Shown here piece after piece: positions 1 through 64,000 of a DNA stretch of 64,000 nucleotides; position 1 is the first letter of the stretch; every line of letters starts with the position of its first letter. The notes under the pieces were generated by a model that was not told where the DNA came from, did not search any database, and worked only from the letters and a program-made list of their open reading frames with translations. The stretch comes from Pseudomonadota bacterium (GTDB lineage: Bacteria > Pseudomonadota > Alphaproteobacteria > Dongiales > Dongiaceae). A program made the position numbers and the translations under genes. Location of the stretch: positions 1 through 64,000 of the forward strand of contig JACPDN010000016.1 of the NCBI GenBank assembly GCA_016183985.1, in the 5' to 3' direction.

Positions 1-16
1 GAGAAAGTCATCGCTA

Positions 17-124
17 CCCCCCTCCCTAACCCTCCCCCTGAAGGGAGAGGGAATTGGAACGAGGTGGTCGGTGCGAGTTCGGTGAGAAAGCCCTCTCCCT
101 TCAGGGGGAGGGTTGGGAGGGGGG
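17..124. repeat. Long near-perfect inverted repeat
   Basis: Arms at 17-51 and 91-124 are reverse complements over about 34 bases with one single-base indel, separated by 39 bases. Each arm itself contains the smaller palindrome CCCTGAAGGG. Transcribed, this would form a very stable stem-loop just upstream of gatC. C-rich palindromes of this kind are dispersed repeats in many alphaproteobacteria, so this is probably a repeat-element doublet or a terminator for the gene upstream of the window rather than a gatC control element. No gene is seen in 1-287. Confidence 0.75.
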
Positions 125-287
125 CGCCAAGTGACGGGTGCTGGCACGCACCCACCTCATGCACGACGGCCCCCATCTTTCCGGCAATAGCCACTCGTCC
201 CGGAGTGGTTGCCCCGCCCTGGGGTCGGATGCTAGTTTCCGGCCCGATTTCGCCTGTTTTCCGCAAAGATTGGACTGATCTCCCGCC

Positions 288-575
288 ATGTCATTGGACA
301 GCAAGACCGTCGCCCATATTGCCACTTTGGCCCGTATCCGGGTGCCCGAGGCCGATCTGCCCGGGCTCGCCAGCGAGCTTTCCAGCATCATGACCTGGAT
401 CGAGCAATTGAACGAAGTGAACACCAAGGGCGTCGAGCCGATGTCGGGTGTGGCCGCGCGCGACCTGCCGCGCCGGAATGATGTGGTGAATGACGGCGGC
501 GATCCCAGCAAGGTGCTCGCCAATGCACCGGAGCCTGCCCATGGCTTCTTCACCGTCCCCAAAGTGGTCGAGTGA
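288..575 (+). CDS. gatC: Asp-tRNA(Asn)/Glu-tRNA(Gln) amidotransferase subunit C
   Basis: GatC is the small subunit of the GatCAB complex, which converts misacylated Glu-tRNA(Gln) and Asp-tRNA(Asn) into the correct amide forms in the cytoplasm. The 95-residue product has normal family length. It opens with the typical pattern of Ser-Leu-Asp, then VAHIATLARIRV, and later carries the conserved MTWIEQLNEVNT and VEPMSGV segments. GatC acts as a clamp between GatA and GatB rather than as a catalyst. The ATG at 288 fits the family start. gatA follows after 12 bases and gatB after that, so the three form one operon. The identification is secure. Confidence 0.96.
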   Translation: MSLDSKTVAHIATLARIRVPEADLPGLASELSSIMTWIEQLNEVNTKGVEPMSGVAARDLPRRNDVVNDGGDPSKVLANAPEPAHGFFTVPKVVE

Positions 576-587
576 GGAGCAAGGCCC

Positions 588-2075
588 ATGACCGATTTGA
601 CGCATCTCACCATCGCCGACGCTCTCGACGGCCTCGCCGCGAAAAAATTCTCGGCCCGCGAACTGACCGACGCCCATCTCAAAAAGATGGCGGCGCTGAA
701 GAAGCTCAACGCCTATATCACCGAGACGCCGGAAAAGGCGCGGGAACAGGCCGACGCTTCCGACAAGCGCCGTGCAGCGGGCGGCAAGGTCGGCGCGCTC
801 GACGGTATTCCGCTCGGCATCAAGGATCTCTTCTGCACCGAAGGTGTGCAGACGACGGCCGGTTCGCACATTCTCGAAGGCTTCAAGCCGACCTATGAAT
901 CGACGGTGACGAAGAACCTCTTCGACGCTGGCGCAGTCATGCTGGGTAAGCTCAACCTCGACGAATTCGCGATGGGCTCCAGCAACAAGACCTCCTATTA
1001 CGGCAATGTCATCAACCCGTGGAAGCGCCGAAATGAAGACGGGGGGTGCGACAGCACCGATCTGGTCCCCGGTGGTTCGTCGGGCGGCTCATCGGCAGCC
1101 GTTGCCGCGCGCATCGCCATGGCGGCGACCGGTACCGATACCGGCGGTTCGATCCGCCAGCCGGCGGCCTTGACCGGCACGGTCGGCATCAAGCCAACCT
1201 ATGGCCGCTGCTCGCGCTGGGGCATCGTCGCGTTCGCATCCTCGCTCGATCAGGCAGGTCCGATCGCGCGCTCGGTCGAAGACTGCGCCATCATGCTGGG
1301 TGCCATGGCCGGACATGACCCGAAGGATTCGACCTCGGTCGAAATGCCGGTGCCGGATTTCCGCAAGGGCCTCACCGGCAACATCAAGGGCTTGCGCGTC
1401 GGCATCCCCAAGGAATACCGCGTCGACGGCATGTCGCAGGAGATCAGCGATCTCTGGGCCAAGGGTGCCGAGTGGCTGAAATCCCAGGGCGCCGAGATCA
1501 AGGAGATCTCGCTGCCGCATACCAAATACGCGCTGCCGACCTATTACATCATCGCCCCGGCGGAAGCCTCGTCGAACCTCGCCCGCTATGACGGCGTGCG
1601 TTTCGGCCTGCGCGTGCCGGGCAACAGCCTTGACGAGATGTACGAGCTGACGCGCGCCGCGGGCTTCGGCAAGGAAGTGAAGCGCCGTATCCTCATCGGC
1701 ACCTATGTGCTCTCGGCCGGTTACTACGACGCCTATTACCTGCAGGCGCAGAAGGTGCGTGCCTTGATCCTCAAGGACTTCACAGACGCTTTCAAACAAG
1801 TCGACGTCATCCTCACACCCTCGACGCCGTCGGCCGCCTTCGGCTTCCACGAGAATGAGGGCGATCCGGTGCAGATGTATCTGCAGGACGTCTTCACCGT
1901 GACGGTGAATCTTGCGGGCCTTCCCGGCATCTCGGTGCCGGCGGGTCTCGATGCCAAAGGCCTGCCTTTGGGCCTGCAGATGATCGGCCGCGCCTTCGAT
2001 GAAGAGACCCTGCTGCGTTCGGCACAGGTTCTCGAGAGAGCCGCCAATTTCACCGCCCTGCCGGCGGGAGTGTGA
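588..2075 (+). CDS. gatA: Asp-tRNA(Asn)/Glu-tRNA(Gln) amidotransferase subunit A
   Basis: GatA is the amidase subunit: it hydrolyses glutamine and passes ammonia through a channel to GatB. The 495-residue protein shows the amidase-signature Ser-cisSer-Lys triad: Lys79 in GIKDLFC, the cis-Ser at 164 in GGSSGGSS, and the nucleophile Ser188 in [10 protein letters not shown]. Length and residue spacing agree with well-studied GatA enzymes. A short Asn-Glu-Asp-Gly-Gly-Cys stretch around residues 145-155 precedes the Gly/Ser loop and looks like a small lineage-specific insertion. An AGGAGC-like ribosome site precedes the ATG. gatB starts five bases after the stop, consistent with coupled translation. 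Confidence 0.97.
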
Positions 2076-2079
2076 TGCA

Positions 2080-3555
2080 ATGACTGACGCGATGATCAAC
2101 GAAAAGAACCTGATCGAAGGCCGCACCGGCAAATGGGAAGTCGTGCTGGGCCTCGAAGTCCATGCCCAGGTGACCTCGCATTCGAAACTGTTCTCAGGTG
2201 CTGCCACCGATTTCGGCGCCGAACCCAACACCCAGGTCAGCCTGGTCGATGCCGGTTTCCCAGGCATGCTGCCGGTGATCAACCAGATCTGTGTCGAGCA
2301 GGCGGTGAAGACGGGTCTGGGCCTCAAGGCGCAGATCAACCTCACCTCGGTCTTCGACCGTAAGAACTATTTCTACGCCGATCTGCCGAATGGCTATCAG
2401 ATCAGTCAGTTCCTGCAGCCGATCGTCGGCAAAGGCACCATCGTGCTGGACCTTGCCGAAGGTGAGCATCGCGAAGTCGGCATCACCCGCCTGCATCTTG
2501 AGCAGGATGCGGGGAAGAGCCTGCATGACCAGCACCCCTCGAAGACCTATGTCGACCTCAACCGTGCCGGTGTCGCACTGATGGAGATCGTCTCGGAACC
2601 CGACATGCGTTCCTCGGAAGAGGCCGCGGCTTACTTGAAGAAGCTGCGCTCGATCCTGCGTTACCTGGGCACCTGCGACGGCAACATGGACGAAGGTTCG
2701 ATGCGCTGCGACGTCAATGTCTCCGTGCGCAAGGTCGGGGGTCCCCTGGGCACGCGCTGCGAGATCAAGAACGTGAACTCGATCCGCTATGTCGCCGCCG
2801 CCATCGAGCATGAAGCGCGCCGCCAGATCGAGGTGATCGAGGAAGGTGGCAGCATCCGCCAGGAAACCCGTCTGTGGGATCCGGGCAAGGGTATGACACG
2901 CGCCATGCGCTCCAAGGAGCAGGCGCATGATTACCGTTACTTCCCCGACCCCGATTTGCTGCCGCTCAAATTGGACGCTGCCTGGGTGGAAAGCCTCAAG
3001 GCTGGCCTGCCGGAATTGCCCGACGCCAAGCGTGCGCGCTTCGTGAAGGATCTCGGCCTCTCCGATTACGATGCCGGCGTTCTGGTCTCGGAAAAAGAAT
3101 CGGCCGACTTCTATGAAGCCGCCGCCAAGGGCCGTGACCCGAAGCTCGTCGCCAATTGGTTGACCTCTGAACTCTTCGGCAAGCTCAACGCGGTCGGCAA
3201 GTCGATCACGGAAAGCCCGGTCTCGGCCAAGGCGCTGGGGGAACTCGTTGGCCTCATCGAGGACAACACCATCTCCGGCCGCATCGCCAAGGATGTCTTC
3301 ACCGAGATGTTCGAAACCGGCAAGCCGGCCGGCCAGATCGTCGAGGAAAAGGGCCTGAAGCAGGTGCTCGATACCGGCGCCATCGATGTCGAGATCGACA
3401 AGATCATGGCGGCCAATGCCGACAAGGTGGCGGAATACCGGGGCGGCAAGGACAAGCTGTTCGGCTTCTTCGTCGGCCAGGTCATGCGCGCCATGGGCGG
3501 CAAGGCCAACCCGGCGATGCTCAACGAACGGCTGAAATCCAAGCTCGCCGGGTAG
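2080..3555 (+). CDS. gatB: Asp-tRNA(Asn)/Glu-tRNA(Gln) amidotransferase subunit B
   Basis: GatB binds the misacylated tRNA, phosphorylates the Glu or Asp side chain with ATP and amidates it with ammonia from GatA. From the ATG at 2080 the protein is 491 residues, the usual length. It begins shortly before the family hallmark [13 protein letters not shown] and contains [30 protein letters not shown] and [14 protein letters not shown]. The C-terminal third is the helical YqeY-like tRNA-binding tail. The reading frame stays open upstream to 1999 inside gatA, but that extension is not family-like. The presence of gatCAB implies tRNA-dependent synthesis of Gln-tRNA and/or Asn-tRNA. Confidence 0.97.
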
Positions 3556-3664
3556 TTTCTGCTCGGCAATTTTTGCCTATCCCTAGGTAAAACCTGCCCA
3601 TTTTTGGTCCCGACCCGTTGTGCGATACTTCTGGTGAGAAGTACGCGCAGCGCGGGTAGGACCG

Positions 3665-4606
3665 ATGGGCGTGAGCAACGGCATCTTCAACATCATCCAG
3701 CGCGGACAATTCAGTGTCGCCGCGACGGCCTCGTTGCGCACCACCACGACCACGCAGACCGGCAAGACGCCATCGCAAGGCAGCAGCAACCCGCTGACCT
3801 GGTCGCTCAAGAAGAATGAGAGCGCCGTCGCGGCCTATTGGCGTCTGGCACCGGATGCTGCGGCGAAGAACGCGCCTAGCCAGGATATCGTCAAGCGCCT
3901 CGAAAAGATGGCCGATGGCGATAACAAGGATATCGCTGCCGAGAAGATGCGTCAGGCAAAAGCCAAGCTCGATGGCCTGCGCCGGCAGTTGCAAATGCTG
4001 GCAGCGACCGGCGATGTCAGGCAGCTGCGCCGCATCGCGGCCGAAGCAGCAAGCCTGGCGCGCGAAATCGGTGCGGCCGCGCGCAGCATGGCGCAAGGCA
4101 TCGGCGCGGGTAGCGTTTCCGGCGAGGCATCCGGTGCCCAGGCCACGGCAAGTGCGGCCAATTCAGCGGCCCGGACGGCGCCGGCCAATAACGATACCGG
4201 CAGCGAAGCGCCGCCTGCCTCGGGTGTCGCACCAACAGTTTCGGGCGCAGCGGATAACGAGCGTGATCAATCCTTCAAGGCTCTGCACGACCTGACCAGC
4301 GACGCCCGCAATGCGGTGGTCCAGGCCAAGGGGATCATCTCCCTGGCCGCCCAGATCGCCCGCTCCCGGCGTCGTGGCGGCGATGACGATGACGAGCGCT
4401 ATTTCCGCCGTCTTCAGGATGAGGTGGATGGCGCCCTGGCTGAAATCGATGCCGGCCAGCGCGAAGCCTTGAACATGCTGCTCAACCCGGAGGGTGACGG
4501 CGCCCTGGGCGAATTGACGACGGCCATCTCCAGCTCGACCCTGTCGATCGAGCTTTCGGTCGAGGCGACCGTGACGACCGAAACCCATATCGAGATCGTC
4601 GCCTGA
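3665..4606 (+). CDS. Uncharacterised Ala-rich, partly coiled-coil protein
   Basis: I do not recognise a family for this 313-residue protein. It has no signal peptide or membrane segment. The N-terminal 40 residues are Ser/Thr/Gln-rich. Residues about 50-140 form a charged, probably helical stretch with Leu/Ala heptads, for example AKLDGLRRQLQMLA. Residues about 150-190 are a low-complexity Ala/Ser/Thr linker. A second helical block follows, with an RSRRRGGDDDDERYFRR basic-acidic patch near residue 237. The C-terminus is beta-prone and Thr/Val/Ile-rich, ending TETHIEIVA. It stands alone between gatB and a hydroxylase gene on the same strand. Codon bias matches its neighbours, so I regard it as a real gene. 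A cytoplasmic structural or surface-associated role is only a guess. Confidence 0.65.
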   Translation: MGVSNGIFNIIQRGQFSVAATASLRTTTTTQTGKTPSQGSSNPLTWSLKKNESAVAAYWRLAPDAAAKNAPSQDIVKRLEKMADGDNKDIAAEKMRQAKAKLDGLRRQLQMLAATGDVRQLRRIAAEAASLAREIGAAARSMAQGIGAGSVSGEASGAQATASAANSAARTAPANNDTGSEAPPASGVAPTVSGAADNERDQSFKALHDLTSDARNAVVQAKGIISLAAQIARSRRRGGDDDDERYFRRLQDEVDGALAEIDAGQREALNMLLNPEGDGALGELTTAISSSTLSIELSVEATVTTETHIEIVA

Positions 4607-4693
4607 CAGAAACCCGTCCGCGCTCATTTGCCTCAAAGCTCTGATTTCGCAGCGTTTGCACTTTCTTCACCAACGCGCCCATAATCTCTGCCC

Positions 4694-5692
4694 ATGGAGA
4701 ACTGGCGCAATTTCTGGCCTGAACTCAAGGCGTTGCTTGGCGAGCCGGCACGGTATTTCACCGATCCGACCGAGCGCTTGTTCGTGCTTTATCTGGCCAG
4801 CGCCCTGCTTTGCGCGCTGGTGGTCTATGCAATCGCACGCTTGCGCAGCCCGCAAAGCGTGCCGGCCAGCCTGATCGGATATCTGTTCCCGCGAGAGGTC
4901 TATCTGCACCCGTCGGCGAAGGCGGATTACGCCTTCTTCATCGTCGACCGCATCCTCTCCTTCCTGTTCATCCCGTACTTCGTCCTTGTCGTGCCGATGG
5001 TGGGCGCGCCGCTCTATCATCTTCTGGTCGTTGTATTTGGCGAGGCAACGCCAATCCTTCCGCCAGGTGTTGCCACCAATTTGCTGCTGACATTGATCTC
5101 CGTCCTGGCGGTCGACTTTGCCCTGTGGTGGATTCACTACCTGCATCACCGCATTCCGGTGCTGTGGGAATTTCACAAGGTGCACCACTCCGCCGAGGTG
5201 ATGACGCCGATCACGGCCTATCGCATGCATCCGGTGGAGATCATTCTCAACCTCAATCTCACCGGCTTCGTGAGTGCCGTCACGTTCGCGATTTTCCGCT
5301 ATATCACTGCAGACACGGGGGTCACCTATACGGTGGTTGGCATCGACGTCATCACCTTCGCCTTCCTGTTGTTCGCCTTTAACCTGCGTCACTCGCACAT
5401 TCCGATGGCTTACCCACGCGCCCTCAGCCACCTCTTCGTCAGCCCGTGGATGCATCAGGTGCATCATTCCCTCGAGGCACGGCATCTCGATAAGAATATG
5501 GGCTTCATCTTCGCGATCTGGGATTGGATGTTCGGGACGCTTTACGTGCCCGTGCGCGGCGAGACTTTCGCGCTGGGGCTTGATTCCGGCGAGGCGCCCA
5601 AGTTTCACTCGGTCCGCGCCATGTATCTGCGCCCGTTCCGCAATATCCTCGACCGGCTAGATCCGGCGAAATCGACGCCCAGATCATCATGA
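4694..5692 (+). CDS. Sterol desaturase / fatty acid hydroxylase superfamily membrane protein
   Basis: This 332-residue integral membrane protein belongs to the di-iron fatty acid hydroxylase superfamily (ERG3/C-4 methyl sterol oxidase type). The His clusters that ligate iron are all visible: HYLHH and HKVHHS around residues 150-165, LRHSHIP near 235, and HQVHHS near 255. Hydrophobic segments near residues 35-55, 75-120, 130-150 and 205-235 fit the usual four-helix membrane core. The substrate cannot be told from sequence; bacterial members hydroxylate carotenoids, hopanoids, ornithine lipids or fatty acyl chains. The stop overlaps the start of the downstream creatininase-like gene by four bases (ATGA), so the two are probably co-translated. 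Confidence 0.85.
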   Translation: MENWRNFWPELKALLGEPARYFTDPTERLFVLYLASALLCALVVYAIARLRSPQSVPASLIGYLFPREVYLHPSAKADYAFFIVDRILSFLFIPYFVLVVPMVGAPLYHLLVVVFGEATPILPPGVATNLLLTLISVLAVDFALWWIHYLHHRIPVLWEFHKVHHSAEVMTPITAYRMHPVEIILNLNLTGFVSAVTFAIFRYITADTGVTYTVVGIDVITFAFLLFAFNLRHSHIPMAYPRALSHLFVSPWMHQVHHSLEARHLDKNMGFIFAIWDWMFGTLYVPVRGETFALGLDSGEAPKFHSVRAMYLRPFRNILDRLDPAKSTPRSS

Positions 5693-6483
5693 TCCTGACG
5701 CGATACGCGATCTTCCTGGCGCTGCTGATCCTGACATCGCCGGCCCTGGCCCAATCCGGGCCCAGCGTCGCGCTTGAGCAATTGACCAGTCCGGAAGTGG
5801 CGGGCCTGCAGGCCCAAGGCTGGGATACGATCATCATTCCAACCGGCGGCACGGAGCAGAACGGGCCGCAGCTGACACTCGGCAAGCACAACGTCATCAT
5901 CCGCTACACCGCGGGCGAGATCGCCAAGCGCCTTGGCCATACGCTGGTAGCGCCCGTGATGGCCTATGTGCCGGAAGGAAACATCGACCCGCCGGAGGGG
6001 CATATGCGCTCCCCCGGCACGATCAGCCTGCCGGAGCCCGTCTTTGCCGCCGTGCTTGAAGCGGCAGCGCGTTCCTTCATCGCGACGGGGTTCAAGACGG
6101 TATTGCTGATCGGCGATTCCGGCGGCAATCAGGCGGCGCAGGAGGCAGTGGCCGCCAAGCTGGCAAATGAATTTGCCGATGCCGGCATCCATATCTTCGC
6201 TGTGACGGATTATTACGCCGCCAACGGACAGGTCGATTGGCTGCTGGCGGCCGGCGAAAGCGAGGCCGATATCGGCACACATGCGGGCATCCGCGAGACA
6301 TCCGAATTGCTGGCGATCGATCCCGCTGCCGTGCGCCAGGATCTGCTGACGCCTGCGACCAATTGGCCCGAGGTTGCCGGCCGGCCGGATCACGCCCAGG
6401 CGGAATGGGGGCGGGCCCTGCTGGAGCTCAAGATCGAGGCGGCGCTGCGCCAGATCCGGCGCTTGCGCGGTCAGCCAGAATAG
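5689..6483 (+). CDS. Secreted creatininase-family protein
   Basis: This 264-residue protein starts with a clear Sec signal peptide (residues 1-22, ending in ALA-Q) and continues as a creatininase-family amidohydrolase: IIPTGGTEQNGPQLTLG, then VPEGNIDPPEGHMRSPGT and VLLIGDSGGNQ. Family enzymes are metal-dependent amide hydrolases related to creatinine amidohydrolase and MftE. The metal-site segments are changed relative to creatininase itself: EQH-G-P-H becomes EQN-G-P-Q, the following Asp is replaced by His (LGKHN), and the second site reads GDSGGN rather than a His-containing loop. It may therefore bind metal differently or have another activity. It is exported, unlike classical creatininases. 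Its start overlaps the hydroxylase gene by four bases. The substrate is unknown. Confidence 0.8.
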   Translation: MILTRYAIFLALLILTSPALAQSGPSVALEQLTSPEVAGLQAQGWDTIIIPTGGTEQNGPQLTLGKHNVIIRYTAGEIAKRLGHTLVAPVMAYVPEGNIDPPEGHMRSPGTISLPEPVFAAVLEAAARSFIATGFKTVLLIGDSGGNQAAQEAVAAKLANEFADAGIHIFAVTDYYAANGQVDWLLAAGESEADIGTHAGIRETSELLAIDPAAVRQDLLTPATNWPEVAGRPDHAQAEWGRALLELKIEAALRQIRRLRGQPE

Positions 6484-6598
6484 TGCGGGCCGGAATAAGC
6501 GCGGATCGCCAATCGTAATGTTGTGTTAACTAATTTCTGGCGTAAAATAGGGAAGTTACGGGATTCCTTGAGCCTATGGCCGGGGAGGGGGACAGACC

Positions 6599-7009
6599 AT
6601 GCCGCGGGTTTCGCATTTTAGGTGGATGACGCTAGGCGCCTTGCTGGGTGCCGGCCTTCTTGCAGGTTGTGGCGGCCGCATGGCCAACCCGACGCCGGAA
6701 GTCTCGATCTATGACCGCTACATGACCTGCGACCAAATCCAGGCCGAAGTCGCGCGCAATTACGAGGAGCAATCCGAATTGGCGCGCGAACATGCCTGGG
6801 ATCTCGAAAAGAACGACATGATCATGGGCCTGTCGCTGGCCTTCCCGCCGGGTTGGTTCGCCGTCGACCAGACGGTTGAAGAAGACTACCCGAACGCGCC
6901 GCAGGATATCGAAGGCTTGGCCCTGGGCGATCGCAACCGGCATATCATCGCGCTTGCCAAGGAAGGCGGCTGCTGGCCGAACCCGCAAGTTTGGAGTCCT
7001 GCATCATGA
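6599..7009 (+). CDS. Predicted lipoprotein, first of a tandem paralogous pair
   Basis: This 136-residue protein has a lipoprotein signal peptide with lipobox LLAGC, putting the lipidated Cys at residue 23. The mature part contains MTCDQIQAEVARNYEEQ, a hydrophobic FPPGWFAVD segment and a C-terminal RNRHIIALAKEGGCW, so two further cysteines could form a disulfide. No named family is recognised. It overlaps the next gene by four bases (ATGA). That gene encodes a shorter lipoprotein with the same order of motifs, so the two look like an old tandem duplication forming one operon. An outer-membrane or periplasmic-face location is likely; the function is unknown. Confidence 0.75.
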   Translation: MPRVSHFRWMTLGALLGAGLLAGCGGRMANPTPEVSIYDRYMTCDQIQAEVARNYEEQSELAREHAWDLEKNDMIMGLSLAFPPGWFAVDQTVEEDYPNAPQDIEGLALGDRNRHIIALAKEGGCWPNPQVWSPAS

Positions 7010-7359
7010 GCCGTCTTGCAAGATCGATCGCCGCGGCATCGTTGCTCTCGCTGGCACTGCTTGGCGCTTGCGGTGGTGAGGTGCCGAAGCTTACCCAGGT
7101 TGTCAGGCCGACTGACAATCAGATGAGCTGCATGGACCTGCTGAGGGAAACCAATCAGAACGATCTGGAGATCGCGCGGCTTGTCGACCGGGATGATCAG
7201 GTGCATCGGCGCAATGTCCACTTCACGGTGGTCGACGGCGTCATGTTCCCGCCAGCCATGCTGACGCTCGATCTGCGCGATCAGGCGGCCAAGGAAATGA
7301 GCACGGTCCGGGCGCGCAATGATCGCCTGATCGAATTGGCCAATATGAACGGCTGCTGA
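7006..7359 (+). CDS. Predicted lipoprotein, second of a tandem paralogous pair
   Basis: The 117-residue product starts at the ATG overlapping the previous stop (7006). A start five codons upstream is possible but would disturb the signal peptide. The lipobox is LLGAC. The mature protein repeats the plan of its neighbour: MSCMDLLRETNQNDLE corresponds to MTCDQIQAEVARNYEE, FPPAMLTLD to FPPGWFAVD, and RNDRLIELANMNGC to RNRHIIALAKEGGC. The conserved Cys near each end suggests an intramolecular disulfide. The gene ends the operon; the next gene converges on it from the other strand five bases later. The function is unknown. Confidence 0.72.
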   Translation: MSRLARSIAAASLLSLALLGACGGEVPKLTQVVRPTDNQMSCMDLLRETNQNDLEIARLVDRDDQVHRRNVHFTVVDGVMFPPAMLTLDLRDQAAKEMSTVRARNDRLIELANMNGC

Positions 7360-7364
7360 CGGCC

Positions 7365-8240
7365 TTATGTCAGCATGAACTGGCGCAATTGCGCGACGAT
7401 CTGATCCGGGATTTCCTCAGGGATAAAATGCCCCGATTGGACCCGTTCCACCGTCACTTTCTTTGCCCAGCGCTGCCATTGCTTCAGCGGGTCGCGCTTC
7501 TCATCCACGAACGTGCCTGAATAGAAGGCGAGCGTCGGGCATTCGATCATGCGGCCGGCCTTCAAATCGGCAAGGTCATGCGTGTCGTCGATCGTGGCGC
7601 CGGCGCGGTAATCGGCGCAGGTCGCGGCGATGACTTCGGGGCGGCGGAAACAGCGCTTGTATTCGGCCATGACGTCATCCGGGAAAGCCGCCATGTCGCC
7701 GGCCCAATACCGGATGATCCATTCCAGCCAATAATCCGGGTCGGCACCGATCAGATGTTCGGGCAAGCCGCCCGGTTGTGCCAGGAAACCCCAATGGAAC
7801 GTGCCGAGCGCGAACTTCTTGTCGGCCTGTTCCCAATAGGTCGCCGTCGGCACGATATCGAGCGGCACCAGGCGGTGGATGCGGTCGGGATAATCGAGTG
7901 CCAGGCGATAGGCGACGCGGGCGCCGCGGTCATGGCCGATGACCGAGAATTTCTCGAAGCCCAGCATCTTCATGATCTCGACCACTTCGGCGGCCATCTG
8001 CCGCTTCGAGTAGTTGCTGGAATCGGCCAAGGGCGCGGGTGCCGCACTGTCGCCATAGCCTTTGAGATCGAGGCAGACGACCGACATCGAGCGCGCCAGC
8101 TGCGGGGCGAGATGCCGCCAGATGATATGGGTCTGGGGATAGCCGTGGAGCAACACCACCGGGCTGCCTTCGCCACCCTTGATGACCTTGAAGCTGAGGT
8201 CGTTGAGCTGAACCTGCCAGCGGCTGAAGCCGTCGAACAT
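7365..8240 (-). CDS. Alpha/beta hydrolase, fluoroacetate-dehalogenase type
   Basis: From the ATG at 8240, preceded by GGGGGA, the protein is 291 residues. It has the alpha/beta-hydrolase fold with LLHGYPQTHIIWRH (oxyanion region) and GHDRGARVAYRLALD around the nucleophile. Numbering from this start gives Asp104, Arg105, Arg108, Asp128, His149, Trp150 and His271, with a Tyr at 211. In fluoroacetate dehalogenase from Burkholderia sp. FA1 the nucleophile is Asp104, the other catalytic residues Asp128 and His271, the carboxylate binders Arg105/Arg108, and the halide pocket His149, Trp150 and Tyr212. The match covers the halide-stabilising residues, not just the fold. Haloacetate or fluoroacetate hydrolysis is therefore plausible, though related epoxide hydrolases exist. 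It is divergent from putA with a 177-base gap. Confidence 0.85.
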   Translation of the reverse strand: MFDGFSRWQVQLNDLSFKVIKGGEGSPVVLLHGYPQTHIIWRHLAPQLARSMSVVCLDLKGYGDSAAPAPLADSSNYSKRQMAAEVVEIMKMLGFEKFSVIGHDRGARVAYRLALDYPDRIHRLVPLDIVPTATYWEQADKKFALGTFHWGFLAQPGGLPEHLIGADPDYWLEWIIRYWAGDMAAFPDDVMAEYKRCFRRPEVIAATCADYRAGATIDDTHDLADLKAGRMIECPTLAFYSGTFVDEKRDPLKQWQRWAKKVTVERVQSGHFIPEEIPDQIVAQLRQFMLT

Positions 8241-8417
8241 GTTGCTATCCCCCAAGTTTTGCGCCCGGACATGCCTCCTGGCGGTGGCGATTCGGGCCCA
8301 CTTTCTTCTGCCGCGGAAGGGATTAGACTGTGCGCCGCGATTCCCGGTCAACCCCTCCCAGGACCGCTGTCTCAATTCGGCTTTTCTGGGCTATTTCAAG
8401 GTCTTAATCCTTCCATC

Positions 8418-11400
8418 ATGACGATGCTCCTCGACGTTCCCGGCACCGAACCCAGCCCCTTGCGTCAACGCCTGCGCAGCCATTACCGGGCCGATGAAAG
8501 TGCCATTGTCGAAATGCTGCTGGGCCAGGCCGATCTGCCGGCCGACATGCAGGACCGGATCGCCGCGCGGGCGCGGGCGCTGGTCGAGGAAGTGCGGCGC
8601 AACCGGGTGGGGCAGGGCGGCATCGACGCCTTCATGCATGCCTATGAGCTCTCCTCCAAGGAAGGCGTGGTGCTGATGTGCCTTGCCGAGGCCTTGCTGC
8701 GCATTCCAGATAGCGAGACGGCCAACCAGCTCATCCGCGACAAGCTGAAGGAGGCCGATTTCGGCCAGCATCTCGGTGAATCGGATTCGATGTTCGTCAA
8801 CGCCTCGACCTGGGCTTTGATGCTGACCGGCCGCATCATGCAGCTCGACCAGAAGAGCAGCGATCTCAAAGGTGTCTTGAAGCGCCTTGTCTCGCGCAGC
8901 GGGGAGCCGGTCATTCGCCAGGCGGTGACGCAGGCGATGAAAATCCTGGGCCGCCAGTTCGTCATGGGGCGCAATATCGAGGAAGCTGCCGGCCGCGCCG
9001 AAGCCGCCGAGAAGCGCGGCTATCGTTACTCATACGACATGCTGGGCGAAGCCGCCCGCACCATGAAGGATGCCGAGCGGTATTTCACGTCCTATCAGGA
9101 TGCCATCGCTGCTATCGGCAAGGCGTCGAAGGGCAAGGGCGTCATCGCCGGCCCCGGCATCTCGATCAAATTGTCGGCGCTGCATCCGCGCTATGAATTC
9201 GCGCAAGAAGACCGCGTGATGAAGGAACTGGTGCCGCAGGTGATTGCACTGGCCCAGGCCTCGAAGAAGGCCGGCATCGGCTGCACGATCGATGCGGAAG
9301 AGGCAGAGCGTCTCGACATCTCGCTCGACATCATCGATGCGGTCGCGGCCGATGCGTCGCTGAAAGATTGGGATGGGTTGGGGCTTGCCATCCAGGCCTA
9401 TCAGAAGCGCTGCCTGCCGCTCATCGACTGGCTGGCGGATTGCGCGCGCCGTAACCGTCGCCGCCTGATGGTGCGTCTAGTGAAGGGTGCATATTGGGAT
9501 AGCGAGGTCAAATGGAGCCAGGAGCGGGGCCTGCCCGATTATCCGGTCTTCACGCGCAAGGTTTCGACCGATGTTTCCTATCTCGCCTGCGCGCGGCGGC
9601 TGCTCTCCGACGGCCAGGCTTTCTTCCCGATGTTCGCCACCCATAACGCGCATACGCTGGCGGCCGTCATCGAAATGGCGGGCGGCGAAGCAGCGGCGCG
9701 CGAGAAGCTGGAATTCCAGCGCCTTCATGGCATGGGCGAGCCGCTCTATGACCAGGTGACACCGGCCGATGCGATGGGCATTCCCTGCCGCGTCTATGCA
9801 CCGGTCGGCAGCCATGAGGATCTGCTAGCTTACCTCGTGCGGCGCCTGCTCGAGAACGGCGCCAACACCTCCTTCGTCAATCGCATCGTCGATGAGAAGG
9901 CGCCGCTCGACGCCATCGTCGCCGATCCGATCGCCCAGGTGCGCAAGCTGAAATCGAAGCGTCATCCCGGTATCCCGCAGCCGATCAATCTCTATGGGGC
10001 CGAGCGCAAGAACTCGGCCGGTATTGATTTCACCGATGCCGATCTGATGCCGAAACTGGCGCAGGAGATCACCGCCGCTGCATCAATTGCATCGACAGCC
10101 GGGCCGATCATCGGTGGCGTCGAAAAGACCGGCAAGGCGGAGGATATCCGCAATCCGGCCAAGATCTCTGAAGTTGTCGGCCGCGTCGTGCAAGCGACCC
10201 AGGCTGATGTTGACGATGCGATCTCGCGCGCCAGCCGCGCCTTCGTCGATTGGTCGGCAACACCGGCAGCAAAGCGTGCTGCGTGTCTCGACAAGGCGGC
10301 CGACCTCATGGAAGCGCGTCGGGCCGAGTTGCTGGCGCTGTGCATCCGCGAAGCGGGCAAGACCGTCGGCGATGCGGTGGCGGAACTCCGCGAGGCGGTG
10401 GATTTCTGCCGCTATTACGCGGCCCGTGCGCGCGCCGATTTTGCGGCACCTCTGCCGCTGCCAGGACCGACCGGCGAGCGCAATCAGTTGATGCTGCAGG
10501 GGCGCGGCGTTTTCGCCTGCATCTCGCCCTGGAATTTCCCGCTGGCGATCTTCATGGGCCAGGTGAGTGCGGCCCTCGTCGCCGGCAATTGCGTCATCGC
10601 CAAGCCCGCCGAACAGACACCACTCATCGCGGCGGCGGCCGTGAAGATCCTGCACCAGGCCGGCATTCCGGGCGACGTGCTGCATCTGCTGCCGGGCGAT
10701 GGTCCCACTGTCGGTGCGCCCTTGACGCGCGATCCGCGCATTGCCGGTGTCGCCTTCACCGGCTCCACCGAAACGGCGCGCCTCATCAACCGCACGCTCG
10801 CCGCCAAAGACGGGCCGATCGTGCCGCTCATCGCCGAGACTGGCGGGCAGAATGCGATGATCGTCGATTCATCGGCTCTCCCTGAACAGGTCGTGCGCGA
10901 CGTGCTGATCTCGTCCTTCCAGAGTGCCGGGCAGCGCTGCTCGGCTTTGCGCGTGCTCTTCGTGCAGCAGGATATCGGGGCGAAGCTCGAGGAGATGCTG
11001 GCGGGCGCCATGGCGGAGCTGCGCGTCGGCGATCCGGAATTCTTGAAGACTGATATCGGCCCGGTGATCGATGCCGAGGCGAAGTCGGTGCTGGAAGCCC
11101 ATGTCCAGCGCATGGACCGCGAGGGCAAACTCATCTATCGCACCAAGCTCAATGGCGTTGCCGGCGCGGGGCATTTCTTTGCGCCAGCCGCCTATCGCAT
11201 CGACGGCCTCAACCGTCTGCAGCGCGAGGTGTTCGGCCCGGTCCTCCATGTGATCCATTACGCCGCCGATAAGCTCGATGATGTGCTGGCCTCGATCAAT
11301 GCGACGGGTTATGGCCTGACGCTCGGCATCCACAGTCGCATCGACGGCAAGGTGAAATACATCGCCGAGCGCCTGCGCGTGGGCAACGCCTATGTCAATC

Positions 11401-11582
11401 GCAACATGATCGGTGCCGTGGTCGGTGTGCAGCCCTTCGGCGGCGAAGGCCTCTCCGGCACCGGTCCCAAGGCCGGCGGCCCGCATTACCTGCACCGCTT
11501 TGCCACGGAGCGGACCCTCACCATCGACACGACTGCCGCCGGCGGCAATGCCAGCCTGTTAAGCTTGGAGGAAGAGAGCTGA
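8418..11582 (+). CDS. putA: Bifunctional proline dehydrogenase / L-glutamate-gamma-semialdehyde dehydrogenase
   Basis: PutA oxidises L-proline to glutamate in two steps. From the ATG at 8418 the protein is 1054 residues. The frame is open further upstream, but that part lies antisense to the hydrolase gene. The FAD-dependent proline dehydrogenase barrel spans roughly residues 180-480, with GPGISIKLSALHPRYE, LVKGAYWDSEVK near 355 and LLENGANTSFVNR. The NAD-dependent aldehyde dehydrogenase domain follows, with SPWNFPLAIF near 701, the general-base Glu807 in AETGGQN and the catalytic Cys841 in SAGQRCSALR. There is no N-terminal ribbon-helix-helix domain, so this is a non-regulatory, bifunctional PutA. 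No AsnC/Lrp-type regulator is adjacent. It probably feeds proline carbon and nitrogen into glutamate. Confidence 0.96.
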   Translation: MTMLLDVPGTEPSPLRQRLRSHYRADESAIVEMLLGQADLPADMQDRIAARARALVEEVRRNRVGQGGIDAFMHAYELSSKEGVVLMCLAEALLRIPDSETANQLIRDKLKEADFGQHLGESDSMFVNASTWALMLTGRIMQLDQKSSDLKGVLKRLVSRSGEPVIRQAVTQAMKILGRQFVMGRNIEEAAGRAEAAEKRGYRYSYDMLGEAARTMKDAERYFTSYQDAIAAIGKASKGKGVIAGPGISIKLSALHPRYEFAQEDRVMKELVPQVIALAQASKKAGIGCTIDAEEAERLDISLDIIDAVAADASLKDWDGLGLAIQAYQKRCLPLIDWLADCARRNRRRLMVRLVKGAYWDSEVKWSQERGLPDYPVFTRKVSTDVSYLACARRLLSDGQAFFPMFATHNAHTLAAVIEMAGGEAAAREKLEFQRLHGMGEPLYDQVTPADAMGIPCRVYAPVGSHEDLLAYLVRRLLENGANTSFVNRIVDEKAPLDAIVADPIAQVRKLKSKRHPGIPQPINLYGAERKNSAGIDFTDADLMPKLAQEITAAASIASTAGPIIGGVEKTGKAEDIRNPAKISEVVGRVVQATQADVDDAISRASRAFVDWSATPAAKRAACLDKAADLMEARRAELLALCIREAGKTVGDAVAELREAVDFCRYYAARARADFAAPLPLPGPTGERNQLMLQGRGVFACISPWNFPLAIFMGQVSAALVAGNCVIAKPAEQTPLIAAAAVKILHQAGIPGDVLHLLPGDGPTVGAPLTRDPRIAGVAFTGSTETARLINRTLAAKDGPIVPLIAETGGQNAMIVDSSALPEQVVRDVLISSFQSAGQRCSALRVLFVQQDIGAKLEEMLAGAMAELRVGDPEFLKTDIGPVIDAEAKSVLEAHVQRMDREGKLIYRTKLNGVAGAGHFFAPAAYRIDGLNRLQREVFGPVLHVIHYAADKLDDVLASINATGYGLTLGIHSRIDGKVKYIAERLRVGNAYVNRNMIGAVVGVQPFGGEGLSGTGPKAGGPHYLHRFATERTLTIDTTAAGGNASLLSLEEES

Positions 11583-11594
11583 GCCTTTGATGCA

Positions 11595-11668
11595 GTGGAT
11601 GCCCGGGTCAAGCCCGGGCATGACGCAGTCTATATTTCGTCATTGCCGGGCTTGTCCCGGCAATCCAC
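11595..11668. repeat. REP-like inverted doublet
   Basis: Two GC-rich hairpins face each other: GCCCGGGTCAAGCCCGGGC at 11601-11619 and TTGCCGGGCTTGTCCCGGCAA at 11643-11663, each bordered by TGGAT/ATCCA outside and TGACG/CGTCA inside. Relatives occur at 20019-20132 and 38419-38449. It lies between the convergent putA and ABC ATPase genes and may help terminate both transcripts. Confidence 0.8.
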
Positions 11669-11686
11669 TCTCGCCAGCGAACTGAA

Positions 11687-13783
11687 TTAAAACACCACCT
11701 GCGTCACACTTGCCAATTCCGTCATTGGGATATGGCAGGCGATGCGGTGGCCGCTCTCTGAGACTTGCTCGGGTGGCTGGGTGTCGTCGCAGATGCTGCC
11801 CACCTTGCGCGGGCAGCGTGTAGCGAAGGGGCAGCCTTTCGGGCGGTTCTGCGGGCTCGGCACATTGCCTTCGAGGATGATGCGCCGCTGCTTCACATCC
11901 GGATCCGCGATCGGCACCGCCGACATCAGCGCTTCGGTATAGGGGTGATAGGGCGGGGCGAAGATATCGGCCACAGAGCCATATTCCATGACCTTGCCGA
12001 GATACATCACCGCCACATGGTCGGCGAGATAGCGCACGACCGAGAGATCGTGGCTGATGAAGAGCAGGGTCGAGCCGCGCTTCTTCTGGATATCGACCAG
12101 CAGGTTGATGATGGCGGCCTGCACCGACACGTCGAGCGCCGAGACGGGCTCATCGGCCAGGATCAGTTCGGGTTCGCCGGCGAGCGCCCGGGCGATGGCG
12201 ACGCGCTGCTTCTGGCCGCCTGAGAGCTGGCGCGATTTGCGATTGGCAAATTCCAGCGGCAGATTGACCGTGCGCAGCAGATCGTCGACTTGGGCACGTG
12301 CCGCCTTGCCGCCGATCCGCTTCAGCTTCGAGATCGCGCGCTCCATCACATAGCCGATCGTGTGGCTGGGATTGAGCGTGCTTTCGGGATTCTGGAACAC
12401 CATCTGGATCGCGCGCTTGGTATCGCCGTCGCGGTTCTCGACTGCCGTATTGCCGATATCCTTGCCGGCCAGGGTTACCTTGCCGCTGCTTGCGAGCTCG
12501 ATGCCGGTCAGAACCTTGGCGAGGGTCGACTTGCCGCAACCGGATTCACCGACGATGGCCAGCGTCTCGGCACGCTCGGCGGCGACATCGATGCCGTCGA
12601 CGGCATGCACGTCATAGCCGGCGCCGCCGAACATGCCGATCGCCTGGTGATAGGTCTTCTTCAGGCCGTCGAGGGTCAATACGGCGTCATGTCTCTGCGC
12701 CGCATTGGCATTGGCCGGTGCCGCACTCGTGCCTGGGCGCTCATGCTTGGGCAGTTCTTCCATGCGCACGCATTTGACGCGGTGCTGGCCGCTCGACCCA
12801 TAGGTCTCCGTCGGGATAGGCGCCACGCTGCAGCGTTCCGGCACGGCCGCCGGGCAGCGCGGCGCAAAGATGCAGCCTTTGGGGCGGTCGAGAATTGGCG
12901 GCACCTGGCCGGGGATGGCCGAAAGCGGGCGCGTGCGCTTGTCGGCGTTCAAGGTCGGAATGCAGTTGAGGAGGCCGCGGGTGTAAGGGTGTCGCGGATC
13001 GCGGAACACCTCGCCGATCGGACCTTCTTCAACCAGCTCACCCGCATACATAACACCGATGCGGTCGCAGATCCGGACCACGGTGCCGAGATTGTGGCTG
13101 ATGAAGACGATGGCGCTGTTATGCCTCTTCCTGAGCTGCGCCACCAGATCGAGCACTGCCGCCTCGACGGTGACATCGAGGCCCGTCGTCGGCTCATCCA
13201 TGACCAGAAGCGAGGGTTCGGCCATCAGCGCCATGGCAATGACGACGCGCTGCTGCTGGCCGCCGGAAAGCTGGTGCGGATAGCGCGTCATGATGTGTTC
13301 GGGGTCGGGTAGATTGACCTCCTTCAACATCTGCACGGCACGCTTATAGCTTTCCGCCTCATTGACGTTCGAATGGATGAGCGGCACTTCCATCAGCTGC
13401 TTGCCGATGGTGATGACCGGATTGAGGCTGCTCATCGGATCCTGATAGACCATCGCCATTCGGCCGCCGCGAATGCCACGCAGCTCGGCTTCCGACATCT
13501 TGGTCATGTCGCGGCCTTCGAACAGGATCTCACCGCCGGTGACGCGGCCGGCGCCCCCCAGATATTTCATGATGGCGAAGGCGACGGTCGACTTGCCGCA
13601 ACCGGATTCACCGACCAGGCCCAAAGCCTCGCCCTCATAGAGGGTAAGGCTGATATTGGGCACGACCTTCAATTCGCCGGCGCGGACGAAATAGGAGATC
13701 GAGACGTTGCGCAGTTCCAGGATCGGCCGTTTGGCCCCTTCTGCTTGCGGGCGGTCCATTGTGGCGGCGGTGGCGCTGCTCAT
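11687..13783 (-). CDS. Fused dual-ATPase of a dipeptide/oligopeptide-type ABC transporter
   Basis: This 698-residue protein carries two complete nucleotide-binding domains of the DppD/DppF (OppD/OppF) type in one chain. The first has Walker [10 protein letters not shown], signature [15 protein letters not shown] and Walker [13 protein letters not shown]. The second, beginning near residue 370, has [24 protein letters not shown] and [12 protein letters not shown]. Each is followed by the peptide-transporter C-terminal extension with a Cys cluster (GCIFAPRCP and GCPFATRCP), which in related proteins can bind an iron-sulfur cluster. In most bacteria the halves are separate genes. The two permease genes lie directly upstream on the same strand, 17 and 16 bases apart. 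No substrate-binding protein gene is adjacent, so the cargo is uncertain. Confidence 0.9.
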
Positions 13784-13800
13784 CTGGCGATCCCTATCTC

Positions 13801-14652
13801 TTAGTCACGAATGCTGATCTCACGCATGCCGTCGGCCAGCAGGCTGAAACCCACGACGAGCGAGGTGATGGCACCGGCCGGGAACAAGGACATATGCGGA
13901 TAGATCGACATCATCGCATAGGTGTCCTTGACCATGCCGCCCCAATCGGGGTCGGGCGGCGGCAGGCCCAGGCCCAAGAACCCAAGCACGCCGATCGCGA
14001 TCGTGGTGTAGCCCATGCGCAGGCACGCATCGACGATGAGCGGCCCGCGCGCATTGGGCAGGATCTCGACCAGCATGATGTAGAGCGCCGATTCACCGCG
14101 CATCTTGGCCGCCGCCACATATTCGCGCTCGCGCAGTTCCAGCGTCATGCCGCGCACGATGCGAATAATCTGTGGCGAGGAGATGAAGATGACTGCCAGG
14201 ATAATGTTTGTTGCTTTGGCCCCCACCTTCATGATGACGATGATGTAGAGCACGATGGCCGGGAAGGAGAGCAAGATGTCGGCAATCCTATTGACGACCT
14301 GGTCGACCCAGCCCCGGTAATAACCGGCGATGAGACCCATCAGGCAGCCGACGACATATGCTGCAAAAACCGCAACCGGTGCCACTATCAGCACGGTGCG
14401 CGAGCCCCAGATGATGCGCGAGAGGATATCGCGGCCCTGATTGTCCGTGCCCAGCCAGTTGACCGCGCTGGGGGTGGGATCGATCAGCGCGTCCATGTTG
14501 CTGATATTGGGATTGAAGGGGGCGAGCAGCGGCGCAAAGAGCGCCACCACGATCCAGAAGATCACCAGGAAAGCGCCGATCATGCCGATCGGCGATTCCT
14601 TGAGGAGCCTTACCCGGTTCCAGGTCAGCGCGATGATACCGTCGTTAGCCAT
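13801..14652 (-). CDS. Peptide-type ABC transporter permease (DppC/OppC family)
   Basis: The 283-residue inner-membrane permease has the DppC-family architecture: an N-terminal helix (residues about 22-45), the conserved LGTDNQGRDILSRIIWGSR segment near residue 75, and five further helices. The cytoplasmic coupling loop is EREYVAAAKMRGESALYIM (EAA motif) near 175. The TFIIS-like N-terminal OppC domain is also recognisable. It pairs with the DppB-like permease whose gene ends 16 bases upstream and with the fused ATPase 17 bases downstream, so the three genes form one transcription unit. Confidence 0.9.
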   Translation of the reverse strand: MANDGIIALTWNRVRLLKESPIGMIGAFLVIFWIVVALFAPLLAPFNPNISNMDALIDPTPSAVNWLGTDNQGRDILSRIIWGSRTVLIVAPVAVFAAYVVGCLMGLIAGYYRGWVDQVVNRIADILLSFPAIVLYIIVIMKVGAKATNIILAVIFISSPQIIRIVRGMTLELREREYVAAAKMRGESALYIMLVEILPNARGPLIVDACLRMGYTTIAIGVLGFLGLGLPPPDPDWGGMVKDTYAMMSIYPHMSLFPAGAITSLVVGFSLLADGMREISIRD

Positions 14653-14668
14653 GACCGCCCCTTGACCT

Positions 14669-15610
14669 TTAAGAGAACCGAATGCGCGGGTTGAGCATCA
14701 TGTAGCCGAGATCGCCGGCGATCTGCGTGAAGACCGAGATCAACACGGCAAAGAGGGCGCCGGCCTCGACCACCGCCACGTCCTGGGCGAGGGCCGCCTC
14801 CAAGAGCATGCGCCCGAAGCCGGGATAGGCGAAGACCGCTTCGACCACGACCACGCCGGTCACGAGGTAATTGAGCTGCAGCAGGATGACGGTGAAGGGC
14901 GCGATCATGGCATTGCGCAAGGCATGCTTGAGGATCACGGCGCGGAAATTGAGGCCCTTGAGGATGGCGGTGCGGATATAGGGCCGGGTCATCACCTCAA
15001 CCATCGAGGCGCGCACCATGCGCACGACATAGCCGAGGTCATAGAGCACCATCACGCAGACCGGCAGCACTAATTGTTGCCAGATCGACCAGCCTGTTCC
15101 GGTGTCGAGGGGCGAGGTGCCGGGCAACCAGCCCAGCCAGATGACGAAGATACTGGCCAGAAACACGCCGGAGGCGAATTCCGGCACGGATGTGGTGACA
15201 ATACTGGCGACCGAGATACTTCGGTCGAGGAACGAGCCTTCCTTCATGCCGGCACTGATGCCGAGAATGATGGACAGCGGCACGATGATGGCGAAAGCGA
15301 TGCCGGCCAGCAGCAGCGTGTTCTGGAGGCGGTCGCCGATGATCTTGTTGACGTCGGTCTTATAGAGCGTGGAATAGCCGAGATCGCCGGTGAGCGTGTT
15401 GCCGAGCCATTCGCCATAGCGCACGACGACCGGGCGGTTGAGGCCCAGTTCCTCGGTCAAGCGGTCGACCTGATCCTGGGTGGCGAACGGGCCCAGCACC
15501 TTGCGGGCGACCTGCCCGGGCGTGAATTCGAACGCTGCAAAAACCAGCGCTGAAACCACAAGCATCGTGAAGGCAAGCAAAGCCATTCGCTTGGACAGAA
15601 ATGCCAGCAT
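14669..15610 (-). CDS. Peptide-type ABC transporter permease (DppB/OppB family)
   Basis: The 313-residue membrane protein has the usual DppB layout: one helix at residues 10-30, a periplasmic loop with the family segment FATQDQVDRLTEELGLNRPV, and then five helices. The EAA-type coupling motif lies near residues 205-230 (RTAILKGLNFRAVILKHALRN). It is the first gene of the transporter operon. A 180-base gap separates it from the ornithine-cyclodeaminase-family gene upstream on the same strand, where a promoter may lie. A periplasmic binding-protein gene would normally come first here; none does, so the system may borrow a binding protein encoded elsewhere. Confidence 0.9.
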   Translation of the reverse strand: MLAFLSKRMALLAFTMLVVSALVFAAFEFTPGQVARKVLGPFATQDQVDRLTEELGLNRPVVVRYGEWLGNTLTGDLGYSTLYKTDVNKIIGDRLQNTLLLAGIAFAIIVPLSIILGISAGMKEGSFLDRSISVASIVTTSVPEFASGVFLASIFVIWLGWLPGTSPLDTGTGWSIWQQLVLPVCVMVLYDLGYVVRMVRASMVEVMTRPYIRTAILKGLNFRAVILKHALRNAMIAPFTVILLQLNYLVTGVVVVEAVFAYPGFGRMLLEAALAQDVAVVEAGALFAVLISVFTQIAGDLGYMMLNPRIRFS

Positions 15611-15790
15611 TGTCCCCCTCAGCCATCCCTGGAGCCCTTTCCGGTCGCTTGCCGGACCCCGTTCATGTCGGGTGTAAGTGGCTCAACTCACTAACTAAAG
15701 CACAAAAGCGCGCGCTTGCCAGCCATCATTATCGAATAGCACCATAACCGATAGGCGTATTGAGAATGCTCGGAAAAGCGCCGGAATTCT

Positions 15791-16732
15791 TCAATTTGCG
15801 CCAAGGTGGCTTTCATAAAGGTACTGTGCGACCGCCAAATCCTCATGGCCGCCACCGCCGGATTTGAACCAGGTGATCTCCTGGTCGTCCTGTCGCCCGG
15901 GCCGTTCGCCGCGATTGAGTTGGAACATGTCGATGAGCGATTCTTCTGTGGCGAGGCCGGCCGCGAGCGGGGCGCAGACATCGCCGGCAACGCCCACGGT
16001 GGTGAGGCGCGCGTCGACATAATGACGGGTGGCACGCGCGAAAGCGGCATCGTCGGCCTCGCGCATCTCGGGGAGATAGCCGCCGACGAGATCGAGATGG
16101 CAGCCGGGCTTCAGCCAGGCTCCTTCTATGATGGGGGTCGTGGCGCGCGTTGCCGTGGAGACGATGTCCGCGCGCTGCACGGCTGCGCCGAGATCGGTCA
16201 CGATTTCGACGGCCAAGCCGATGGCACGCAAGGGCTCGGGGTCGAGTGCCTCGGGCCGCCGGTTCCACCACAAGACCCGCTTGATCGGGCGCAAGGCGCA
16301 ATGGGCCATGATGAGATGTGGCGCCAAGGCACCGCCGCCGCAGACGAGCAGGGTTTCGGAATCCTTGCGACTCAGCAAGTCGGACGCCATGGCGGAATTG
16401 GCCGCCGTCTTCACCAGCGTCAGGGCTGCCCCCTCCATGGTCGCGATGGCAGCGCCATTGCGGCCTTCGAACAGGGCATAAATGCCTTGAACGGCCGGCA
16501 GGTCATGGCGCGGATTCTCCGGGAAGACGCTCACCAGCTTGATGCCGAAATAACGATCGAAGCTCCAGGCCGGCAGCAGCAGCCAATCATTCTGGCCCTG
16601 TTGCTTTGTCGGTTGACTGAGCAGCATGCGGTCGATGAGATCGACCCCTTGTTTGTTCATTGCCTGGAGCGCGGCGACGAGGCCCGGATACTCGGCCAGG
16701 GCGTGAACGCGCTCAGCGCCGAGATGCAGCAT
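15791..16732 (-). CDS. Ornithine cyclodeaminase / mu-crystallin family protein
   Basis: This 313-residue protein belongs to the OCD/mu-crystallin family, which includes ornithine and lysine cyclodeaminases, alanine dehydrogenases and Delta1-pyrroline-2-carboxylate reductases. Visible features are KLVSVFPENP near residue 70, the conserved LTLVKTAANSAMASDLLSR around 107-125, a Rossmann segment LLVCGGGALAPHLIMAH, and ADIVSTATRATTPIIEGAWLKPG. The nucleotide-binding loop deviates from the common GTGxQA form (GGGALA). The catalytic Asp region is represented by HLDLVGGY. Reduction of a cyclic imine to proline, as in hydroxyproline breakdown, is possible given putA and a hydroxyproline-type dehydratase in the same window, but this is inference. 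A DinB-like gene lies 9 bases upstream on the same strand. Confidence 0.82.
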   Translation of the reverse strand: MLHLGAERVHALAEYPGLVAALQAMNKQGVDLIDRMLLSQPTKQQGQNDWLLLPAWSFDRYFGIKLVSVFPENPRHDLPAVQGIYALFEGRNGAAIATMEGAALTLVKTAANSAMASDLLSRKDSETLLVCGGGALAPHLIMAHCALRPIKRVLWWNRRPEALDPEPLRAIGLAVEIVTDLGAAVQRADIVSTATRATTPIIEGAWLKPGCHLDLVGGYLPEMREADDAAFARATRHYVDARLTTVGVAGDVCAPLAAGLATEESLIDMFQLNRGERPGRQDDQEITWFKSGGGGHEDLAVAQYLYESHLGAN

Positions 16733-16741
16733 GCCTTGGCC

Positions 16742-17236
16742 TCAGGCCGCTTCCCGCATGCCGAGCAGCCATTGGATGCCGGCAAGGTGCTGCTGGTCAT
16801 GGCTGCAGAGGAAGTGGATGAGGCCGCGCACGGTCACGGGGCCATAGCCCTCGAATGTGCCGCGCCGCGCCAGTCCTTGCGGGCCGACATGGTCGAGGAT
16901 CGCCATCGTCTTCTCGCGCGCCGCTTCGAACGCATCGAGCGCCGTGGTGAGGTCGGTCCGGTCATATTGACGTGCCTCGACCAGGGCATAGCCGTCGATC
17001 GATTCCAGGACCGGTTGGCTTTCGCTCAGCAGGCGCTGGAAACGCTGCGTATAGCCGTCGGCCTCGATGTCCCGCATATGGCAGATCTGCTGGCGGATGG
17101 TGAGCATCTCGCTGGGGATGCCCTCCCAGGAGGCCGGCCGCCAGTCGAGCGCCGCGGCCGGAATGCCGGAGAGCAGATCGCGCAGCGCGCTGGGAAAGCT
17201 GCGCAACGAATTGAGGTTGTGCGGCAGCAGATCCAT
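16742..17236 (-). CDS. DinB-superfamily-like protein
   Basis: The 164-residue protein looks like a DinB/YfiT-type four-helix bundle. Potential metal-ligand histidines sit at the expected ends of helices: ICHMRDIEADGY near residues 45-55 and FLCSHDQQHLAGIQWLLG near 140-158. Family members are putative metal-dependent transferases, some using bacillithiol or mycothiol in Gram-positives; no substrate is known for members like this. It starts five bases after the Cys-cluster protein gene and ends nine bases before the OCD-family gene, so the three are probably one operon. I see no signal peptide or membrane segment. Confidence 0.7.
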   Translation of the reverse strand: MDLLPHNLNSLRSFPSALRDLLSGIPAAALDWRPASWEGIPSEMLTIRQQICHMRDIEADGYTQRFQRLLSESQPVLESIDGYALVEARQYDRTDLTTALDAFEAAREKTMAILDHVGPQGLARRGTFEGYGPVTVRGLIHFLCSHDQQHLAGIQWLLGMREAA

Positions 17237-17241
17237 GCGCG

Positions 17242-17979
17242 TTACTCGGTGAAAGGCGATTGTGCTGGCATTTCGCCGCCGGCTTCCTTGACCGCCTTGG
17301 CATAGGCGCGCGGGTTTTTATAGGGGCCGGTCTTGACGATGTCTCGCATGGCGGCCGGGCGCGCCTCATGGGTGCGCGGCATGATCTTGATGAAGCCGCC
17401 TTCGCGGCCGATCAGCAGGATGGGCTGATTGTTCCGCGTCGACACGCGGCGGTGATTGGCGGAATGGTCCTTCATCGCCTGCATCTCGCCCTTGTCGCGG
17501 TCGAACACGTATTCATAGGCGGCGATGAATTCCTTGATGAACTCCCGCTCCACCACCTGCATGTTGGAAATCAGCCAGCAGCGATCGGCGAAGATCCAAT
17601 ATGTGCCGAGCCCTAAGAGTTCGCCCTCGCGGTTGAAATAGGGATAGAAGGGAAAGGCGCGGCAGGCCAGTGTCCGGTTGTCGCGCTCGCAGAAGCGAGC
17701 GCCTTTGCATTCGACGGCGACGCAATCCTTGTGCAGTCCCTCGACGATCTTGCGCGCCGTGGCATCCTGCGGCTTGAACCGACTCCAAAGGTCGGTGCGG
17801 GTCTTCAGGAGCGCGAACTCGGGCTTGTCCACAACGGGGATCGCATGGGTCGTGTCGCAGCAGACCGGCTGGCCGTTGTTGAGCGGCGCGCAGAAGCGGC
17901 CGCAGTCGAAGCGGGACACATTCGCCTGAAAGCGGTCATAAACCGTTTTGAAATCCGCCGGTCGCATATCCTGGGTCAT
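17242..17979 (-). CDS. Cysteine-cluster protein (YkgJ-like)
   Basis: This 245-residue soluble protein is Cys-rich in its first half: CGRFCAPL, then VCCDTTHAIP, DCVAVECKG, FCERDN, and LACRAFPFYPYF near residue 110. The arrangement resembles the YkgJ/UPF0153-type metal or iron-sulfur cluster-binding family, though it is longer than the standard small members. The second half has no recognised motif. It heads a probable three-gene operon with the DinB-like and OCD-family genes. The biochemical role is unknown; a redox-active or zinc-binding fold is the most that can be said. Divergent to it, after 153 bases, is the DUF4170-like gene. Confidence 0.6.
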   Translation of the reverse strand: MTQDMRPADFKTVYDRFQANVSRFDCGRFCAPLNNGQPVCCDTTHAIPVVDKPEFALLKTRTDLWSRFKPQDATARKIVEGLHKDCVAVECKGARFCERDNRTLACRAFPFYPYFNREGELLGLGTYWIFADRCWLISNMQVVEREFIKEFIAAYEYVFDRDKGEMQAMKDHSANHRRVSTRNNQPILLIGREGGFIKIMPRTHEARPAAMRDIVKTGPYKNPRAYAKAVKEAGGEMPAQSPFTE

Positions 17980-18132
17980 GCCGTCATTGCCTTAAATGCG
18001 AGTCGCACAGTGTGTGCCGATGCTGATTTATGCTTTGCCGCCGACTCGAAATCCAGTTAAGAATGAGCGAGTTAGCTAGGTTTCGGGCAGTCTCCTCTCG
18101 GATTGGCCGCAAGTGAGGAAAGCGCATCCATT

Positions 18133-18576
18133 ATGACGCGTTTCTGGGTGATCGGCGGCGACTATGCCGACACGAATTTCGATCGTATTCAAGGTGGTGG
18201 CAAGGAAGACCGGATCGGCCCCTTTGCCAGCTATGACGAAGCCAAGGCCGCTTGGCAAAAGCGCGCGTGGGAGACGGTCGATCACGCCAATGCCCGCTAC
18301 CGGATCGAGGAAGAGGGCGGCGAGATTTGCTATTGGGTCGTCGGCGGCCCCTATTGCGATACCACCTTCAGCGAACCGGCGCCGGGCGGTGGCGAGCAGT
18401 GGTTCGGCCCCTTCGACAGCTATGACGAGGCCAAGACAGCCTGGTCGCGCCACGCCTGGTCAACGGTCGACGATGCCATGTGCCGCTACCGCATCGAGAA
18501 ACTGTCTAAAGGCCAGCATCCCGGGGGCCAACATCCTGAGGCTCCGCATCCGGCAATCGGCAAAGGCCATCGCTGA
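18133..18576 (+). CDS. Duplicated DUF4170-like protein
   Basis: From the ATG at 18133, with GAGGAAAG upstream, the 147-residue protein consists of two copies of a roughly 60-residue unit. Copy one runs MTRFWVIGGDYADTNF ... GPFASYDEAKAAW ... TVDHANARYRIE. Copy two runs CYWVVGGPYCDTTF ... GPFDSYDEAKTAW ... TVDDAMCRYRIE. The unit matches my memory of DUF4170, normally a single short domain in alphaproteobacteria, so this is an internal duplication. A His/Pro/Gly-rich tail of about 25 residues follows. No signal peptide is seen. The SemiSWEET gene starts five bases downstream, suggesting an operon. The function is unknown. Confidence 0.75.
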   Translation: MTRFWVIGGDYADTNFDRIQGGGKEDRIGPFASYDEAKAAWQKRAWETVDHANARYRIEEEGGEICYWVVGGPYCDTTFSEPAPGGGEQWFGPFDSYDEAKTAWSRHAWSTVDDAMCRYRIEKLSKGQHPGGQHPEAPHPAIGKGHR

Positions 18577-18581
18577 CAGTC

Positions 18582-18887
18582 ATGGCCACGCCAGGTGAAA
18601 TTTGGGTCGAGGCGATCGGCATCACGGCTGCCTGCCTCACCACTTTGAGCTTCCTGCCGCAGGCCTTGCGCATCTGGCGGCTGGGCTCGGCGCGCGATGT
18701 GTCGCTCACCATGTATCTGATGATGTTTGCCGGCCAGATCATGTGGCTGACTTATGGCGTCGTGATCGGCTCGGCCTCGCTCATTTTCTCCAATATCAGC
18801 GCATTGGTGCTGGTGGGCTCCGTGCTGCTGCTGAAGCTGCGCGACACTGCGGCCTTCAAGATCGGACAGCCGCCAGCCGCTGAATGA
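18582..18887 (+). CDS. SemiSWEET family small sugar-transporter-like protein
   Basis: The 101-residue protein has three hydrophobic helices, the single triple-helix bundle of SemiSWEETs (MtN3/saliva family), which work as homodimers to facilitate sugar movement. Family signatures are visible: AACLTTLSFLPQALRIWR in helix one, with the PQ turn; ARDVSLTMYLMMFAGQIMWL in the second; and an Asn in FSNISALVLVG in the third. The substrate cannot be predicted. The gene directly follows the DUF4170-like gene. Its last 32 bases overlap the 3' end of a convergent methyltransferase gene, which is unusual but both frames look real. Confidence 0.87.
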   Translation: MATPGEIWVEAIGITAACLTTLSFLPQALRIWRLGSARDVSLTMYLMMFAGQIMWLTYGVVIGSASLIFSNISALVLVGSVLLLKLRDTAAFKIGQPPAAE

Positions 18888-19410
18888 CCGCCGGCCTCGG
18901 CTGCGCGACCTCGCCGCTGAAATAGCCTAGTACCGTCAATTGGGATTCCTGCGCAAAGTCCAGCAGCTCGCCGGGCCGCAGCAGAAAGGCCGGGTTGCTG
19001 GGCTTGCCGAAGCGTTCGTTGCCGATGGCGAAAGTCTCGTAGATCAGCAGCCCGCCCGGTGCCAGCGCGTGCCCCAAGAGCGGCAGCAAAGGCCGGTGTA
19101 GATAGTTCGTGATGACGATGCCGGCAAATTTTCGCCCGCCGAGCGGCCAGGGGCTGCCGTCCTCGAGATCGGCGCCCAGAACCTCGACGCCTTGCGGCCA
19201 GTCCCTCGCTCGCAAGGCCATGATGTCTCGGTCGAGCGCTACGACAGGATGGCCTTGCCCGCTCAAATAATGGGTATGTCTTCCGCCCCCGGCCGCGAGG
19301 TCCAGCACGGTGCCGCCAGGAGTGAGTGCCGGCGCCCATTGGACGACCCAAGGTGAGGGGGCTGATATAAGGGTTGTGTCCGTCACATCACACGCATTTG
19401 TCAAAGACAT
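18856..19410 (-). CDS. Class I SAM-dependent methyltransferase
   Basis: The 184-residue protein has the class I methyltransferase core: motif I LDLAAGGGRHTHYL near residue 37, the acidic end of strand two (VVALDRDIMAL), strand four IVITNYLHRPLL near 98 and post-motif segment LAPGGLLIYETF near 117. The TNYLHRPL segment and overall size resemble the tellurite-resistance TehB-like methyltransferase group, but the substrate is not evident. It is divergent from the DUF1178 gene (115-base gap). Its stop lies inside the 3' end of the SemiSWEET gene on the other strand. Confidence 0.82.
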   Translation of the reverse strand: MSLTNACDVTDTTLISAPSPWVVQWAPALTPGGTVLDLAAGGGRHTHYLSGQGHPVVALDRDIMALRARDWPQGVEVLGADLEDGSPWPLGGRKFAGIVITNYLHRPLLPLLGHALAPGGLLIYETFAIGNERFGKPSNPAFLLRPGELLDFAQESQLTVLGYFSGEVAQPRPAVIQRLAAVRS

Positions 19411-19525
19411 GTCATTGGCGAGGGGCAGAAGCTGGCATTTTGGCGCCTGGCCTCTATATTCTTAACCTATATGGGCGATCCTGTAAGGGTCGCGATTGGC
19501 GCAGGATTTGCGAGCTTCTTAGGTC

Positions 19526-19948
19526 ATGATCGTCTTTCAACTCAACTGTGGCACGGGCCACACTTTCGACATCTGGTTCCGGGACGGCGCCACCGCCGAC
19601 CGGCAGCTGGCCCGGAAGCTGGTCGAATGCCCGGAATGCGGCGACCGCAAGGTTTCCAAGGCCTTGATGGCGCCGCGCATTTCCTCGAAAGGGGAGAAGG
19701 TGCCGGGCCAGAACATGGCGGTGCTGGCTAAATCCATGCGCGACCAGCTGGTCGAGGTGCGCAAACAGGTCGAAGCCAATTGCGACTATGTCGGCGACAA
19801 GTTTGCCGAGGAAGCGCGCAAGATCCATTACGGCGAAACCGAAGCGCGCGGCATCTTCGGCGAAGCGAGCGAAGAGCAGCACAAGGAATTGTCGGAAGAG
19901 GGCATCGACGTTGCCCGCATTCCCTGGCTGCCCAGGGATGATGCCTGA
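19526..19948 (+). CDS. DUF1178 family protein
   Basis: The 140-residue protein matches the DUF1178 family, common in proteobacteria and of unknown function. It begins MIVFQLNCGTGHTFDIWF, has a zinc-ribbon-like VECPECGDRKVSKALMAP near residue 37, and ends with the conserved NCDYVGDKFAEEARKIHYGE ... GIFGEA ... EEGIDVARIPWLPR pattern. Cys residues in the N-terminal third could bind zinc. It appears to be monocistronic and is followed by a REP-like region. Confidence 0.9.
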   Translation: MIVFQLNCGTGHTFDIWFRDGATADRQLARKLVECPECGDRKVSKALMAPRISSKGEKVPGQNMAVLAKSMRDQLVEVRKQVEANCDYVGDKFAEEARKIHYGETEARGIFGEASEEQHKELSEEGIDVARIPWLPRDDA

Positions 19949-20018
19949 AGGCGGCGACGCTCGAGGCATCAAGGCGCCTCCAGTGCATTTCATGTCTTGG
20001 CAGAAATGCCTCTTCTTT

Positions 20019-20132
20019 CGTCATCCCCGGGCCTAGTCGGTGGGATCCCTGGGATCCGCTGTCTGCTGGATAGACTGGATGCCCGGGGCAAGGCCGGGCA
20101 TGACGGAGTGGGCCTGGGCGTGACGGAGTGGG
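20019..20132. repeat. REP-like palindromes with a short direct repeat
   Basis: A well-preserved unit, TGGAT followed by GCCCGGGGCAAGGCCGGGC and TGACG, lies at 20076-20104. A degenerate opposite-facing half (CGTCATCCCCGGGCC) lies at 20019-20033, with GGGATCCCTGGGATCC between them. The phrase TGACGGAGTGGG then occurs twice, at 20101 and 20121. It belongs to the same repeat family as 11595-11668 and 38419-38449. Confidence 0.72.
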
Positions 20133-20163
20133 TTTAGCGGTTCCGAGAAACCGTGAACGACTC

Positions 20164-20613
20164 TCAGCTAATCCAGTCGACGATATAGTCTTCCGGTTCG
20201 CCGGCCTTGGTTTCTGAAATCGCCTTGCGGCGGATGGAGATGCCGGCTTGATGGACCGTGCGCGGATCGCCCGAGACGAGGGGGTGCCACCAGGGCAAAT
20301 CATCGCCGTTATAAACGAGCTTGTAGGCGCAGGTTTCGGGGAGCCAGTCGATGCGCCCGATATTGCGCGGTGACAGCTGCACGCAATCCGGCACGATGCT
20401 CTTGCGGTTCTTATAGTCCTTGCACTGGCAGCTTCTGAGATCGAGCTGCTTGCAGGCGATGTTGGTGAAGAGCACCTGATTGGTGTCAGCGTCGCGCAGC
20501 TTGACGAGGCAGCATTTGCCGCAGCCGTCGCACAGACTCTCCCACTGCGCCGGCGTCATCCTGGATAATGGCGTCGTCTTCCAGAAAGGCTCCTGTTGGG
20601 GAGCCTTCTTCAC
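20164..20613 (-). CDS. YcgN family cysteine-cluster protein
   Basis: The family segment PFWKTTPLSRMTPAQWESLC begins right after a GTG at 20613, preceded by AAGGTGG. I choose that GTG, giving 149 residues, rather than an in-frame ATG farther upstream inside phaZ. The GTG overlaps the phaZ stop as GTGA, indicating translational coupling. The motif CDGCGKCCLVKLRD and later CKQLDLRSCQCKDY and CAYKLVYNGDDLPWWHPL are typical of the YcgN/UPF0260 family. Its clustered cysteines may bind iron-sulfur or zinc. The function is unknown, although the family is widely conserved. Confidence 0.88.
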   Translation of the reverse strand: MKKAPQQEPFWKTTPLSRMTPAQWESLCDGCGKCCLVKLRDADTNQVLFTNIACKQLDLRSCQCKDYKNRKSIVPDCVQLSPRNIGRIDWLPETCAYKLVYNGDDLPWWHPLVSGDPRTVHQAGISIRRKAISETKAGEPEDYIVDWIS

Positions 20614-21839
20614 GCCACCTTGTTCCCACGGATGAAGGCGCCGACCGCCGGGCTGATGCGCTCGCGCCAGGACCGGCCGCTGAAGAGGCCGTAATGGCCG
20701 ACCTTGGGTTCGGTCACTTCCAGGCGCAGCTTGTCTGGAATGCTGGAGCAGAGGATCTGTGCCGCATGGCACTGGCCGGTACCGGTGATGTCGTCACGGC
20801 CGCCTTCGACCGTCATCAGGCCGACGTTGCGGATCGCCTTGGGGTTCACCAATTGGCCGCGATGCTTGAGGCGGCCCTTCATCAGCGCATGTTCCTGGAA
20901 CACGATGCTGACCGTATCCAGATAGAATTGCGCATCGAGATCCATGACCGCGAGATATTCCTCGTAGAAACGGCGATGCGCGCGGGCGAATTGATCGTCG
21001 CCCTTGGCATGGGCCCAGAGGAAATCGATATGCGCCTTCAAATGCCGGTCCGGATTGAGCGACATGAAACCGGAGAGCTGCAACAGGCCGGGATAGACAC
21101 GGCGGCCGTTGCCGGGATGCATCGGCGGCACGTTATGGATGGCGGCCGTCTCGAAGGTCGAGAGCGAATGCGATTGCGCAAGCCGGGTCACTTCGGTCGT
21201 GCCGACCCGCGTATCGACCGGCCCGCCCATGATGATGAGATTTTTCGGCGTCAGCGGATCCTTGGCCTCCGCCATCAGCGACACGGCGACGATCGAGGCC
21301 GGCGCCGGCTGGCAGATCGCCAGCACGCTCACGTCCGGGCCGATATGGCGAATGCAGCGTTGCAGCACGTCGACATAATCTTCGAAACCGAAGCGGCCAT
21401 CGCTCAAGGGCACTTCGCGCGCATCCTGCCAGTCGGTGACGTAGACGTCGTGAGCTACCAGCAGGCTTTCGATCGTGTCGCGCACCAGGGTGGCGAAATG
21501 GCCGGAGAGCGGTGCTACCAGCAGCACCTTCGGATCGTTGCGGGGCTTTTCCAACACGCGTTCGAATTGGACCAGGTGGCAGAAGGGCTCGCCGTGAATG
21601 AGCTTCTCGCGCACCGCGACCGCTTCGCCATCGATGGTGACTTGGGCGATGCCGAATTCCGGTCGCCCGTGGCGCCGTGTGGCACGTCCGAAAATCTCGC
21701 AGACAGCGGCGCCGGCACGAAGCAGCGTCGTTTCCGAAAGCGGATTGTGGGGATGTGCCAGCAGATCGCGCCAGGTATCGGCGGCAAGCCGGAACGGGGT
21801 CAGGGCCAGATATTGGGCCTCGATGGCATGATAAAGCAT
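20610..21839 (-). CDS. phaZ: Intracellular polyhydroxyalkanoate depolymerase
   Basis: The 409-residue protein matches the intracellular PhaZ family, which mobilises stored polyhydroxybutyrate granules. The nucleophile is a cysteine rather than serine, seen in VLAICQPAPASIVAVSLMA near residue 182, and the catalytic His lies in the C-terminal EPKVGHYGLFSG. LIIMGGPVDTRVGTTEV and ILCSSIPDKLRLEVTEPKVG are also family-typical. There is no signal peptide, as expected for a granule enzyme. The gene is translationally coupled to the YcgN-like gene. Its presence implies that the organism makes PHA, although no synthase lies in this window. Confidence 0.92.
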   Translation of the reverse strand: MLYHAIEAQYLALTPFRLAADTWRDLLAHPHNPLSETTLLRAGAAVCEIFGRATRRHGRPEFGIAQVTIDGEAVAVREKLIHGEPFCHLVQFERVLEKPRNDPKVLLVAPLSGHFATLVRDTIESLLVAHDVYVTDWQDAREVPLSDGRFGFEDYVDVLQRCIRHIGPDVSVLAICQPAPASIVAVSLMAEAKDPLTPKNLIIMGGPVDTRVGTTEVTRLAQSHSLSTFETAAIHNVPPMHPGNGRRVYPGLLQLSGFMSLNPDRHLKAHIDFLWAHAKGDDQFARAHRRFYEEYLAVMDLDAQFYLDTVSIVFQEHALMKGRLKHRGQLVNPKAIRNVGLMTVEGGRDDITGTGQCHAAQILCSSIPDKLRLEVTEPKVGHYGLFSGRSWRERISPAVGAFIRGNKVA

Positions 21840-21894
21840 ATTAATTCTTTACGCTGCGATGCGACATTAGGCAACCCTAACCCGGTAAGATGTC

Positions 21895-22989
21895 TTAATT
21901 CTTAAGAAGCACCCCAGCTTCGATCGGCCAAGTTAACCATAATTCGGCGTCTTTGGTAAAAATATCCGCGTCCACGGCCGAGCGGCGATTCTGCAACGAG
22001 ACCGAAATCGGCGCCGTGCCTTCACGCCAATCTGCCAGCAACAGGCTGCGATCGCCCAGATAAGAACCGGCAAGCGCACGCCCTGAAACGACATTGTCCG
22101 AACCTTGTGGCGCCGTCGCCACAGCATCAATTTTTTCAGGACGGACAGCGACAATGGCCGTCTCGCCGGGAGCTGCACCATTGGTGGCGGGGACGCGCAC
22201 ATGCTGGCCGGGCGCGATCTCGATCGCGGCGACACCACCGGCGATGCTGACGATGCGGCCTTCGAAGAAATTCATATTGCCGATGAAGCCCGCGACCTCG
22301 CGGCAATTCGGCCGCTCATAGAGTGCTGCTGCCGTGTCGATCTGCAGCACTTGGCCCCGTGCCATCACCGCGATGCGGTCGGAGAGAGACAGGGCTTCTT
22401 CCTGGTCATGGGTCACGAAGATGAACGTGATGCCGAGAGATTTCTGCAACTGCCGGAGTTCGATCTGCATCTCTTCGCGCAGCTTTTTGTCGAGCGCCCC
22501 CAGCGGCTCGTCGAGCAGTAGCACCTTGGGCTCGCACACGATGGCGCGCGCCAGGGCAACGCGCTGACGCTGGCCACCTGAAATCTGGTTGGCGCGGCGG
22601 TTGCCGAGGCCGGAGAGGCGCACCATGTCGAGCGCTTGCGCGACCTTCTTGGCGATGCTGGCCTTGTCGAGACCGCGATTGATGAGGCCATAGGCGATGT
22701 TCTCGGCGATATCGAGATGCGGGAAGATCGCGTAGGACTGGAACACCATATTGGTCGGCCGCTGGTTGGGCGGCCTGATGCCCATCGCCTCGCCATCGAT
22801 CAGGATGTCGCCCTCGGTCTGCCGCTCGAAGCCGCCGATCATGCGGAGCAGGGTGGTCTTGCCGCAGCCCGATGGCCCCAGCAGCGAGAAGAACTCGCCC
22901 GGCGCGATATCGAAACTGGCGCTATCGACCGCGGCAAAGGTGCCGAACCTCTTGCTGACAGATTTCAGGGAAATCATGGGTGCTGCCAT
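21895..22989 (-). CDS. Polyamine-type ABC transporter ATP-binding protein
   Basis: The start at 22989 (GAGGT upstream) gives 364 residues. The ATPase core has Walker A GPSGCGKTT near residue 38, signature ISGGQRQRVALARAI near 135, Walker B VLLLDEPLGALD and switch FIFVTHDQEEALSL. A TOBE regulatory domain covers roughly residues 285-360. The family is PotA-like (spermidine/putrescine and related cations). The upstream order of binding protein, permease, permease, then this ATPase is that of a complete importer. The ATPase is the last gene. A 55-base gap separates its stop from phaZ on the same strand. Confidence 0.9.
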   Translation of the reverse strand: MAAPMISLKSVSKRFGTFAAVDSASFDIAPGEFFSLLGPSGCGKTTLLRMIGGFERQTEGDILIDGEAMGIRPPNQRPTNMVFQSYAIFPHLDIAENIAYGLINRGLDKASIAKKVAQALDMVRLSGLGNRRANQISGGQRQRVALARAIVCEPKVLLLDEPLGALDKKLREEMQIELRQLQKSLGITFIFVTHDQEEALSLSDRIAVMARGQVLQIDTAAALYERPNCREVAGFIGNMNFFEGRIVSIAGGVAAIEIAPGQHVRVPATNGAAPGETAIVAVRPEKIDAVATAPQGSDNVVSGRALAGSYLGDRSLLLADWREGTAPISVSLQNRRSAVDADIFTKDAELWLTWPIEAGVLLKN

Positions 22990-22996
22990 GCTGACC

Positions 22997-23809
22997 TCAA
23001 AGAACGGAGGAATCGCTGCCGGAAACGCCGCGGCGGCGCAGCCATTCGGCAAACACCACAAGCACGATCGAAACCATCAGAATGAGTGAACCCAGCGCCA
23101 GCACGTCCGGAATCTTCGACGGAAAACGCAGGCTGCTGAAAATGAAAATGGGCAAGGTCGCTTCGCTGCCGGCAAGGAAGAAGGCCAGCAGATATTCATC
23201 GAAGGACGTGATGAAGCAGAGCAGCAGGCTGGAAACGATGCCCGGCATGACCAGCGGCAGCGTCACGCGCCGGAAACTCTGCCAGGCGGAATCGCCGAGA
23301 TCGCGCGAGGCTTCTTCGAGGCTGCGGTCGAAGCCCTCCATGCGCGCGATCAGCACCAGCATGGAAAGCGGCACGGTGATGAGCACATGCGAAGCGCCAA
23401 CGGTCCAGAGCGAGAGATCGACGTCCAACCCACGGCGCAGGATGACCAGCGTCGAAACGCCGATCACCATGTAAGGGATGACCAGCGGCAACATGATGAG
23501 AGCGTAGATCCCGCGCCGGAACGGAATGCGATAGCGTGTCATGGCGCGGGCAGCCAACAGCCCAAAGAAAGTACTGCCGATGGAAACGCCGACGCCCACT
23601 TTCACGCTGGCCCAAAGCGCTGCCTGCAGCGCCGAATTGGCCATGAGGTTTTCATACCATTTCAAGGTGAAGCCCTTGAACGGCAAGGTCACATAAATGT
23701 TGTCGTTGAACGAGAAGAGCGGCAGCAGCAGGACCGGCACATAGAGGAACGCGAGATAAAGAACCGCGAACAGCGAGAGAAGGTTGAAATGCTTGCGCAA
23801 ACTCTCCAT
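22997..23809 (-). CDS. Polyamine-type ABC transporter permease (PotC-like)
   Basis: The ATG at 23809 yields 270 residues with six hydrophobic helices. The frame continues upstream into the previous permease gene, but MESLRKHFNLLSLF is the natural N-terminus. The coupling motif is ASRDLGDSAWQSFRRVTLPLVMPG near residue 180, matching the PotC-type EAA loop, and FSFNDNIYVTLPFKGFTLKWYENL is typical of the family's first periplasmic loop. The gene starts five bases after the stop of the PotB-like gene and ends seven bases before the ATPase gene. Confidence 0.9.
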   Translation of the reverse strand: MESLRKHFNLLSLFAVLYLAFLYVPVLLLPLFSFNDNIYVTLPFKGFTLKWYENLMANSALQAALWASVKVGVGVSIGSTFFGLLAARAMTRYRIPFRRGIYALIMLPLVIPYMVIGVSTLVILRRGLDVDLSLWTVGASHVLITVPLSMLVLIARMEGFDRSLEEASRDLGDSAWQSFRRVTLPLVMPGIVSSLLLCFITSFDEYLLAFFLAGSEATLPIFIFSSLRFPSKIPDVLALGSLILMVSIVLVVFAEWLRRRGVSGSDSSVL

Positions 23810-23813
23810 GGCG

Positions 23814-24737
23814 TCAGATATCCGCGGCCTTGAGACGCTTGCGGCCGATGGCGGCAAGGAAAGCGCAGACCGCCAGAGTGATCGCCAACATCATGATGCA
23901 GGAAAGCGCCGCGCCCAGTGGCGCATTATTGGCCTTGCCGAACTGGGTGACGATGGAATTGCCGATCATGATGCCGGAGGTGCCGCCGACCAGCGTCGGC
24001 GTGATGTAGTCGCCGACCGTCGGAATGAAGACCAGCAATGTCGCCGAGATGGTTCCCGGCAAAGAGAGCGGGAATGTGATGCGCCAGAAGCGCTTCCATT
24101 TGGAATCGCCCAGATCCTGTGCCGCTTCCAAATAGGACCGGTCGATTTTTTCAAGGCTCACGTAAATGGGCAGCACGGCATAGGCCGCCCAGGCATGTGC
24201 CAGCGTGATCGTGACGGCGGTCGGATTGTAGAGCAGGAATTCCAGCGGCTTGTCGATGAACCCGACGAATTTGAGGCCGGAATTGATGACGCCGTTAAAG
24301 CCCAGAATGACCTTCCAGGCAAAAATGCGCAGCAGATAGCTGGTCCAGAAGGGGACGGTCAGCAGGATGATCCAGATGAGCTTCGATTTCTCGATGCGGA
24401 AGGCCATGAAATAGGCCATCGGATAGGCCAGCACCACGACAGCGATGGTTGCGGTCAGCGACATCCACAGCGATTTCATGATGAGGATGCGATAGAGCGC
24501 GCCTTCCTCGGTAAAGAGGACGCGGTAATTGTCGAGATTCCAGGCCGGCAGGATATCGAAGCCGGTCTGGGTCCAGAAGCTGACGACGACGATGCCGATG
24601 AGCGGCACCACCATCATGCCGAGCACGATGAGCAGAGTCGGCAGAATGAGCCAGAGGCCGTCCAGCCATTCCGGCCGGGCGGCGGTGAAGTCGGCAGGGG
24701 CCGAGGATGGGGTCGAGGAATGGGCTTGTGCGGTCAT
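23814..24737 (-). CDS. Polyamine-type ABC transporter permease (PotB-like)
   Basis: The 307-residue inner-membrane protein has six predicted helices, a proline/alanine-rich cytoplasmic N-terminus of about 30 residues, and the EAA loop AAQDLGDSKWKRFWRITFPL near residue 205. FFWRIT/FPLSLPGT and the following VFIPTVGDYITPTLVGG are characteristic of PotB-type permeases. It pairs with the PotC-like permease downstream. The binding-protein gene lies 77 bases upstream on the same strand. Confidence 0.9.
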   Translation of the reverse strand: MTAQAHSSTPSSAPADFTAARPEWLDGLWLILPTLLIVLGMMVVPLIGIVVVSFWTQTGFDILPAWNLDNYRVLFTEEGALYRILIMKSLWMSLTATIAVVVLAYPMAYFMAFRIEKSKLIWIILLTVPFWTSYLLRIFAWKVILGFNGVINSGLKFVGFIDKPLEFLLYNPTAVTITLAHAWAAYAVLPIYVSLEKIDRSYLEAAQDLGDSKWKRFWRITFPLSLPGTISATLLVFIPTVGDYITPTLVGGTSGIMIGNSIVTQFGKANNAPLGAALSCIMMLAITLAVCAFLAAIGRKRLKAADI

Positions 24738-24814
24738 GAATGGGCGATACCTGTCGCCGCGTGCGGGAGCCGATGGTGGAAACCATCAGCTCCCGACGAC
24801 AGCGGCATAGCGGC

Positions 24815-25921
24815 TCAGGCGCCGGCCTTCACTTCTTCGAAGACCTTCTGCACCCTTTCGGTGTCCAGGATCGGCTGCTGGACGATGCCCTTCGAGAAGA
24901 AGTCCGATGGATCTTTCGGCAGGCCGCGTTCGGCCAGCGTCTTCTCGTCGACCAAATCGAAGGTCTTCTTGTTCGAATGGCCGTAGCCTTGCGCTTCGAT
25001 CAGCCACTTGCCGGCCTCGGGTGCCGTCATGGCGTTGATGAGGTCATAGGCTTTGTCGACATGCGGTGCGTCCTTGGTCAGGACCAGGCCGCAGCAATAG
25101 CTCATGATGCCTTCCTTGGGGTTCGCGAACTTGATGTTGACCCCCTGGCCGGTCAGCGTCACGACCGAGCTGTTCCAGCCGGTCGAGGCGACGAGCTCGC
25201 CCGATGCCAGCGCCTGTTCCACTGCCGAGTTGCTGTCCCAATAGAAGCGCACCAGCGGCTTCTGTTTCACCAGCAATGCCTTGGCCTTCCCCAATTCCTC
25301 ATCGGTCATGTTGAAGGGATCCTTGGCGCCGGCCACGATGCCGGCAATCGGCACGGCTTCGGTGGCGTCGGCCGACATCGCGATCTGGCCGGTGTAGCGC
25401 TCATCCCACAGCATGTTCCAGGATTCCTCCTTCGCCTCGAAGAGATCCGGGCGATAGAGGATCGACGTATTGCCCCAATCGACGGGGATGAAGAACTGCT
25501 CGCCCTTGTCGCCTTGCGCATAAGGGAGCTTGGTGAGGCCGGGGAAGAGATCGGCGAAATTGGTGAGGCGGCTGGTATCGATCGCCTGCAGCACATCGGC
25601 ATCGCGCCAGCGCTTCAAGTCGAGATTGCAGGGGTGAACGATGTCGACCTTGAAGCCGCTCCTGACCTTGGTCAGCGCTTCTTCGACATCGCCGAAGACC
25701 GGGCCTTCCGGCTCGGCATTGTTTTTGGCGGTGTAGCCGGGATGGAAGCCCGGGTCGTTATATCCTTCCCAGGTGAAATAGATGACCTCGCCATCGGCGG
25801 CCTTGGCGCGGCCGACCGGCAGCATGGTCATGGTAAGGCCGGCGGCGGTCAGCATCTGCAGGATGTCGCGTCGCGACATGCGGCCGGATTTCATGGCTTT
25901 CAGAAAATCTTGGGTCTCCAT
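24815..25921 (-). CDS. Polyamine-type ABC transporter substrate-binding protein (PotD-like)
   Basis: The start at 25921 is chosen because GGAGGG lies eight bases upstream; the frame is open further 5'. The 368-residue product begins with MSRRDILQMLTAAGLTM, a twin-arginine-like signal, and cleavage probably falls after GRAKA near residue 41. The mature protein has the PotD/PotF fold features VIYFTWEGYNDPGF and WNMLWDERYTGQIAM. This group binds spermidine, putrescine or other small cationic or amino compounds; the ligand is not fixed by sequence. It is the first gene of the four-gene importer operon and the expected site of its promoter. PuuD-like and PuuB-like genes elsewhere in the window fit polyamine use. 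Confidence 0.88.
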   Translation of the reverse strand: METQDFLKAMKSGRMSRRDILQMLTAAGLTMTMLPVGRAKAADGEVIYFTWEGYNDPGFHPGYTAKNNAEPEGPVFGDVEEALTKVRSGFKVDIVHPCNLDLKRWRDADVLQAIDTSRLTNFADLFPGLTKLPYAQGDKGEQFFIPVDWGNTSILYRPDLFEAKEESWNMLWDERYTGQIAMSADATEAVPIAGIVAGAKDPFNMTDEELGKAKALLVKQKPLVRFYWDSNSAVEQALASGELVASTGWNSSVVTLTGQGVNIKFANPKEGIMSYCCGLVLTKDAPHVDKAYDLINAMTAPEAGKWLIEAQGYGHSNKKTFDLVDEKTLAERGLPKDPSDFFSKGIVQQPILDTERVQKVFEEVKAGA

Positions 25922-26202
25922 CACGCATTCCCTCCTGTCCCGGTTCATTTTTGGTACCGGTCTTTTGCCGGTATTCTTATTATTCCTGTGTACAGCTAAT
26001 CTTGCCACCCCATTCCTCGCCCTGCAACAGGGCTTAGCACCCTTTACGCCCGGTCAGAATTCACGCAAAGGAGGTGTGGCAGCGCCCACGCAAAGCTGAA
26101 AATATGAAGTGGATCGCGCCTGGGTGACCGCAATCACTTCGCCTGTCGGATCAGCTGCCCCAAATGGGGCGGGTTGGGGCTAGGATTTATGAGGCATCGA
26201 TC

Positions 26203-26865
26203 ATGACGACCCTGAGGGTCTTGCGGCGCCGCGTCGGCGGTCTCGCCATTTTACTTTTCGTCGCCAGTGGCGGCATGGCTGTCGCCCAGGACAAGACGGT
26301 TGCCATTGTCGAAGACACTAGCGGCAATATCGTCGGCGTCGAGCCACTTGATCTGCTGCGCACCGGACGCGAGATCGTCCTCACTGCGCAATCCGGCCTT
26401 ATCGTTTCCTATCTCAATTCATGTCAGCGCGAGAATATTCGCGGTGGCAAGGTCGTCATCGGTGAAGTCCAGTCCGATGTGCAGGGCGGCGAGGTCTCGC
26501 GCCGCCGCGTTCCTTGCGACGCGGCCGCCTTGAACCTGACGCCGGAGCAGGCCAATCAGAGTGCGACGCTGGTCTTTCGCGATCCGCCCAAGGAGAAGGG
26601 CATCAACTTCCTGCTGAATACGCGCCAACCGATCGTGATTGCACCCGGCCTTGCCGAGGTGAAGCTTGAGCAGCTGGAAAAGGTCAAATCGACCCGCGTC
26701 GTCAAAGTGGCCAAGGGCATCGCCGATCTGACGGCGGAGCATGGATTGCTGGATCAGGGCGGTCTCTATCAGCTGACCGCCGGCGATAGGACCGTGAAAT
26801 TCCGGGTCGGCAAAGAGGCGACCGACAACCCCATGCCGATCCTGCAGCGCGCGATCCGCCTCTAA
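26203..26865 (+). CDS. Exported protein of unknown function
   Basis: From the ATG at 26203 the product is 220 residues with a signal peptide: an Arg-rich n-region (LRVLRRRVGG), a hydrophobic core, and cleavage after MAVA near residue 30. The mature domain includes REIVLTAQSGLIVSYLNSC and ENIRGGKVVIGEVQSDVQGG, a beta-rich stretch reminiscent of small periplasmic domains. It has two cysteines that could form a disulfide. No catalytic motif is seen. It converges on cueR with four bases between them and appears to be monocistronic, following the divergent polyamine importer by 281 bases. I see no clear feature in that gap. Confidence 0.65.
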   Translation: MTTLRVLRRRVGGLAILLFVASGGMAVAQDKTVAIVEDTSGNIVGVEPLDLLRTGREIVLTAQSGLIVSYLNSCQRENIRGGKVVIGEVQSDVQGGEVSRRRVPCDAAALNLTPEQANQSATLVFRDPPKEKGINFLLNTRQPIVIAPGLAEVKLEQLEKVKSTRVVKVAKGIADLTAEHGLLDQGGLYQLTAGDRTVKFRVGKEATDNPMPILQRAIRL

Positions 26866-26869
26866 GAGC

Positions 26870-27289
26870 TCAATGGCAGGGATGGCCCTTGCCCGTGGCC
26901 AATCCTTCCAGGATCGGGCAGTCGGGACGGTCATCGCCATGGCAGTTATGCGCAAGATGCTTGAGGGCCGCCGCCATTTCCTGCATCTCGCGGATCTTGG
27001 CTTCCAGGCTTTCGACATGGGTCAGCGCCAGCTTCTTCACCTGCCCGCTTGCGCGCTGACGGTTGCGCCACAGTGCCAGCAATTCGCGGATGGTCTCCAG
27101 CGGGAAGCCCAAGGAACGCGCGCGGTGGATGAAGCGCAGGTTATGGACGTCCTGCTCGCCATAGAGCCGATAGTTGCCGTTGCTGCGCTGGGCCGTCGGC
27201 AACAGGCCGATGCTCTCATAATGACGGATCATCTTGGCGGAGACCCCGCTGGCCTTGGCGGCAGCGCCGATGCTCAAGCTGTCGTTCAT
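26870..27289 (-). CDS. cueR: Cu(I)-responsive MerR-family regulator
   Basis: The 139-residue protein has the MerR winged-helix DNA-binding domain (SIGAAAKASGVSAKMIRHYE; NYRLYGEQDVHNLRFIHRARSLGF), a dimerisation helix, and the metal loop of CueR: Cys116 and Cys124 in CHGDDRPDC, the seven-residue spacing that coordinates one Cu(I). The C-terminus ends GHPCH, as in other CueRs. CueR distorts promoters with a 19-base spacer and activates copper efflux. Here its start codon overlaps the copA stop (ATGA), so it is transcribed from the copA promoter it should control. The operator is visible at 29468-29498. Confidence 0.93.
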   Translation of the reverse strand: MNDSLSIGAAAKASGVSAKMIRHYESIGLLPTAQRSNGNYRLYGEQDVHNLRFIHRARSLGFPLETIRELLALWRNRQRASGQVKKLALTHVESLEAKIREMQEMAAALKHLAHNCHGDDRPDCPILEGLATGKGHPCH

Positions 27290-29436
27290 CGAAATCTCCA
27301 GCGGTTGAGGGTGAGGGCATTGGTGATGACGGCGACCGACGAGAGCGCCATCGCCCCACCCGCGATGATGGGGCTGAGGTAACCCAGCGCCGCCAGCGGA
27401 ATGCCCAGCAGATTGAAGATGAAGGCCCAGGCGAGGTTCTCCTTGATCTTGCGCTTGGTGGCGCGGGCCAAGGCGATGGCCTGCGGCACCAGGGCCGGAT
27501 CGCCGCGCATCAGCGCAATGCCGGCCGTTTCGATGGCGACATCGGTGCCGGTCGCCATGGCAAGGCCGAGATCCGCTGCCGCCAGCGCCGGCGCGTCGTT
27601 GACGCCGTCACCCACCATGGCGACCTTGTCGCCACCCGCCTGCAGGTCATCGACGGCACGCGTCTTGTCATCCGGCAGCAGTTCCGCGCGGACGTCATCA
27701 AGGCCGAGCTCGCCGGCAATCTTTCGGGCGGCACCCTTATTATCGCCGGTCAGCATCAGCGATTTGACGCCGAGGTTGTGCAGCATGCCGATGGCCGGCT
27801 TGGCACTGGCCTTCAATCGATCGGCAAAGGCGAAGACCGCGAGGAGGCGTTGACCGGGCGAAGTTTCGGCGAGGTAGGAAACGCTGGCGCCGCCGTCAGC
27901 GAATTCTGCCGCCGCCGACGTCAAAGCGGATGTCTCCATGCCCATCTCGTTCAGCATCTTGGCCGTACCCAGGATGTATTGATGGCCGTCGATATCGGCC
28001 GCGACACCGCGCCCGGCGATGACGCGGGCGTTGCGCGCTTCCGGTAACACGGCATCGCCGCTTGCCGCCCGCAACGCATCGGCCAGCGCATGGGTGCTGC
28101 CGGTTTGGAGGGCGGTGGCCAAAGTGAGGGCCGATCTTTCGTCGATGGTGCCCGCGGTTTCGATTCCGGTGACGCGCGGCTTTCCTTCCGTGAGGGTGCC
28201 GGTCTTGTCGAACGCCACCAGGGTGATGTCGCCGGCCGTCTCCAGCGCCGCGGCATCGCGAATGAGAATGCCATGCCTGGCACCTGCCCCGACGCCCACC
28301 ATGATCGCGGCCGGTGTCGCAAGCCCCAGCGCGCAGGGGCAGGCGATTACCAGCACGGCCACGGCATTGATCAGCGCCGTTTCGATGCCGGCACCGGCCA
28401 TCAGCCAGCCGATCAGCGTGATGGCTGCGATCACCAGCACGACCGGCACGAAGATCGCTGAGACACGGTCGGCGAGGCGCTGAATAGGAGCCTTGGCACC
28501 TTGCGCCGCCGTCACCATGCGGATGATGCGGGCCAAGGTCGTTTCGGCACCCACGGCAGCAACCTGAATCTCCAAGGCGCCCATGCCATTGACGGAACCG
28601 CCGATGACTCGGTCGCTAATTGTGACGGCGCGGGGCCGGCTTTCGCCGGTAATGAGCGATTCGTCGATCTCGCTCTCACCGCCGAGGATCTTGCCGTCGG
28701 CTGGAATGCGCTCGCCCGCACGCACCAAGGCGATATCGCCGATCGTCACCTGCTGCAGCGGAATGTCGAGCTCGGCACCGTCGCGCCGCACCCGGGCCTG
28801 GGCCGGCCACAAGGCGTTGAGTGCCGAGAGTGCCGAGAGCGTGCGCTTCTTGGCGCGCTTCTCCAGCCATTTCCCCAGCCGCACCAGAACGATGATGACG
28901 GCGGCCGATTCGAAATAGAGGTGATGCGGATTGCTCGACATCATGAAGAGGCTGAGGCCGAAAGCGGCGCTGGTGCCGATGGCGACCAGCAGATCCATAT
29001 TGCCGCTGAAGGCCTGGACGGCCCGCCAGGCGCCGAGATAGAAGGGAAGGCCGAGGCCGAATTGCACGGGCAGGGCGAGGGCGAGCTGTGCCCGAGAATC
29101 CAGCATCCACATGCTGTCGGTGGCAAGCTGCATCACCATTGGCGCCAGCAGCGGCAGGGTCAGCGCGGCGCCAGCCAGGATCAGCCAGCCTTCGCGGTCG
29201 ACGGCAGGTGCTGCCTTATCGTCGCGGATGCCATATCCGGCTTTTTCCACAGCTTGTTGAATGGCCATGCGCGTGACCGCGGCACCGCCGGTCACCACCG
29301 CCTCCTCGCTGGCGAGGTTGACGTCGGCGCTGGCGACACCAGGCAGGCGGCGCAGAACCTTTTCGATCCGCGTCGCACAGGCGGCACAGGTCATGCCGCT
29401 GACACTTAAGCGATATTCGGTGGCGCTGGCGGTCAT
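27286..29436 (-). CDS. copA: Cu(I)-exporting P1B-type ATPase
   Basis: CopA pumps Cu(I) from cytoplasm to periplasm. The 716-residue protein has one N-terminal heavy-metal domain with MTCAACATRIEKVL (Cys17 and Cys20), eight membrane helices, the intramembrane metal motif Cys366-Pro-Cys368 in IACPCALGLATP, and the phosphorylated Asp410 in FDKTGTLTEGKP. The hinge motif is MVGDGVNDAPALAAADLG. Many relatives have two metal domains; this one has a single domain. The nucleotide-domain HP motif reads STHALADAL, keeping His but replacing Pro with Ala. It lies directly upstream of cueR and downstream of a CueR operator. Confidence 0.95.
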   Translation of the reverse strand: MTASATEYRLSVSGMTCAACATRIEKVLRRLPGVASADVNLASEEAVVTGGAAVTRMAIQQAVEKAGYGIRDDKAAPAVDREGWLILAGAALTLPLLAPMVMQLATDSMWMLDSRAQLALALPVQFGLGLPFYLGAWRAVQAFSGNMDLLVAIGTSAAFGLSLFMMSSNPHHLYFESAAVIIVLVRLGKWLEKRAKKRTLSALSALNALWPAQARVRRDGAELDIPLQQVTIGDIALVRAGERIPADGKILGGESEIDESLITGESRPRAVTISDRVIGGSVNGMGALEIQVAAVGAETTLARIIRMVTAAQGAKAPIQRLADRVSAIFVPVVLVIAAITLIGWLMAGAGIETALINAVAVLVIACPCALGLATPAAIMVGVGAGARHGILIRDAAALETAGDITLVAFDKTGTLTEGKPRVTGIETAGTIDERSALTLATALQTGSTHALADALRAASGDAVLPEARNARVIAGRGVAADIDGHQYILGTAKMLNEMGMETSALTSAAAEFADGGASVSYLAETSPGQRLLAVFAFADRLKASAKPAIGMLHNLGVKSLMLTGDNKGAARKIAGELGLDDVRAELLPDDKTRAVDDLQAGGDKVAMVGDGVNDAPALAAADLGLAMATGTDVAIETAGIALMRGDPALVPQAIALARATKRKIKENLAWAFIFNLLGIPLAALGYLSPIIAGGAMALSSVAVITNALTLNRWRFR

Positions 29437-29467
29437 TCAGATGCTCCTTTGATCTTCGCGCCAGCCT

Positions 29468-29498
29468 CATATGGTCCTTCCAATCATGGGAAGGTCAA
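29468..29498 (-). promoter_or_regulatory. CueR operator/promoter of copA-cueR
   Basis: On the minus strand TTGACC (29498-29493) and CATATG (29473-29468) are separated by 19 bases, the long spacer typical of MerR-family promoters. Between them lies the dyad GACCTTCC-N7-GGAAGGAC (29496-29474), differing from perfect symmetry at one position and matching the CueR consensus ACCTTCC-N-GGAAGG. The copA ATG is about 30 bases downstream. Confidence 0.87.
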
Positions 29499-29571
29499 GC
29501 GAGGATACAAATTGTAGCGGGGTGGGACGATTTGCTAGGGTGCCCGCGACCTCTTGGGGAACGGCTAAGTC

Positions 29572-30930
29572 ATGACAGAACAGAGAAAATCCGGCCCAAA
29601 CCCGGCCGCCAGGAAGCTTCTGCGCCGGATCGACGCACGGACGGCCAGGATCGGTATCATCGGCCTTGGCTATGTCGGCCTGCCCTTGGCCTGTCTTTTC
29701 GCCGAGAAGGGGTTTGACGTCACGGGCTTCGATATCGATGTCATGAAGACGACCAAGCTCAATGCCGGGCGCTCCTATATCCGCCATATCCCGGGCAAGC
29801 GCATCGCGCCTCTGGTGAAAGCGGGGCGCCTCAAGGCCAGCACCGATTTCCGCGGCCTCAAGGCCATGGATTGCGTCATCATCTGCGTGCCGACGCCGCT
29901 CTCCAAACAACGCGAACCGGATCTTTCCTTCGTCGCCAACACGGCAGCGGAGATCGGCAGGCACCTCAAAGCCGGGCAATTGGTGGTGCTGGAATCGAGC
30001 ACCTATCCGGGCACCACGGATGAGGTGGTGCGGCCGGCGCTGGAGACCAAAAAGCTCAAGAGCGGTCGTGATTTCTTCCTCGCCTATTCGCCGGAACGCG
30101 AAGATCCCGGCAACGAGACCTATGGCACGGCGGCCATTCCGAAGGTCGTGGGCGGTGATGGTCCGGCGGCCCTGGAGCTTGCCATAGCGCTCTATGACGC
30201 GGCGGTGGTGAAGACCGTGCCGGCCTCCAGCCCCGCAACGGCGGAGGCGGTGAAGCTGACCGAAAACATCTTCCGCTCCGTCAACATCGCGCTGGTGAAC
30301 GAGCTCAAGGTCATTTTCGATGCCATGGGCATCGATGTCTGGGAAGTGATCGATGCGGCGAAGACCAAGCCTTTCGGCTTCATGCCCTTCTATCCGGGGC
30401 CAGGCCTTGGCGGGCATTGCATCCCGATCGACCCCTTCTATCTCACCTGGAAGGCGCGAGAATTCGGCATCACCACGCGCTTCATCGAATTGGCGGGTGA
30501 AATCAATACCTTGATGCCGCGCTATGTGGTCGACCGTCTGGTCGGCGCCTTGAGTGAGCGGGCCGGAAAGGCCTTGAAAGGGGCGCGAATCCTGGTGATC
30601 GGCCTTGCTTACAAGAAGAATGTCGACGACATGCGCGAAAGCCCCGCTTTGACTCTCATCGAGATGCTGGAGGGGCAAGGGGCGAAGGTCGATTACCATG
30701 ACCCCATCATCGCGGCGATCAAGCCGTCACGGGAACATCCGCATCTCGCCGGCCGTCGCTCGATCGCCTTGTCTGAGGCCAATCTGAAACGCGCGGATGC
30801 CGTCCTGATCGTGACCGATCACGATGCCGTCGATTTCAAACAGGTGGGCAAGACCGCCAAGCTCATCGTCGATACCCGCAACACCATGGCGCGCGCCGGC
30901 TGGCGCGGCCGCAATGTCATCAAGGCCTGA
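29572..30930 (+). CDS. UDP-sugar 6-dehydrogenase (UDP-GlcNAc/UDP-glucose dehydrogenase family)
   Basis: The 452-residue enzyme belongs to the UDP-glucose/GDP-mannose dehydrogenase family, oxidising the C6 hydroxyl of a nucleotide sugar to a carboxylate with NAD+. The Rossmann motif IGLGYVGLPLACLFA lies near residue 27. The catalytic Cys is in PGPGLGGHCIPIDPFYL near 283, and conserved Lys/Asn are in KLTENIFRSVNIALVNEL. The GLGGHCIPIDPFYLTWKA form is typical of the WbpA/WbpO-type UDP-N-acetylhexosamine dehydrogenases, so UDP-GlcNAc is at least as likely a substrate as UDP-glucose. It is followed after six bases by an epimerase gene, suggesting a short pathway to an acidic sugar for surface polysaccharide. 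Confidence 0.86.
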   Translation: MTEQRKSGPNPAARKLLRRIDARTARIGIIGLGYVGLPLACLFAEKGFDVTGFDIDVMKTTKLNAGRSYIRHIPGKRIAPLVKAGRLKASTDFRGLKAMDCVIICVPTPLSKQREPDLSFVANTAAEIGRHLKAGQLVVLESSTYPGTTDEVVRPALETKKLKSGRDFFLAYSPEREDPGNETYGTAAIPKVVGGDGPAALELAIALYDAAVVKTVPASSPATAEAVKLTENIFRSVNIALVNELKVIFDAMGIDVWEVIDAAKTKPFGFMPFYPGPGLGGHCIPIDPFYLTWKAREFGITTRFIELAGEINTLMPRYVVDRLVGALSERAGKALKGARILVIGLAYKKNVDDMRESPALTLIEMLEGQGAKVDYHDPIIAAIKPSREHPHLAGRRSIALSEANLKRADAVLIVTDHDAVDFKQVGKTAKLIVDTRNTMARAGWRGRNVIKA

Positions 30931-30936
30931 CAGCGC

Positions 30937-31917
30937 ATGACCATTCTTGTAACCGGTGTCGCCGGTTTTATCGGTTACCACACGGCTGAGGCATTGCTGG
31001 CGCGTGGCGAACGCGTGCTGGGGCTCGACAATATGAACCCCTATTACGACACCCGCCTCAAGCAGGCGCGCCTGCATCGGCTCGAACGGCATCCTCATTT
31101 CCGTTACATCTTTGCCGATCTCGGGCGCGCCCAGGCGCTCAATGCTGCGGTTTCGCACCACATCAAGGATCTCAGCGGTATCGTGCATCTGGCCGCGCAA
31201 GCGGGGGTGCGTCATTCCATCGATCATCCGACCGATTACGTCAGTGCCAATCTTTCCGGCCATCTCAATGTGCTGGAAGTTGGCCGTCACGCGCCGCAGC
31301 TAAAGCACCTGGTCTATGCCAGCTCCAGCTCGGTCTACGGCAACAACACCAAGGTGCCCTTCGCGGAAGATGATCCGGTCGAACGGCCGGCCTCGCTCTA
31401 TGCCGCGACCAAACGCGCCGATGAGCTGATGAGCATTTCCTACGCCCAGCTCTACAAGCTGCCGCTCACGGGCCTGCGCTTTTTTACCGTCTTCGGTCCG
31501 TGGGGCCGGCCAGACATGGCCTATTACCGCTTCACGCAGAGGATTCTGGCCGGCGAGAAGATCGAGGTCTTCGGCGATGGCAGCGTGGAGCGTGATTTCA
31601 CCTATATCGACGACATCGTTGCCGGCGTGATCGCCGCCCTCGACCGGCCGCCGGCCAGGAACGAAGAGATGCCGCACCGGCTCTATAATCTCGGTTCCGA
31701 CCGGCCGGTGAGCCTCAACCATCTCATCGAGCTGCTAGAGCAGGCTTGCGGGAAAAAGGCCGAACGCGATGTGCAGCCACCCGCGGCAGGCGATGTGAAG
31801 GCGACCTGGGCCGATCTCACCTTGAGCCAGCGGGATCTCGATTATGCACCGAAAACAAGCTTGGCCGAGGGAATCGAGCGCTTTGTCGCCTGGTATCGCG
31901 ATTACGCAAAGCCGTAA
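30937..31917 (+). CDS. NAD-dependent nucleotide-sugar epimerase (UDP-glucuronate 4-epimerase-like)
   Basis: The 326-residue protein is an extended short-chain dehydrogenase. It has the NAD motif VTGVAGFIGYHTAEALLARG at the start, LDNMNPYYDTRLKQARL (typical of UDP-glucuronate 4-epimerases), the Ser of ASSSSVYGNN near residue 125, and the catalytic YAATK pair near 150. RDFTYIDDIVAGV near residue 222 is also family-typical. Beside the dehydrogenase it would convert UDP-glucuronate to UDP-galacturonate, or the N-acetyl equivalents. The two genes are six bases apart and probably co-transcribed. No glycosyltransferase or polysaccharide gene is adjacent, so the end product is unknown. Confidence 0.86.
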   Translation: MTILVTGVAGFIGYHTAEALLARGERVLGLDNMNPYYDTRLKQARLHRLERHPHFRYIFADLGRAQALNAAVSHHIKDLSGIVHLAAQAGVRHSIDHPTDYVSANLSGHLNVLEVGRHAPQLKHLVYASSSSVYGNNTKVPFAEDDPVERPASLYAATKRADELMSISYAQLYKLPLTGLRFFTVFGPWGRPDMAYYRFTQRILAGEKIEVFGDGSVERDFTYIDDIVAGVIAALDRPPARNEEMPHRLYNLGSDRPVSLNHLIELLEQACGKKAERDVQPPAAGDVKATWADLTLSQRDLDYAPKTSLAEGIERFVAWYRDYAKP

Positions 31918-31994
31918 GGTCAGGGCGTAAGCCGACCATACCCCTGCCGGACGAGCGGTATAATCGCGCAGGCTTTGGGTGCTAGACTTGTCCC

Positions 31995-33821
31995 ATGCCG
32001 ATTCGCCTTTTGCCCCCCAATCTCGTCAACCAGATCGCCGCCGGCGAGGTCATCGAACGACCCGCTTCCGTGGTGAAGGAATTGGTCGAGAATGCCGTCG
32101 ATGCGGGTGCTGCCCGCGTCGTCGTTGAATTGCGCGAGGGCGGCAAGAGCTTCATCAGCGTCACCGACGACGGCCACGGCATGGACCGGGCAGGCCTTGA
32201 TCTGGCGATCCAGCGGCACGCCACGTCGAAGCTGCCCGATGACGATCTGGTCAATATCGGGTTCTTCGGTTTTCGGGGTGAAGCACTGCCTTCGATTGGC
32301 GCCGTCGGTCGCCTCGCCATCACCAGCCGGGCGCGCGGGAGCGACCAGGCCTGGGTGGTCCGGGTCGAAGGCGGCGAGAAGACTGGGCCGGAGCCAGCAG
32401 CACTAAGCAATGGAACGCGCGTCGAGCTGCGCGACCTGTTCTTCGCCGTACCGGCGCGCCTCAAATTCCTCAAGACTGCGCGCTCCGAGCAGAACGCGGT
32501 GATCGAGATTCTGGAACGCCTTGCCATGGCGCATCCGGAGGTGGCTTTTGCCTTGAGCGATGACGGGCGCAATGTGCTGCGCCTCGATGCGGCACAGGCC
32601 GATCTCATGGAGAAGCCCGACGCTGCACGATTGAAACGCCTCGGCGATGTCATGGGGCGCGATTTTGCCGACAATGCCGTGGCGCTTGCCGTCGAGCGCG
32701 AGGGGCATTACCTCACCGGCTTTGCCGGCCTGCCGACGCTCAACCGCGCCACGGCATCGTCGCAATACCTCTTCGTCAATGGCCGCCCCGTGCGTGACCG
32801 GCTGCTGCAAGGCGCCATCCGCGGCGCCTATCAGGATTTCCTGGCGCGCGACCGCCATCCGCTGGTGGCCTTGTTCCTCGACTGCCCGCCGGAGCTGGTT
32901 GACGTCAACGTACATCCGGCCAAGGCCGAGGTGCGCTTCCAGGATGCGGCCTTGGTACGCGGCCTCATCGTTGGCGCCATCCGCCGCGCGCTTGATGCGG
33001 CGGGACATCGTGCCTCGACCACGGTCGCCAATGCGACGCTGGCTGCTTTCGATGCGCTGCCGGGTATCGCCTCGCCGATGCAGACTGGCTATCAGGCGAT
33101 GCATGCCGGCAACGGCCAGGTCAATCGCTTCAATGCCGGTGTCGTGGCGCAGGCCATGGCTGCCTTTGCTCCCCTTTCGCCGGAGATGGCACGGCCGAGT
33201 GGTGCAGCACCTGCGCCACAGCCGGAAGTGCCGCCGCAGAACTATCCGTTGGGGCTGGCGCGGGCGCAGATTTTCGGCACCTATATCGTGGCGCAGACCA
33301 AAGACGGCATGGTCATCGTCGATCAGCATGCGGCCCATGAGCGGTTGGTGCTGGAGCGCATGAAGGCCTCGCTTGCCGAGGGCGGTGTCAAACGCCAGGC
33401 GCTTCTCATTCCGGAAATCGTCGAACTGCCGGCAAAACTGGTGAGTGCGGTGCTTGGTCGGGCCAACGAGCTGGAGGAGCTGGGCCTCGCTATCGAGCCT
33501 TTCGGCCACGGTGCCATTGCGGTGCGCGAGGTACCGGCACTGCTCGGCCAGAGCGATGTCAAAGGCCTGGTGCGCGATCTTGCCGAAGAGATTTTCGAAC
33601 TCGGTGCCGCCTTCAGCCTCAAAGAGAAGCTTGAAGATATCTGCGGCACCATGGCCTGCCACGGCTCGGTCCGCGCCGGGCGTCAGTTGCTGCCGGCAGA
33701 GATGGACGCGCTTCTGCGCCAGATGGAGGCTACCCCGCATTCCGGCCAGTGCAATCACGGCCGGCCCACTTATGTGGAGCTGAAGCTCAGCGACATCGAG
33801 CGCCTGTTCGGGCGCCGCTGA
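31995..33821 (+). CDS. mutL: DNA mismatch repair protein MutL
   Basis: MutL couples mismatch recognition by MutS to strand incision. The 608-residue protein has the GHKL ATPase motifs: [11 protein letters not shown] (catalytic Glu and Mg-binding Asn near residue 37), DDGHGMD, and [11 protein letters not shown] variable Pro/Ala-rich linker covers roughly residues 350-420. The C-terminal dimerisation domain contains [12 protein letters not shown], matching the endonuclease motif DQHA-x2-E-x4-E, plus [10 protein letters not shown] and QCNHGRPT. This marks a latent-nuclease MutL, as in bacteria that lack MutH. The start at 31995 matches the family opening [17 protein letters not shown]. An MFS gene starts 15 bases downstream. 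Confidence 0.96.
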
Positions 33822-33836
33822 CGATCCAACGCACCC

Positions 33837-35003
33837 ATGCGCCCAAAGCTGCCGCGAACGATCTGGATGCTGGGTTTGACCAGCCTGTTCATGGACGGGT
33901 CCAGCGAGATCGTGCATGCGGTCCTGCCGCTGCTGCTGGTCAATGGTTTGGGCAGCAGCGTCTTCCTGGTCGGCATCATCGACGGTCTGGCGGAAGCGAC
34001 CGCCTCGATCACGAAGATATTCTCCGGCGCTTTGAGCGATCATTGGCAGAGCCGCAAATGGATTGCCGCCTTCGGCTATGGGCTCTCGGCCTGTTCGAAG
34101 GCGCTCTTTCCCATTGCCACGACACCGCTCGCGGTTTTTTTCGGCCGCTTCGCCGACCGGCTGGGGAAGGGCATTCGCGGGGCGCCGCGTGATGCGCTGG
34201 TGGCCGATTGGGTGGCGCCGGAACATCGCGGTTATGCCTATGGCGTGCGCCAGTCGATGGACAATATGGGCGCCGTCATCGGGCCCTTGCTCGCCATCCT
34301 GTTGCTGCAGCTTTATGCCGGTGATGTGACGCCGGTGCTGTGGTGGGCGCTGGTGCCGGCCGCTCTCTCGGTCTCGGTCATGATGATCGGCGTCGAGGAA
34401 GCCGAGCAGCATTCGGCGCCTAAGAAGCGGCCCTTTCCGCTGCGCCTTAGCGAATTGAAGCAATTGGGCCGGCCGTTCTGGCTTGCCATGGGGTTTCTCT
34501 TCGTCCTGCTGCTGCCGCGTTTCTCCGAAGCCTTCCAGATCCTGCGGGCGCAGAATGTGGGGGTGAGCGCTGCCTGGGCGCCGATGGCGCTGGTCGTCAT
34601 GAATCTGGTGTCGGTGCCGCTGACGCCCCTTGCCGGTAGCTGGTCGGACAAGGTCGGACGCAACAAGGTAATCGGCCTCGGCTTTCTTCTGCTCATCGCC
34701 TCGCATCTCGCGATGGCGCTCGCCATGGGACCGATGCTGGTGTGGATCGGTGCCGGCATCTGGGGTGTGCATCTGGCGCTGACGCAGGGCATTTTCTCGG
34801 CCCTCGTTGCCGATCACGCGCCGGCACATCTGCGGGGCACCGCCTTCGGCGTCTTCAATCTGGCTGCCGGCATCGCGATCTTTGTCGGTTCGGCGGCGAT
34901 GGGCTTTGCCTGGGATCATCTCGGCGCCGGCACGGCGTTTGGTCTGGCTGCTGCCGTCAACGCGGCTGGCCTTCTTCTCTTTCTGCTGCCGCGCCGGGCA
35001 TGA
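33837..35003 (+). CDS. Major facilitator superfamily transporter
   Basis: The 388-residue membrane protein shows about 11-12 hydrophobic helices and the MFS loop signature between helices 2 and 3 (GALSDHWQSRKW), repeated in the second half (GSWSDKVGRNKVIG). The segment GRFADRLGKGIRGAPRDALVADWV is characteristic of a subgroup of bacterial MFS efflux proteins. The substrate is unknown. It follows mutL closely on the same strand, but a functional link is doubtful. The ATG at 33837 has only a weak ribosome site, so translation may depend on the upstream gene. Confidence 0.86.
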   Translation: MRPKLPRTIWMLGLTSLFMDGSSEIVHAVLPLLLVNGLGSSVFLVGIIDGLAEATASITKIFSGALSDHWQSRKWIAAFGYGLSACSKALFPIATTPLAVFFGRFADRLGKGIRGAPRDALVADWVAPEHRGYAYGVRQSMDNMGAVIGPLLAILLLQLYAGDVTPVLWWALVPAALSVSVMMIGVEEAEQHSAPKKRPFPLRLSELKQLGRPFWLAMGFLFVLLLPRFSEAFQILRAQNVGVSAAWAPMALVVMNLVSVPLTPLAGSWSDKVGRNKVIGLGFLLLIASHLAMALAMGPMLVWIGAGIWGVHLALTQGIFSALVADHAPAHLRGTAFGVFNLAAGIAIFVGSAAMGFAWDHLGAGTAFGLAAAVNAAGLLLFLLPRRA

Positions 35004-35033
35004 CGTGCAAAAAAACAGGTTGGCGTAACGGCC

Positions 35034-35597
35034 TTAGGTTTGCTTCCGCAGCATGACGATGCGTGCTTTGCCGTAGCGGCGTTCATCGATGGGCGCGAAG
35101 CCGGGTGGCGGCGCGAAGGAATCGTTCTGCGCCATCTCGGCAACGATCAGCGCGTCGCCGGCGATCCAGCCGCGATTGTCGAGGGCGGTGAGAGCCGGAG
35201 CGATGAGATCCTGTCCATAGGGCGGATCCAGGAAGACCAAGTCAGCCGGCGTGAAGCGCTTGTAGCGATGCGCTTCCGGGGCGCTCATGATGTCGCCGAG
35301 GATGATCACCGTACGTTCGGTCTCGTGACACGCCGCGGCGTTGCGCTTGATGCAATCGGCAGCGGCGCGGTCCTTCTCGAAGGCGGCCAGCGACTGCGCC
35401 CCCCGCGAGAGAGCCTCCAAGCCTAAAGCACCGGAACCGGCAAAGACATCGAGCACGCGCGCATCCTCGATCGCATCATGGCCATGGGCGAGGATGTTGA
35501 AGATCGCCTGGCGCGCGCGATCGGAGGTGGGGCGGACGTCCTTTCCCTCGGGCACCGCGAGCTTCGTGCCGCGATGACTACCGGAATCGACGCGCAT
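35034..35597 (-). CDS. rsmD: 16S rRNA (guanine(966)-N(2))-methyltransferase
   Basis: RsmD methylates G966 of 16S rRNA in assembled 30S particles. The ATG at 35597 gives 187 residues beginning MRVDSGSHRGTKLAVPEG, which aligns with the family start; the open frame upstream is an artefact of the overlapping gene. Conserved elements are RPTSDRARQAIFNIL, the SAM motif VLDVFAGSGALGLEALSRGA near residue 50, and the catalytic FLDPPYGQDL near 120. The start lies 20 bases inside the 3' end of the pseudouridine synthase gene in another frame, so the two rRNA-modification genes are coupled. Confidence 0.93.
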   Translation of the reverse strand: MRVDSGSHRGTKLAVPEGKDVRPTSDRARQAIFNILAHGHDAIEDARVLDVFAGSGALGLEALSRGAQSLAAFEKDRAAADCIKRNAAACHETERTVIILGDIMSAPEAHRYKRFTPADLVFLDPPYGQDLIAPALTALDNRGWIAGDALIVAEMAQNDSFAPPPGFAPIDERRYGKARIVMLRKQT

Positions 35598-37059
35598 GGC
35601 CCGATGCTGGTTTGCCACGCGGCCTGTCTCCACGCGGCCCGTCTCCACGCGGCCCATCGCCGCGCGGCTTGTCTCCGCGTGGCTTATCCCGCTGGCCGTC
35701 CCGTGGCCTGTCCGGGCTGCGCTCATCGTTGCGCCCGCGCGGCTTGGCATGGCTGCGCGTGGGGGCATTGTCACGTGCCGGCACATTGTCGCGCACCACG
35801 TTATCGCGCGGCTGCGGCTCGTATCTGGCCGTGGCTTTGGGCTTGCGCCGCCGCTCCTCGCCGCTTTCTTCGTCACTGCGTTGATGCTTGAAACCGTGAT
35901 GGCTGCCGGGCTGGGCCTTCTTGGACTTGTTCTTGGCCCAGCCGGCCTTGAAGCCGGTCTTCTGCGGGCGGTCGCCGGATTCTTCGCGCGGTTTCTGCTC
36001 GCGGCGCTCCTTCGGCTTGAACTCGGCGCGCCGACGTTGCGGACGCTCGTCTTGAGCGGCTTCTTCCTGTCGCGGTCGTTCGGACCAGCGCGGCAGATCG
36101 GCACGCTGCAGGCGCCGTGGGCGCGGCGTCTCTTCTTCCGTGTATTGCGGGCGCGGTGCGCGTCGTTCCGATCTTTCGGCCGACTTGGCGCGTTCCTCAC
36201 GCTTCCCGTCGCGCGGGGCCTCACGCAGCTTGTCGCGGGTCTTCTTGTCGGGCCCGCGATTGAAGACCGGCCGTGCTGGCGCTTCTTCCGCTTCCGCGGC
36301 TTTATCGGGGCGCCAGTCATTGCCGAAGCGCAGCTGAGTCTGCAGCAGTTTGCCCTTCACCTCTTGGACCTGGCCCGGTTCCATCTCGCCCAATTGGAAG
36401 GGGCCATAGCCGACGCGGATGAGGCGGCTGACCGGCCAGCCGAAATGCTGGCAGATACGGCGGATTTCGCGGTTCTTGCCTTCGGTCAGTGCCATGGTGA
36501 GCCAGGCATTGGCGCCTTGCTGGCGCTCGAAGGCGGCCTCGATCGAGCCGTAGCGCACACCTTCGATCTCGATGCCGTTCTTGAGGCCATCGAGCAGTTT
36601 CGGGTCGAAGCGGCCGTTGACGCGCACGCGATAACGACGAATCCAGGCCGTTGCAGGCAGTTCCAGCTTGCGGGCCAATTCACCGTCATTGGTGAGAAGC
36701 AGCAGGCCTTCGGAATTGAGATCGAGGCGGCCCACGGAGATGACGCGCGGCATGTCGGCCGGCAGATTGTCGAAGACGGTGGCGCGGCCTTCCGGATCGT
36801 AGGCCGTCGTCATCAGGCCCTTGGGCTTGTAATAGAGCCAGACGCGGGTGAGCTGCTTCTCAGGCAACGGCTTGCCGTCGACCAGGATGGCGTCCTTACG
36901 CGTCACATTGATCGCGGCGGTCGTCAGCACGCGGCCATTGACGCTGACGCGGCCGTTTTCGATCCAGGCCTCGGCATCGCGACGCGAGCAGAGACCGGCC
37001 CGAGCCATCACCTTGGCGATGCGTTCGCCCGGCTGCTCGGCTTTCTTTGCCTTTTCCAT
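35578..37059 (-). CDS. RluB/RsuA-type rRNA pseudouridine synthase with long charged repetitive tail
   Basis: The start at 37059 gives 493 residues. Residues about 10-65 form an S4 RNA-binding domain (GERIAKVMARAGLCSRRDAEAWI). Residues about 70-245 form the RsuA-family synthase domain with catalytic Asp in VGRLDLNSEGLLLLTNDGEL and the signature LTEGKNREIRRIC. This group isomerises a uridine in 23S rRNA, such as U2605 for RluB, or in 16S rRNA. About half the protein is a C-terminal tail extremely rich in Arg, Lys, Glu, Asp and Pro, ending in a run of GDxPR pentapeptides. Such tails on alphaproteobacterial members are probably disordered and RNA-binding. It overlaps rsmD by 20 bases. Confidence 0.92.
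   Translation of the reverse strand: MEKAKKAEQPGERIAKVMARAGLCSRRDAEAWIENGRVSVNGRVLTTAAINVTRKDAILVDGKPLPEKQLTRVWLYYKPKGLMTTAYDPEGRATVFDNLPADMPRVISVGRLDLNSEGLLLLTNDGELARKLELPATAWIRRYRVRVNGRFDPKLLDGLKNGIEIEGVRYGSIEAAFERQQGANAWLTMALTEGKNREIRRICQHFGWPVSRLIRVGYGPFQLGEMEPGQVQEVKGKLLQTQLRFGNDWRPDKAAEAEEAPARPVFNRGPDKKTRDKLREAPRDGKREERAKSAERSERRAPRPQYTEEETPRPRRLQRADLPRWSERPRQEEAAQDERPQRRRAEFKPKERREQKPREESGDRPQKTGFKAGWAKNKSKKAQPGSHHGFKHQRSDEESGEERRRKPKATARYEPQPRDNVVRDNVPARDNAPTRSHAKPRGRNDERSPDRPRDGQRDKPRGDKPRGDGPRGDGPRGDRPRGKPASGHARRFR
35616..35690. repeat. Tandem 15-bp repeat inside the pseudouridine synthase gene
   Basis: Five consecutive 15-base units occur, the first CACGCGGCCTGTCTC, with later copies differing at one to four positions. 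On the minus strand they encode the pentapeptide repeat GDxPR at the C-terminus of the synthase. The repeat ends about 20 bases before the rsmD start codon. Copy-number change would alter tail length by five residues per unit without shifting frame. Confidence 0.85.
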
Positions 37060-37064
37060 GGGGA

Positions 37065-37781
37065 TCAGGCCGCTTTGGCGGCGTTGATGAAGGCGGAGAG
37101 GATCTTGCCGTCGCCGCCGGTGACATTGAGTTCGGGATGCCATTGCACGCCAAGGCAGAATTTGTAGCGCGGATCTTCGATGCCCTCGATGACTCCGTCC
37201 GGCGCCACGGCGTTGACGACGACACCGGCACCGACCGACTTCACCGCCTGATGATGGGCGGAATTCACCGGCAATTCGGCGGCACCCACGATGCGCTGCA
37301 GGAGAGTGCCTTCCTTCAGCGTCACTTTGTGGCCAGCCTCATTGCGGGGATTGGGCTGTTCGTGGAGCAGAGAGTCCTTCACCTCATCCTCGATATGCTG
37401 GACGAGCGTCCCGCCGAGAATGACATTGATGAGCTGTTCGCCGCCGCAAATGCCCAGCACCGGCTTGTTGCGCTTCAGCATCGCCTTGACGATGCCGAGC
37501 TCGAAATGGGTGCGCCCTTCCTTCGTCGTCACCGTCGCATGCTTGGTATTATCGCCATACATCGCCGGATTGACGTCGAAACCGCCGCCGGTCACCACCA
37601 GGCCGGCGATCGTATCGGCGTAGGCATCGACCATGGCCGCTTCATGGGGCAGGCAGATGGGCAGGCCGCCGGCGGTGGAAACCGCCTGGGTATAGGTGGC
37701 GCGCAGGGAATAATGCGGCGCCTTGGCAAGGCCGCGCGGGCTATCGACGTCGAGGGTGAGGCCGATGAGAGGTTTGGTCAT
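37065..37781 (-). CDS. Class I glutamine amidotransferase-like hydrolase (PuuD family)
   Basis: The 238-residue cytoplasmic protein belongs to peptidase family C26, whose member PuuD hydrolyses gamma-glutamyl-GABA in putrescine breakdown. The nucleophile Cys is in VLGICGGEQLINV near residue 112. The catalytic His and Glu lie in LGVQWHPELN near 216. GLVVTGGGFDVNPAMYG and PVNSAHHQAVKSVG are family-typical. The polyamine importer at 21.9-25.9 kb and the PuuB-like oxidase at 38.5 kb support a polyamine role. It ends five bases before the pseudouridine synthase start on the same strand. The exact substrate is not proven by sequence. Confidence 0.87.
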   Translation of the reverse strand: MTKPLIGLTLDVDSPRGLAKAPHYSLRATYTQAVSTAGGLPICLPHEAAMVDAYADTIAGLVVTGGGFDVNPAMYGDNTKHATVTTKEGRTHFELGIVKAMLKRNKPVLGICGGEQLINVILGGTLVQHIEDEVKDSLLHEQPNPRNEAGHKVTLKEGTLLQRIVGAAELPVNSAHHQAVKSVGAGVVVNAVAPDGVIEGIEDPRYKFCLGVQWHPELNVTGGDGKILSAFINAAKAA

Positions 37782-37937
37782 GGTCTAAAGGCTCCGGATC
37801 ATGGAAGCGGCGCCTCGCGGCGCGGCCAAGTGAGGCAAGCTATTCCACAGGCGGGTTTGAGACACAAGGCTCGTCCCGGCATGGCGGCTTTGCTTGGCCC
37901 GCTTGACCGGTGGGCGAGGGGCGGGGAGACTGTGCAA

Positions 37938-38408
37938 ATGACTGAAATACACCCCCATCCACCCGTCAATTTCATGGATCTGGCCTTCCGCCAGGCCGAA
38001 TCCGCCTATGAAAAGGGCGAAGTGCCGATCGGCGCCGTCCTTGTTGACCCGGCGAGCGGGGAGGTGCTGGCGGCCGATCACAACCGGGTCGAGGAGCTGC
38101 ACGACCCCACCGCCCATGCCGAAATGCTGGTGATCCGCGCGGTTGCGACCAGCCGGCGGGAAAAACGCCTGCCCTTTGCCGATCTCTATGTGACGCTGGA
38201 GCCCTGTCCGATGTGCGCCACGGCGATCTCATTCGCGCGCTTGCGCCGGGTCATCTATGGGGCGCCCGATCCCAAGGGCGGCGGCATCGATAGCGGGCCG
38301 AAGCTCTACACACTTCCCACCTGCCACCACCGCCCGCAGGTCATCAGCGGCAGCGGCGAAGATCGCAGTGCCGAATTGCTGAAGCGTTTCTTCAAGGCGC
38401 GGAGGTGA
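37938..38408 (+). CDS. tadA: tRNA-specific adenosine deaminase
   Basis: TadA converts the wobble adenosine of tRNA-Arg(ACG) to inosine. From the ATG at 37938 the protein is 156 residues; a second ATG 12 codons downstream (MDLAFRQAES) is also possible. The zinc-binding deaminase signature is complete: His60 and catalytic Glu62 in DPTAHAEML, and Cys90 and Cys93 in LEPCPMC. VIYGAPDPKGGGIDSG and the C-terminal LLKRFFKARR fit TadA better than guanine or cytidine deaminases. The gene diverges from the PuuD-like gene and is followed by a REP-like hairpin. Confidence 0.93.
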   Translation: MTEIHPHPPVNFMDLAFRQAESAYEKGEVPIGAVLVDPASGEVLAADHNRVEELHDPTAHAEMLVIRAVATSRREKRLPFADLYVTLEPCPMCATAISFARLRRVIYGAPDPKGGGIDSGPKLYTLPTCHHRPQVISGSGEDRSAELLKRFFKARR

Positions 38409-38418
38409 CATCCAGTCT

Positions 38419-38449
38419 CGTCATGCCCGGGCTCGACCCGGGGATGACG
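38419..38449. repeat. REP-like palindrome
   Basis: A single hairpin unit, CGTCATGCCCGGG on the left and CCCGGGGATGACG on the right, sits between the convergent tadA and FAD oxidoreductase genes. It belongs to the repeat family at 11595-11668 and 20019-20132, and may act as a transcription stop or mRNA stabiliser for both genes. Confidence 0.78.
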
Positions 38450-38457
38450 CGCAGCGG

Positions 38458-39756
38458 TTAGATCGGCAGTGAATCCTTGATCCGGTAATAGAGGATCGAG
38501 GGTGCCAGGAACCACGGGTTCCCTTCATAGAGCGGCCGGGTCTGGAAAGGTACGTTGTCGAGCGGGCTCTTGCCCTCGGTTTTGCCCAGCACCTGCTGGC
38601 CGATTTTCATGCCGAAATAGGTGGCAAGCGAAATGCCGGAGCCGCAATAGCCCATGGCGTACCACAACCCGTCCTGCTTGCCGATATGGGGCAGGGTGTC
38701 GAAGGTATAGGCGACATAGCCCATCCAGCTATGCGTGACCTTGGCGGTCCTGGTTTCCGGGAAGACCAGTGACATCCAGTTGTGAAGGCGCGGCGCGCTC
38801 ACCTTCGGATCGTTCTCCTTATAGGCGACGCGACCGCCGAAGATGATGCGCCGCTTGTCCGGCGACAGGCGATAATAGAAGACCAGCTTGCGCGTGTCTG
38901 AAATCATGCGGTTGGTCGGCAGGAGGCGGCTTGTTACCTCCAGCGGCAGTTCTTCGGTCGCGATGATGTAGGAGCCGATCGGAATGACACGGCGACGATG
39001 CCAGGGGGTGAGGGGTCCGGAATAGCCATTGGTGGCGACGATGACGTCGCGCGCCGATACCTGACCCAGCGCGGTCTTCGCGGTGAAGCCGTCGCTCGTC
39101 TTCTCCAGCGAGGTTACGGGGCAATAGGCAACGACCTGGGCGCCGGCCGCCTCAGAGAGGCGCAGCAGCTCGAGGTGATATTTGCCGGGATGTAGCGAGG
39201 CGTGCTTCGTATGGACGGCGCCGCCATGATAGAACGCGCTGTCGATTTCCTTCGCCTGTTCCGCCTTCGGCACCATGAAATAAGGGCTGGAAAGATCCTT
39301 CGGCGCCGCGGCGAGGGCCTTGCCGAGTGCCTCATATTGTTTCGGATTATGCGCGGCATGGAAGCGGCCGCAGACTTCCCAGTCGCAGTCCAGCTTCTCG
39401 GACGTGATGAGGTTGGTGATGTAGTCGAGGGCATTCAGCCCCTCGCGGCGGATACCGCGGGCGAGTTCTTCGTTATGTTTGCCGGAAAGCTCGCCGAAGC
39501 TCGGTTTGATGCTGGTCGAAACCTGCCCGCCATTGCGGCTGGAACAGCCAAAACCGGCAGCTTCCGCATCGAGCACCAGCGTGCTGCGCCCAGCCTTGGC
39601 CGTTTCGCGCGCCGCCATCAGGCCGGTATAGCCGGAACCGATGACAAGGACATCCACCTTGGCCGGCAGGCTGGTCGCGCGCCGTTCGGGCCTGGGGGCA
39701 GCTTCCCACCAATAGGCCTCGTTCTTATAGCTGGCGGCAAAAATGGACTCGGTCAT
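38458..39756 (-). CDS. FAD-dependent amine/amino-acid oxidoreductase (PuuB/OrdL-like)
   Basis: The ATG at 39756 gives 432 residues. The FAD-binding motif VDVLVIGSGYTGLMAARETAKAG lies near residue 35, followed by the subgroup signature GFGCSSRNGGQVSTSIKP. The protein ends with IGKQDGLWYAMGYCGSGISLATYFG, the second flavin-contact region of the DadA/DAO family. Early residues ASYKNEAYWWEAAPRP are typical of PuuB/OrdL-like proteins. Known relatives oxidise gamma-glutamylputrescine or other secondary amines. The PuuD-like enzyme gene sits 0.7 kb away across tadA, which supports a polyamine role; a sarcosine- or amino-acid-type substrate remains possible. Confidence 0.86.
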   Translation of the reverse strand: MTESIFAASYKNEAYWWEAAPRPERRATSLPAKVDVLVIGSGYTGLMAARETAKAGRSTLVLDAEAAGFGCSSRNGGQVSTSIKPSFGELSGKHNEELARGIRREGLNALDYITNLITSEKLDCDWEVCGRFHAAHNPKQYEALGKALAAAPKDLSSPYFMVPKAEQAKEIDSAFYHGGAVHTKHASLHPGKYHLELLRLSEAAGAQVVAYCPVTSLEKTSDGFTAKTALGQVSARDVIVATNGYSGPLTPWHRRRVIPIGSYIIATEELPLEVTSRLLPTNRMISDTRKLVFYYRLSPDKRRIIFGGRVAYKENDPKVSAPRLHNWMSLVFPETRTAKVTHSWMGYVAYTFDTLPHIGKQDGLWYAMGYCGSGISLATYFGMKIGQQVLGKTEGKSPLDNVPFQTRPLYEGNPWFLAPSILYYRIKDSLPI

Positions 39757-39899
39757 GCGGTCTATCCCCCAAAACGCTCCCCTAAAGGGGCAAATTGATA
39801 GACTGGATCGCACGGCGTTTCCAGGGCGCGCGATTTGTGCAGCCCAGCGGAATCTGCAATGGTGGCGTGAAGGAATGACAAGAGCCCGTTCCGCGCAAC

Positions 39900-40463
39900 A
39901 TGACTGACCGTCGCCCCAAACGCCTGGCGATTCCGGATCTCGACCAGATCGCCCTCGACTATCTCGCCCGCTTCGCCACCAGCCGCAAGCGGGTCGAGGA
40001 CATGCTGTCGCGCCGCATCCGCAAGTCGGCGCATTTCCATGGCGATGACCCGGCGCCCTTGCTTGCTGCCATCCCGGCCGTCATCGCGAAATTGGAACGG
40101 CATCGCTTCCTGGACGATACGGCGTTTGCCGGCATGAAGGCCGCGAGCCTCACGCGCCGCGGTACATCGAAGCGGCAGATCGGCGCCAAGCTCGCACAGC
40201 TGGGGATCGCCCCGGAGACGCGCGGCGCCGCTATCGACAGCCTTGCCGAGGAGTTCGGCAATGCCGACGAGGCAGCCGCCATTGCCTATGCCAAACGAAG
40301 GCGCCTTGGGCGCTACCGAGCGCGGCATATTGCCGGAGAGCAGCGGGTGGAGCAGGCAAAGCGCGATCTCGCCGCCATGGCACGGGCCGGTTTCAGCTTC
40401 GAGCTTGCCAAGCGCGTGCTCGGCAGCGGGGTCAATATCGACACAGAGGATCCGCCGGAGTAA
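39900..40463 (+). CDS. recX: RecX family regulatory protein
   Basis: RecX binds RecA filaments and limits recombinase activity. The 187-residue protein has the three-helix RecX repeats: [22 protein letters not shown] near residue 18, [20 protein letters not shown] near 62, and a third, longer repeat around [32 protein letters not shown] near residue 85 is also typical. No recA is adjacent, which is common in alphaproteobacteria. The gene diverges from the FAD oxidoreductase across 143 bases. The dehydratase gene starts 34 bases downstream behind its own strong ribosome site. Confidence 0.88.
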
Positions 40464-40497
40464 GACCGGCGGCATGACATCAGGGGAGGGGGAGAAA

Positions 40498-41604
40498 ATG
40501 AAGATCACCGCGATCCGGGGCTATCGCGTCGAACTGCCGCTGCATGAAGGAACCTATAAATGGTCGGGCGGCAATTCCGTCACGATCTTTGATTCGACGG
40601 TGATTGTTGTTGAAACCGATGCCGGCATCACAGGCTATGGCGAAGTCTGTCCGCTGGGGCCGGCCTATCTTCCCGCCTATGCCGAGGGCGTGCGCACGGG
40701 ATTGAAGGAGATCGGCCCCAAGCTTATCGGCCTCGACCCGCGCGATCTCGGCGTCTTGAACCGCCGCATGGATCAGGCCCTGCGCGGCCACCCTTATGTG
40801 AAATCCGGCGTCGATGTCGCGTGCTGGGACATTTTGGGGAAAGCGGCCGGTCTCCCCGTCGTCACCTTGCTGGGCGGCGCCTTCGGGCCGGATTTCAAAC
40901 TCTACCGCGCTATCAGCCAGGAAAGTCCGGCCGATATGGCAAAGCGCGTCGGGCAGTATCGCGCCGAGGGTTATACCAAGTTCCAGCTCAAGGTCGGCGG
41001 CGACCCGGATACGGATATCGAACGCATCGAGGCTTGTGCCGCTGAACTGGAACCAGGCGACGTGCTGATTGCGGATGCCAATACCGGTTGGCTGATGCAT
41101 GAGGCGGCGCGCGTGGTCGATGCAGTCAGAGACATCGACGTCTATATCGAGCAGCCCTGCATGTCCTATGAGGAATGCCTCGCCATCCGCCGCCGCACGG
41201 CGCGGCCGTTTGTGCTCGACGAGGTGATCGATTCCTTGGGCGCTGTCCTGAAGGGCCATGCGGATCTGGCGATGGATGTGATCAATCTCAAGATCAGCAA
41301 GGTCGGCGGCCTCACCAAGGCCAAGCAGATTCGCGATCTGTGTCAGTCCCTCGGCATTGCCATGACGATCGAGGACACCTGGGGTGGCGACATTGCGACG
41401 GCCGCGATTTCGCATCTTGCGCATTCGACGCCGCCGGAATTGCTGTTCTCGGCGACCGACTTCAACTCCTATGTCACACGCTCGATCGCGGAAGGTGGCC
41501 CGTCGCGCAAGATGGGCCGCATGTCGGCGAGCACGACGCCCGGTCTTGGTGTCACGCCGCGTGCCGAAATTTTAGGCGATCCGGTCGTGCATATTCGCGG
41601 CTGA
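40498..41604 (+). CDS. Enolase-superfamily dehydratase, cis-3-hydroxy-L-proline dehydratase-like
   Basis: The ATG at 40498, behind GGGGAGGGGGAGA, gives 368 residues. It is a mandelate racemase/muconate lactonising enzyme-type TIM barrel. An N-terminal capping domain is followed by the catalytic KxK-like pair in [10 protein letters not shown] near residue 163, metal ligands in [13 protein letters not shown] and LDEV, and the second base Lys in NLKISKVGG near 265. The N-terminal pattern [22 protein letters not shown] and [20 protein letters not shown] closely resembles cis-3-hydroxy-L-proline dehydratase and proline-betaine epimerase-type members. That would yield Delta1-pyrroline-2-carboxylate, a substrate for OCD-family reductases. 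A racemase activity cannot be excluded. Confidence 0.82.
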
Positions 41605-41605
41605 C

Positions 41606-41647
41606 GGGCCGTTCGTTCTGGGCCGTTCGTTCTGGGCCGTTCGCTCA
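41606..41647. repeat. Three tandem 14-bp repeats
   Basis: The unit GGGCCGTTCGTTCT occurs exactly twice (41606-41619 and 41620-41633), then as a variant ending GCTCA (41634-41647), then as a decayed GGTCCGTTAGCC. Similar words, CCGTTCTGGTCCGTTCGC, recur at the very start of the sensor-kinase coding region (from 41767). The array begins right after the dehydratase stop. Confidence 0.85.
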
Positions 41648-41761
41648 GGTCCGTTAGCCAATGCGTCGATATGAAGACTTGCGGTCGCGACCCGGTCATG
41701 TAAGGTCGCAACGCGGGAATTTGCCCGGCACTTATCGAATTTGAGGAGCATTGTCCTCAAT

Positions 41762-43807
41762 ATGCGTCCGTTCTGGTCCGTTCGCAAAGCGTTGCTGATT
41801 GCGCTGCCGCTGCTGGTGGGATTCGCCGCCGTGACGGTGACGGTCGGTGGCGTGATGATCGCCCAGCGCGCGACGGATTCAGCGGCGCGCGTGCTGATGC
41901 AGAGCGCCAATGCGCATATCACCTCGCGTACCGTCGGCTTCCTCGCTGAAGCGGAGCGTTCGGCGGATGTGACTGCACGATTGATCGGCGATGAGACGCT
42001 GGCATGGCAGGATCGCGATACGCTGATGCGCTATATGTGGCAGCAACTGATGGCGCGCCCGACCCTCTCCGGCATGTATGTCGGCCATGACGATGGCAGC
42101 TTCGAGTATGTGATGCGCGTCAACACCGTGGCCGGCGATCAGTTCATGTTCAAGTCGATCGACGTGCAGCGGCGCACGCGCAACGTGACAGTCGTCTGGC
42201 GCGATGCCTATTACGAGGCGATCACGCCGGAGGCGGGCCTCATCGACGGCTTCGATCCGCGGTTGCGCCCGTGGTATGCGGCGGCAACGCGCGATCTCAA
42301 TGACGGTTGGACGGAGCCCTATATCTTCTGGGCCTCGCGCCAGCCGGGCATCAGTGTCGCCCGCAAGGCGACTTGTCCCGGGGGCACGGCTTGTGTCATC
42401 GGCGTCGACATCACGCTTGCCGACTTGTCGCAGTTCTTCGGAAGGCTGGAAAGCGAGATTGGCGGGCGTGCCTTCCTGCTCACAGACCAAGGGCGGGTTA
42501 TCGCCGCGTCGGAGCTGACCGGTGGCGAGGTTGGCCGTACCTTGATGCGCAACCGCGCCCATGCCTTGCCGGAAATCGCCGATATCGACTCATCCCTGCT
42601 ATCGGCCGTCTGGAAGGAGGCCATGTCGCCGGCGGGAAGCCATCCGGTCGGCTTCCGGACATTGGAATTCGACCGGACCGCCTATCTTGCCGAAATTGCC
42701 CCGATCGATTTCCACGGTCTCTCCTGGCTGGTCGGCGTCGCCGTGCCGCGAGCCGGGCCGCTGGGATGGGTGGCCGGCATTCAGGATTCGATCGTCTGGT
42801 TCCTGCTCGGTATTGGGCTGGTAACGGTGCTATCGGCCATGGCCCTTTCGCAGCCGATTGTCGCTGGCTTGCGGCGGCTGGAACGAAATGCCCTCAAGGT
42901 CCGTAGCGGCGATTTCCGCAATCTGGCGGTGCCCGTTGGCGGTTTCAAGGAAATCCGCCAGACCGAGGAAGCCTTGCTCGACATGGCGCATAATCTCGAA
43001 TCGCAAATGCAGGCGACGCAACTGGCGCTTGACGAGGCGATACGCGCCGGACAGATCAAATCCGAATTCCTGGCGCATATGAGTCACGAATTAAGGACAC
43101 CGCTCAACGGCATCATCGGTTTCTCGGAACTCCTGGAAATGAATGTCGGCGACAAGCTCGATGAACGCGAGCGCAGCTATGTTGCCGATATCATCGGTCT
43201 TGGCCGGCATCTTCAGCACCTCATCGAGCAGGTGCTGGAATTTGCGCGTCTCGAGGGCGAAAGTCACGGCGGTGTTGCAACACCTGTATCTCTTGCCGAT
43301 ATCGCCGACGGCATCGAACGCATGCTGGGCCGGCAAGTGTCGGAAAAGCGGATCGCCTGGCACAGCGATATCCCCCGCGATCTAATGGTGGCGATCGACG
43401 AGACGCCGCTGCGCCAGATTCTCACCAACCTGCTGACCAATGCGGTGAAGTACACAAGGCCGAATGGCTCGGTCAGCCTGGCCGCCATGCGCCTCGACGA
43501 CGGCGCCGTGCGCCTTGTCATCACGGATACGGGCATCGGCATGAGTGCCGAGGATTTGCGCAATGCCTTTGTCCCGTTCTCGCGCTCCCTGCGCAATCCT
43601 TATGTCGCCGCCAATAGCGGCGTGGGGCTCGGCCTGCCGATCACTAAGATGCTTTGCGACCGCTTCAGAATTTCCCTGGCCCTGCGCAGCGCCACGGATG
43701 TCGGCACGACGGCCGAGATCATTCTGCCGGCAGCGATCATGGCAAGCCAGTCCGCCCCGCATCCCGCGCCCGACCACGCCCAGCCGGCGCATGCTGTTGC
43801 CGAATAG
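41762..43807 (+). CDS. Membrane sensor histidine kinase with periplasmic double-Cache-type domain
   Basis: The 681-residue protein starts at the ATG at 41762 with GAGGAG 13 bases upstream; a TTG at 41741 would add seven residues. Helix one spans about residues 9-30. A periplasmic Cache-type sensor follows to about 330, including DPRLRPWYAAATRD and PGISVARKATC. The second helix is near 345-365, then HAMP. HisKA carries the phospho-acceptor His442 in AHMSHELRTPLNGIIGFSELL. The ATPase domain has NLLTNAVKYT, ITDTGIGMS and SGVGLGLPI. The ligand is unknown; such sensors often bind amino or carboxylic acids. No response-regulator gene is next to it, so it is an orphan here. Confidence 0.9.
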   Translation: MRPFWSVRKALLIALPLLVGFAAVTVTVGGVMIAQRATDSAARVLMQSANAHITSRTVGFLAEAERSADVTARLIGDETLAWQDRDTLMRYMWQQLMARPTLSGMYVGHDDGSFEYVMRVNTVAGDQFMFKSIDVQRRTRNVTVVWRDAYYEAITPEAGLIDGFDPRLRPWYAAATRDLNDGWTEPYIFWASRQPGISVARKATCPGGTACVIGVDITLADLSQFFGRLESEIGGRAFLLTDQGRVIAASELTGGEVGRTLMRNRAHALPEIADIDSSLLSAVWKEAMSPAGSHPVGFRTLEFDRTAYLAEIAPIDFHGLSWLVGVAVPRAGPLGWVAGIQDSIVWFLLGIGLVTVLSAMALSQPIVAGLRRLERNALKVRSGDFRNLAVPVGGFKEIRQTEEALLDMAHNLESQMQATQLALDEAIRAGQIKSEFLAHMSHELRTPLNGIIGFSELLEMNVGDKLDERERSYVADIIGLGRHLQHLIEQVLEFARLEGESHGGVATPVSLADIADGIERMLGRQVSEKRIAWHSDIPRDLMVAIDETPLRQILTNLLTNAVKYTRPNGSVSLAAMRLDDGAVRLVITDTGIGMSAEDLRNAFVPFSRSLRNPYVAANSGVGLGLPITKMLCDRFRISLALRSATDVGTTAEIILPAAIMASQSAPHPAPDHAQPAHAVAE

Positions 43808-43822
43808 CGGGGCGAAGTGGCC

Positions 43823-44677
43823 TTAGCGTGGGAAGCCGTAAAGTTCTGCCGGGTTGTCGGCCAGGATCAGTTGCCGGTGCTTCTCATCCGGTGCCCAATC
43901 CAGCAGGCGGTCAAGATTGCGGGCGTCGTCGGGATATCCGATCTTTTCGCCCAAGGCATGCGGCCAATTGCTGCCCCAAAGGACGCGTTCCGGTGCCATC
44001 TTGATGAGAACGCGCATGTGGCGCCCGACATCTTCATAGAGGTCGCCGCCCTCTTTTGAAAACTCGTTCATCCCCGCGATCTTCACCCAGCAGCGACCCC
44101 TCTCGACCAGTCGCAACAAGGTTTGGAAGGCCTTGCTGTCGACGGCAACCGGCTCCATGAACCGCCCGCAATGATCGATCACAAAGTTGATCGGCAGACG
44201 TTCCAGCTGCGCTGTGTGATCCGGCAATGTACGCCCGTCCAGCTGCACGATGGCACTCCAGTCGAAGGGCTGAACGCGGGCCGCCATCTCATCCATATGT
44301 TCCCAGGTAAGGGTGCCGCCGAAAAGATTCATGAAACGGATGCCGCGAGCCCCTGCCGCAGTGAGGCGGGCCAGTTCATCGTCGTCCACGCCGGGCTTCA
44401 CCACGACCACGCCACGCGCCCGATCGCCCAAGGCCGCAACGCCGGCCATGGTGGCGCGGTTGTCATCGCCATAGGCATTGGGCTGCACGACGATGGCGCG
44501 TTCGATCCCCAACCGAGCCATGACCTGGCGGTAATCGGCGACACTAGCGTCGGGCGGATTGAGCGTGCCAGGCAAAGCGGGATAGGCCTTGCTGTAGAAG
44601 TGCATATGCGTGTCGCACACATCGGCAGGCGTCCTGAGCCGCGGCGCCGGGCCGCTCAGCATGCGTTCGGTCCTCAT
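43823..44677 (-). CDS. Amidohydrolase, D-galactarolactone isomerase-like
   Basis: The ATG at 44677 gives 284 residues; the longer open frame overlaps the preceding gene. It is a metal-dependent TIM-barrel amidohydrolase of the 2-pyrone-4,6-dicarboxylate lactonase group. DTHMHFYSKAYPALPG near residue 22 carries the HxH metal motif, followed by YRQVMARLGIERAIVVQPNAYG, FVIDHCGRFMEP and VLWGSNWPHA near the C-terminus. The pattern resembles Agrobacterium D-galactarolactone isomerase (GLI), which turns galactaro-1,5-lactone into the 1,4-lactone after uronate dehydrogenase. It is the last gene of a five-gene minus-strand operon that contains the dehydrogenase, which strongly supports this role. Confidence 0.85.
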   Translation of the reverse strand: MRTERMLSGPAPRLRTPADVCDTHMHFYSKAYPALPGTLNPPDASVADYRQVMARLGIERAIVVQPNAYGDDNRATMAGVAALGDRARGVVVVKPGVDDDELARLTAAGARGIRFMNLFGGTLTWEHMDEMAARVQPFDWSAIVQLDGRTLPDHTAQLERLPINFVIDHCGRFMEPVAVDSKAFQTLLRLVERGRCWVKIAGMNEFSKEGGDLYEDVGRHMRVLIKMAPERVLWGSNWPHALGEKIGYPDDARNLDRLLDWAPDEKHRQLILADNPAELYGFPR

Positions 44678-44681
44678 GATC

Positions 44682-45776
44682 TCAATCCTGGACGCTGAAG
44701 TCGCGCAAGGCGCGTGGATCGGGCGTAAAGCCAAGTCCCGGCTCGTCCGGGATGGCAACGATGCCGTCCTTGGGCAGAGGCATGTCCGCGCCGACCCAGC
44801 ATTTGGGGGCGATGAAGAGATGTTCCAGCATGCCGACATGGGGTAATGCGGCTGCCAGCTGCAGGCTCGCCCACCAGCCGGGGCCGGAATAGGGGCAATG
44901 CGGCATCAACACCTTGCCGGCTTGCAACGTCGCGTCAGCGACAGCCATGAATTCGAGAATGCCACCGATCTTGGTGACGCTTGGCTGCACGAAGGTGACA
45001 GCTGGAATGATCTCGCGGAATTGAAAGGCGGTGCAGGCGTTCTCGCCGGTCGCCAGCGCCACGCCATTCTCTCTTTCGAGCGCTGCGAGTGTTCTGAAGT
45101 CTTCGGGCGGAAATATCGGTTCCTCGACCCAATAGAGGTCCAGTGCTTTCATGCGCGGCAGCAGGTCATGGGCCTGATCGAGGCTCCAATTGCAATTGAC
45201 GTCGGTCGTCAGCCGCAATTGGCTGCCGCCAGCCTCTCGTGCCGCGGCAATGCAGTCATAGGCGATTTCATGAAGTTTCACATCGCTGAAACCCCGTGCC
45301 ATCGCCGTTTCCGTCACCCGGGCGACCGGCAGTGATTCGCCATATCGCACGAGGCTGGCATAGGCAGGGACGCTGTCTCGGTTGCGGCCGCCAAGCAGCC
45401 GGGCCAAGGAGACGCCCTCGCGCTTGGCCTTGACGTCCCACAGTGCCATTTCGATGCCGGACCAGGCGAAGATGGTGATTCCATAGCGGCCCTGAATATG
45501 GAGTTGGCGCTGCATTTCACGGCTCAAGGCCGCCATGTCATCGAAGGATTGGCCGATCAGGCGCGGCCGGAACATATCCATGACGGCGGCACGGCTTGCG
45601 GTACGGCAAGCATAGGCGAAGCTTTCGCCCCACCCGATGATGCCGTCATCGGTCGTCACCTTGACCAGCAAGGTGTCCCGCTGCACCCAGCCGCGTGGTT
45701 TGTTGCGTGGCCCGTCGTAAAAATCGTCGAAAGGGATGTCGATCAGAATTGTTTCGATCTCGGCGATTTTGCTCAT
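44682..45776 (-). CDS. Enolase-superfamily protein, probable aldarolactone cycloisomerase or dehydratase
   Basis: The 364-residue protein is a mandelate racemase-type enolase-superfamily member. Metal ligands are visible in DVNCNWS, WVEEPIF and TGENACT, and the barrel His in LMPHCPYSGPG near residue 298. The N-terminal capping domain ends at GIEMALWDVKAKREG. The catalytic pair on strand two reads DVKLHE, Lys-x-His, where galactarolactone cycloisomerase has Lys-x-Lys. By position between the isomerase and uronate dehydrogenase genes it should open the lactone to 3-deoxy-2-keto-hexarate, or dehydrate the free aldarate. The chemistry may be a variant. Its start overlaps the uronate dehydrogenase stop by four bases. 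Confidence 0.8.
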   Translation of the reverse strand: MSKIAEIETILIDIPFDDFYDGPRNKPRGWVQRDTLLVKVTTDDGIIGWGESFAYACRTASRAAVMDMFRPRLIGQSFDDMAALSREMQRQLHIQGRYGITIFAWSGIEMALWDVKAKREGVSLARLLGGRNRDSVPAYASLVRYGESLPVARVTETAMARGFSDVKLHEIAYDCIAAAREAGGSQLRLTTDVNCNWSLDQAHDLLPRMKALDLYWVEEPIFPPEDFRTLAALERENGVALATGENACTAFQFREIIPAVTFVQPSVTKIGGILEFMAVADATLQAGKVLMPHCPYSGPGWWASLQLAAALPHVGMLEHLFIAPKCWVGADMPLPKDGIVAIPDEPGLGFTPDPRALRDFSVQD

Positions 45777-46594
45777 GGCCGCTCTCGCCGTTTCATGCGC
45801 TCGAAATCACCGGCAAAGCCCTGGGAACAGAAGGGGCCGCCCTGAAAATAATCGCCGACCGGATCAGGCGCCAGTTTGGCTTGGCCGTCGATCGCGGCAT
45901 CCAAATGGTCTTCCGAGTTTCCACTGGGCTTGTAGCCATAGCGATAGGCGCGCGCGTTGTCCCACCAGCCGCGGCTGTTATCGGAGGCACCGTAGAAGAT
46001 CTCGAAATCGAGGTCAGGATGTTCAAGGCCGATCCTGATCAGCTGCACCATGTCATCGGGTTGCAGCCAGATCGAGAGGCGCCGGATATCCAGCGGCGTA
46101 TCGCCGAAATTCCCAACGCGAAGGCACAGAACGCGTAGGCCATGCTTATAGGCATAGAAGGCCGCAAGACCTTCGCCGAATGTCTTGCTGACACCGTAAA
46201 GCGTGTCGGGGAGAGCCGTCACGTCGGTCGTCAATCGTTCGTCGCGCGGATAAAAACCGACAACATGATTGCTGGAGGCAAAGACGATGCGTTTGACATC
46301 TTTGCGGCGCGCCGCCTCGAACAGATTATAGGTGCCGACGATATTCGCATTGAGGATGGTTTCCCAAAGCCCCTCGACCGAGTAGGCACCGAAATGAATG
46401 ATGCCGTCGACACCATCGACAACGCGCTCAACGCCAGCGATGTCGGCGAGATCAGCCTCCATGAATTCTTCATTGGGCGCCAGATCATCCGGCGCCTCGA
46501 TGTCGGAAAGCCGCAACGAATAATGCGCCGGCAGCATCTGGCGCAAGCGCTTGCCGACACCACCGCCGGCTCCTGTCAGTAGAACGCGTTTCAT
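45773..46594 (-). CDS. udh: Uronate dehydrogenase
   Basis: Uronate dehydrogenase oxidises D-galacturonate or D-glucuronate to the aldaro-1,5-lactone with NAD+. The 273-residue protein has the normal length. It has an NAD-binding LLTGAGGGVGKRLRQML start, GIIHFGAYSVEGLWETIL, FASSNHVVGFYPRDERL near residue 108, and the catalytic LYGVSKTFGEGLAAFYAYKHG (Tyr-x3-Lys) near 136. The signatures FYGASDNSRGWWDNARAYRYG and DYFQGGPF are specific to Udh rather than other epimerase-like proteins. It lies 16 bases downstream of kdgD and overlaps the enolase-family gene by four bases. Confidence 0.93.
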   Translation of the reverse strand: MKRVLLTGAGGGVGKRLRQMLPAHYSLRLSDIEAPDDLAPNEEFMEADLADIAGVERVVDGVDGIIHFGAYSVEGLWETILNANIVGTYNLFEAARRKDVKRIVFASSNHVVGFYPRDERLTTDVTALPDTLYGVSKTFGEGLAAFYAYKHGLRVLCLRVGNFGDTPLDIRRLSIWLQPDDMVQLIRIGLEHPDLDFEIFYGASDNSRGWWDNARAYRYGYKPSGNSEDHLDAAIDGQAKLAPDPVGDYFQGGPFCSQGFAGDFERMKRRERP

Positions 46595-46610
46595 CCCTGG
46601 TTACCGTGGC

Positions 46611-47522
46611 TTATTGCGGGCCTAACAGATCGATAAGCGATTTCAGTGCCGCGCGTTCCTCCGCATTGCAATCGACGAGTGGCGTGCGCACCTTGCCAGC
46701 CGACCTCCCAACCAGATCGGCGCCGGCCTTGATGATGCTGACAGCGTAGCCCGGCCGCTTGTTGCGGATCGCAGCGTAAGGCATGAAGAAGCTGTCGAGC
46801 AGGTGGTTGACCGTTGCCATGTCGTCGCTGCTGACCGCACGATAGAACGCCATCGCCATCTTTGGAATGAAATTGAAGACGGCTGACGAATAGACTGGGA
46901 CACCCATCGCCTTATAGGGTGCTGCGAAAAATTCGGCCGTTGGCAGGCCGCCGAGATAGGCAAAGCGGTCGCCCATGCGGCGGCGTACCGACACCATCAA
47001 TTCCAGATCGCCGATTCCGTCCTTGAATCCGATCAGGTTTGGGCATTGCTCTGCAAGCTTTTCAAGAATGTCCGGTCCAAGGCGGCAGACGCCGCGGTTA
47101 TAAACGATGACGCCGATCTTCACGGCCTTGCAGATGGCGGCGACATGGCGCGAGATTCCTTCGGAATCCGCTTCTACCAGATAATGCGGCAGGATCAGCA
47201 ATCCTGCGGCGCCGGCCTTCTCGGCTTCCTTGGCATAGGCGATGGCCTGGCGCGTACCGAAGCCCACGCCGGCAATGATCGGCACCTTGTCTTTGCAGGT
47301 GTCGACGGCCGTTCTGATGACCACCGGATATTCATCGGGTGCCAGGGAGAAGAGTTCGCCGGTGCCGCCGGCGGCAAACAACGCACTGGCACCATAGGGC
47401 ATCAGCCATTCCAGGCGCGCACGATAGCCTTCGGGCTCGAACTCGCCTTGCTCGTCGAAATCCGTGACGGGAAAGGAGAGGAGGCCGGCGCCAAGTATGG
47501 ACTTCAGTTCTTCTGGTTGCAT
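46611..47522 (-). CDS. kdgD: 5-dehydro-4-deoxyglucarate dehydratase
   Basis: KdgD decarboxylates and dehydrates 5-keto-4-deoxy-glucarate to alpha-ketoglutarate semialdehyde, the last dedicated step of the oxidative uronate route. The 303-residue protein is in the dihydrodipicolinate synthase fold family. It has the Schiff-base Lys167 in [12 protein letters not shown], the Tyr of [12 protein letters not shown], and the KdgD-specific opening [15 protein letters not shown] with [35 protein letters not shown] and [15 protein letters not shown] also match. It follows the regulator gene by 50 bases. The alpha-ketoglutarate semialdehyde dehydrogenase normally needed next is not in this window. Confidence 0.93.
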
Positions 47523-47572
47523 TCTCTGCCTCGGTTCATGTGAGCAAGGCCCAGCTGGTTAGCTTTTGTGGA

Positions 47573-48295
47573 TCAGCTTTCGCCACCTTCCGCCATGGCC
47601 AGGCGCAGGCGTTCGCGCGAATTGCTGAGATGGAGGCGCATGGCGGAGCGCGCCGCATCGCTGTCGCGCCGTGCAATCGCCATGTAGATGTCCTCGTGCT
47701 CGCGATTGACGCGGCGCAGGTATTCGGTGGGATCCTGCTCGAAATAGCGATAGGTGCGCAGGCGCGCGCGCGGAATCAGCAGCGAGCCCAGATAGCTGAA
47801 AAGATGCGTGAAGTGCGGATTGCCCGTCGCTTCGGCGATGGTGCGATGAAATTCGAAATCGGGTGAGACAGCGTCGTCGGATTTGTCGATCGCTGAACTC
47901 ATCGCATCCAGTGCCTTACGCATGATTTCGAGATGCGTGTCGCTGCGGCGCATCGCGGCGAGGGCGGCCGCATCCGATTCCAGGGCGATGCGCAGTTCCA
48001 GGACCGAGATGACGTCCTTGATCAGGTTGAGGCTGGTCCCTTCGATGCGGAAGGCCGGCGTTGCCCCGGCCTGCAGCACAAAGGCACCGACGCCCTGCTG
48101 CGAGGCGACGAGGCCCGCCGCCTTCAGGCTGGATACGGCCTCGCGCACGACCGTGCGGCTGACGCCGAAGCGTTCGATCAATTCCTGCTCGGTCGGCAGG
48201 CGGTCGCCGGGTTTCAGCGCGCCATTCTGAATGCTCTCGGTCAGAGCTTTCACCACTTGCGACGTCAATGTCTGGCGCTGGGGCAATGCGGCCAC
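47573..48295 (-). CDS. FadR/GntR-family transcriptional regulator of the uronate locus
   Basis: I place the start at the GTG at 48295 because GAAGGGA lies six to seven bases upstream, giving 240 residues; an ATG at 48334 would add 13. The winged-helix domain includes PGDRLPTEQELIERFGVSRT near residue 31 and VVREAVSSLKAAGLVASQQG. The C-terminal FCD ligand-binding domain has the metal-site histidines in DFEFHRTIAEATGN, REHEDIYMAI and MRLHLSNS. Regulators of this type usually repress sugar-acid genes until the acid or a keto-deoxy intermediate binds. It is first in the minus-strand catabolic operon and divergent from the TRAP transporter, so it probably controls both arms. Confidence 0.9.
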   Translation of the reverse strand: MAALPQRQTLTSQVVKALTESIQNGALKPGDRLPTEQELIERFGVSRTVVREAVSSLKAAGLVASQQGVGAFVLQAGATPAFRIEGTSLNLIKDVISVLELRIALESDAAALAAMRRSDTHLEIMRKALDAMSSAIDKSDDAVSPDFEFHRTIAEATGNPHFTHLFSYLGSLLIPRARLRTYRYFEQDPTEYLRRVNREHEDIYMAIARRDSDAARSAMRLHLSNSRERLRLAMAEGGES

Positions 48296-48342
48296 GGTAT
48301 TCCCTTCATTCGGCAATTTTCCAATCAGTAGCATCCTTCTAG

Positions 48343-48520
48343 ATGTATGACAACTATATCCTATATTCCGCATGCGTACGGCAGAAACTGCTCCGCTTCG
48401 CTGTATAGCAGAAACGAGCGGCGTGCTTGTCATATAGAGAAACGGCGAAGAATAGCCATAAATGACCTTGATAATTGATCGTTGCGCCGAATTGCCTGTA
48501 GTTATATGATCATCATACAA
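48343..48520. promoter_or_regulatory. Divergent regulatory region with candidate FadR/GntR sites
   Basis: The 294-base gap between the regulator gene and the TRAP binding-protein gene is AT-rich compared with its surroundings and holds no gene. Three related words occur: ATGTATGACAA (48343-48353), TTGTCATATAG (48427-48437) and TCATCATACAA (48510-48520, inside the imperfect palindrome GTTATATGATCATCATACAA). Each approximates the TNGTNNNACNA pattern bound by FadR-type GntR regulators with one or two mismatches. Operator function is inferred. Confidence 0.5.
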
Positions 48521-48589
48521 GTAGGGAATGAAACCCACACTAAGACGAGCCGCGATCAGTGAAATCGCCGCCGATGAGGAGGAGAGAAC

Positions 48590-49564
48590 ATGGGCAAGAT
48601 CACGTCGATTCTGACAGCTGCCGCTGTGGCACTCGCCTGCGCCAGCCCGGCTTTGGCCAAGGAATTCCGCTCGTCGGACGTTCATCCCGACGATTACCCG
48701 ACCGTCATGGCGGTCAACAAGATGAGCGAGATCCTGGCCGAGCGGACCGGCGGCAAATACACCATCAAGGTCTTCGGCCAGAGCGCGTTGGGTTCGGAAA
48801 AGGACACGGTCGAGCAGGTGAAGCTCGGCGCGCTCGACATGGTCCGCGTCAATGTCGCCGCCTTCAACAACATCGTGCCCGAAACGATTGTCCCGGCGCT
48901 GCCCTTCCTCTTTAAATCCACCGAGCATATGCGCCATACGCTCGACGGTCCGATCGGCGACGAAATCCTGGCCGCGCTCGAATCGCAGGGCTTCATCGGC
49001 CTCGCCTTCTATGACAGCGGCTCACGTTCCTTCTATACGACCGAAAAGCCGATCAAGACCGTCGCGGACATGAAAGGCCTGAAACTGCGCGTGCAGCAAT
49101 CCGATCTCTGGGTGACGCTGATCGAACTGCTCGGCGGCAATCCGACGCCGCTCCCCTATGCCGAGGTCTATACCGCGCTGAAGACCGGCATCGTCGATGG
49201 CGCCGAGAACAACTGGCCATCCTACGAATCCTCGCGCCATTACGAGGTCGCCAAATATTACAGCCTCACCCAACATTCGATGTCGCCGGAACTGCTGGTC
49301 TTCTCGAAGGCGGTCTGGGATACGCTGCCCAAGGAAGACCAGGACATCATCCGCCAGGCGGCCAAGGAATCCGTCCCCTATATGCGTAAGCTGTGGGATG
49401 AACGGGAAGAGAAGTCGCGCAAGGCCGTCGAGGCCGGCGGCGCCGTGATCATCGAGGACGTCGATCGGCAGGCCTTTGCCGATGCCGCCAAGCCGATCTA
49501 CGACAAGTTCGCAGGCGATCCCAAGTTGCAGGATCTGATCAAGCGTATCCAGGCCAGCGAATAA
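48590..49564 (+). CDS. TRAP transporter substrate-binding protein (DctP family), probably uronate-specific
   Basis: The 324-residue protein has a Sec signal peptide (about residues 1-23, ending ALA-K) and a strong GAGGAGGAGAG ribosome site. The DctP fold motifs are clear: YPTVMAVNKMSEILAERTGG near residue 38, LPFLFKSTEHMRHTLDGPIG near 105, the ligand Arg in MKGLKLRVQQSDLW near 160, and GIVDGAENNWPSYESSRHYE. It resembles TRAP binding proteins known to take galacturonate and glucuronate, and its divergent partner operon degrades these compounds. It is the first gene of a binding-protein, small-subunit, large-subunit operon. Confidence 0.92.
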   Translation: MGKITSILTAAAVALACASPALAKEFRSSDVHPDDYPTVMAVNKMSEILAERTGGKYTIKVFGQSALGSEKDTVEQVKLGALDMVRVNVAAFNNIVPETIVPALPFLFKSTEHMRHTLDGPIGDEILAALESQGFIGLAFYDSGSRSFYTTEKPIKTVADMKGLKLRVQQSDLWVTLIELLGGNPTPLPYAEVYTALKTGIVDGAENNWPSYESSRHYEVAKYYSLTQHSMSPELLVFSKAVWDTLPKEDQDIIRQAAKESVPYMRKLWDEREEKSRKAVEAGGAVIIEDVDRQAFADAAKPIYDKFAGDPKLQDLIKRIQASE

Positions 49565-49586
49565 ACCGCCGGCACCGGGCACCGCC

Positions 49587-50087
49587 ATGCTCCCTTGGCT
49601 CACCCGTTTCAACGCCATGGCCTCGCGACTGTGCATGTATGTGGCAGTCGCGAGCCTCGCTGGCATCGTCATCGTGGTGGCCTGGCAGGTCTTCGGCCGC
49701 TACGTCCTCAATTCCACGCCGACCTGGGCCGAGGCGATCGCCCTGGTGCTCGTTCTCTATGTCACCATGCTGGGCGCCGCGGTCGGCGTGCGCGATGCCC
49801 GGCATATCGGCCTCGATTCCCTGGTCATCATGTTTGTGCCCGAGCGGCATCGCATCTGGTTCGAGCTGACCTGCCATACGCTGGTTGGCCTTTTCGGCGT
49901 GCTGATGGCGATCTACGGCGCGCAACTCGGCCTTTCGGTCATGCCTTACAAGATCCCCATTCTCGGCGTTTCCGAGGGCATCAATCATATCCCGCTCGTG
50001 ATCTCCGGCATTCTCATTCTGCTCTTTTCCATAGAGCATATTCTCGCCCGGATCCAAGAACAGAAAGTCGTTCCGTCTTGGCACTGA
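49587..50087 (+). CDS. TRAP transporter small membrane subunit (DctQ family)
   Basis: The 166-residue protein has four hydrophobic helices typical of DctQ, with VVAWQVFGRYVLNSTPTWAE near residue 30 (the family's first-loop signature) and AVGVRDARHIGLDSL near 65. DctQ pairs with the large DctM subunit and is needed for uptake, though its precise mechanical role is not settled. The gene lies 22 bases after the binding-protein gene. Its last ten bases overlap the proposed start of dctM. Confidence 0.9.
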   Translation: MLPWLTRFNAMASRLCMYVAVASLAGIVIVVAWQVFGRYVLNSTPTWAEAIALVLVLYVTMLGAAVGVRDARHIGLDSLVIMFVPERHRIWFELTCHTLVGLFGVLMAIYGAQLGLSVMPYKIPILGVSEGINHIPLVISGILILLFSIEHILARIQEQKVVPSWH

Positions 50088-51367
50088 TCATCCTCTGCGT
50101 CAGCTTCCTGGTCCTGCTCTTGATCGGCGTGCCGGTGGCCTTCGCCATCGGCCTTTCGGCGGTCGCCACGATCTTCTATGAAGGCCTGCCGCTCGCCGTC
50201 GTGTTCCAGCGCATGAGTTCGGGCATGAACATCTTCTCGTTCCTGGCGATTCCATTCTTCATCTTCGCCGGCGAATTGATGCTCTATAGCGGGGTGGCCG
50301 ATCGTATCGTCGCCTTTGCCCGCAACCTTGTCGGGCATATCAAAGGCGGGCTCGGCATGTCGAACGTCGTGGCCTGCACGCTTTTCGGCGGTGTCTCCGG
50401 TTCACCGGTCGCGGATGTTTCAGCCATGGGCTCGGTCATGATCCCGATGATGAAGCGGGAAGGGTACGATGCCGACTACGCCGTCAACGTGACCACGCAC
50501 GCGTCGCTGGTCGGCGCCTTGATGCCCACCAGCCATAACATGATCATCTATGCCTTGGCGGCCGGCGGTAAGGTCTCGATCGCGGCACTTATCCTTGCCG
50601 GGCTCGTGCCGGCAGCGCTTCTCACGATCTGCATGCTGGTCGCCGCCTATCTCGTGGCATTGAAGCGCGGCTATCCCGCCGGCACATTCCCCGGCTGGGG
50701 CAGTGCCATGCGCTCGCTCGCCGCGGCCATCCCAGGCCTCTTCGTCGTCGTCATCATCCTGGTCGGCATTCTTTCCGGCGCCTTCACGGCAACGGAATCC
50801 GCAGCCGTTGCCGTCATCTATGCGATCCTGCTGGGCTTCCTCTTCTACCGCAGCCTCACCTGGCAGCATTTGCTGAAGGCAGGTGCCAAGGCGGTGAAGA
50901 CGACGGGTATCGTTCTGCTGCTCATCGGCATCTCCAACACCTTCGGTTATCTCATCAGCCTCTATGGTGTCGCCCAGATGACGGCCGATGCGCTGTCGCA
51001 CATTTCGACCTCGCCCTTCGTCATCTTCTTCCTGGTCAACGTAATCCTCTTCCTGCTCGGCACCTTCCTGGACATGGCGGCGACCATTCTCATCTGCACG
51101 CCGATCTTCCTGCCGATCTGCATGCAGTTCGGCATGGGCCCGGTCCAGTTCGGCATGCTGATGCTGATCAATTGCGCCCTCGGCCTCAACACGCCGCCGG
51201 TCGGTACCACGCAGTTCGTCGGCTGTGCCATCGGCGGCGTTTCCGTGGCGCATGTAATGCGGACCATCCTGCCGTTCTATGGCGCCTTGGTCGCAGCCCT
51301 GTTCCTGGTGACCTATGTGCCCAGCTTCTCGCTGGCCCTGCCGAACTGGTTGCTCGGGGCCCCCTGA
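50078..51367 (+). CDS. TRAP transporter large membrane subunit (DctM family)
   Basis: The large subunit moves substrate together with sodium ions. I place the start at a TTG at 50078, ten bases inside the dctQ end; from there the 429-residue protein begins ALIILCVSFLVLLLIGVPVA, exactly where DctM proteins start. The open frame upstream is antisense-like noise within dctQ. About twelve hydrophobic segments are visible, with the family motifs FSFLAIPFFIFAGELM, NVVACTLFGGVSGSPVADVS and INCALGLNTPPVGTTQF. No ATG alternative lies nearby; initiation is probably coupled to dctQ termination. Confidence 0.9.
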   Translation: MALIILCVSFLVLLLIGVPVAFAIGLSAVATIFYEGLPLAVVFQRMSSGMNIFSFLAIPFFIFAGELMLYSGVADRIVAFARNLVGHIKGGLGMSNVVACTLFGGVSGSPVADVSAMGSVMIPMMKREGYDADYAVNVTTHASLVGALMPTSHNMIIYALAAGGKVSIAALILAGLVPAALLTICMLVAAYLVALKRGYPAGTFPGWGSAMRSLAAAIPGLFVVVIILVGILSGAFTATESAAVAVIYAILLGFLFYRSLTWQHLLKAGAKAVKTTGIVLLLIGISNTFGYLISLYGVAQMTADALSHISTSPFVIFFLVNVILFLLGTFLDMAATILICTPIFLPICMQFGMGPVQFGMLMLINCALGLNTPPVGTTQFVGCAIGGVSVAHVMRTILPFYGALVAALFLVTYVPSFSLALPNWLLGAP

Positions 51368-51413
51368 GCCGATTCTTGCCATTCTGTATGGTTAACGAAA
51401 TCTGACTTTACTG

Positions 51414-51429
51414 TACCGTCTGGACGGTA
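51414..51429. promoter_or_regulatory. Perfect palindrome, likely TetR-family operator
   Basis: TACCGTC-TG-GACGGTA is a perfect 7+2+7 inverted repeat 50 bases upstream of the TetR-family gene, where such regulators normally bind to repress themselves and the efflux operon that follows. TTAACG at 51392 and TATAGC at 51428 may be parts of overlapping promoter elements. Confidence 0.72.
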
Positions 51430-51478
51430 TAGCTTTCGCCGCTCGATATACTGAACCGGCTAGTTCACCTGTGAGACA

Positions 51479-52051
51479 ATGAGCACCCGCGAACAAATCA
51501 TCGACGCCGCCTTGAGCGTCGTGCGTGCCCAGGGCGTGGCCGCCTTGACCTTGGACGAAGCCGCCCGCTTGGCCGGCATCAGCAAGGGCGGCGTGCTCTA
51601 TCATTTCAAGAGCAAGGAAGCGCTGATCCAGGGCATGGTGGCGCGGCTCGCCGGCCAGTGCGAGAGCCTGCAGCAGGCACATTACGACCAGCTGGCGCCT
51701 GGACCCAATCGCTGGGCGCGGGCGTTGGTGGAAACCTCATTCGATCCGGCAGCCCCAACCACGGACCCGGCCGGTTGCGCGTTGCTGGCGGCGATTGCCA
51801 CCAATCCCAGCCTGATCGAGCCGCTTGAAGGTACGATCGATACCGCTTTCCGGCGCCTCACGGAGGATTCCGAAGACCCCAGCATGGCGCTGCTCGTGGC
51901 ACTGGCCATGGACGGGTTGTGGCTGCACCGCCTCGTGGCGTCGCCGGTGATGGACGAGACGCGGCGCCTCGCCATCCGTGAAAAGGCGCTGGAACTGTTG
52001 GGCGAGGGAGCGGCCGCCACGCCCGCCATGGCAGCCAAATCCGCACGATGA
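51479..52051 (+). CDS. TetR-family transcriptional regulator
   Basis: The 190-residue protein has the N-terminal TetR helix-turn-helix: MSTREQIIDAALSVVRAQG, LTLDEAARLAGISKGGVLYHFKSKEALI, residues 1-55. The C-terminal ligand-binding half includes CALLAAIATNPSLIEPL and ends Ala-rich. It is the first gene of a TetR-adaptor-pump operon (54 bases to the adaptor gene) and sits just behind a perfect palindromic operator. Repression of the RND pump, relieved by a pump substrate, is the expected mode. The inducer is unknown. Confidence 0.9.
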   Translation: MSTREQIIDAALSVVRAQGVAALTLDEAARLAGISKGGVLYHFKSKEALIQGMVARLAGQCESLQQAHYDQLAPGPNRWARALVETSFDPAAPTTDPAGCALLAAIATNPSLIEPLEGTIDTAFRRLTEDSEDPSMALLVALAMDGLWLHRLVASPVMDETRRLAIREKALELLGEGAAATPAMAAKSAR

Positions 52052-52104
52052 CCGAAATATCCGACGACAAGAAACAGACGACGATAAGAAGCTAGGAGAC
52101 CGAT

Positions 52105-53268
52105 ATGACCGCCCCGTCCCGAACCAAGATGATTTTGCGCAGTATCTTCAGCTGGAAGATGTTGTTCATGCTGATCGGCAGCGTGGTCATTTTCGGCGGC
52201 GTCTTCTTCAAGATTTTCTCCGGTTTTGCCGCCATGCAAGCGGCGATGGCCAATGCGCCGGTACCGGTCGTGAACGTCTCCGCGCAGCCGGCAGCCGAAC
52301 AGGATTGGGGCGTCGAAGTCTCGGCGATCGGCGTGCTGGAAGCCAATCGCGGCGTCGATGTCACCACCTCGGTCGCGGGCCTCGTGCAGCAGATCAGGTT
52401 TGAATCGGGCGAGAATGTCACCCAGGGCCAGGTCCTGGTGCAGCTCGACGCCGATGTCGAACGCGCCAACCTCGCCAGTGCCCAGGCCTCGCTGAAGCTT
52501 GCCAAAGCGGATTTGGAACGCGGCCAGTCACTGCGGACGACCGACAATATCTCGAAGGCGACGCTCGAGCAGCGCCAGTCGCAATATGAAGTGGCCGCGG
52601 CCGAGGTTGCGGCCCTTTCCGCCCAGATCGAGAAGAAAGTGATCTCGGCGCCCTTCACTGGCGAGCTCGGCATCCGCAAGGTGAATGTCGGCCAGTATCT
52701 CGATCCGGGCAATCCGATCGTCAATATCCAGGATATCTCCAAGATGCTGGTCAATTTCAGCATTTCGCAGAAGGAGCTCTCGGATCTCAAGGTCGGCCAG
52801 GCCGTGCGCATGACGACCGACGCCTATCCGATCACGACCTTCGAAGGCACCGTCACGGCGATCGAGCCGCTGGTCAACCAGCAGACCGGCATGGTCGAGA
52901 TCCAGGGCACGTTCAACAATGCCGAGGGCCTGCTGCGACCCGGCATGTTCGCCAAACTTGCGGTGCTGCTGCCCTCACGCATGCATGTGGTGGTGGTGCC
53001 GCAGGTGGCGCTCAGCTACAGCCTCTACGGCGATTACGTCTATGTCGCCAAGGAGGGCAAGTCCGAGCAGGGCGAGGCGATCACGACCGTCGAGCGTCGC
53101 ATCGTGAAGTCGGGTGAACGGCGCGACGGTTTCGTGCTGGTCGAAGATGGCCTCAAATCCGGTGAAATCGTCGTCACCTCCGGGCAATTGAAGCTCGATT
53201 CCGGCACGCGCGTCGCCATCGTCAAGGACGAGACGCTGGCGCTGCCGGAACAGGTGCCGGTGGAGTAA
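52105..53268 (+). CDS. RND efflux periplasmic adaptor subunit (membrane fusion protein)
   Basis: The 387-residue adaptor bridges the inner-membrane pump and an outer-membrane channel. An uncleaved N-terminal anchor helix (residues about 18-42) is followed by a lipoyl/hairpin region with VTTSVAGLVQQIRFESGENV and QVLVQLDADVERANLASAQA. Later come the barrel segment VISAPFTGELGIRKVNVGQY near residue 190 and the membrane-proximal part GMFAKLAVLLPSRMHVVVVP. The helical hairpin is short. An AGGAGACCG ribosome site precedes the ATG, and the pump gene follows after ten bases. No outer-membrane factor gene is in the operon, so a TolC-like channel must be shared. Confidence 0.92.
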   Translation: MTAPSRTKMILRSIFSWKMLFMLIGSVVIFGGVFFKIFSGFAAMQAAMANAPVPVVNVSAQPAAEQDWGVEVSAIGVLEANRGVDVTTSVAGLVQQIRFESGENVTQGQVLVQLDADVERANLASAQASLKLAKADLERGQSLRTTDNISKATLEQRQSQYEVAAAEVAALSAQIEKKVISAPFTGELGIRKVNVGQYLDPGNPIVNIQDISKMLVNFSISQKELSDLKVGQAVRMTTDAYPITTFEGTVTAIEPLVNQQTGMVEIQGTFNNAEGLLRPGMFAKLAVLLPSRMHVVVVPQVALSYSLYGDYVYVAKEGKSEQGEAITTVERRIVKSGERRDGFVLVEDGLKSGEIVVTSGQLKLDSGTRVAIVKDETLALPEQVPVE

Positions 53269-53278
53269 GGCGCGACCC

Positions 53279-56200
53279 ATGTTCGATATCTTCATCAAGC
53301 GGCCGGTTCTCGCGACCGTCATCAGCCTCCTCATCCTGCTGCTCGGGCTGCAGTCGATCTTCTCGCTGCAGATCCGCCAGTATCCGGAACTCTTCAACAC
53401 CACCGTCACGGTGACGACGACCTTTCCGGGCGCCGATGCCGATCTGATGCAGGGCTTCATCACCGACCCGATCCAGAAGGCGGTGGCGACGGCGGACGGC
53501 ATCGACTACCTCACCTCGCGCTCTTATGCCGGCACCAGCGTCGTGACCGTGCATGTGCGCCTCAACGAGGATCCGGACGCCGCCATGACCGCGGTCACGG
53601 CCAAGGTCAACCAGACCCGGTCGATCCTGCCGCGCGGCATCAACGATCCCGTGATCGTTAAGTCCACGGGCGACCAGTTTGCCTCCATGTATCTAGCCTT
53701 CTCCAGCGACCAGATGAGCCCGGGGCAGATCACGGATTATGTCAGCCGCGTCATTCAGCCCAAGCTCTCGACCGTGCCGGGCGTTGCTGATCCGGAACTG
53801 CTCGGCGGGCAGAAATTCGCGATGCGCGTCTGGCTCGACCCGATCAAGATGGCGCAGTTCAATGTCTCCGCGACCGAGGTCCAGGCGGCGATCGAATCCA
53901 ACAACTATCTGGCCGCGGCGGGCAGCACGAAGGGCTATTTCGACATCGTCGGCACCACGGCACGGACGGACCTGCGCGACGAACAGCAGTTCCGCGACAT
54001 GGTGGTGCGCAATCGCGGCGCGCAATTGGTGCGTCTCTCCGACATCTCGACCGTGCAGTTGGGCCCGGAAAGCACCGACACGTCGGTCTTCGTCAACGGT
54101 GACAAGGCGGTCTTCATCGGCATCAAGACGACGCCGGATGCCAACCCGCTCACCGTCATCGCCGATGTGCGCGAGATGATTCCCTCGCTTGAGGAGAATC
54201 TGCCGGCCGGCATGAAGATGCAGGTCGCCTATGACTCGACCATCTTCATCCGTGCCTCGATCGAGGAAGTGATGAAGACGATCGGCGAGGCGGCGCTGAT
54301 CGTCATGGTCGTCATCTTCATGTTCATGGGCTCGATGCGTTCGGTGCTCATTCCGCTCGTCACCATGCCGCTCTCGCTGGTGGGCGTCTGCCTGTTCCTG
54401 CTGATGCTGGGATTCTCCATCAACCTCCTGACCCTGCTCGCCATGGTGCTTGCCATCGGCCTCGTGGTCGACGACGCCATTGTCGTCGTGGAAAACGTGC
54501 ACCGCCATATCGAGGAAGGGCTATCGCCCTTCCAGGCGGCCCTGGTGGGCACGCGCGAGATCGCCGGGCCGGTTATCTCGATGACGATCACGCTGGCGGC
54601 AGTCTATGCGCCGATCGCGTTCATGACTGGCCTTACCGGTGCCCTCTTCAAGGAATTTGCGCTGACGCTTGCCGGTGCCGTCATCGTCTCAGGCATCATC
54701 GCGCTCACCTTGTCGCCGATGATGTGCTCGAAGCTCTTGAAGCACGATCCGGACAAGCGCGGCCTCGCGCACCGCATCGATGTCACCTTCGACAAGATCC
54801 GCAGCTTCTATCTGCGCCTCCTCGGTGCCTCGCTGCGTGACCGCGCCGCGACCGTCGTCTTCGCGCTCATCGTCAGCGCCGTGCTCTTCATGTTGTTCCA
54901 GGTGATCCAGCGCGAACTGGCGCCGACCGAGGACCAGGGTGCCGGCTTCATGGCCTATTCGGGCCCGACCGACGCCAACCTCGACTACATGGACCGCTAT
55001 GGCGACGCCATGAAGCGCAGCGTGCAGCAGATCCCCGAGATCGACGGCTTCTTCACCATCAATGGCACTGACGGCCCCAACCAGGGCTTCGGCGTCGCGG
55101 TGCTGAAGACCTGGGCTGAGCGCGTGCGCGGCCAGGCGCCGGTGTTGCAAGACCTGACCGGGCTGCTCGGTGCTATTTCCGGCATCAATGCCGCTGTCTT
55201 CCCCGTGCCGTCGCTGCCTGGCGCCGATGGCGTCCCGATCCAGTTCGTCATCAACACGACGGCCGATTACCGGACGCTCAACGACGTCGTCAGCCGTTTC
55301 ATTGACCGGCTGAAGCAAAGTGGCCTCGTCATCTTCTATTCCGACACCGATCTCAAATTCGAGAAGCCGCAGACCATCGTCGAGATCGACCGCGATAAGG
55401 CGGCGGCCTATGGCGTCACCATGGGTGAGATTGCCCGTACGCTCGCCACCATGACCGGCGGCAATTACGTCAACCTGATCAATCTCTACAACAAGAGCTA
55501 TCAGGTGATCCCGCAAGTGGCCCGCATCGATCGTCTCGATCCGGCCAAGCTCGGCGAGTTCTATGTGAAGGCTTCGGGCGGCGAGCCCATTCCGCTGGGC
55601 AGCCTCGTCTCCTTGCGCCAGGAGGTGCAGCCAATCGCCCTCAACCAGTTCAACCAACAGAACGCCGTCACGATCCAGGCGGTGATGATGGCCCCGCTCG
55701 GCGAGGCCCTGGCCAAGATGGACGAGATCGCCAAGGAAGTCCTGCCCGAAGGTTTCACCGTCGATTATGCCGGCCAGTCGCGCCAGTACATCCAGGAAGG
55801 CAGCGCCTTCTATTTCACGCTCGCCTTCGCCATCGCCATCATCTACCTGGTGCTGGCGGCGCAGTTCGAAAGCCTGCGCGATCCGATCGTCATCATGATT
55901 TCCGTGCCGCTCTCGGTCTGCGGCGCGCTCATCCCGCTGGCACTCGGCTTCTCGACCATGAACATCTACAGCCAGGTGGGTCTCGTGACCTTGGTGGGCC
56001 TCATCACCAAGCACGGCATCCTCATCTGCGAAGTGGCGAAGGAGCAGCAGGAGAAGTTCGGCAAGAGCAAGCTTGAAGCGGTCGAAATTGCGGCCGGACT
56101 GCGCTTGCGGCCGGTTCTCATGACCACCGCCGCCATGGTGGCCGGCCTCATCCCGCTCATGTTCGCGAGCGGTGCGGGTGCCGCGAGCCGCATGTCGATC

Positions 56201-56371
56201 GCCATTGTGATCGTCGCAGGCATGAGTGTCGGTACGCTGTTCACTCTCTTCGTGCTCCCGGTCTTTTATACCTTCCTCGCATCGAACCACGCGAAGAAGA
56301 AGCCGGGCGAGGGCGACGCGCATCAGGCGCCGCATGACGGCCCCAATTATCCGGCCACGATCGAAGGCTAG
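53279..56371 (+). CDS. RND (HAE-1 type) multidrug efflux pump
   Basis: The 1030-residue inner-membrane protein is a proton-driven RND pump of the AcrB/MexB superfamily, in sequence nearer the MdtB/MexF-like group. It opens MFDIFIKRPVLATVISLLIL, has twelve membrane helices and two large periplasmic loops, and carries the proton-relay residues Asp398-Asp399 in LAIGLVVDDAIVVVENVHRH and Lys911 in GLITKHGILICEVA. Its length is normal. A hydrophilic tail of about 30 residues closes the protein. It is followed 17 bases later by a strong Rho-independent terminator. The substrate range is not predictable. Confidence 0.95.
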   Translation: MFDIFIKRPVLATVISLLILLLGLQSIFSLQIRQYPELFNTTVTVTTTFPGADADLMQGFITDPIQKAVATADGIDYLTSRSYAGTSVVTVHVRLNEDPDAAMTAVTAKVNQTRSILPRGINDPVIVKSTGDQFASMYLAFSSDQMSPGQITDYVSRVIQPKLSTVPGVADPELLGGQKFAMRVWLDPIKMAQFNVSATEVQAAIESNNYLAAAGSTKGYFDIVGTTARTDLRDEQQFRDMVVRNRGAQLVRLSDISTVQLGPESTDTSVFVNGDKAVFIGIKTTPDANPLTVIADVREMIPSLEENLPAGMKMQVAYDSTIFIRASIEEVMKTIGEAALIVMVVIFMFMGSMRSVLIPLVTMPLSLVGVCLFLLMLGFSINLLTLLAMVLAIGLVVDDAIVVVENVHRHIEEGLSPFQAALVGTREIAGPVISMTITLAAVYAPIAFMTGLTGALFKEFALTLAGAVIVSGIIALTLSPMMCSKLLKHDPDKRGLAHRIDVTFDKIRSFYLRLLGASLRDRAATVVFALIVSAVLFMLFQVIQRELAPTEDQGAGFMAYSGPTDANLDYMDRYGDAMKRSVQQIPEIDGFFTINGTDGPNQGFGVAVLKTWAERVRGQAPVLQDLTGLLGAISGINAAVFPVPSLPGADGVPIQFVINTTADYRTLNDVVSRFIDRLKQSGLVIFYSDTDLKFEKPQTIVEIDRDKAAAYGVTMGEIARTLATMTGGNYVNLINLYNKSYQVIPQVARIDRLDPAKLGEFYVKASGGEPIPLGSLVSLRQEVQPIALNQFNQQNAVTIQAVMMAPLGEALAKMDEIAKEVLPEGFTVDYAGQSRQYIQEGSAFYFTLAFAIAIIYLVLAAQFESLRDPIVIMISVPLSVCGALIPLALGFSTMNIYSQVGLVTLVGLITKHGILICEVAKEQQEKFGKSKLEAVEIAAGLRLRPVLMTTAAMVAGLIPLMFASGAGAASRMSIAIVIVAGMSVGTLFTLFVLPVFYTFLASNHAKKKPGEGDAHQAPHDGPNYPATIEG

Positions 56372-56388
56372 GCCGGTATATTAAAGTT

Positions 56389-56420
56389 AACGGCCGCGGC
56401 AGCGTCTTGCCGCGGCCGTT
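56389..56420 (+). terminator. Rho-independent terminator after the RND operon
   Basis: A perfect 13-base-pair stem pairs AACGGCCGCGGCA (56389-56401) with TGCCGCGGCCGTT (56408-56420) around a six-base loop, and the strand continues TTCGTTTCT. It starts 17 bases after the pump stop codon and ends the TetR-adaptor-pump operon, isolating it from the copper genes downstream. Confidence 0.9.
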
Positions 56421-56467
56421 TTCGTTTCTATATTGTCTCTACGCATTCCAACGTTCCGGGGCGCGCC

Positions 56468-56854
56468 TTGCGCAAGCTATTCGTCACATTGCTGACCGTC
56501 TCGCTGCTGACCGGGCTTTTCCTGGCCGGCGCGATGCCGGTCATGGTGATGGCAGCGGCATCAGCACCAGCACCAGCACTGGCCAACATGCAGGACCAGA
56601 TGGCCGCGTCGGTGGGCATGGACTGCGAACACCACGGGTCCAAGGCGCCTGCTACGGATCATCGGCCGGCGAGTCACGGCGACCTCTCTTGTTGTGTCAG
56701 CGGTCATTGCCCGATGCTTGGGCAGGGATTGGCACCGGTTGGGACCGTTGGCCAGCTATTCCTCATGGGCAGCCCGGTCCGGCCGGTGGTGCTTTCGCTC
56801 CATCGTGGCGTTGTTGAGAGCCCGCATTTGAGGCCTCCCCGGAATTTCTTCTGA
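56468..56854 (+). CDS. Small exported Cys/His/Met-rich protein, putative copper-binding
   Basis: This 128-residue frame starts at a TTG at 56468; the next in-frame ATGs fall inside the hydrophobic core, so the TTG is needed for a complete signal peptide (RKLFVTLLTVSLLTGLFLAG, cleavage near residue 30). The mature part is rich in possible soft-metal ligands: MQDQMAASVGMDCEHHGSK near residue 42 and SCCVSGHCPMLGQG near 74. This pattern resembles small proteins found beside copA/copB-type multicopper oxidase genes in other proteobacteria. A multicopper oxidase gene follows 70 bases later. A periplasmic copper-binding or regulatory-leader role is plausible but unproven. Confidence 0.6.
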   Translation: MRKLFVTLLTVSLLTGLFLAGAMPVMVMAAASAPAPALANMQDQMAASVGMDCEHHGSKAPATDHRPASHGDLSCCVSGHCPMLGQGLAPVGTVGQLFLMGSPVRPVVLSLHRGVVESPHLRPPRNFF

Positions 56855-56924
56855 TCCGATTTCAGCCGGCACGGCCGCCCAAGGTGGCTCTGCCGATCGC
56901 GTTCTCGTTTCAAGGAAATATTCC

Positions 56925-58352
56925 ATGTCCATATTCATCACGCGCCGCGGCTTCATGGCTGGTGGCACCGCACTCGCCTCACTCGCTGCCTTGCCGCGAT
57001 ATGCACGGGCGGCGGAGGCCCATAAACTGGCGATCACACGCCGCACACTCGATGTGAATGGGAAAGCTGCCGCTGTCTTCGGCATTCAACAGCCGGATGG
57101 CGCCACCGGCCTTGTGCTGAGCCCGGCTGAGCGTTTTCTGGTCGATCTCACCAACGATGCCGGCGAAGACGCCGTCATCCATTGGCATGGCATGACGCCG
57201 CCTTATCTGCAGGACGGCGTCGCCGATAAGCAGCGTCCGTTGATCGGCGTGGGACAGACGGCATCCTACGACTTCGCACCGCGTCCGGGGACGCATTGGA
57301 TGCACTCGCATCACGGCCTGCAGGAGCAGCGCCTGATGGCGGCGCCTCTCATCGTACATACGGCAGAAGACCTCAAGGCCGACATGCAGGAAGTCGTCGT
57401 GCTGCTGCATGATTTCACCTTCCGCGATCCGGCGGAATTGCTGGCCGGGCTCGGTGGGGACATGTCACATGCCACTCACGACATGTCCAATATGGACGGC
57501 ATGGATATGGGCAATATGGATATGAGCGGCATGGATATGGGGGCCATGGACCTCAATGATGTCGATTACGACGCCTATCTCGCCAATGACCGGACGCTTG
57601 CCGATCCGCTGGTTGTGCGGACCGAGCGCAAGGGGCGCGTGCGGTTGCGCCTGATCAATGGTGCCACCTCAACGGCCTTTCATCTCGATCTCGGTGCCCT
57701 GAACGGTGAGGTGATCGCCGTCGACGGCAACCCCGTGCAGCCCTTGCGCGGCCGGCGGTTTCCGATATCGATGGGCCAGCGCCTCGATATCGTGGTCGAT
57801 CTGCCTGAAGAGGGCGGTGCGTTCCCGATCCTCGCCGAGCGGGAAGGGGGTGTGGAGCGTACGGGGCTGATCCTTGCCACCCCCGATGCCACCGTTACGA
57901 AAATCGCGGAACAAGGCGGAAAGGCGACCGACGCCCTGACCATCGATTTCGAAACGCAGCTTTCAGCCCTTGTGCCGCTGGGGCAGAAGCCCGTCGCACG
58001 GACCTTGCAGGCGTCGCTGACGGGCGGCATGTCGCCTTACGTCTGGTCGATCAATGGCGAGCTCTTCGGCAAGCATCGCCCGCTGGAGGTGACGGCAGGC
58101 GAGCGTGTCGTCATCGACATGGTGAATGACAGCATGATGGCGCACCCCATGCACCTGCACGGCCATCACTTCCAGGTCATCGGCATCAATGGCCGCAGCT
58201 TTGCGGGTGCCATGCGCGATACGGTGTTGGTGCCGGTTGGCGGCAAGGTCAGCGTCGCTTTCGACGCGGATAACAGCGGCCGTTGGCCGTTCCACTGTCA
58301 TAACCTGCTGCATATGGCGACGGGCATGATGACGGAAGTGGCTTACACCTGA
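56925..58352 (+). CDS. Tat-exported multicopper oxidase (CueO/CopA-like)
   Basis: The 475-residue protein has a twin-arginine signal (ITRRGFMAGG, cleavage near residue 29) and three cupredoxin domains. The copper ligands are visible: HWHGMTPP near residue 88 and HWMHSHHG near 125, HPMHLHGHHF near 406, and FHCHNLLHMATGM near 456, where the Cys joins type 1 and type 3 coppers and Met is the likely axial ligand. A Met/Asp-rich insert, SNMDGMDMGNMDMSGMDMG, spans about residues 186-205, as in CueO-type cuprous oxidases that detoxify periplasmic Cu(I). It is probably co-transcribed with the small Cys/His/Met-rich gene upstream. No CueR-like operator is seen before this pair. Confidence 0.92.
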   Translation: MSIFITRRGFMAGGTALASLAALPRYARAAEAHKLAITRRTLDVNGKAAAVFGIQQPDGATGLVLSPAERFLVDLTNDAGEDAVIHWHGMTPPYLQDGVADKQRPLIGVGQTASYDFAPRPGTHWMHSHHGLQEQRLMAAPLIVHTAEDLKADMQEVVVLLHDFTFRDPAELLAGLGGDMSHATHDMSNMDGMDMGNMDMSGMDMGAMDLNDVDYDAYLANDRTLADPLVVRTERKGRVRLRLINGATSTAFHLDLGALNGEVIAVDGNPVQPLRGRRFPISMGQRLDIVVDLPEEGGAFPILAEREGGVERTGLILATPDATVTKIAEQGGKATDALTIDFETQLSALVPLGQKPVARTLQASLTGGMSPYVWSINGELFGKHRPLEVTAGERVVIDMVNDSMMAHPMHLHGHHFQVIGINGRSFAGAMRDTVLVPVGGKVSVAFDADNSGRWPFHCHNLLHMATGMMTEVAYT

Positions 58353-58423
58353 GGCCTGGGTCGGATCTGGGTCAGACTTGGGGCGGTCCTGCCTCGATGG
58401 CGGGGCCGCCTATCCTCCAGTCT

Positions 58424-58819
58424 CTATCTCTTTGCCATGCCGGCAATCAGCAGGCTCGCCGTTGCCTCGTTGCAGGCGAAGGGGATGTCGTAAAGGATGC
58501 TGAGGCGGATAAGCGCCTTCACATCGACATCATGGGGCAGGGCGGTCATCGGATCGATGAAGAAGATGAGTGCCTCAACCTTCTTCTCGGCGATGAGGGC
58601 GCCGATCTGTTGGTCGCCGCCGAGCGGCCCGCTTTTCAAGCGTTTGATCTTCAGGCCGGGGCAGGCAGCGCCGACGATGCCGCCGGTTGTGCCGGTCGCA
58701 AAGAGGCGATAGCGCGCCAGCAGCTTTTCATGCGCTTTCGCCCAATCGCGCATCCGGGATTTCATCTGGTCATGCGCCACGATGGCCAGGGTTGCCTCGC
58801 CCATTCTTTTTTTAATCAT
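58424..58819 (-). CDS. mgsA: Methylglyoxal synthase
   Basis: MgsA converts dihydroxyacetone phosphate to methylglyoxal and phosphate, a bypass used when glycolytic phosphate is short. The 131-residue protein has the family length. It has [10 protein letters not shown]-type strand one ([13 protein letters not shown]), LFATGTTG with the phosphate-binding loop, [16 protein letters not shown] and the catalytic Asp in [20 protein letters not shown]. The gene converges on the multicopper oxidase gene and diverges from tauD across 168 bases. It appears to be monocistronic. The leader contains TTCTCAAG and poly-T stretches but no clear control element of its own. Confidence 0.93.
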
Positions 58820-58879
58820 TTGAAATTCCTTATATTTCTTTGCTGTTCTTGAGAAAAACTTACGCTTATGACAAGAAAG

Positions 58880-58911
58880 GCTTGTTTGTCTACTAATTCA
58901 GTAGAGATTTA
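58880..58911 (+). promoter_or_regulatory. Shared 32-bp element upstream of tauD (sulfur-gene motif, copy 1)
   Basis: GCTTGTTTGTCTACTA followed by TAGAGATTTA forms a block that recurs, inverted, upstream of the sulfate-binding protein gene at 63697-63728, with 28 of 32 positions identical. Here it contains the perfect inverted repeat TCTACT-N5-AGTAGA. It ends 76 bases before the tauD start. A binding site or promoter for a sulfur-limitation regulator is inferred. Confidence 0.75.
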
Positions 58912-58987
58912 TCTTCCCTTCCCAAGAGAGGGCAGTAGAAGACTGCCCGCATCGACAGGAATTGGAAATGGCTGGCAGGAGAGTTTC

Positions 58988-59842
58988 ATGAGCAACCGCA
59001 TGGTCGCCGACCTTATCCGGATCGAACTATTGGGGCCTGCCATCGGCGCGCGCATCGAGAGCATCGATCTTGCCCGGCCGATCGATGCGGCGAGCCGCGC
59101 CAAGCTCGGCGATGCCCTCGTCACTCATAAAGTCCTGTTCTTCGAAAACCAGATCATCACACCGCAGCAGCAACGCAACTTCGCTGCCGCCTTTGGCAAG
59201 CTGCATATCCATCCCATTTACCCGCAGGTCGAGGACGCGCCGGAAATCATCATCCTCGATACCAGCACGCTGAACCTCCCCGATAACGACAATTGGCACA
59301 CCGACGTCACCTTCATCGAGACGCCGCCCTTGGGCGCCGTACTCTATGCCAAGGAATTGCCGCCCCAAGGCGGTGACACGTTGTGGGTCAATAATGAGGC
59401 GGCGTTCAACGCGCTGTCGCCGGTTTTTCGCGCCTTCCTCGAACGCCTGTCCGCGACCCATGACTTTGCCAAATCCTTCCCCGCCGAGCGCTATGCGCGG
59501 ACGCCGGCCGAAGAGAAGCAATGGCTGGCGGCGAAAGCGAAGAACCGTCCGGTCAAGCATCCCGTCATCCGCACCCATCCGGTGAGCGGGACCAAGGGTC
59601 TCTTCGTCAACGAAGGCTTCACCACGCATATCAACGAGCTCTCGGCCGGCGAAAGTCGCGTCGTACTCGACCTGCTCTTCAAGCATGTTGGCAAGCCGGA
59701 TTTCCAGGTTCGTCACCGTTGGAAGGTGGGCGACGTTGCCATGTGGGACAACCGTTCGACCCAGCATTATGCGGTGGCCGATTACCTGCCGCATCGACGC
59801 GTGATGCATCGGGCGACCATCCTCGGCGATCGTCCGTTCTGA
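58988..59842 (+). CDS. tauD: TauD/TfdA-family Fe(II)/2-oxoglutarate dioxygenase
   Basis: The ATG at 58988 with CAGGAGAG upstream gives 284 residues; the open frame before it covers the regulatory region. The 2-His-1-carboxylate iron site is His104 and Asp106 in NWHTDVTF and His260 in TQHYAVADYLP. The 2-oxoglutarate-binding Arg lies in HRRVMHRATI. TauD releases sulfite from taurine, and close relatives act on alkyl sulfates or other sulfonates. No taurine ABC genes are adjacent. The shared upstream element with a sulfate-binding gene supports a sulfur-scavenging role. A flavoprotein gene follows after six bases. Confidence 0.88.
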   Translation: MSNRMVADLIRIELLGPAIGARIESIDLARPIDAASRAKLGDALVTHKVLFFENQIITPQQQRNFAAAFGKLHIHPIYPQVEDAPEIIILDTSTLNLPDNDNWHTDVTFIETPPLGAVLYAKELPPQGGDTLWVNNEAAFNALSPVFRAFLERLSATHDFAKSFPAERYARTPAEEKQWLAAKAKNRPVKHPVIRTHPVSGTKGLFVNEGFTTHINELSAGESRVVLDLLFKHVGKPDFQVRHRWKVGDVAMWDNRSTQHYAVADYLPHRRVMHRATILGDRPF

Positions 59843-59848
59843 CCTGCC

Positions 59849-61222
59849 ATGGCTGCCATCGGTGACCAGGGCGGTCGCCGCATCGCCATCATCGGGGCGG
59901 GCTTCAGCGGTTCGCTGCTGGCCCTGCACCTGTTGCGCCGATGCCGGCCCGAGGACCGCATTTATCTGGTCGAGCGCAATCAGAATTTCGGCCGCGGCCT
60001 CGCTTATGCGACCGGCAATCCCAATCATTTGCTGAATGTGCGCGCCGGGAATATGAGTGCGTTCCCCGACGAACCCGATCATTTCGTCCACTGGCTGCAG
60101 GCCTTGCCGGCCGAGCAACGGGCCGAGATCGGCGAGGCCGGGGCCTCAACCTTCGTGCCGCGCCGTGTCTACGGCAATTACATCCAGAACCTTCTGGGCG
60201 ACAGGATCTGGCGGGAAGGACAGAGCCGCAACCTCTTCCTGCTCACCGATGAAGCTGTGGCACTTCACCGCGATGCCGGCGGGCTATCGCTCGAGCTTGC
60301 CGTGGGGCGCCGCTATTCCATCGATCATGCCGCGCTCGCTGTGGGCAATTTCCCGCCCACCGCCACAGCATCCGGCTATTTCGGCGATCCCTGGAATCCC
60401 GGCTGCCTCGAAAATCTCGCGCCCGATGCGCCGGTGCTCATCCTGGGCACCGGTCTCACCTTCATCGACACGATTCTGTCGCTGCTGGATCGCGATCATA
60501 CCGGCAAGATCCATGCGCTCTCGCGCCGTGGCCTGCTGCCACGTGTGCATGCGGCTGTATCGGCACCGTGGAAATACGAAGCACCGCCTTCGGGCCAAAA
60601 CCTCTTGAAACTGCTGCGGGAGGTCCGCGCCATTGCCCGTACTACTGAAGAGACCGGTGCTGGCTGGCGTGCGGCCATCGATGGATTGCGGCCGCATACC
60701 CAGCGGCTATGGCAGGAAATGTCGCTCGGTGAACGTGCGCGCTTCCTGCGCCATTTGCGCCCCTGGTGGGATGTGCATCGCCATCGTGCGGCCCCCCAGG
60801 TCATGGCGCGGGTCGAGGCAGCCATCGCCGCCGGCCAGGTCGAAATCATCAAGGGCCGCATCGGTGAGACCACGCGCCTTGATGAAGCCAGCCTGGTCCA
60901 TATCAATCTGCGCGGCGACAGCGGCATCCGTGAACTGGTCGTCGACCGCGTCGTCGACTGCTCCGGCCCGCGCTCCGATGCGACGCGCCTCGATCAGAAA
61001 CTCATGCGACATTTACTTGAGACCGGACAGGTACGGCCGGACCCCTTGCGCCTCGGCATCGATGTCGACCGGCAAGGCCAAGTCATCGATGCCGAGGGTA
61101 AAGTGGCGCCTGATCTCCACGCCATCGGCCCCATCACCAAGGGAACCTTCTGGGAGATCATTGCGGTGCCGGATCTGCGGCTGGCCTGCGCCAACCTGGC
61201 CGCCCGGCTGCTGCGCTCGTGA
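59849..61222 (+). CDS. FAD/NAD(P)-binding flavoprotein (YdhS-like)
   Basis: The 457-residue protein starts with RRIAIIGAGFSGSLLALHLL, a dinucleotide-binding motif. It continues with the family features FGRGLAYATGNPNHLLNVRA, a second Rossmann segment PVLILGTGLTFIDTILSLL near residue 198, and a C-terminal IGPITKGTFWEIIAVPDLR. This matches the FAD/NAD(P)-binding YdhS-like family, whose biochemical role is largely unknown. It lies six bases after tauD on the same strand and so should share its control. A part in organosulfur metabolism, such as an oxygenase or sulfite-related redox step, is only inference. Confidence 0.82.
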   Translation: MAAIGDQGGRRIAIIGAGFSGSLLALHLLRRCRPEDRIYLVERNQNFGRGLAYATGNPNHLLNVRAGNMSAFPDEPDHFVHWLQALPAEQRAEIGEAGASTFVPRRVYGNYIQNLLGDRIWREGQSRNLFLLTDEAVALHRDAGGLSLELAVGRRYSIDHAALAVGNFPPTATASGYFGDPWNPGCLENLAPDAPVLILGTGLTFIDTILSLLDRDHTGKIHALSRRGLLPRVHAAVSAPWKYEAPPSGQNLLKLLREVRAIARTTEETGAGWRAAIDGLRPHTQRLWQEMSLGERARFLRHLRPWWDVHRHRAAPQVMARVEAAIAAGQVEIIKGRIGETTRLDEASLVHINLRGDSGIRELVVDRVVDCSGPRSDATRLDQKLMRHLLETGQVRPDPLRLGIDVDRQGQVIDAEGKVAPDLHAIGPITKGTFWEIIAVPDLRLACANLAARLLRS

Positions 61223-61234
61223 CCCACGGAGCAG

Positions 61235-61642
61235 CTATTTATCTTCCATCACGAGCTTCTTATCGTCGGTATCGACCACAAAGACGGCCAGCATACGCGA
61301 TGGCTCGGTATCGCTGGCATTGGCGCTGACGCCGTGATGATCACCCGGCATTTCGACGAAGTTTTCGCCGGCCCGATAGATCTTTTCCGGTTCGTCATTG
61401 ATCTTCATCCGGACCGCACCCTCAAGGACCGTTGCATAGATGAAGGCCGAATCCGGATGGGTATGCGATGGCGACGAGCCGCCCGGACCGTATTCGACCA
61501 GCACGCCGCGCAGACTCTTGCCGGGCGCATTGGGCAGCACATGATCGAAAACCAAAGTGACCTTGCGGTCTTCGCCATGCGCCACGCCGATCGACACGGC
61601 ACAGAGAGCGATAGCGGCGGTGGTCAGATATTTGGCAAGCAT
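61235..61642 (-). CDS. Exported small cupin protein
   Basis: I choose the ATG at 61642 because AGGAGGG lies seven bases upstream; an ATG two codons earlier would sit directly on that ribosome site. The 135-residue protein has a signal peptide (LAKYLTTAAIALCAVSIGVA) and a single cupin domain: YGPGGSSPSHTHPDSAFIYATVLEG holds the HxH and downstream metal ligands, and GENFVEMPGDHHGVSANAS the second motif. The substrate is unknown. The gene lies 46 bases downstream of the NmrA-like gene on the same strand and may be co-transcribed. It converges with the YdhS-like gene 12 bases away. Confidence 0.83.
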   Translation of the reverse strand: MLAKYLTTAAIALCAVSIGVAHGEDRKVTLVFDHVLPNAPGKSLRGVLVEYGPGGSSPSHTHPDSAFIYATVLEGAVRMKINDEPEKIYRAGENFVEMPGDHHGVSANASDTEPSRMLAVFVVDTDDKKLVMEDK

Positions 61643-61688
61643 GGACATCCCTCCTTTGGTGGCGTGTTGGCGTGGATAGTCCCTGGGC

Positions 61689-62453
61689 TCACGAAGCTTT
61701 GGCTTGCGGAACCGAGTGCGCGAGCCAGTCGGTGAATCGAATCTTCCCGATGCGCGCGCCGTCGCCCGGAGTAAGCGACTGATCGTCCAATATCGAGCCA
61801 AAATAGCGGGCGTTGACGTCGGAAACGACGTGGCGCGAATCCTTCCTGGCGGCCAGCAAGCGCCGAACAGATTCATCGAGGCCGATCTTCTCCGGACCGG
61901 CCACTTCGACGATGCCGTTCACCGGCGCGTCCAGGGCCACGTCGACCAGGGCGGCCACGACGTCGTCCGAGGCGAGCGGCTGGAATAATGCCGGCGACAG
62001 GCGGATCGTCTGGCCGTCAGCGGCAGTTTCACCGATTGCGCCGACGAATTCGAAGAACTGCGTGGCGCGCAGGATTGTGTAGGGCGTCTTCCCGGCCCTG
62101 ATCAATGTCTCCTGCGCGAGTTTGGCGCGGAGATAGCCGTTATCGGCGAGACGATCGGTGCCGACCACCGAAAGTGCCACGTGGTGCTTCACACCAGCCG
62201 CCGCTTCGGCAGCCATCAGATTGCGGCCCGATTTCTCGAAGAATTCCATCACCGCCTTCTCCTCAAAGGAGGGCGAATTCACCACGTCGATGACGATGTC
62301 GGCGCCGCCAAGTGCGGCAGCCAGACCTTCGCCGGTGACGGCGTTGACGCCGGAACTGGGCGATGCCGCATTGACGTCATGGCCGAGGGACCGCAGCTTG
62401 CTCACAACCTTGGCGCCGATAAGGCCACTGCCACCGAGAACGACGATCTTCAT
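61689..62453 (-). CDS. NmrA/atypical short-chain dehydrogenase-like NAD(P)-binding protein
   Basis: The ATG at 62453 (AGGAG upstream) gives 254 residues. It opens with MKIVVLGGSGLIGAKVVSKL, an NAD(P)-binding loop, followed by GADIVIDVVNSPSFEEKAV, GVKHHVALSVVGTDRLADNGYLRAK and TPYTILRATQFFEF, the pattern of atypical NmrA-type SDRs. The usual Tyr-x3-Lys pair appears as GYLRAKLAQE, so catalysis is possible. Substrate and role are unknown; relatives act as NAD(P)H sensors or quinone/isoflavone reductases. It lies between the sulfate-binding gene (separated by a terminator) and the cupin gene. Confidence 0.82.
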   Translation of the reverse strand: MKIVVLGGSGLIGAKVVSKLRSLGHDVNAASPSSGVNAVTGEGLAAALGGADIVIDVVNSPSFEEKAVMEFFEKSGRNLMAAEAAAGVKHHVALSVVGTDRLADNGYLRAKLAQETLIRAGKTPYTILRATQFFEFVGAIGETAADGQTIRLSPALFQPLASDDVVAALVDVALDAPVNGIVEVAGPEKIGLDESVRRLLAARKDSRHVVSDVNARYFGSILDDQSLTPGDGARIGKIRFTDWLAHSVPQAKAS

Positions 62454-62547
62454 GTCCTTAACTCCTCTGTTGTCCGGATGCGCCTGGGGCTCCAGGAGCA
62501 GACGACCGAGCTTTGGTCGGCGTGACATCGTGCGCCGAAAAAAAAGA

Positions 62548-62573
62548 AAACGGGGCCTGCAAAAGCCCCGTTT
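62548..62573 (-). terminator. Rho-independent terminator after the sulfate-binding protein gene
   Basis: The stem AAACGGGGC / GCCCCGTTT (62548-62556 with 62565-62573) encloses an eight-base loop. Read on the minus strand it is followed by a long T-rich tract (TTTTCTTTTTTTT-like). It begins 26 bases after the stop of the sulfate-binding protein gene, making that gene monocistronic. Confidence 0.9.
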
Positions 62574-62599
62574 CCGTTGTTAACAGAGGTTGATAAGGA

Positions 62600-63622
62600 T
62601 CAGTTCGCCGGTTGATAGATCTGGTCGAAGGTTCCGCCATCGCCGAAATGCTCCGGCTGTGCCTTGGCCCAGCCACCGAATGTGTCATCGATGGTGAGTA
62701 GATTGACCTTGGGGAAGTCCTTCTCATGCGCGGCTGCAACCGTGGGATCGGTTGGGCGATAGAAGTTCTCCGCAGCGATCTCCTGGCCTTCCGGCGTGTA
62801 GAGATAGTTGAGATAGGCCTCGGCCGCTTTCCGCGTGCCATGCTTATCGGCGACCTTGTCGACCACGGCGACCGGCGGCTCGGCGAGGATGCTGATGCTG
62901 GGGACGACGATGTCGAACTGGTCCGGGCCCAATTCCTTCACGGCGAGAAAGGCTTCGTTCTCCCAGGCAAGGAGTACGTCGCCGATGCCGCGCTGGACGA
63001 AGGTGGTGGTGGCACCGCGGGCGCCGGAATCGAGCACCGGCACGTGCTTGTAGAGATCCGTCACGAAGGCCTTCGCCGTATCTGCCGAACCGCCGGGCTG
63101 CTTCAGTGCCCAGCCCCAGGCGGCGAGATAGTTCCAGCGCGCACCGCCCGAGGTCTTTGGGTTCGGCGTGATCACTTCGACGCCTTCTTTCGTCAGGTCA
63201 CCCCAATCCTTGATGCCTTTGGGGTTGCCCTTGCGCACCAGGAACACGATGGTCGAGGTGTAGGGCGAGGAGTTGTGTGGCAGGCGGGCCTGCCAATCCT
63301 TGGGCAGCAAACCGCCCTTCGCAGAGATCTCATCGATGTCATAAGCGAGGGCGAGGGTCACGACATCCGCCTCGAGCCCGTCGATCACGGCGCGGGCCTG
63401 TTTACCGGAACCGCCGTGGGAGGCTTCGATGGAGAGGTCTTCGCCCGTCTCCTTCTTCCAATGCGCGGCGAAGGCCGTGTTGAATTCCTTATAGAGCTCG
63501 CGCGTCGGGTCATAGGACACGTTGAGCAGCTGGGTTTCCGCCTGGGCAAGGCCCGGCAAGGCGGCCGCAAAAAGCGTCGCCAGTACGGCGGCAACTGACA
63601 GAGAACGTCTCGAAATCAACAT
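62600..63622 (-). CDS. Sulfate ABC transporter substrate-binding protein
   Basis: The 340-residue protein has a signal peptide (residues about 1-28, ending AQA-E) and is of the Sbp/CysP family, which captures sulfate or thiosulfate in the periplasm. Family motifs are [40 protein letters not shown] near residue 68, [20 protein letters not shown] near 150, and [14 protein letters not shown] near 218. The gene stands alone between a terminator and a divergent murJ, without cysT, cysW or cysA, so its partner subunits must lie elsewhere. The 32-bp element upstream of tauD is repeated 75 bases upstream of this start. Confidence 0.94.
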
Positions 63623-63696
63623 CTTAGCCTCCTGGAGCGCGACTTGGCCCGCGCCGGTTTCTATCCCACCAGACGGGTGTCTGGTTGGTAGAAATC

Positions 63697-63728
63697 TAAA
63701 TCTCTATCGACATAGTAGACAAACAAGC
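63697..63728 (-). promoter_or_regulatory. Shared 32-bp element upstream of the sulfate-binding gene (sulfur-gene motif, copy 2)
   Basis: Read on the minus strand it is GCTTGTTTGTCTACTA, then TGTCGA, then TAGAGATTTA, identical to the tauD copy at 28 of 32 positions and differing only in the centre. It ends 74 bases before the start codon, almost the same distance as at tauD. This supports one shared regulator or promoter type. Confidence 0.75.
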
Positions 63729-63871
63729 TTCACTTGAAAAGGCCACAAGTTTTTCTTAAGGCGGCCACGGTATCCGCGCAGGCTTAAAAGCCGCGCGGGT
63801 GACCGCTTCTATGCTAAACACCTCACAAAGCTGGCGATTCCAGATCCCGTTCCGAAAGTCCTGCCGTCCTC

Positions 63872-64000
63872 ATGTTTTCTTTGCGCTCCTTCGCCACCGT
63901 CGGCGGCATGACCTTGATGAGCCGAATCTTGGGCTTCGTGCGCGAGGTGATGATCGCCCAGATCTTCGGCACCGGCCCCATCGCCGACGCCTTCATCGTC
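63872..64000 (+). CDS. murJ: Lipid II flippase MurJ, 5' end only
   Basis: Forty-three codons are present before the window ends. They read MFSLRSFATVGGMTLMSRIL then GFVREVMIAQIFGTGPIADA, the highly conserved N-terminus of MurJ/MviN, which flips the peptidoglycan precursor lipid II across the inner membrane. The SRxLGFxRE motif and the following GxGPxADAF are diagnostic. The gene is truncated only by the window edge. It diverges from the sulfate-binding protein gene; the 249-base gap holds the sulfur element near 63700 and otherwise no visible gene. Confidence 0.93.
   Translation, partial: MFSLRSFATVGGMTLMSRILGFVREVMIAQIFGTGPIADAFIV

Follow-up and report, generated by a model that had tools for sequence, protein, structure and literature searches.

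Why do a taurine dioxygenase gene and a gene for a periplasmic sulfate-binding protein carry nearly the same short element in front of them? The initial annotation of the window, by which we mean the whole 64,000-nucleotide stretch of DNA analysed here, had pointed to two 32-mers, one upstream of tauD and the other, on the opposite strand, upstream of sbp, and had proposed that they are sites for a regulator that responds to sulfur limitation. Its description proved exact as to position and strand: the copies are identical at 28 of 32 positions, the four mismatches are all central, and the distance to the start codon, given as about 75 bases, is 74 bases for sbp and 76 for the likely tauD start at 58988. 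The identities assigned to both genes and the TCTACT/AGTAGA dyad of the tauD copy were also confirmed. The features on which the argument depends are as follows:

58851 to 58862, plus strand: half-box 1 of tauD (GAGAAAAACTTA), 22 bp 5′ of half-box 2
58873 to 58884, plus strand: half-box 2 of tauD (AAGAAAGGCTTG), predicted activator contact
58880 to 58911, plus strand: the 32-mer at tauD, made up of the end of half-box 2 and the dyad
58885 to 58911, plus strand: predicted Rrf2 operator of tauD, a 27-mer with the dyad TCTACT-n5-AGTAGA, kept in same-genus genomes
58988 to 59842, plus strand: tauD, taurine dioxygenase family (PRK09553, 433.8 bits, cut-off 313)
59849 to 61222, plus strand: gene for an FAD/NAD(P)-binding protein, starting 6 bases after tauD
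62600 to 63622, minus strand: sbp, periplasmic sulfate-binding protein, ATG at 63622 (NCBIfam, 518.4 bits, cut-off 288)
63697 to 63723, minus strand: predicted Rrf2 operator of sbp, a 27-mer
63697 to 63728, minus strand: the 32-mer at sbp
63724 to 63735, minus strand: half-box 2 of sbp (AAGTGAAGCTTG)
63746 to 63757, minus strand: half-box 1 of sbp (AAGAAAAACTTG)

For tauD, a longer in-frame start is also available at 58868.

The conserved unit is longer than the 32-mer that was first noticed. Because the 40 bases 5′ of it are alike too (in four genomes, the sbp and tau promoters of the same genome agree there at 21 to 27 of 40 positions), the unit measures about 67 bp, with a dyad, YCTAY-n7-RTAGR, in its downstream part and two RAG-n5-CTY half-boxes upstream, set 21 to 22 bp apart and at a near-constant distance from the operator. 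Within the window, the 25-base core occurs twice at up to three mismatches, and not once in 100 dinucleotide shuffles. At the same tolerance, the 32-mer pattern has only two copies in the whole genome (4.65 Mb), and its reversed control has none. Both the sbp and the tauD copies are retained in G003, G004, and G007, and sbp or tau copies are found in further genera.

A scan of related genomes, the check that had been named beforehand, showed matches clustering at sulfur-linked genes. The core pattern derived from the two window copies gave 16 matches in a set of 17 genomes, compared with two for the reversed control, and all 16 precede sbp (four), tauD (four), a TauA-like gene (one), a gene for an Rrf2-family regulator (rrf2, six), or a gene for a LysR-type regulator (one), a distribution that supports the proposal of a sulfur-limitation regulator site. 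The rrf2 gene behind the single such match in the window's own genome heads cysTWA. A search of the same genomes with the profile R2 (E ≤ 0.3, at most 150 candidates per genome scored, profile E-values being rough) returned 33 rows, which reduce to 31 distinct sites. Every one of them precedes a member of one of six groups of genes: tau (seven), sbp (seven), rrf2 (eight), LysR (five), rhodanese-like (two), and GST-like (two); 22 of the 31 lie within the groups used for training, and the nine at LysR, rhodanese-like, and GST-like genes lie outside them. The rhodanese-like and GST-like sites are weak (E 0.10 to 0.23) and confined to G000 and the closely related G004. Five of the 17 genomes, including G001, G008, and G010, which all have rrf2, yielded no site at this threshold among the candidates scored (at most 150 in each). 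In the window's own genome, where the tauD operator is the top match of both profiles, six sites were found, none of them before a further cys or ssu gene among the best 150 of 241 candidates. Weak matches of the profile R1 away from sulfur genes were seen in G007, one (C25) before what by eye is a dehydrogenase-like gene and one (C38) intragenic. A 22-base core at three mismatches was too loose, with nine matches in the own genome and ten for the reversed control; among its seven three-mismatch matches, only the Rrf2 and LysR ones recurred in later searches.

The likely regulator family, we infer, is Rrf2, and the repressor would be analogous to CymR of Firmicutes. On another contig of the window's own genome, the dyad precedes an Rrf2-family gene at the head of rrf2-cysT-cysW-cysA-tauE, and a weight matrix built solely from the sbp and tau sites detects it directly before rrf2, 1 to 12 bases from the start codon. 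When this matrix was scored in 14 family genomes, with L167 left out, the site was equalled by no more than 5 of 200 Markov shuffles in 13 of them and by 9 of 200 in L162. In the same genus, the dyad lies 5 to 7 bases before the rrf2 start codon, and the rrf2 promoter (TTGACA-16-TATTCT) sits under the operator, with the dyad overlapping the predicted −10, a placement that would suit a repressor and suggests autoregulation. All eight rrf2-bearing genomes from other genera have this gene directly before an sbp. The encoded protein belongs to the Rrf2 family (PF02082, 138.7 bits, cut-off 30; TIGR00738, 127.3 bits, cut-off 73.3), and four of its cysteines (C91-x8-C100-x2-C103-x5-C109) are present without exception in the 28 orthologs aligned, which hints at an Fe-S cluster or a thiol sensor. 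We thus put at roughly 80% the probability that an Rrf2-family repressor governs a sulfur-limitation regulon with YCTAY-n7-RTAGR as its operator.

The association extends beyond the family, since Rrf2 relatives with the dyad near sbp occur in Mesorhizobium, another Rhizobiales bacterium, Geotalea, and Geomonas. Among 22 rrf2 loci at the class level, which include Sbp in seven cases, CysA in one, and the FAD protein in one, the strict dyad was found five times vs. 0.075 expected, and three of these occurrences lie where sbp, rrf2, or the FAD gene begins. The family matrix mostly fails before class-level rrf2 genes (only in 3 of 15 loci did no more than 3 of 200 shuffles reach its score), and a relaxed dyad did better than this matrix. 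Of 80 named sbp loci, 10 include an Rrf2 gene; the strict dyad is present in four of these (and absent from the other six) vs. 2 of the 70 that include none (Fisher p 0.0017). No homolog of the LysR-type regulator discussed below (E ≤ 1e-8) was found in the available DNA of these 80 loci.

The shared element would accordingly be a composite promoter whose downstream half is the Rrf2 operator. When sulfur is plentiful, an Rrf2 dimer would occupy and block the core promoters of sbp, tauD-FAD, rrf2-cysTWA, and the gene for a LysR-type regulator, and when sulfur is short, it would release them; rrf2 would control itself through the dyad over its own −10. In the window's own genome, the dyad does precede such a LysR-type gene, and in G009, G011, G013, and G014 the site belongs to a LysR gene that is divergent from sbp or tauD. 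This regulator, itself under a predicted Rrf2 operator, might bind the half-box pair and activate sbp and tauD as a further level of control, a suggestion to which we give even odds. No consensus promoter was found at either tauD or sbp, which is what dependence on an activator predicts. In G009 and G011, half-box 1 runs into the LysR start codon, and in G013 and G014 it is degraded; in G003, half-boxes and operator are present and a close LysR ortholog was not found. Operon structure, binding, repression, the signal, and activation are all read here from the sites, their positions and conservation, and the gene neighbourhoods.

Could the dyad instead be the site of a LysR-type (GcvA-like) regulator, with the Rrf2 gene merely one of its targets? 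By inspection, it obeys the T-N11-A rule of LysR sites (CTA-n9-TAG in the tauD copy), and the divergent LysR genes with their own site also speak for this explanation, as does the form CTATA-n9-TATAG given for LysR sites in the accessible part of a phylogenetic-footprinting study (PMC5002191). However, the dyad is kept before rrf2 in G002, G003, G006, and G008, where no close LysR ortholog was found, and it lies beside Rrf2-sbp in the Geotalea, Geomonas, and Mesorhizobium loci, whose available DNA holds no such LysR gene. Its position on the −10 of same-genus rrf2 is that of a repressor, and a LysR protein would have the separate half-box pair at its disposal. We consider this explanation unlikely, and control by CysB or Cbl in the enterobacterial manner, an option raised in the initial annotation, much more so. 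In enterobacteria, sbp, cysTWA, and tauD are indeed targets of this LysR-type regulon, but a search with E. coli CysB, run with no positive control, gave nothing at E ≤ 1e-30 in any of the 17 genomes, 53 candidate stretches having been scored in the own genome.

The remaining explanations do not involve a protein at the dyad. Two near-identical copies only 4.8 kb apart might represent a dispersed repeat, the competing outcome named in advance, or a mobile-element remnant or recent promoter duplication. However, there are just two copies in the genome, both are retained in G003, G004, and G007 and sbp or tau copies in further genera, and because the sbp and tau promoters diverge like unrelated DNA beyond the 67 bp or so (agreement of 16 to 22 of 79 and 16 to 27 of 90 bases in four genomes), the pair is not a repeat, so that this possibility is practically excluded. 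A riboswitch or RNA leader that takes effect once transcription has begun would fit an element that lies 5′ of start codons and contains a dyad, but Rfam gave only two matches at E ≤ 1 between 58400 and 64000 (one at E 0.54 that overlaps the sbp copy, the other at E 0.88), both to unrelated families and far under the gathering scores (23.9 vs. 65 and 21.2 vs. 42.5). Furthermore, the site at rrf2 overlaps the predicted −10 and therefore would not be transcribed whole, and we regard such an element as very improbable.

An Rrf2 repressor of sulfur-acquisition genes, the reading that we prefer, would have its closest analogue in CymR, the cysteine-metabolism repressor of B. subtilis and S. aureus, which is likewise of the Rrf2 family. 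B. subtilis CymR (2y75) aligns to residues 2 to 134 of the protein described here (1.3e-15), but the CymR equivalog NF047409 gives 81.2 bits vs. a cut-off of 195, and an 11-residue gap in CymR spans Cys91 to Cys103, so that the cysteines conserved here are not found in it. As with CymR, the predicted sites precede sulfur-acquisition genes. CymR complexes with CysK, according to the accessible part of one report (PMC2869319). A further difference from CymR is that the gene for the regulator described here stands first in an operon for sulfate transport and has a site of its own. The conserved cysteines in the cluster region are instead shared with the Fe-S regulators IscR, RirA, NsrR, and RisR, whose targets differ from the sulfate and sulfonate genes seen here, and the equivalog cut-offs are not reached (IscR 81 vs. 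207.6, RirA 64 vs. 193, NsrR 62 vs. 182). The geometry of the dyad presumably resembles the IscR type 2 layout. RisR, as far as the consulted portion of its description goes, likely uses C92, C102, and C108 (PMC9973013); the last of these spacings recurs here as C103-x5-C109, alongside C91 and an additional C100. The predicted regulon has the same target genes as the CysB/Cbl regulon, but its master regulator would be a repressor and would come from a different protein family.

In Rhodococcus qingshengii IGTS8, an Rrf2/CymR-type protein has been proposed as a sulfur regulator (PMC8557817); in the part of that paper available, its immediate neighbourhood has no genes for sulfur metabolism proteins and its operator is not described. 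We found little on the control of sulfate and sulfonate import in bacteria without CysB or CymR, and among the literature matches listed, which left out RegPrecise and most subscription journals, there was no recognised Rrf2 regulator of sulfate uptake with this operator in Proteobacteria. The term Rrf2 is absent from the accessible part of a 2004 regulon paper on metal-reducing delta-proteobacteria (PMC545781). The recurrence of the dyad with Rrf2 in distant bacteria may thus mark a little-known mode of sensing sulfur shortage. As a tentative generalisation, an Rrf2 subfamily that spans phyla, with members close to sbp both in Alphaproteobacteria of the Rhizobiales type and in Geobacterales, might sense the sulfur supply by means of an Fe-S cluster or its four-cysteine motif and repress sulfate and sulfonate uptake from YCTAY-n7-RTAGR; in the family studied here it might also hold down the LysR activator of the same promoters, in a coherent feed-forward loop that replaces CysB. 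If the cysteines hold an Fe-S cluster, sulfur supply would be judged by the ability to still build such clusters. With a regulator family, an operator, and a list of targets, the decision to import sulfate or sulfonates without CysB or CymR becomes directly testable from Mesorhizobium to Geomonas.

Two observations on the neighbouring genes fit this picture. The operon of the cysTWA sulfate transporter (contig C6) showed no gene for a binding protein, and the Sbp of the window would suit that transporter. The gene for the FAD/NAD(P)-binding protein is probably the second member of the tauD operon, and a homolog of it adjoins rrf2 in L125.

We found the two 32-base elements as the initial annotation had described them: 58880-58911 on the plus strand and the reverse complement of 63697-63728 are identical at 28 of 32 positions, with central mismatches, and the genes downstream are indeed tauD and sbp, both assigned by NCBIfam models well over cut-off. 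The features concerned are the following:

58988-59842, plus strand, tauD
starting 6 bases after tauD, gene for a FAD/NAD(P)-binding protein
62600-63622, minus strand, sbp (periplasmic sulfate-binding protein)

Allowing up to three mismatches, we found a 25-base core at two places in the window and in none of 100 dinucleotide shuffles, and the 32-base pattern matches those two places only in the whole genome (4,647,407 bases, 16 contigs). When the sbp and tau promoters were compared inside each of four genomes (the window's own, G000, and the related G003, G004 and G007), 20 to 25 positions of a 27-base site and 21 to 27 of the 40 bases upstream of it were identical, against just 16-22/79 and 16-27/90 in the outer flanks. 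Thus, the shared unit is about 67 bp long and bounded on both sides. We rejected the reading of the elements as a dispersed repeat, given that the similarity ends outside this unit and that only two copies exist genome-wide. By eye, the sbp leader also contains an inverted repeat, ACCAGAC-ACCC-GTCTGGT (63668-63685, minus strand), which is mostly kept in G004, while the repeat found at a similar place in G007 is another one (GCCAGCAC...GTGCTGGC).

The site contains a dyad, YCTAY-n7-RTAGR, that we predict to be an Rrf2 operator. Across 17 genomes of the order, which come from seven genera of one family, the core pattern gave 16 matches, against 2 for a reversed control, and these precede sbp (4), tauD (4), a TauA-like gene (1, in G012, assigned by eye), an Rrf2-family regulator (6) and a LysR-type regulator (1). 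A profile of 13 sbp/tau sites (R1) gave 14 matches at E≤0.0011 in these genomes, all at sbp/tau genes and nearly all of them training sites, followed by six weaker ones (E 0.04-0.7). Of these six, three are at promoters (two of LysR genes, one of rrf2), one is a duplicate on the opposite strand, and two are in G007, both in places other than sulfur genes. A second profile (R2), built from 22 sites including those of rrf2, returned 33 rows at E≤0.3, or 31 distinct sites, where about 5 chance matches would be expected were the E-values exact. They fall at tau (7), sbp (7), rrf2 (8), LysR (5), rhodanese-like (2) and GST-like (2) genes and, among the matches listed, at no others; the last three groups, with nine sites, were absent from the training set. 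Five of the 17 genomes had no R2 site at this threshold, three of which (G001, G008 and G010) do have rrf2, and in G015 and G016 we found no rrf2 (E≤1e-20), no sbp (E≤1e-60) and no site. The rhodanese-like and GST-like sites score weakly (E 0.10-0.23), and only the window's genome and its sister G004 showed them:

L235:4456 (G000:C6:51457), weak Rrf2-type site upstream of the GST-like gene, also in G004
L236:6038-9501 (contig C2 of G000), genes for a choline-sulfatase, a GcvA-like LysR protein and a rhodanese-like protein

In the latter locus, the weak site lies between the LysR and rhodanese-like genes. The choline-sulfatase scores 720 bits (cut-off 433) and the rhodanese-like protein 22.5 bits (PF00581, cut-off 22.2), and the cluster may form a choline-sulfate arm of the regulon.

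The Rrf2 gene of the window's genome (148 residues) stands first in rrf2-cysT-cysW-cysA-tauE on contig C6, an arrangement that we infer to be a single operon. No binding-protein gene was seen in this stretch, and the obvious partner of its transporter is the sbp of the window; a second, more distant sbp-like gene (G000:C13:1377460, 51% identical) has no such site in the 230 bases upstream. Outside the genus, eight genomes of the family (G001, G008-G014) have rrf2, and in all eight it is found directly before an sbp. We scanned the 200 bases before rrf2, locus L167 excepted, with a weight matrix built from the 13 sbp/tau sites and no rrf2 site. In 13 of the 14 family genomes extracted, no more than 5 of 200 Markov shuffles did as well, and the best site lies 1-12 bases from the rrf2 start codon; locus L162 was weaker (9/200), with a different position. 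The rrf2 promoter reads TTGACA-16-TATTCT, and the dyad sits on its -10. Further dyad-like sequences, such as ACTACTAAATTGATAGATATA, are visible by eye between rrf2 and sbp in L144, L147, L151 and L143 (G012, G010, G009 and G001); their best-core scores reach only 9-10 of 13, and they are perhaps internal operators.

Beyond the family, an Rrf2 match at E≤1e-30 was present in 23 of 240 genomes of the class. Within 1.5 kb of rrf2 in the 22 such loci outside the genus, we found sbp in seven, a CysA homolog in one and the FAD protein in one. These loci (73.8 kb) contain five exact dyads, against 0.075 expected and at most one in 40 Markov shuffles, and in L121, L122 and L125 the dyad is found right where a gene begins (sbp, rrf2 or that of the FAD protein). 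Among named organisms, for which the best 80 of 579 sbp loci were compared, an Rrf2 homolog (E≤1e-8) lies near sbp in ten: Geotalea sp. SG265, Geomonas limicola, Geomonas sp. Red32 (Geomonas belongs to the phylum Thermodesulfobacteriota), a Geobacteraceae bacterium, Mesorhizobium sp. J18, Prosthecomicrobium pneumaticum, Rhizobiales bacterium Y(2018), an Opitutaceae bacterium, a Brevibacillus and a Neobacillus. The exact dyad occurs in four of these ten, and is missing from the other six, against 2 of the 70 loci lacking Rrf2 (Fisher p 0.0017); in Geotalea, Geomonas limicola, Mesorhizobium and Rhizobiales Y it lies immediately upstream of rrf2 or in the stretch separating that gene from sbp. 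Together, the 80 loci have seven exact dyads, against 2.1 expected and at most five in 20 shuffles. Geomonas limicola has a further exact dyad at L041:11409 (CCTATCGATTAGATAGA), which precedes an unannotated lipoprotein-like gene and is some 3.4 kb away from where sbp starts. The Rrf2 genes near sbp in the two Bacillota, Brevibacillus and Neobacillus (L046:7109-7501 and L094:2612-3022), are without an exact dyad and encode proteins with a different motif of three cysteines, perhaps an independent link between Rrf2 and sulfate.

The dyad could instead be a LysR site, given that it also obeys the T-N11-A rule for such sites, as stated in PMC5002191. Nevertheless, the site persists together with rrf2 in genomes having no close ortholog of the LysR protein, its position at rrf2 is that expected of a repressor, and no such LysR gene was found in the examined DNA of the 80 named loci. 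For these reasons, we prefer Rrf2 as the protein that would read the dyad, judging from sequence comparison.

The regulator is a member of the Rrf2 family (PF02082, 138.7 bits) and scores far under the equivalog cut-offs of IscR, CymR, RirA and NsrR. Cys91, 100, 103 and 109 are invariant in 28 of 28 aligned orthologs, the alignment covering 28 of 37 loci since the start of the other nine did not fit the search expression. In B. subtilis CymR, a gap of 11 residues falls at this cysteine region. RisR probably binds an Fe-S cluster via C92, C102 and C108, according to PMC9973013, and a cluster in the present regulator is plausible. The control of sulfur metabolism by Rrf2 proteins is already known from CymR (PMC5015018, PMC9973013, PMC2869319). 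What would be new, as far as we searched the literature, RegPrecise-type databases lying outside that search, is a proteobacterial branch with four cysteines, linkage to sbp and this predicted operator, of which we found no report.

A second regulator may act on the same promoters. In a gap-free alignment of 14 sbp/tau promoters on the dyad, two RAG-n5-CTY half-boxes appear 21-22 bp apart, and the pair ends where the dyad region begins. Box 1 is clear in 12 promoters, box 2 in 12 and both in 10; these are raw counts, from which the sbp promoter of G002, which has no half-boxes, was dropped. No consensus sigma-70 promoter was found at tauD or sbp, in contrast to rrf2. With 317.8 bits (cut-off 288), the LysR-type gene falls in the GcvA subfamily; in four genomes it stands in divergent orientation to sbp or tauD. 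By eye, a dyad-like site precedes it in all 12 closest orthologs inspected (nine genomes), three of these sites being degenerate and belonging to second tandem copies. Box and LysR gene occur together in nine genomes and the box without LysR in G003; the association (Fisher p 0.0004 with G013 and G014 counted as box-bearing, 0.015 without) is a generous estimate, since it counts related genomes and since the majority of the seven taken as lacking the box have no dyad-bearing sbp/tau promoter. Taken together, the half-boxes, the absent consensus promoters, the dyad-like site at the LysR gene and this co-occurrence lead us to propose, as the weaker part of the model, that the LysR protein would be an activator itself held down by Rrf2. 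Two further features touch on this layer:

L109:8695-11338 (contig C13 of G000), two tandem paralogous LysR-type genes, each preceded by a dyad-like site; G004 and G007 have retained both genes
58424-58819, minus strand, mgsA (methylglyoxal synthase), divergent from tauD

About 30 bases separate the mgsA start from half-box 1 upstream of it, and this gene may share the regulation.
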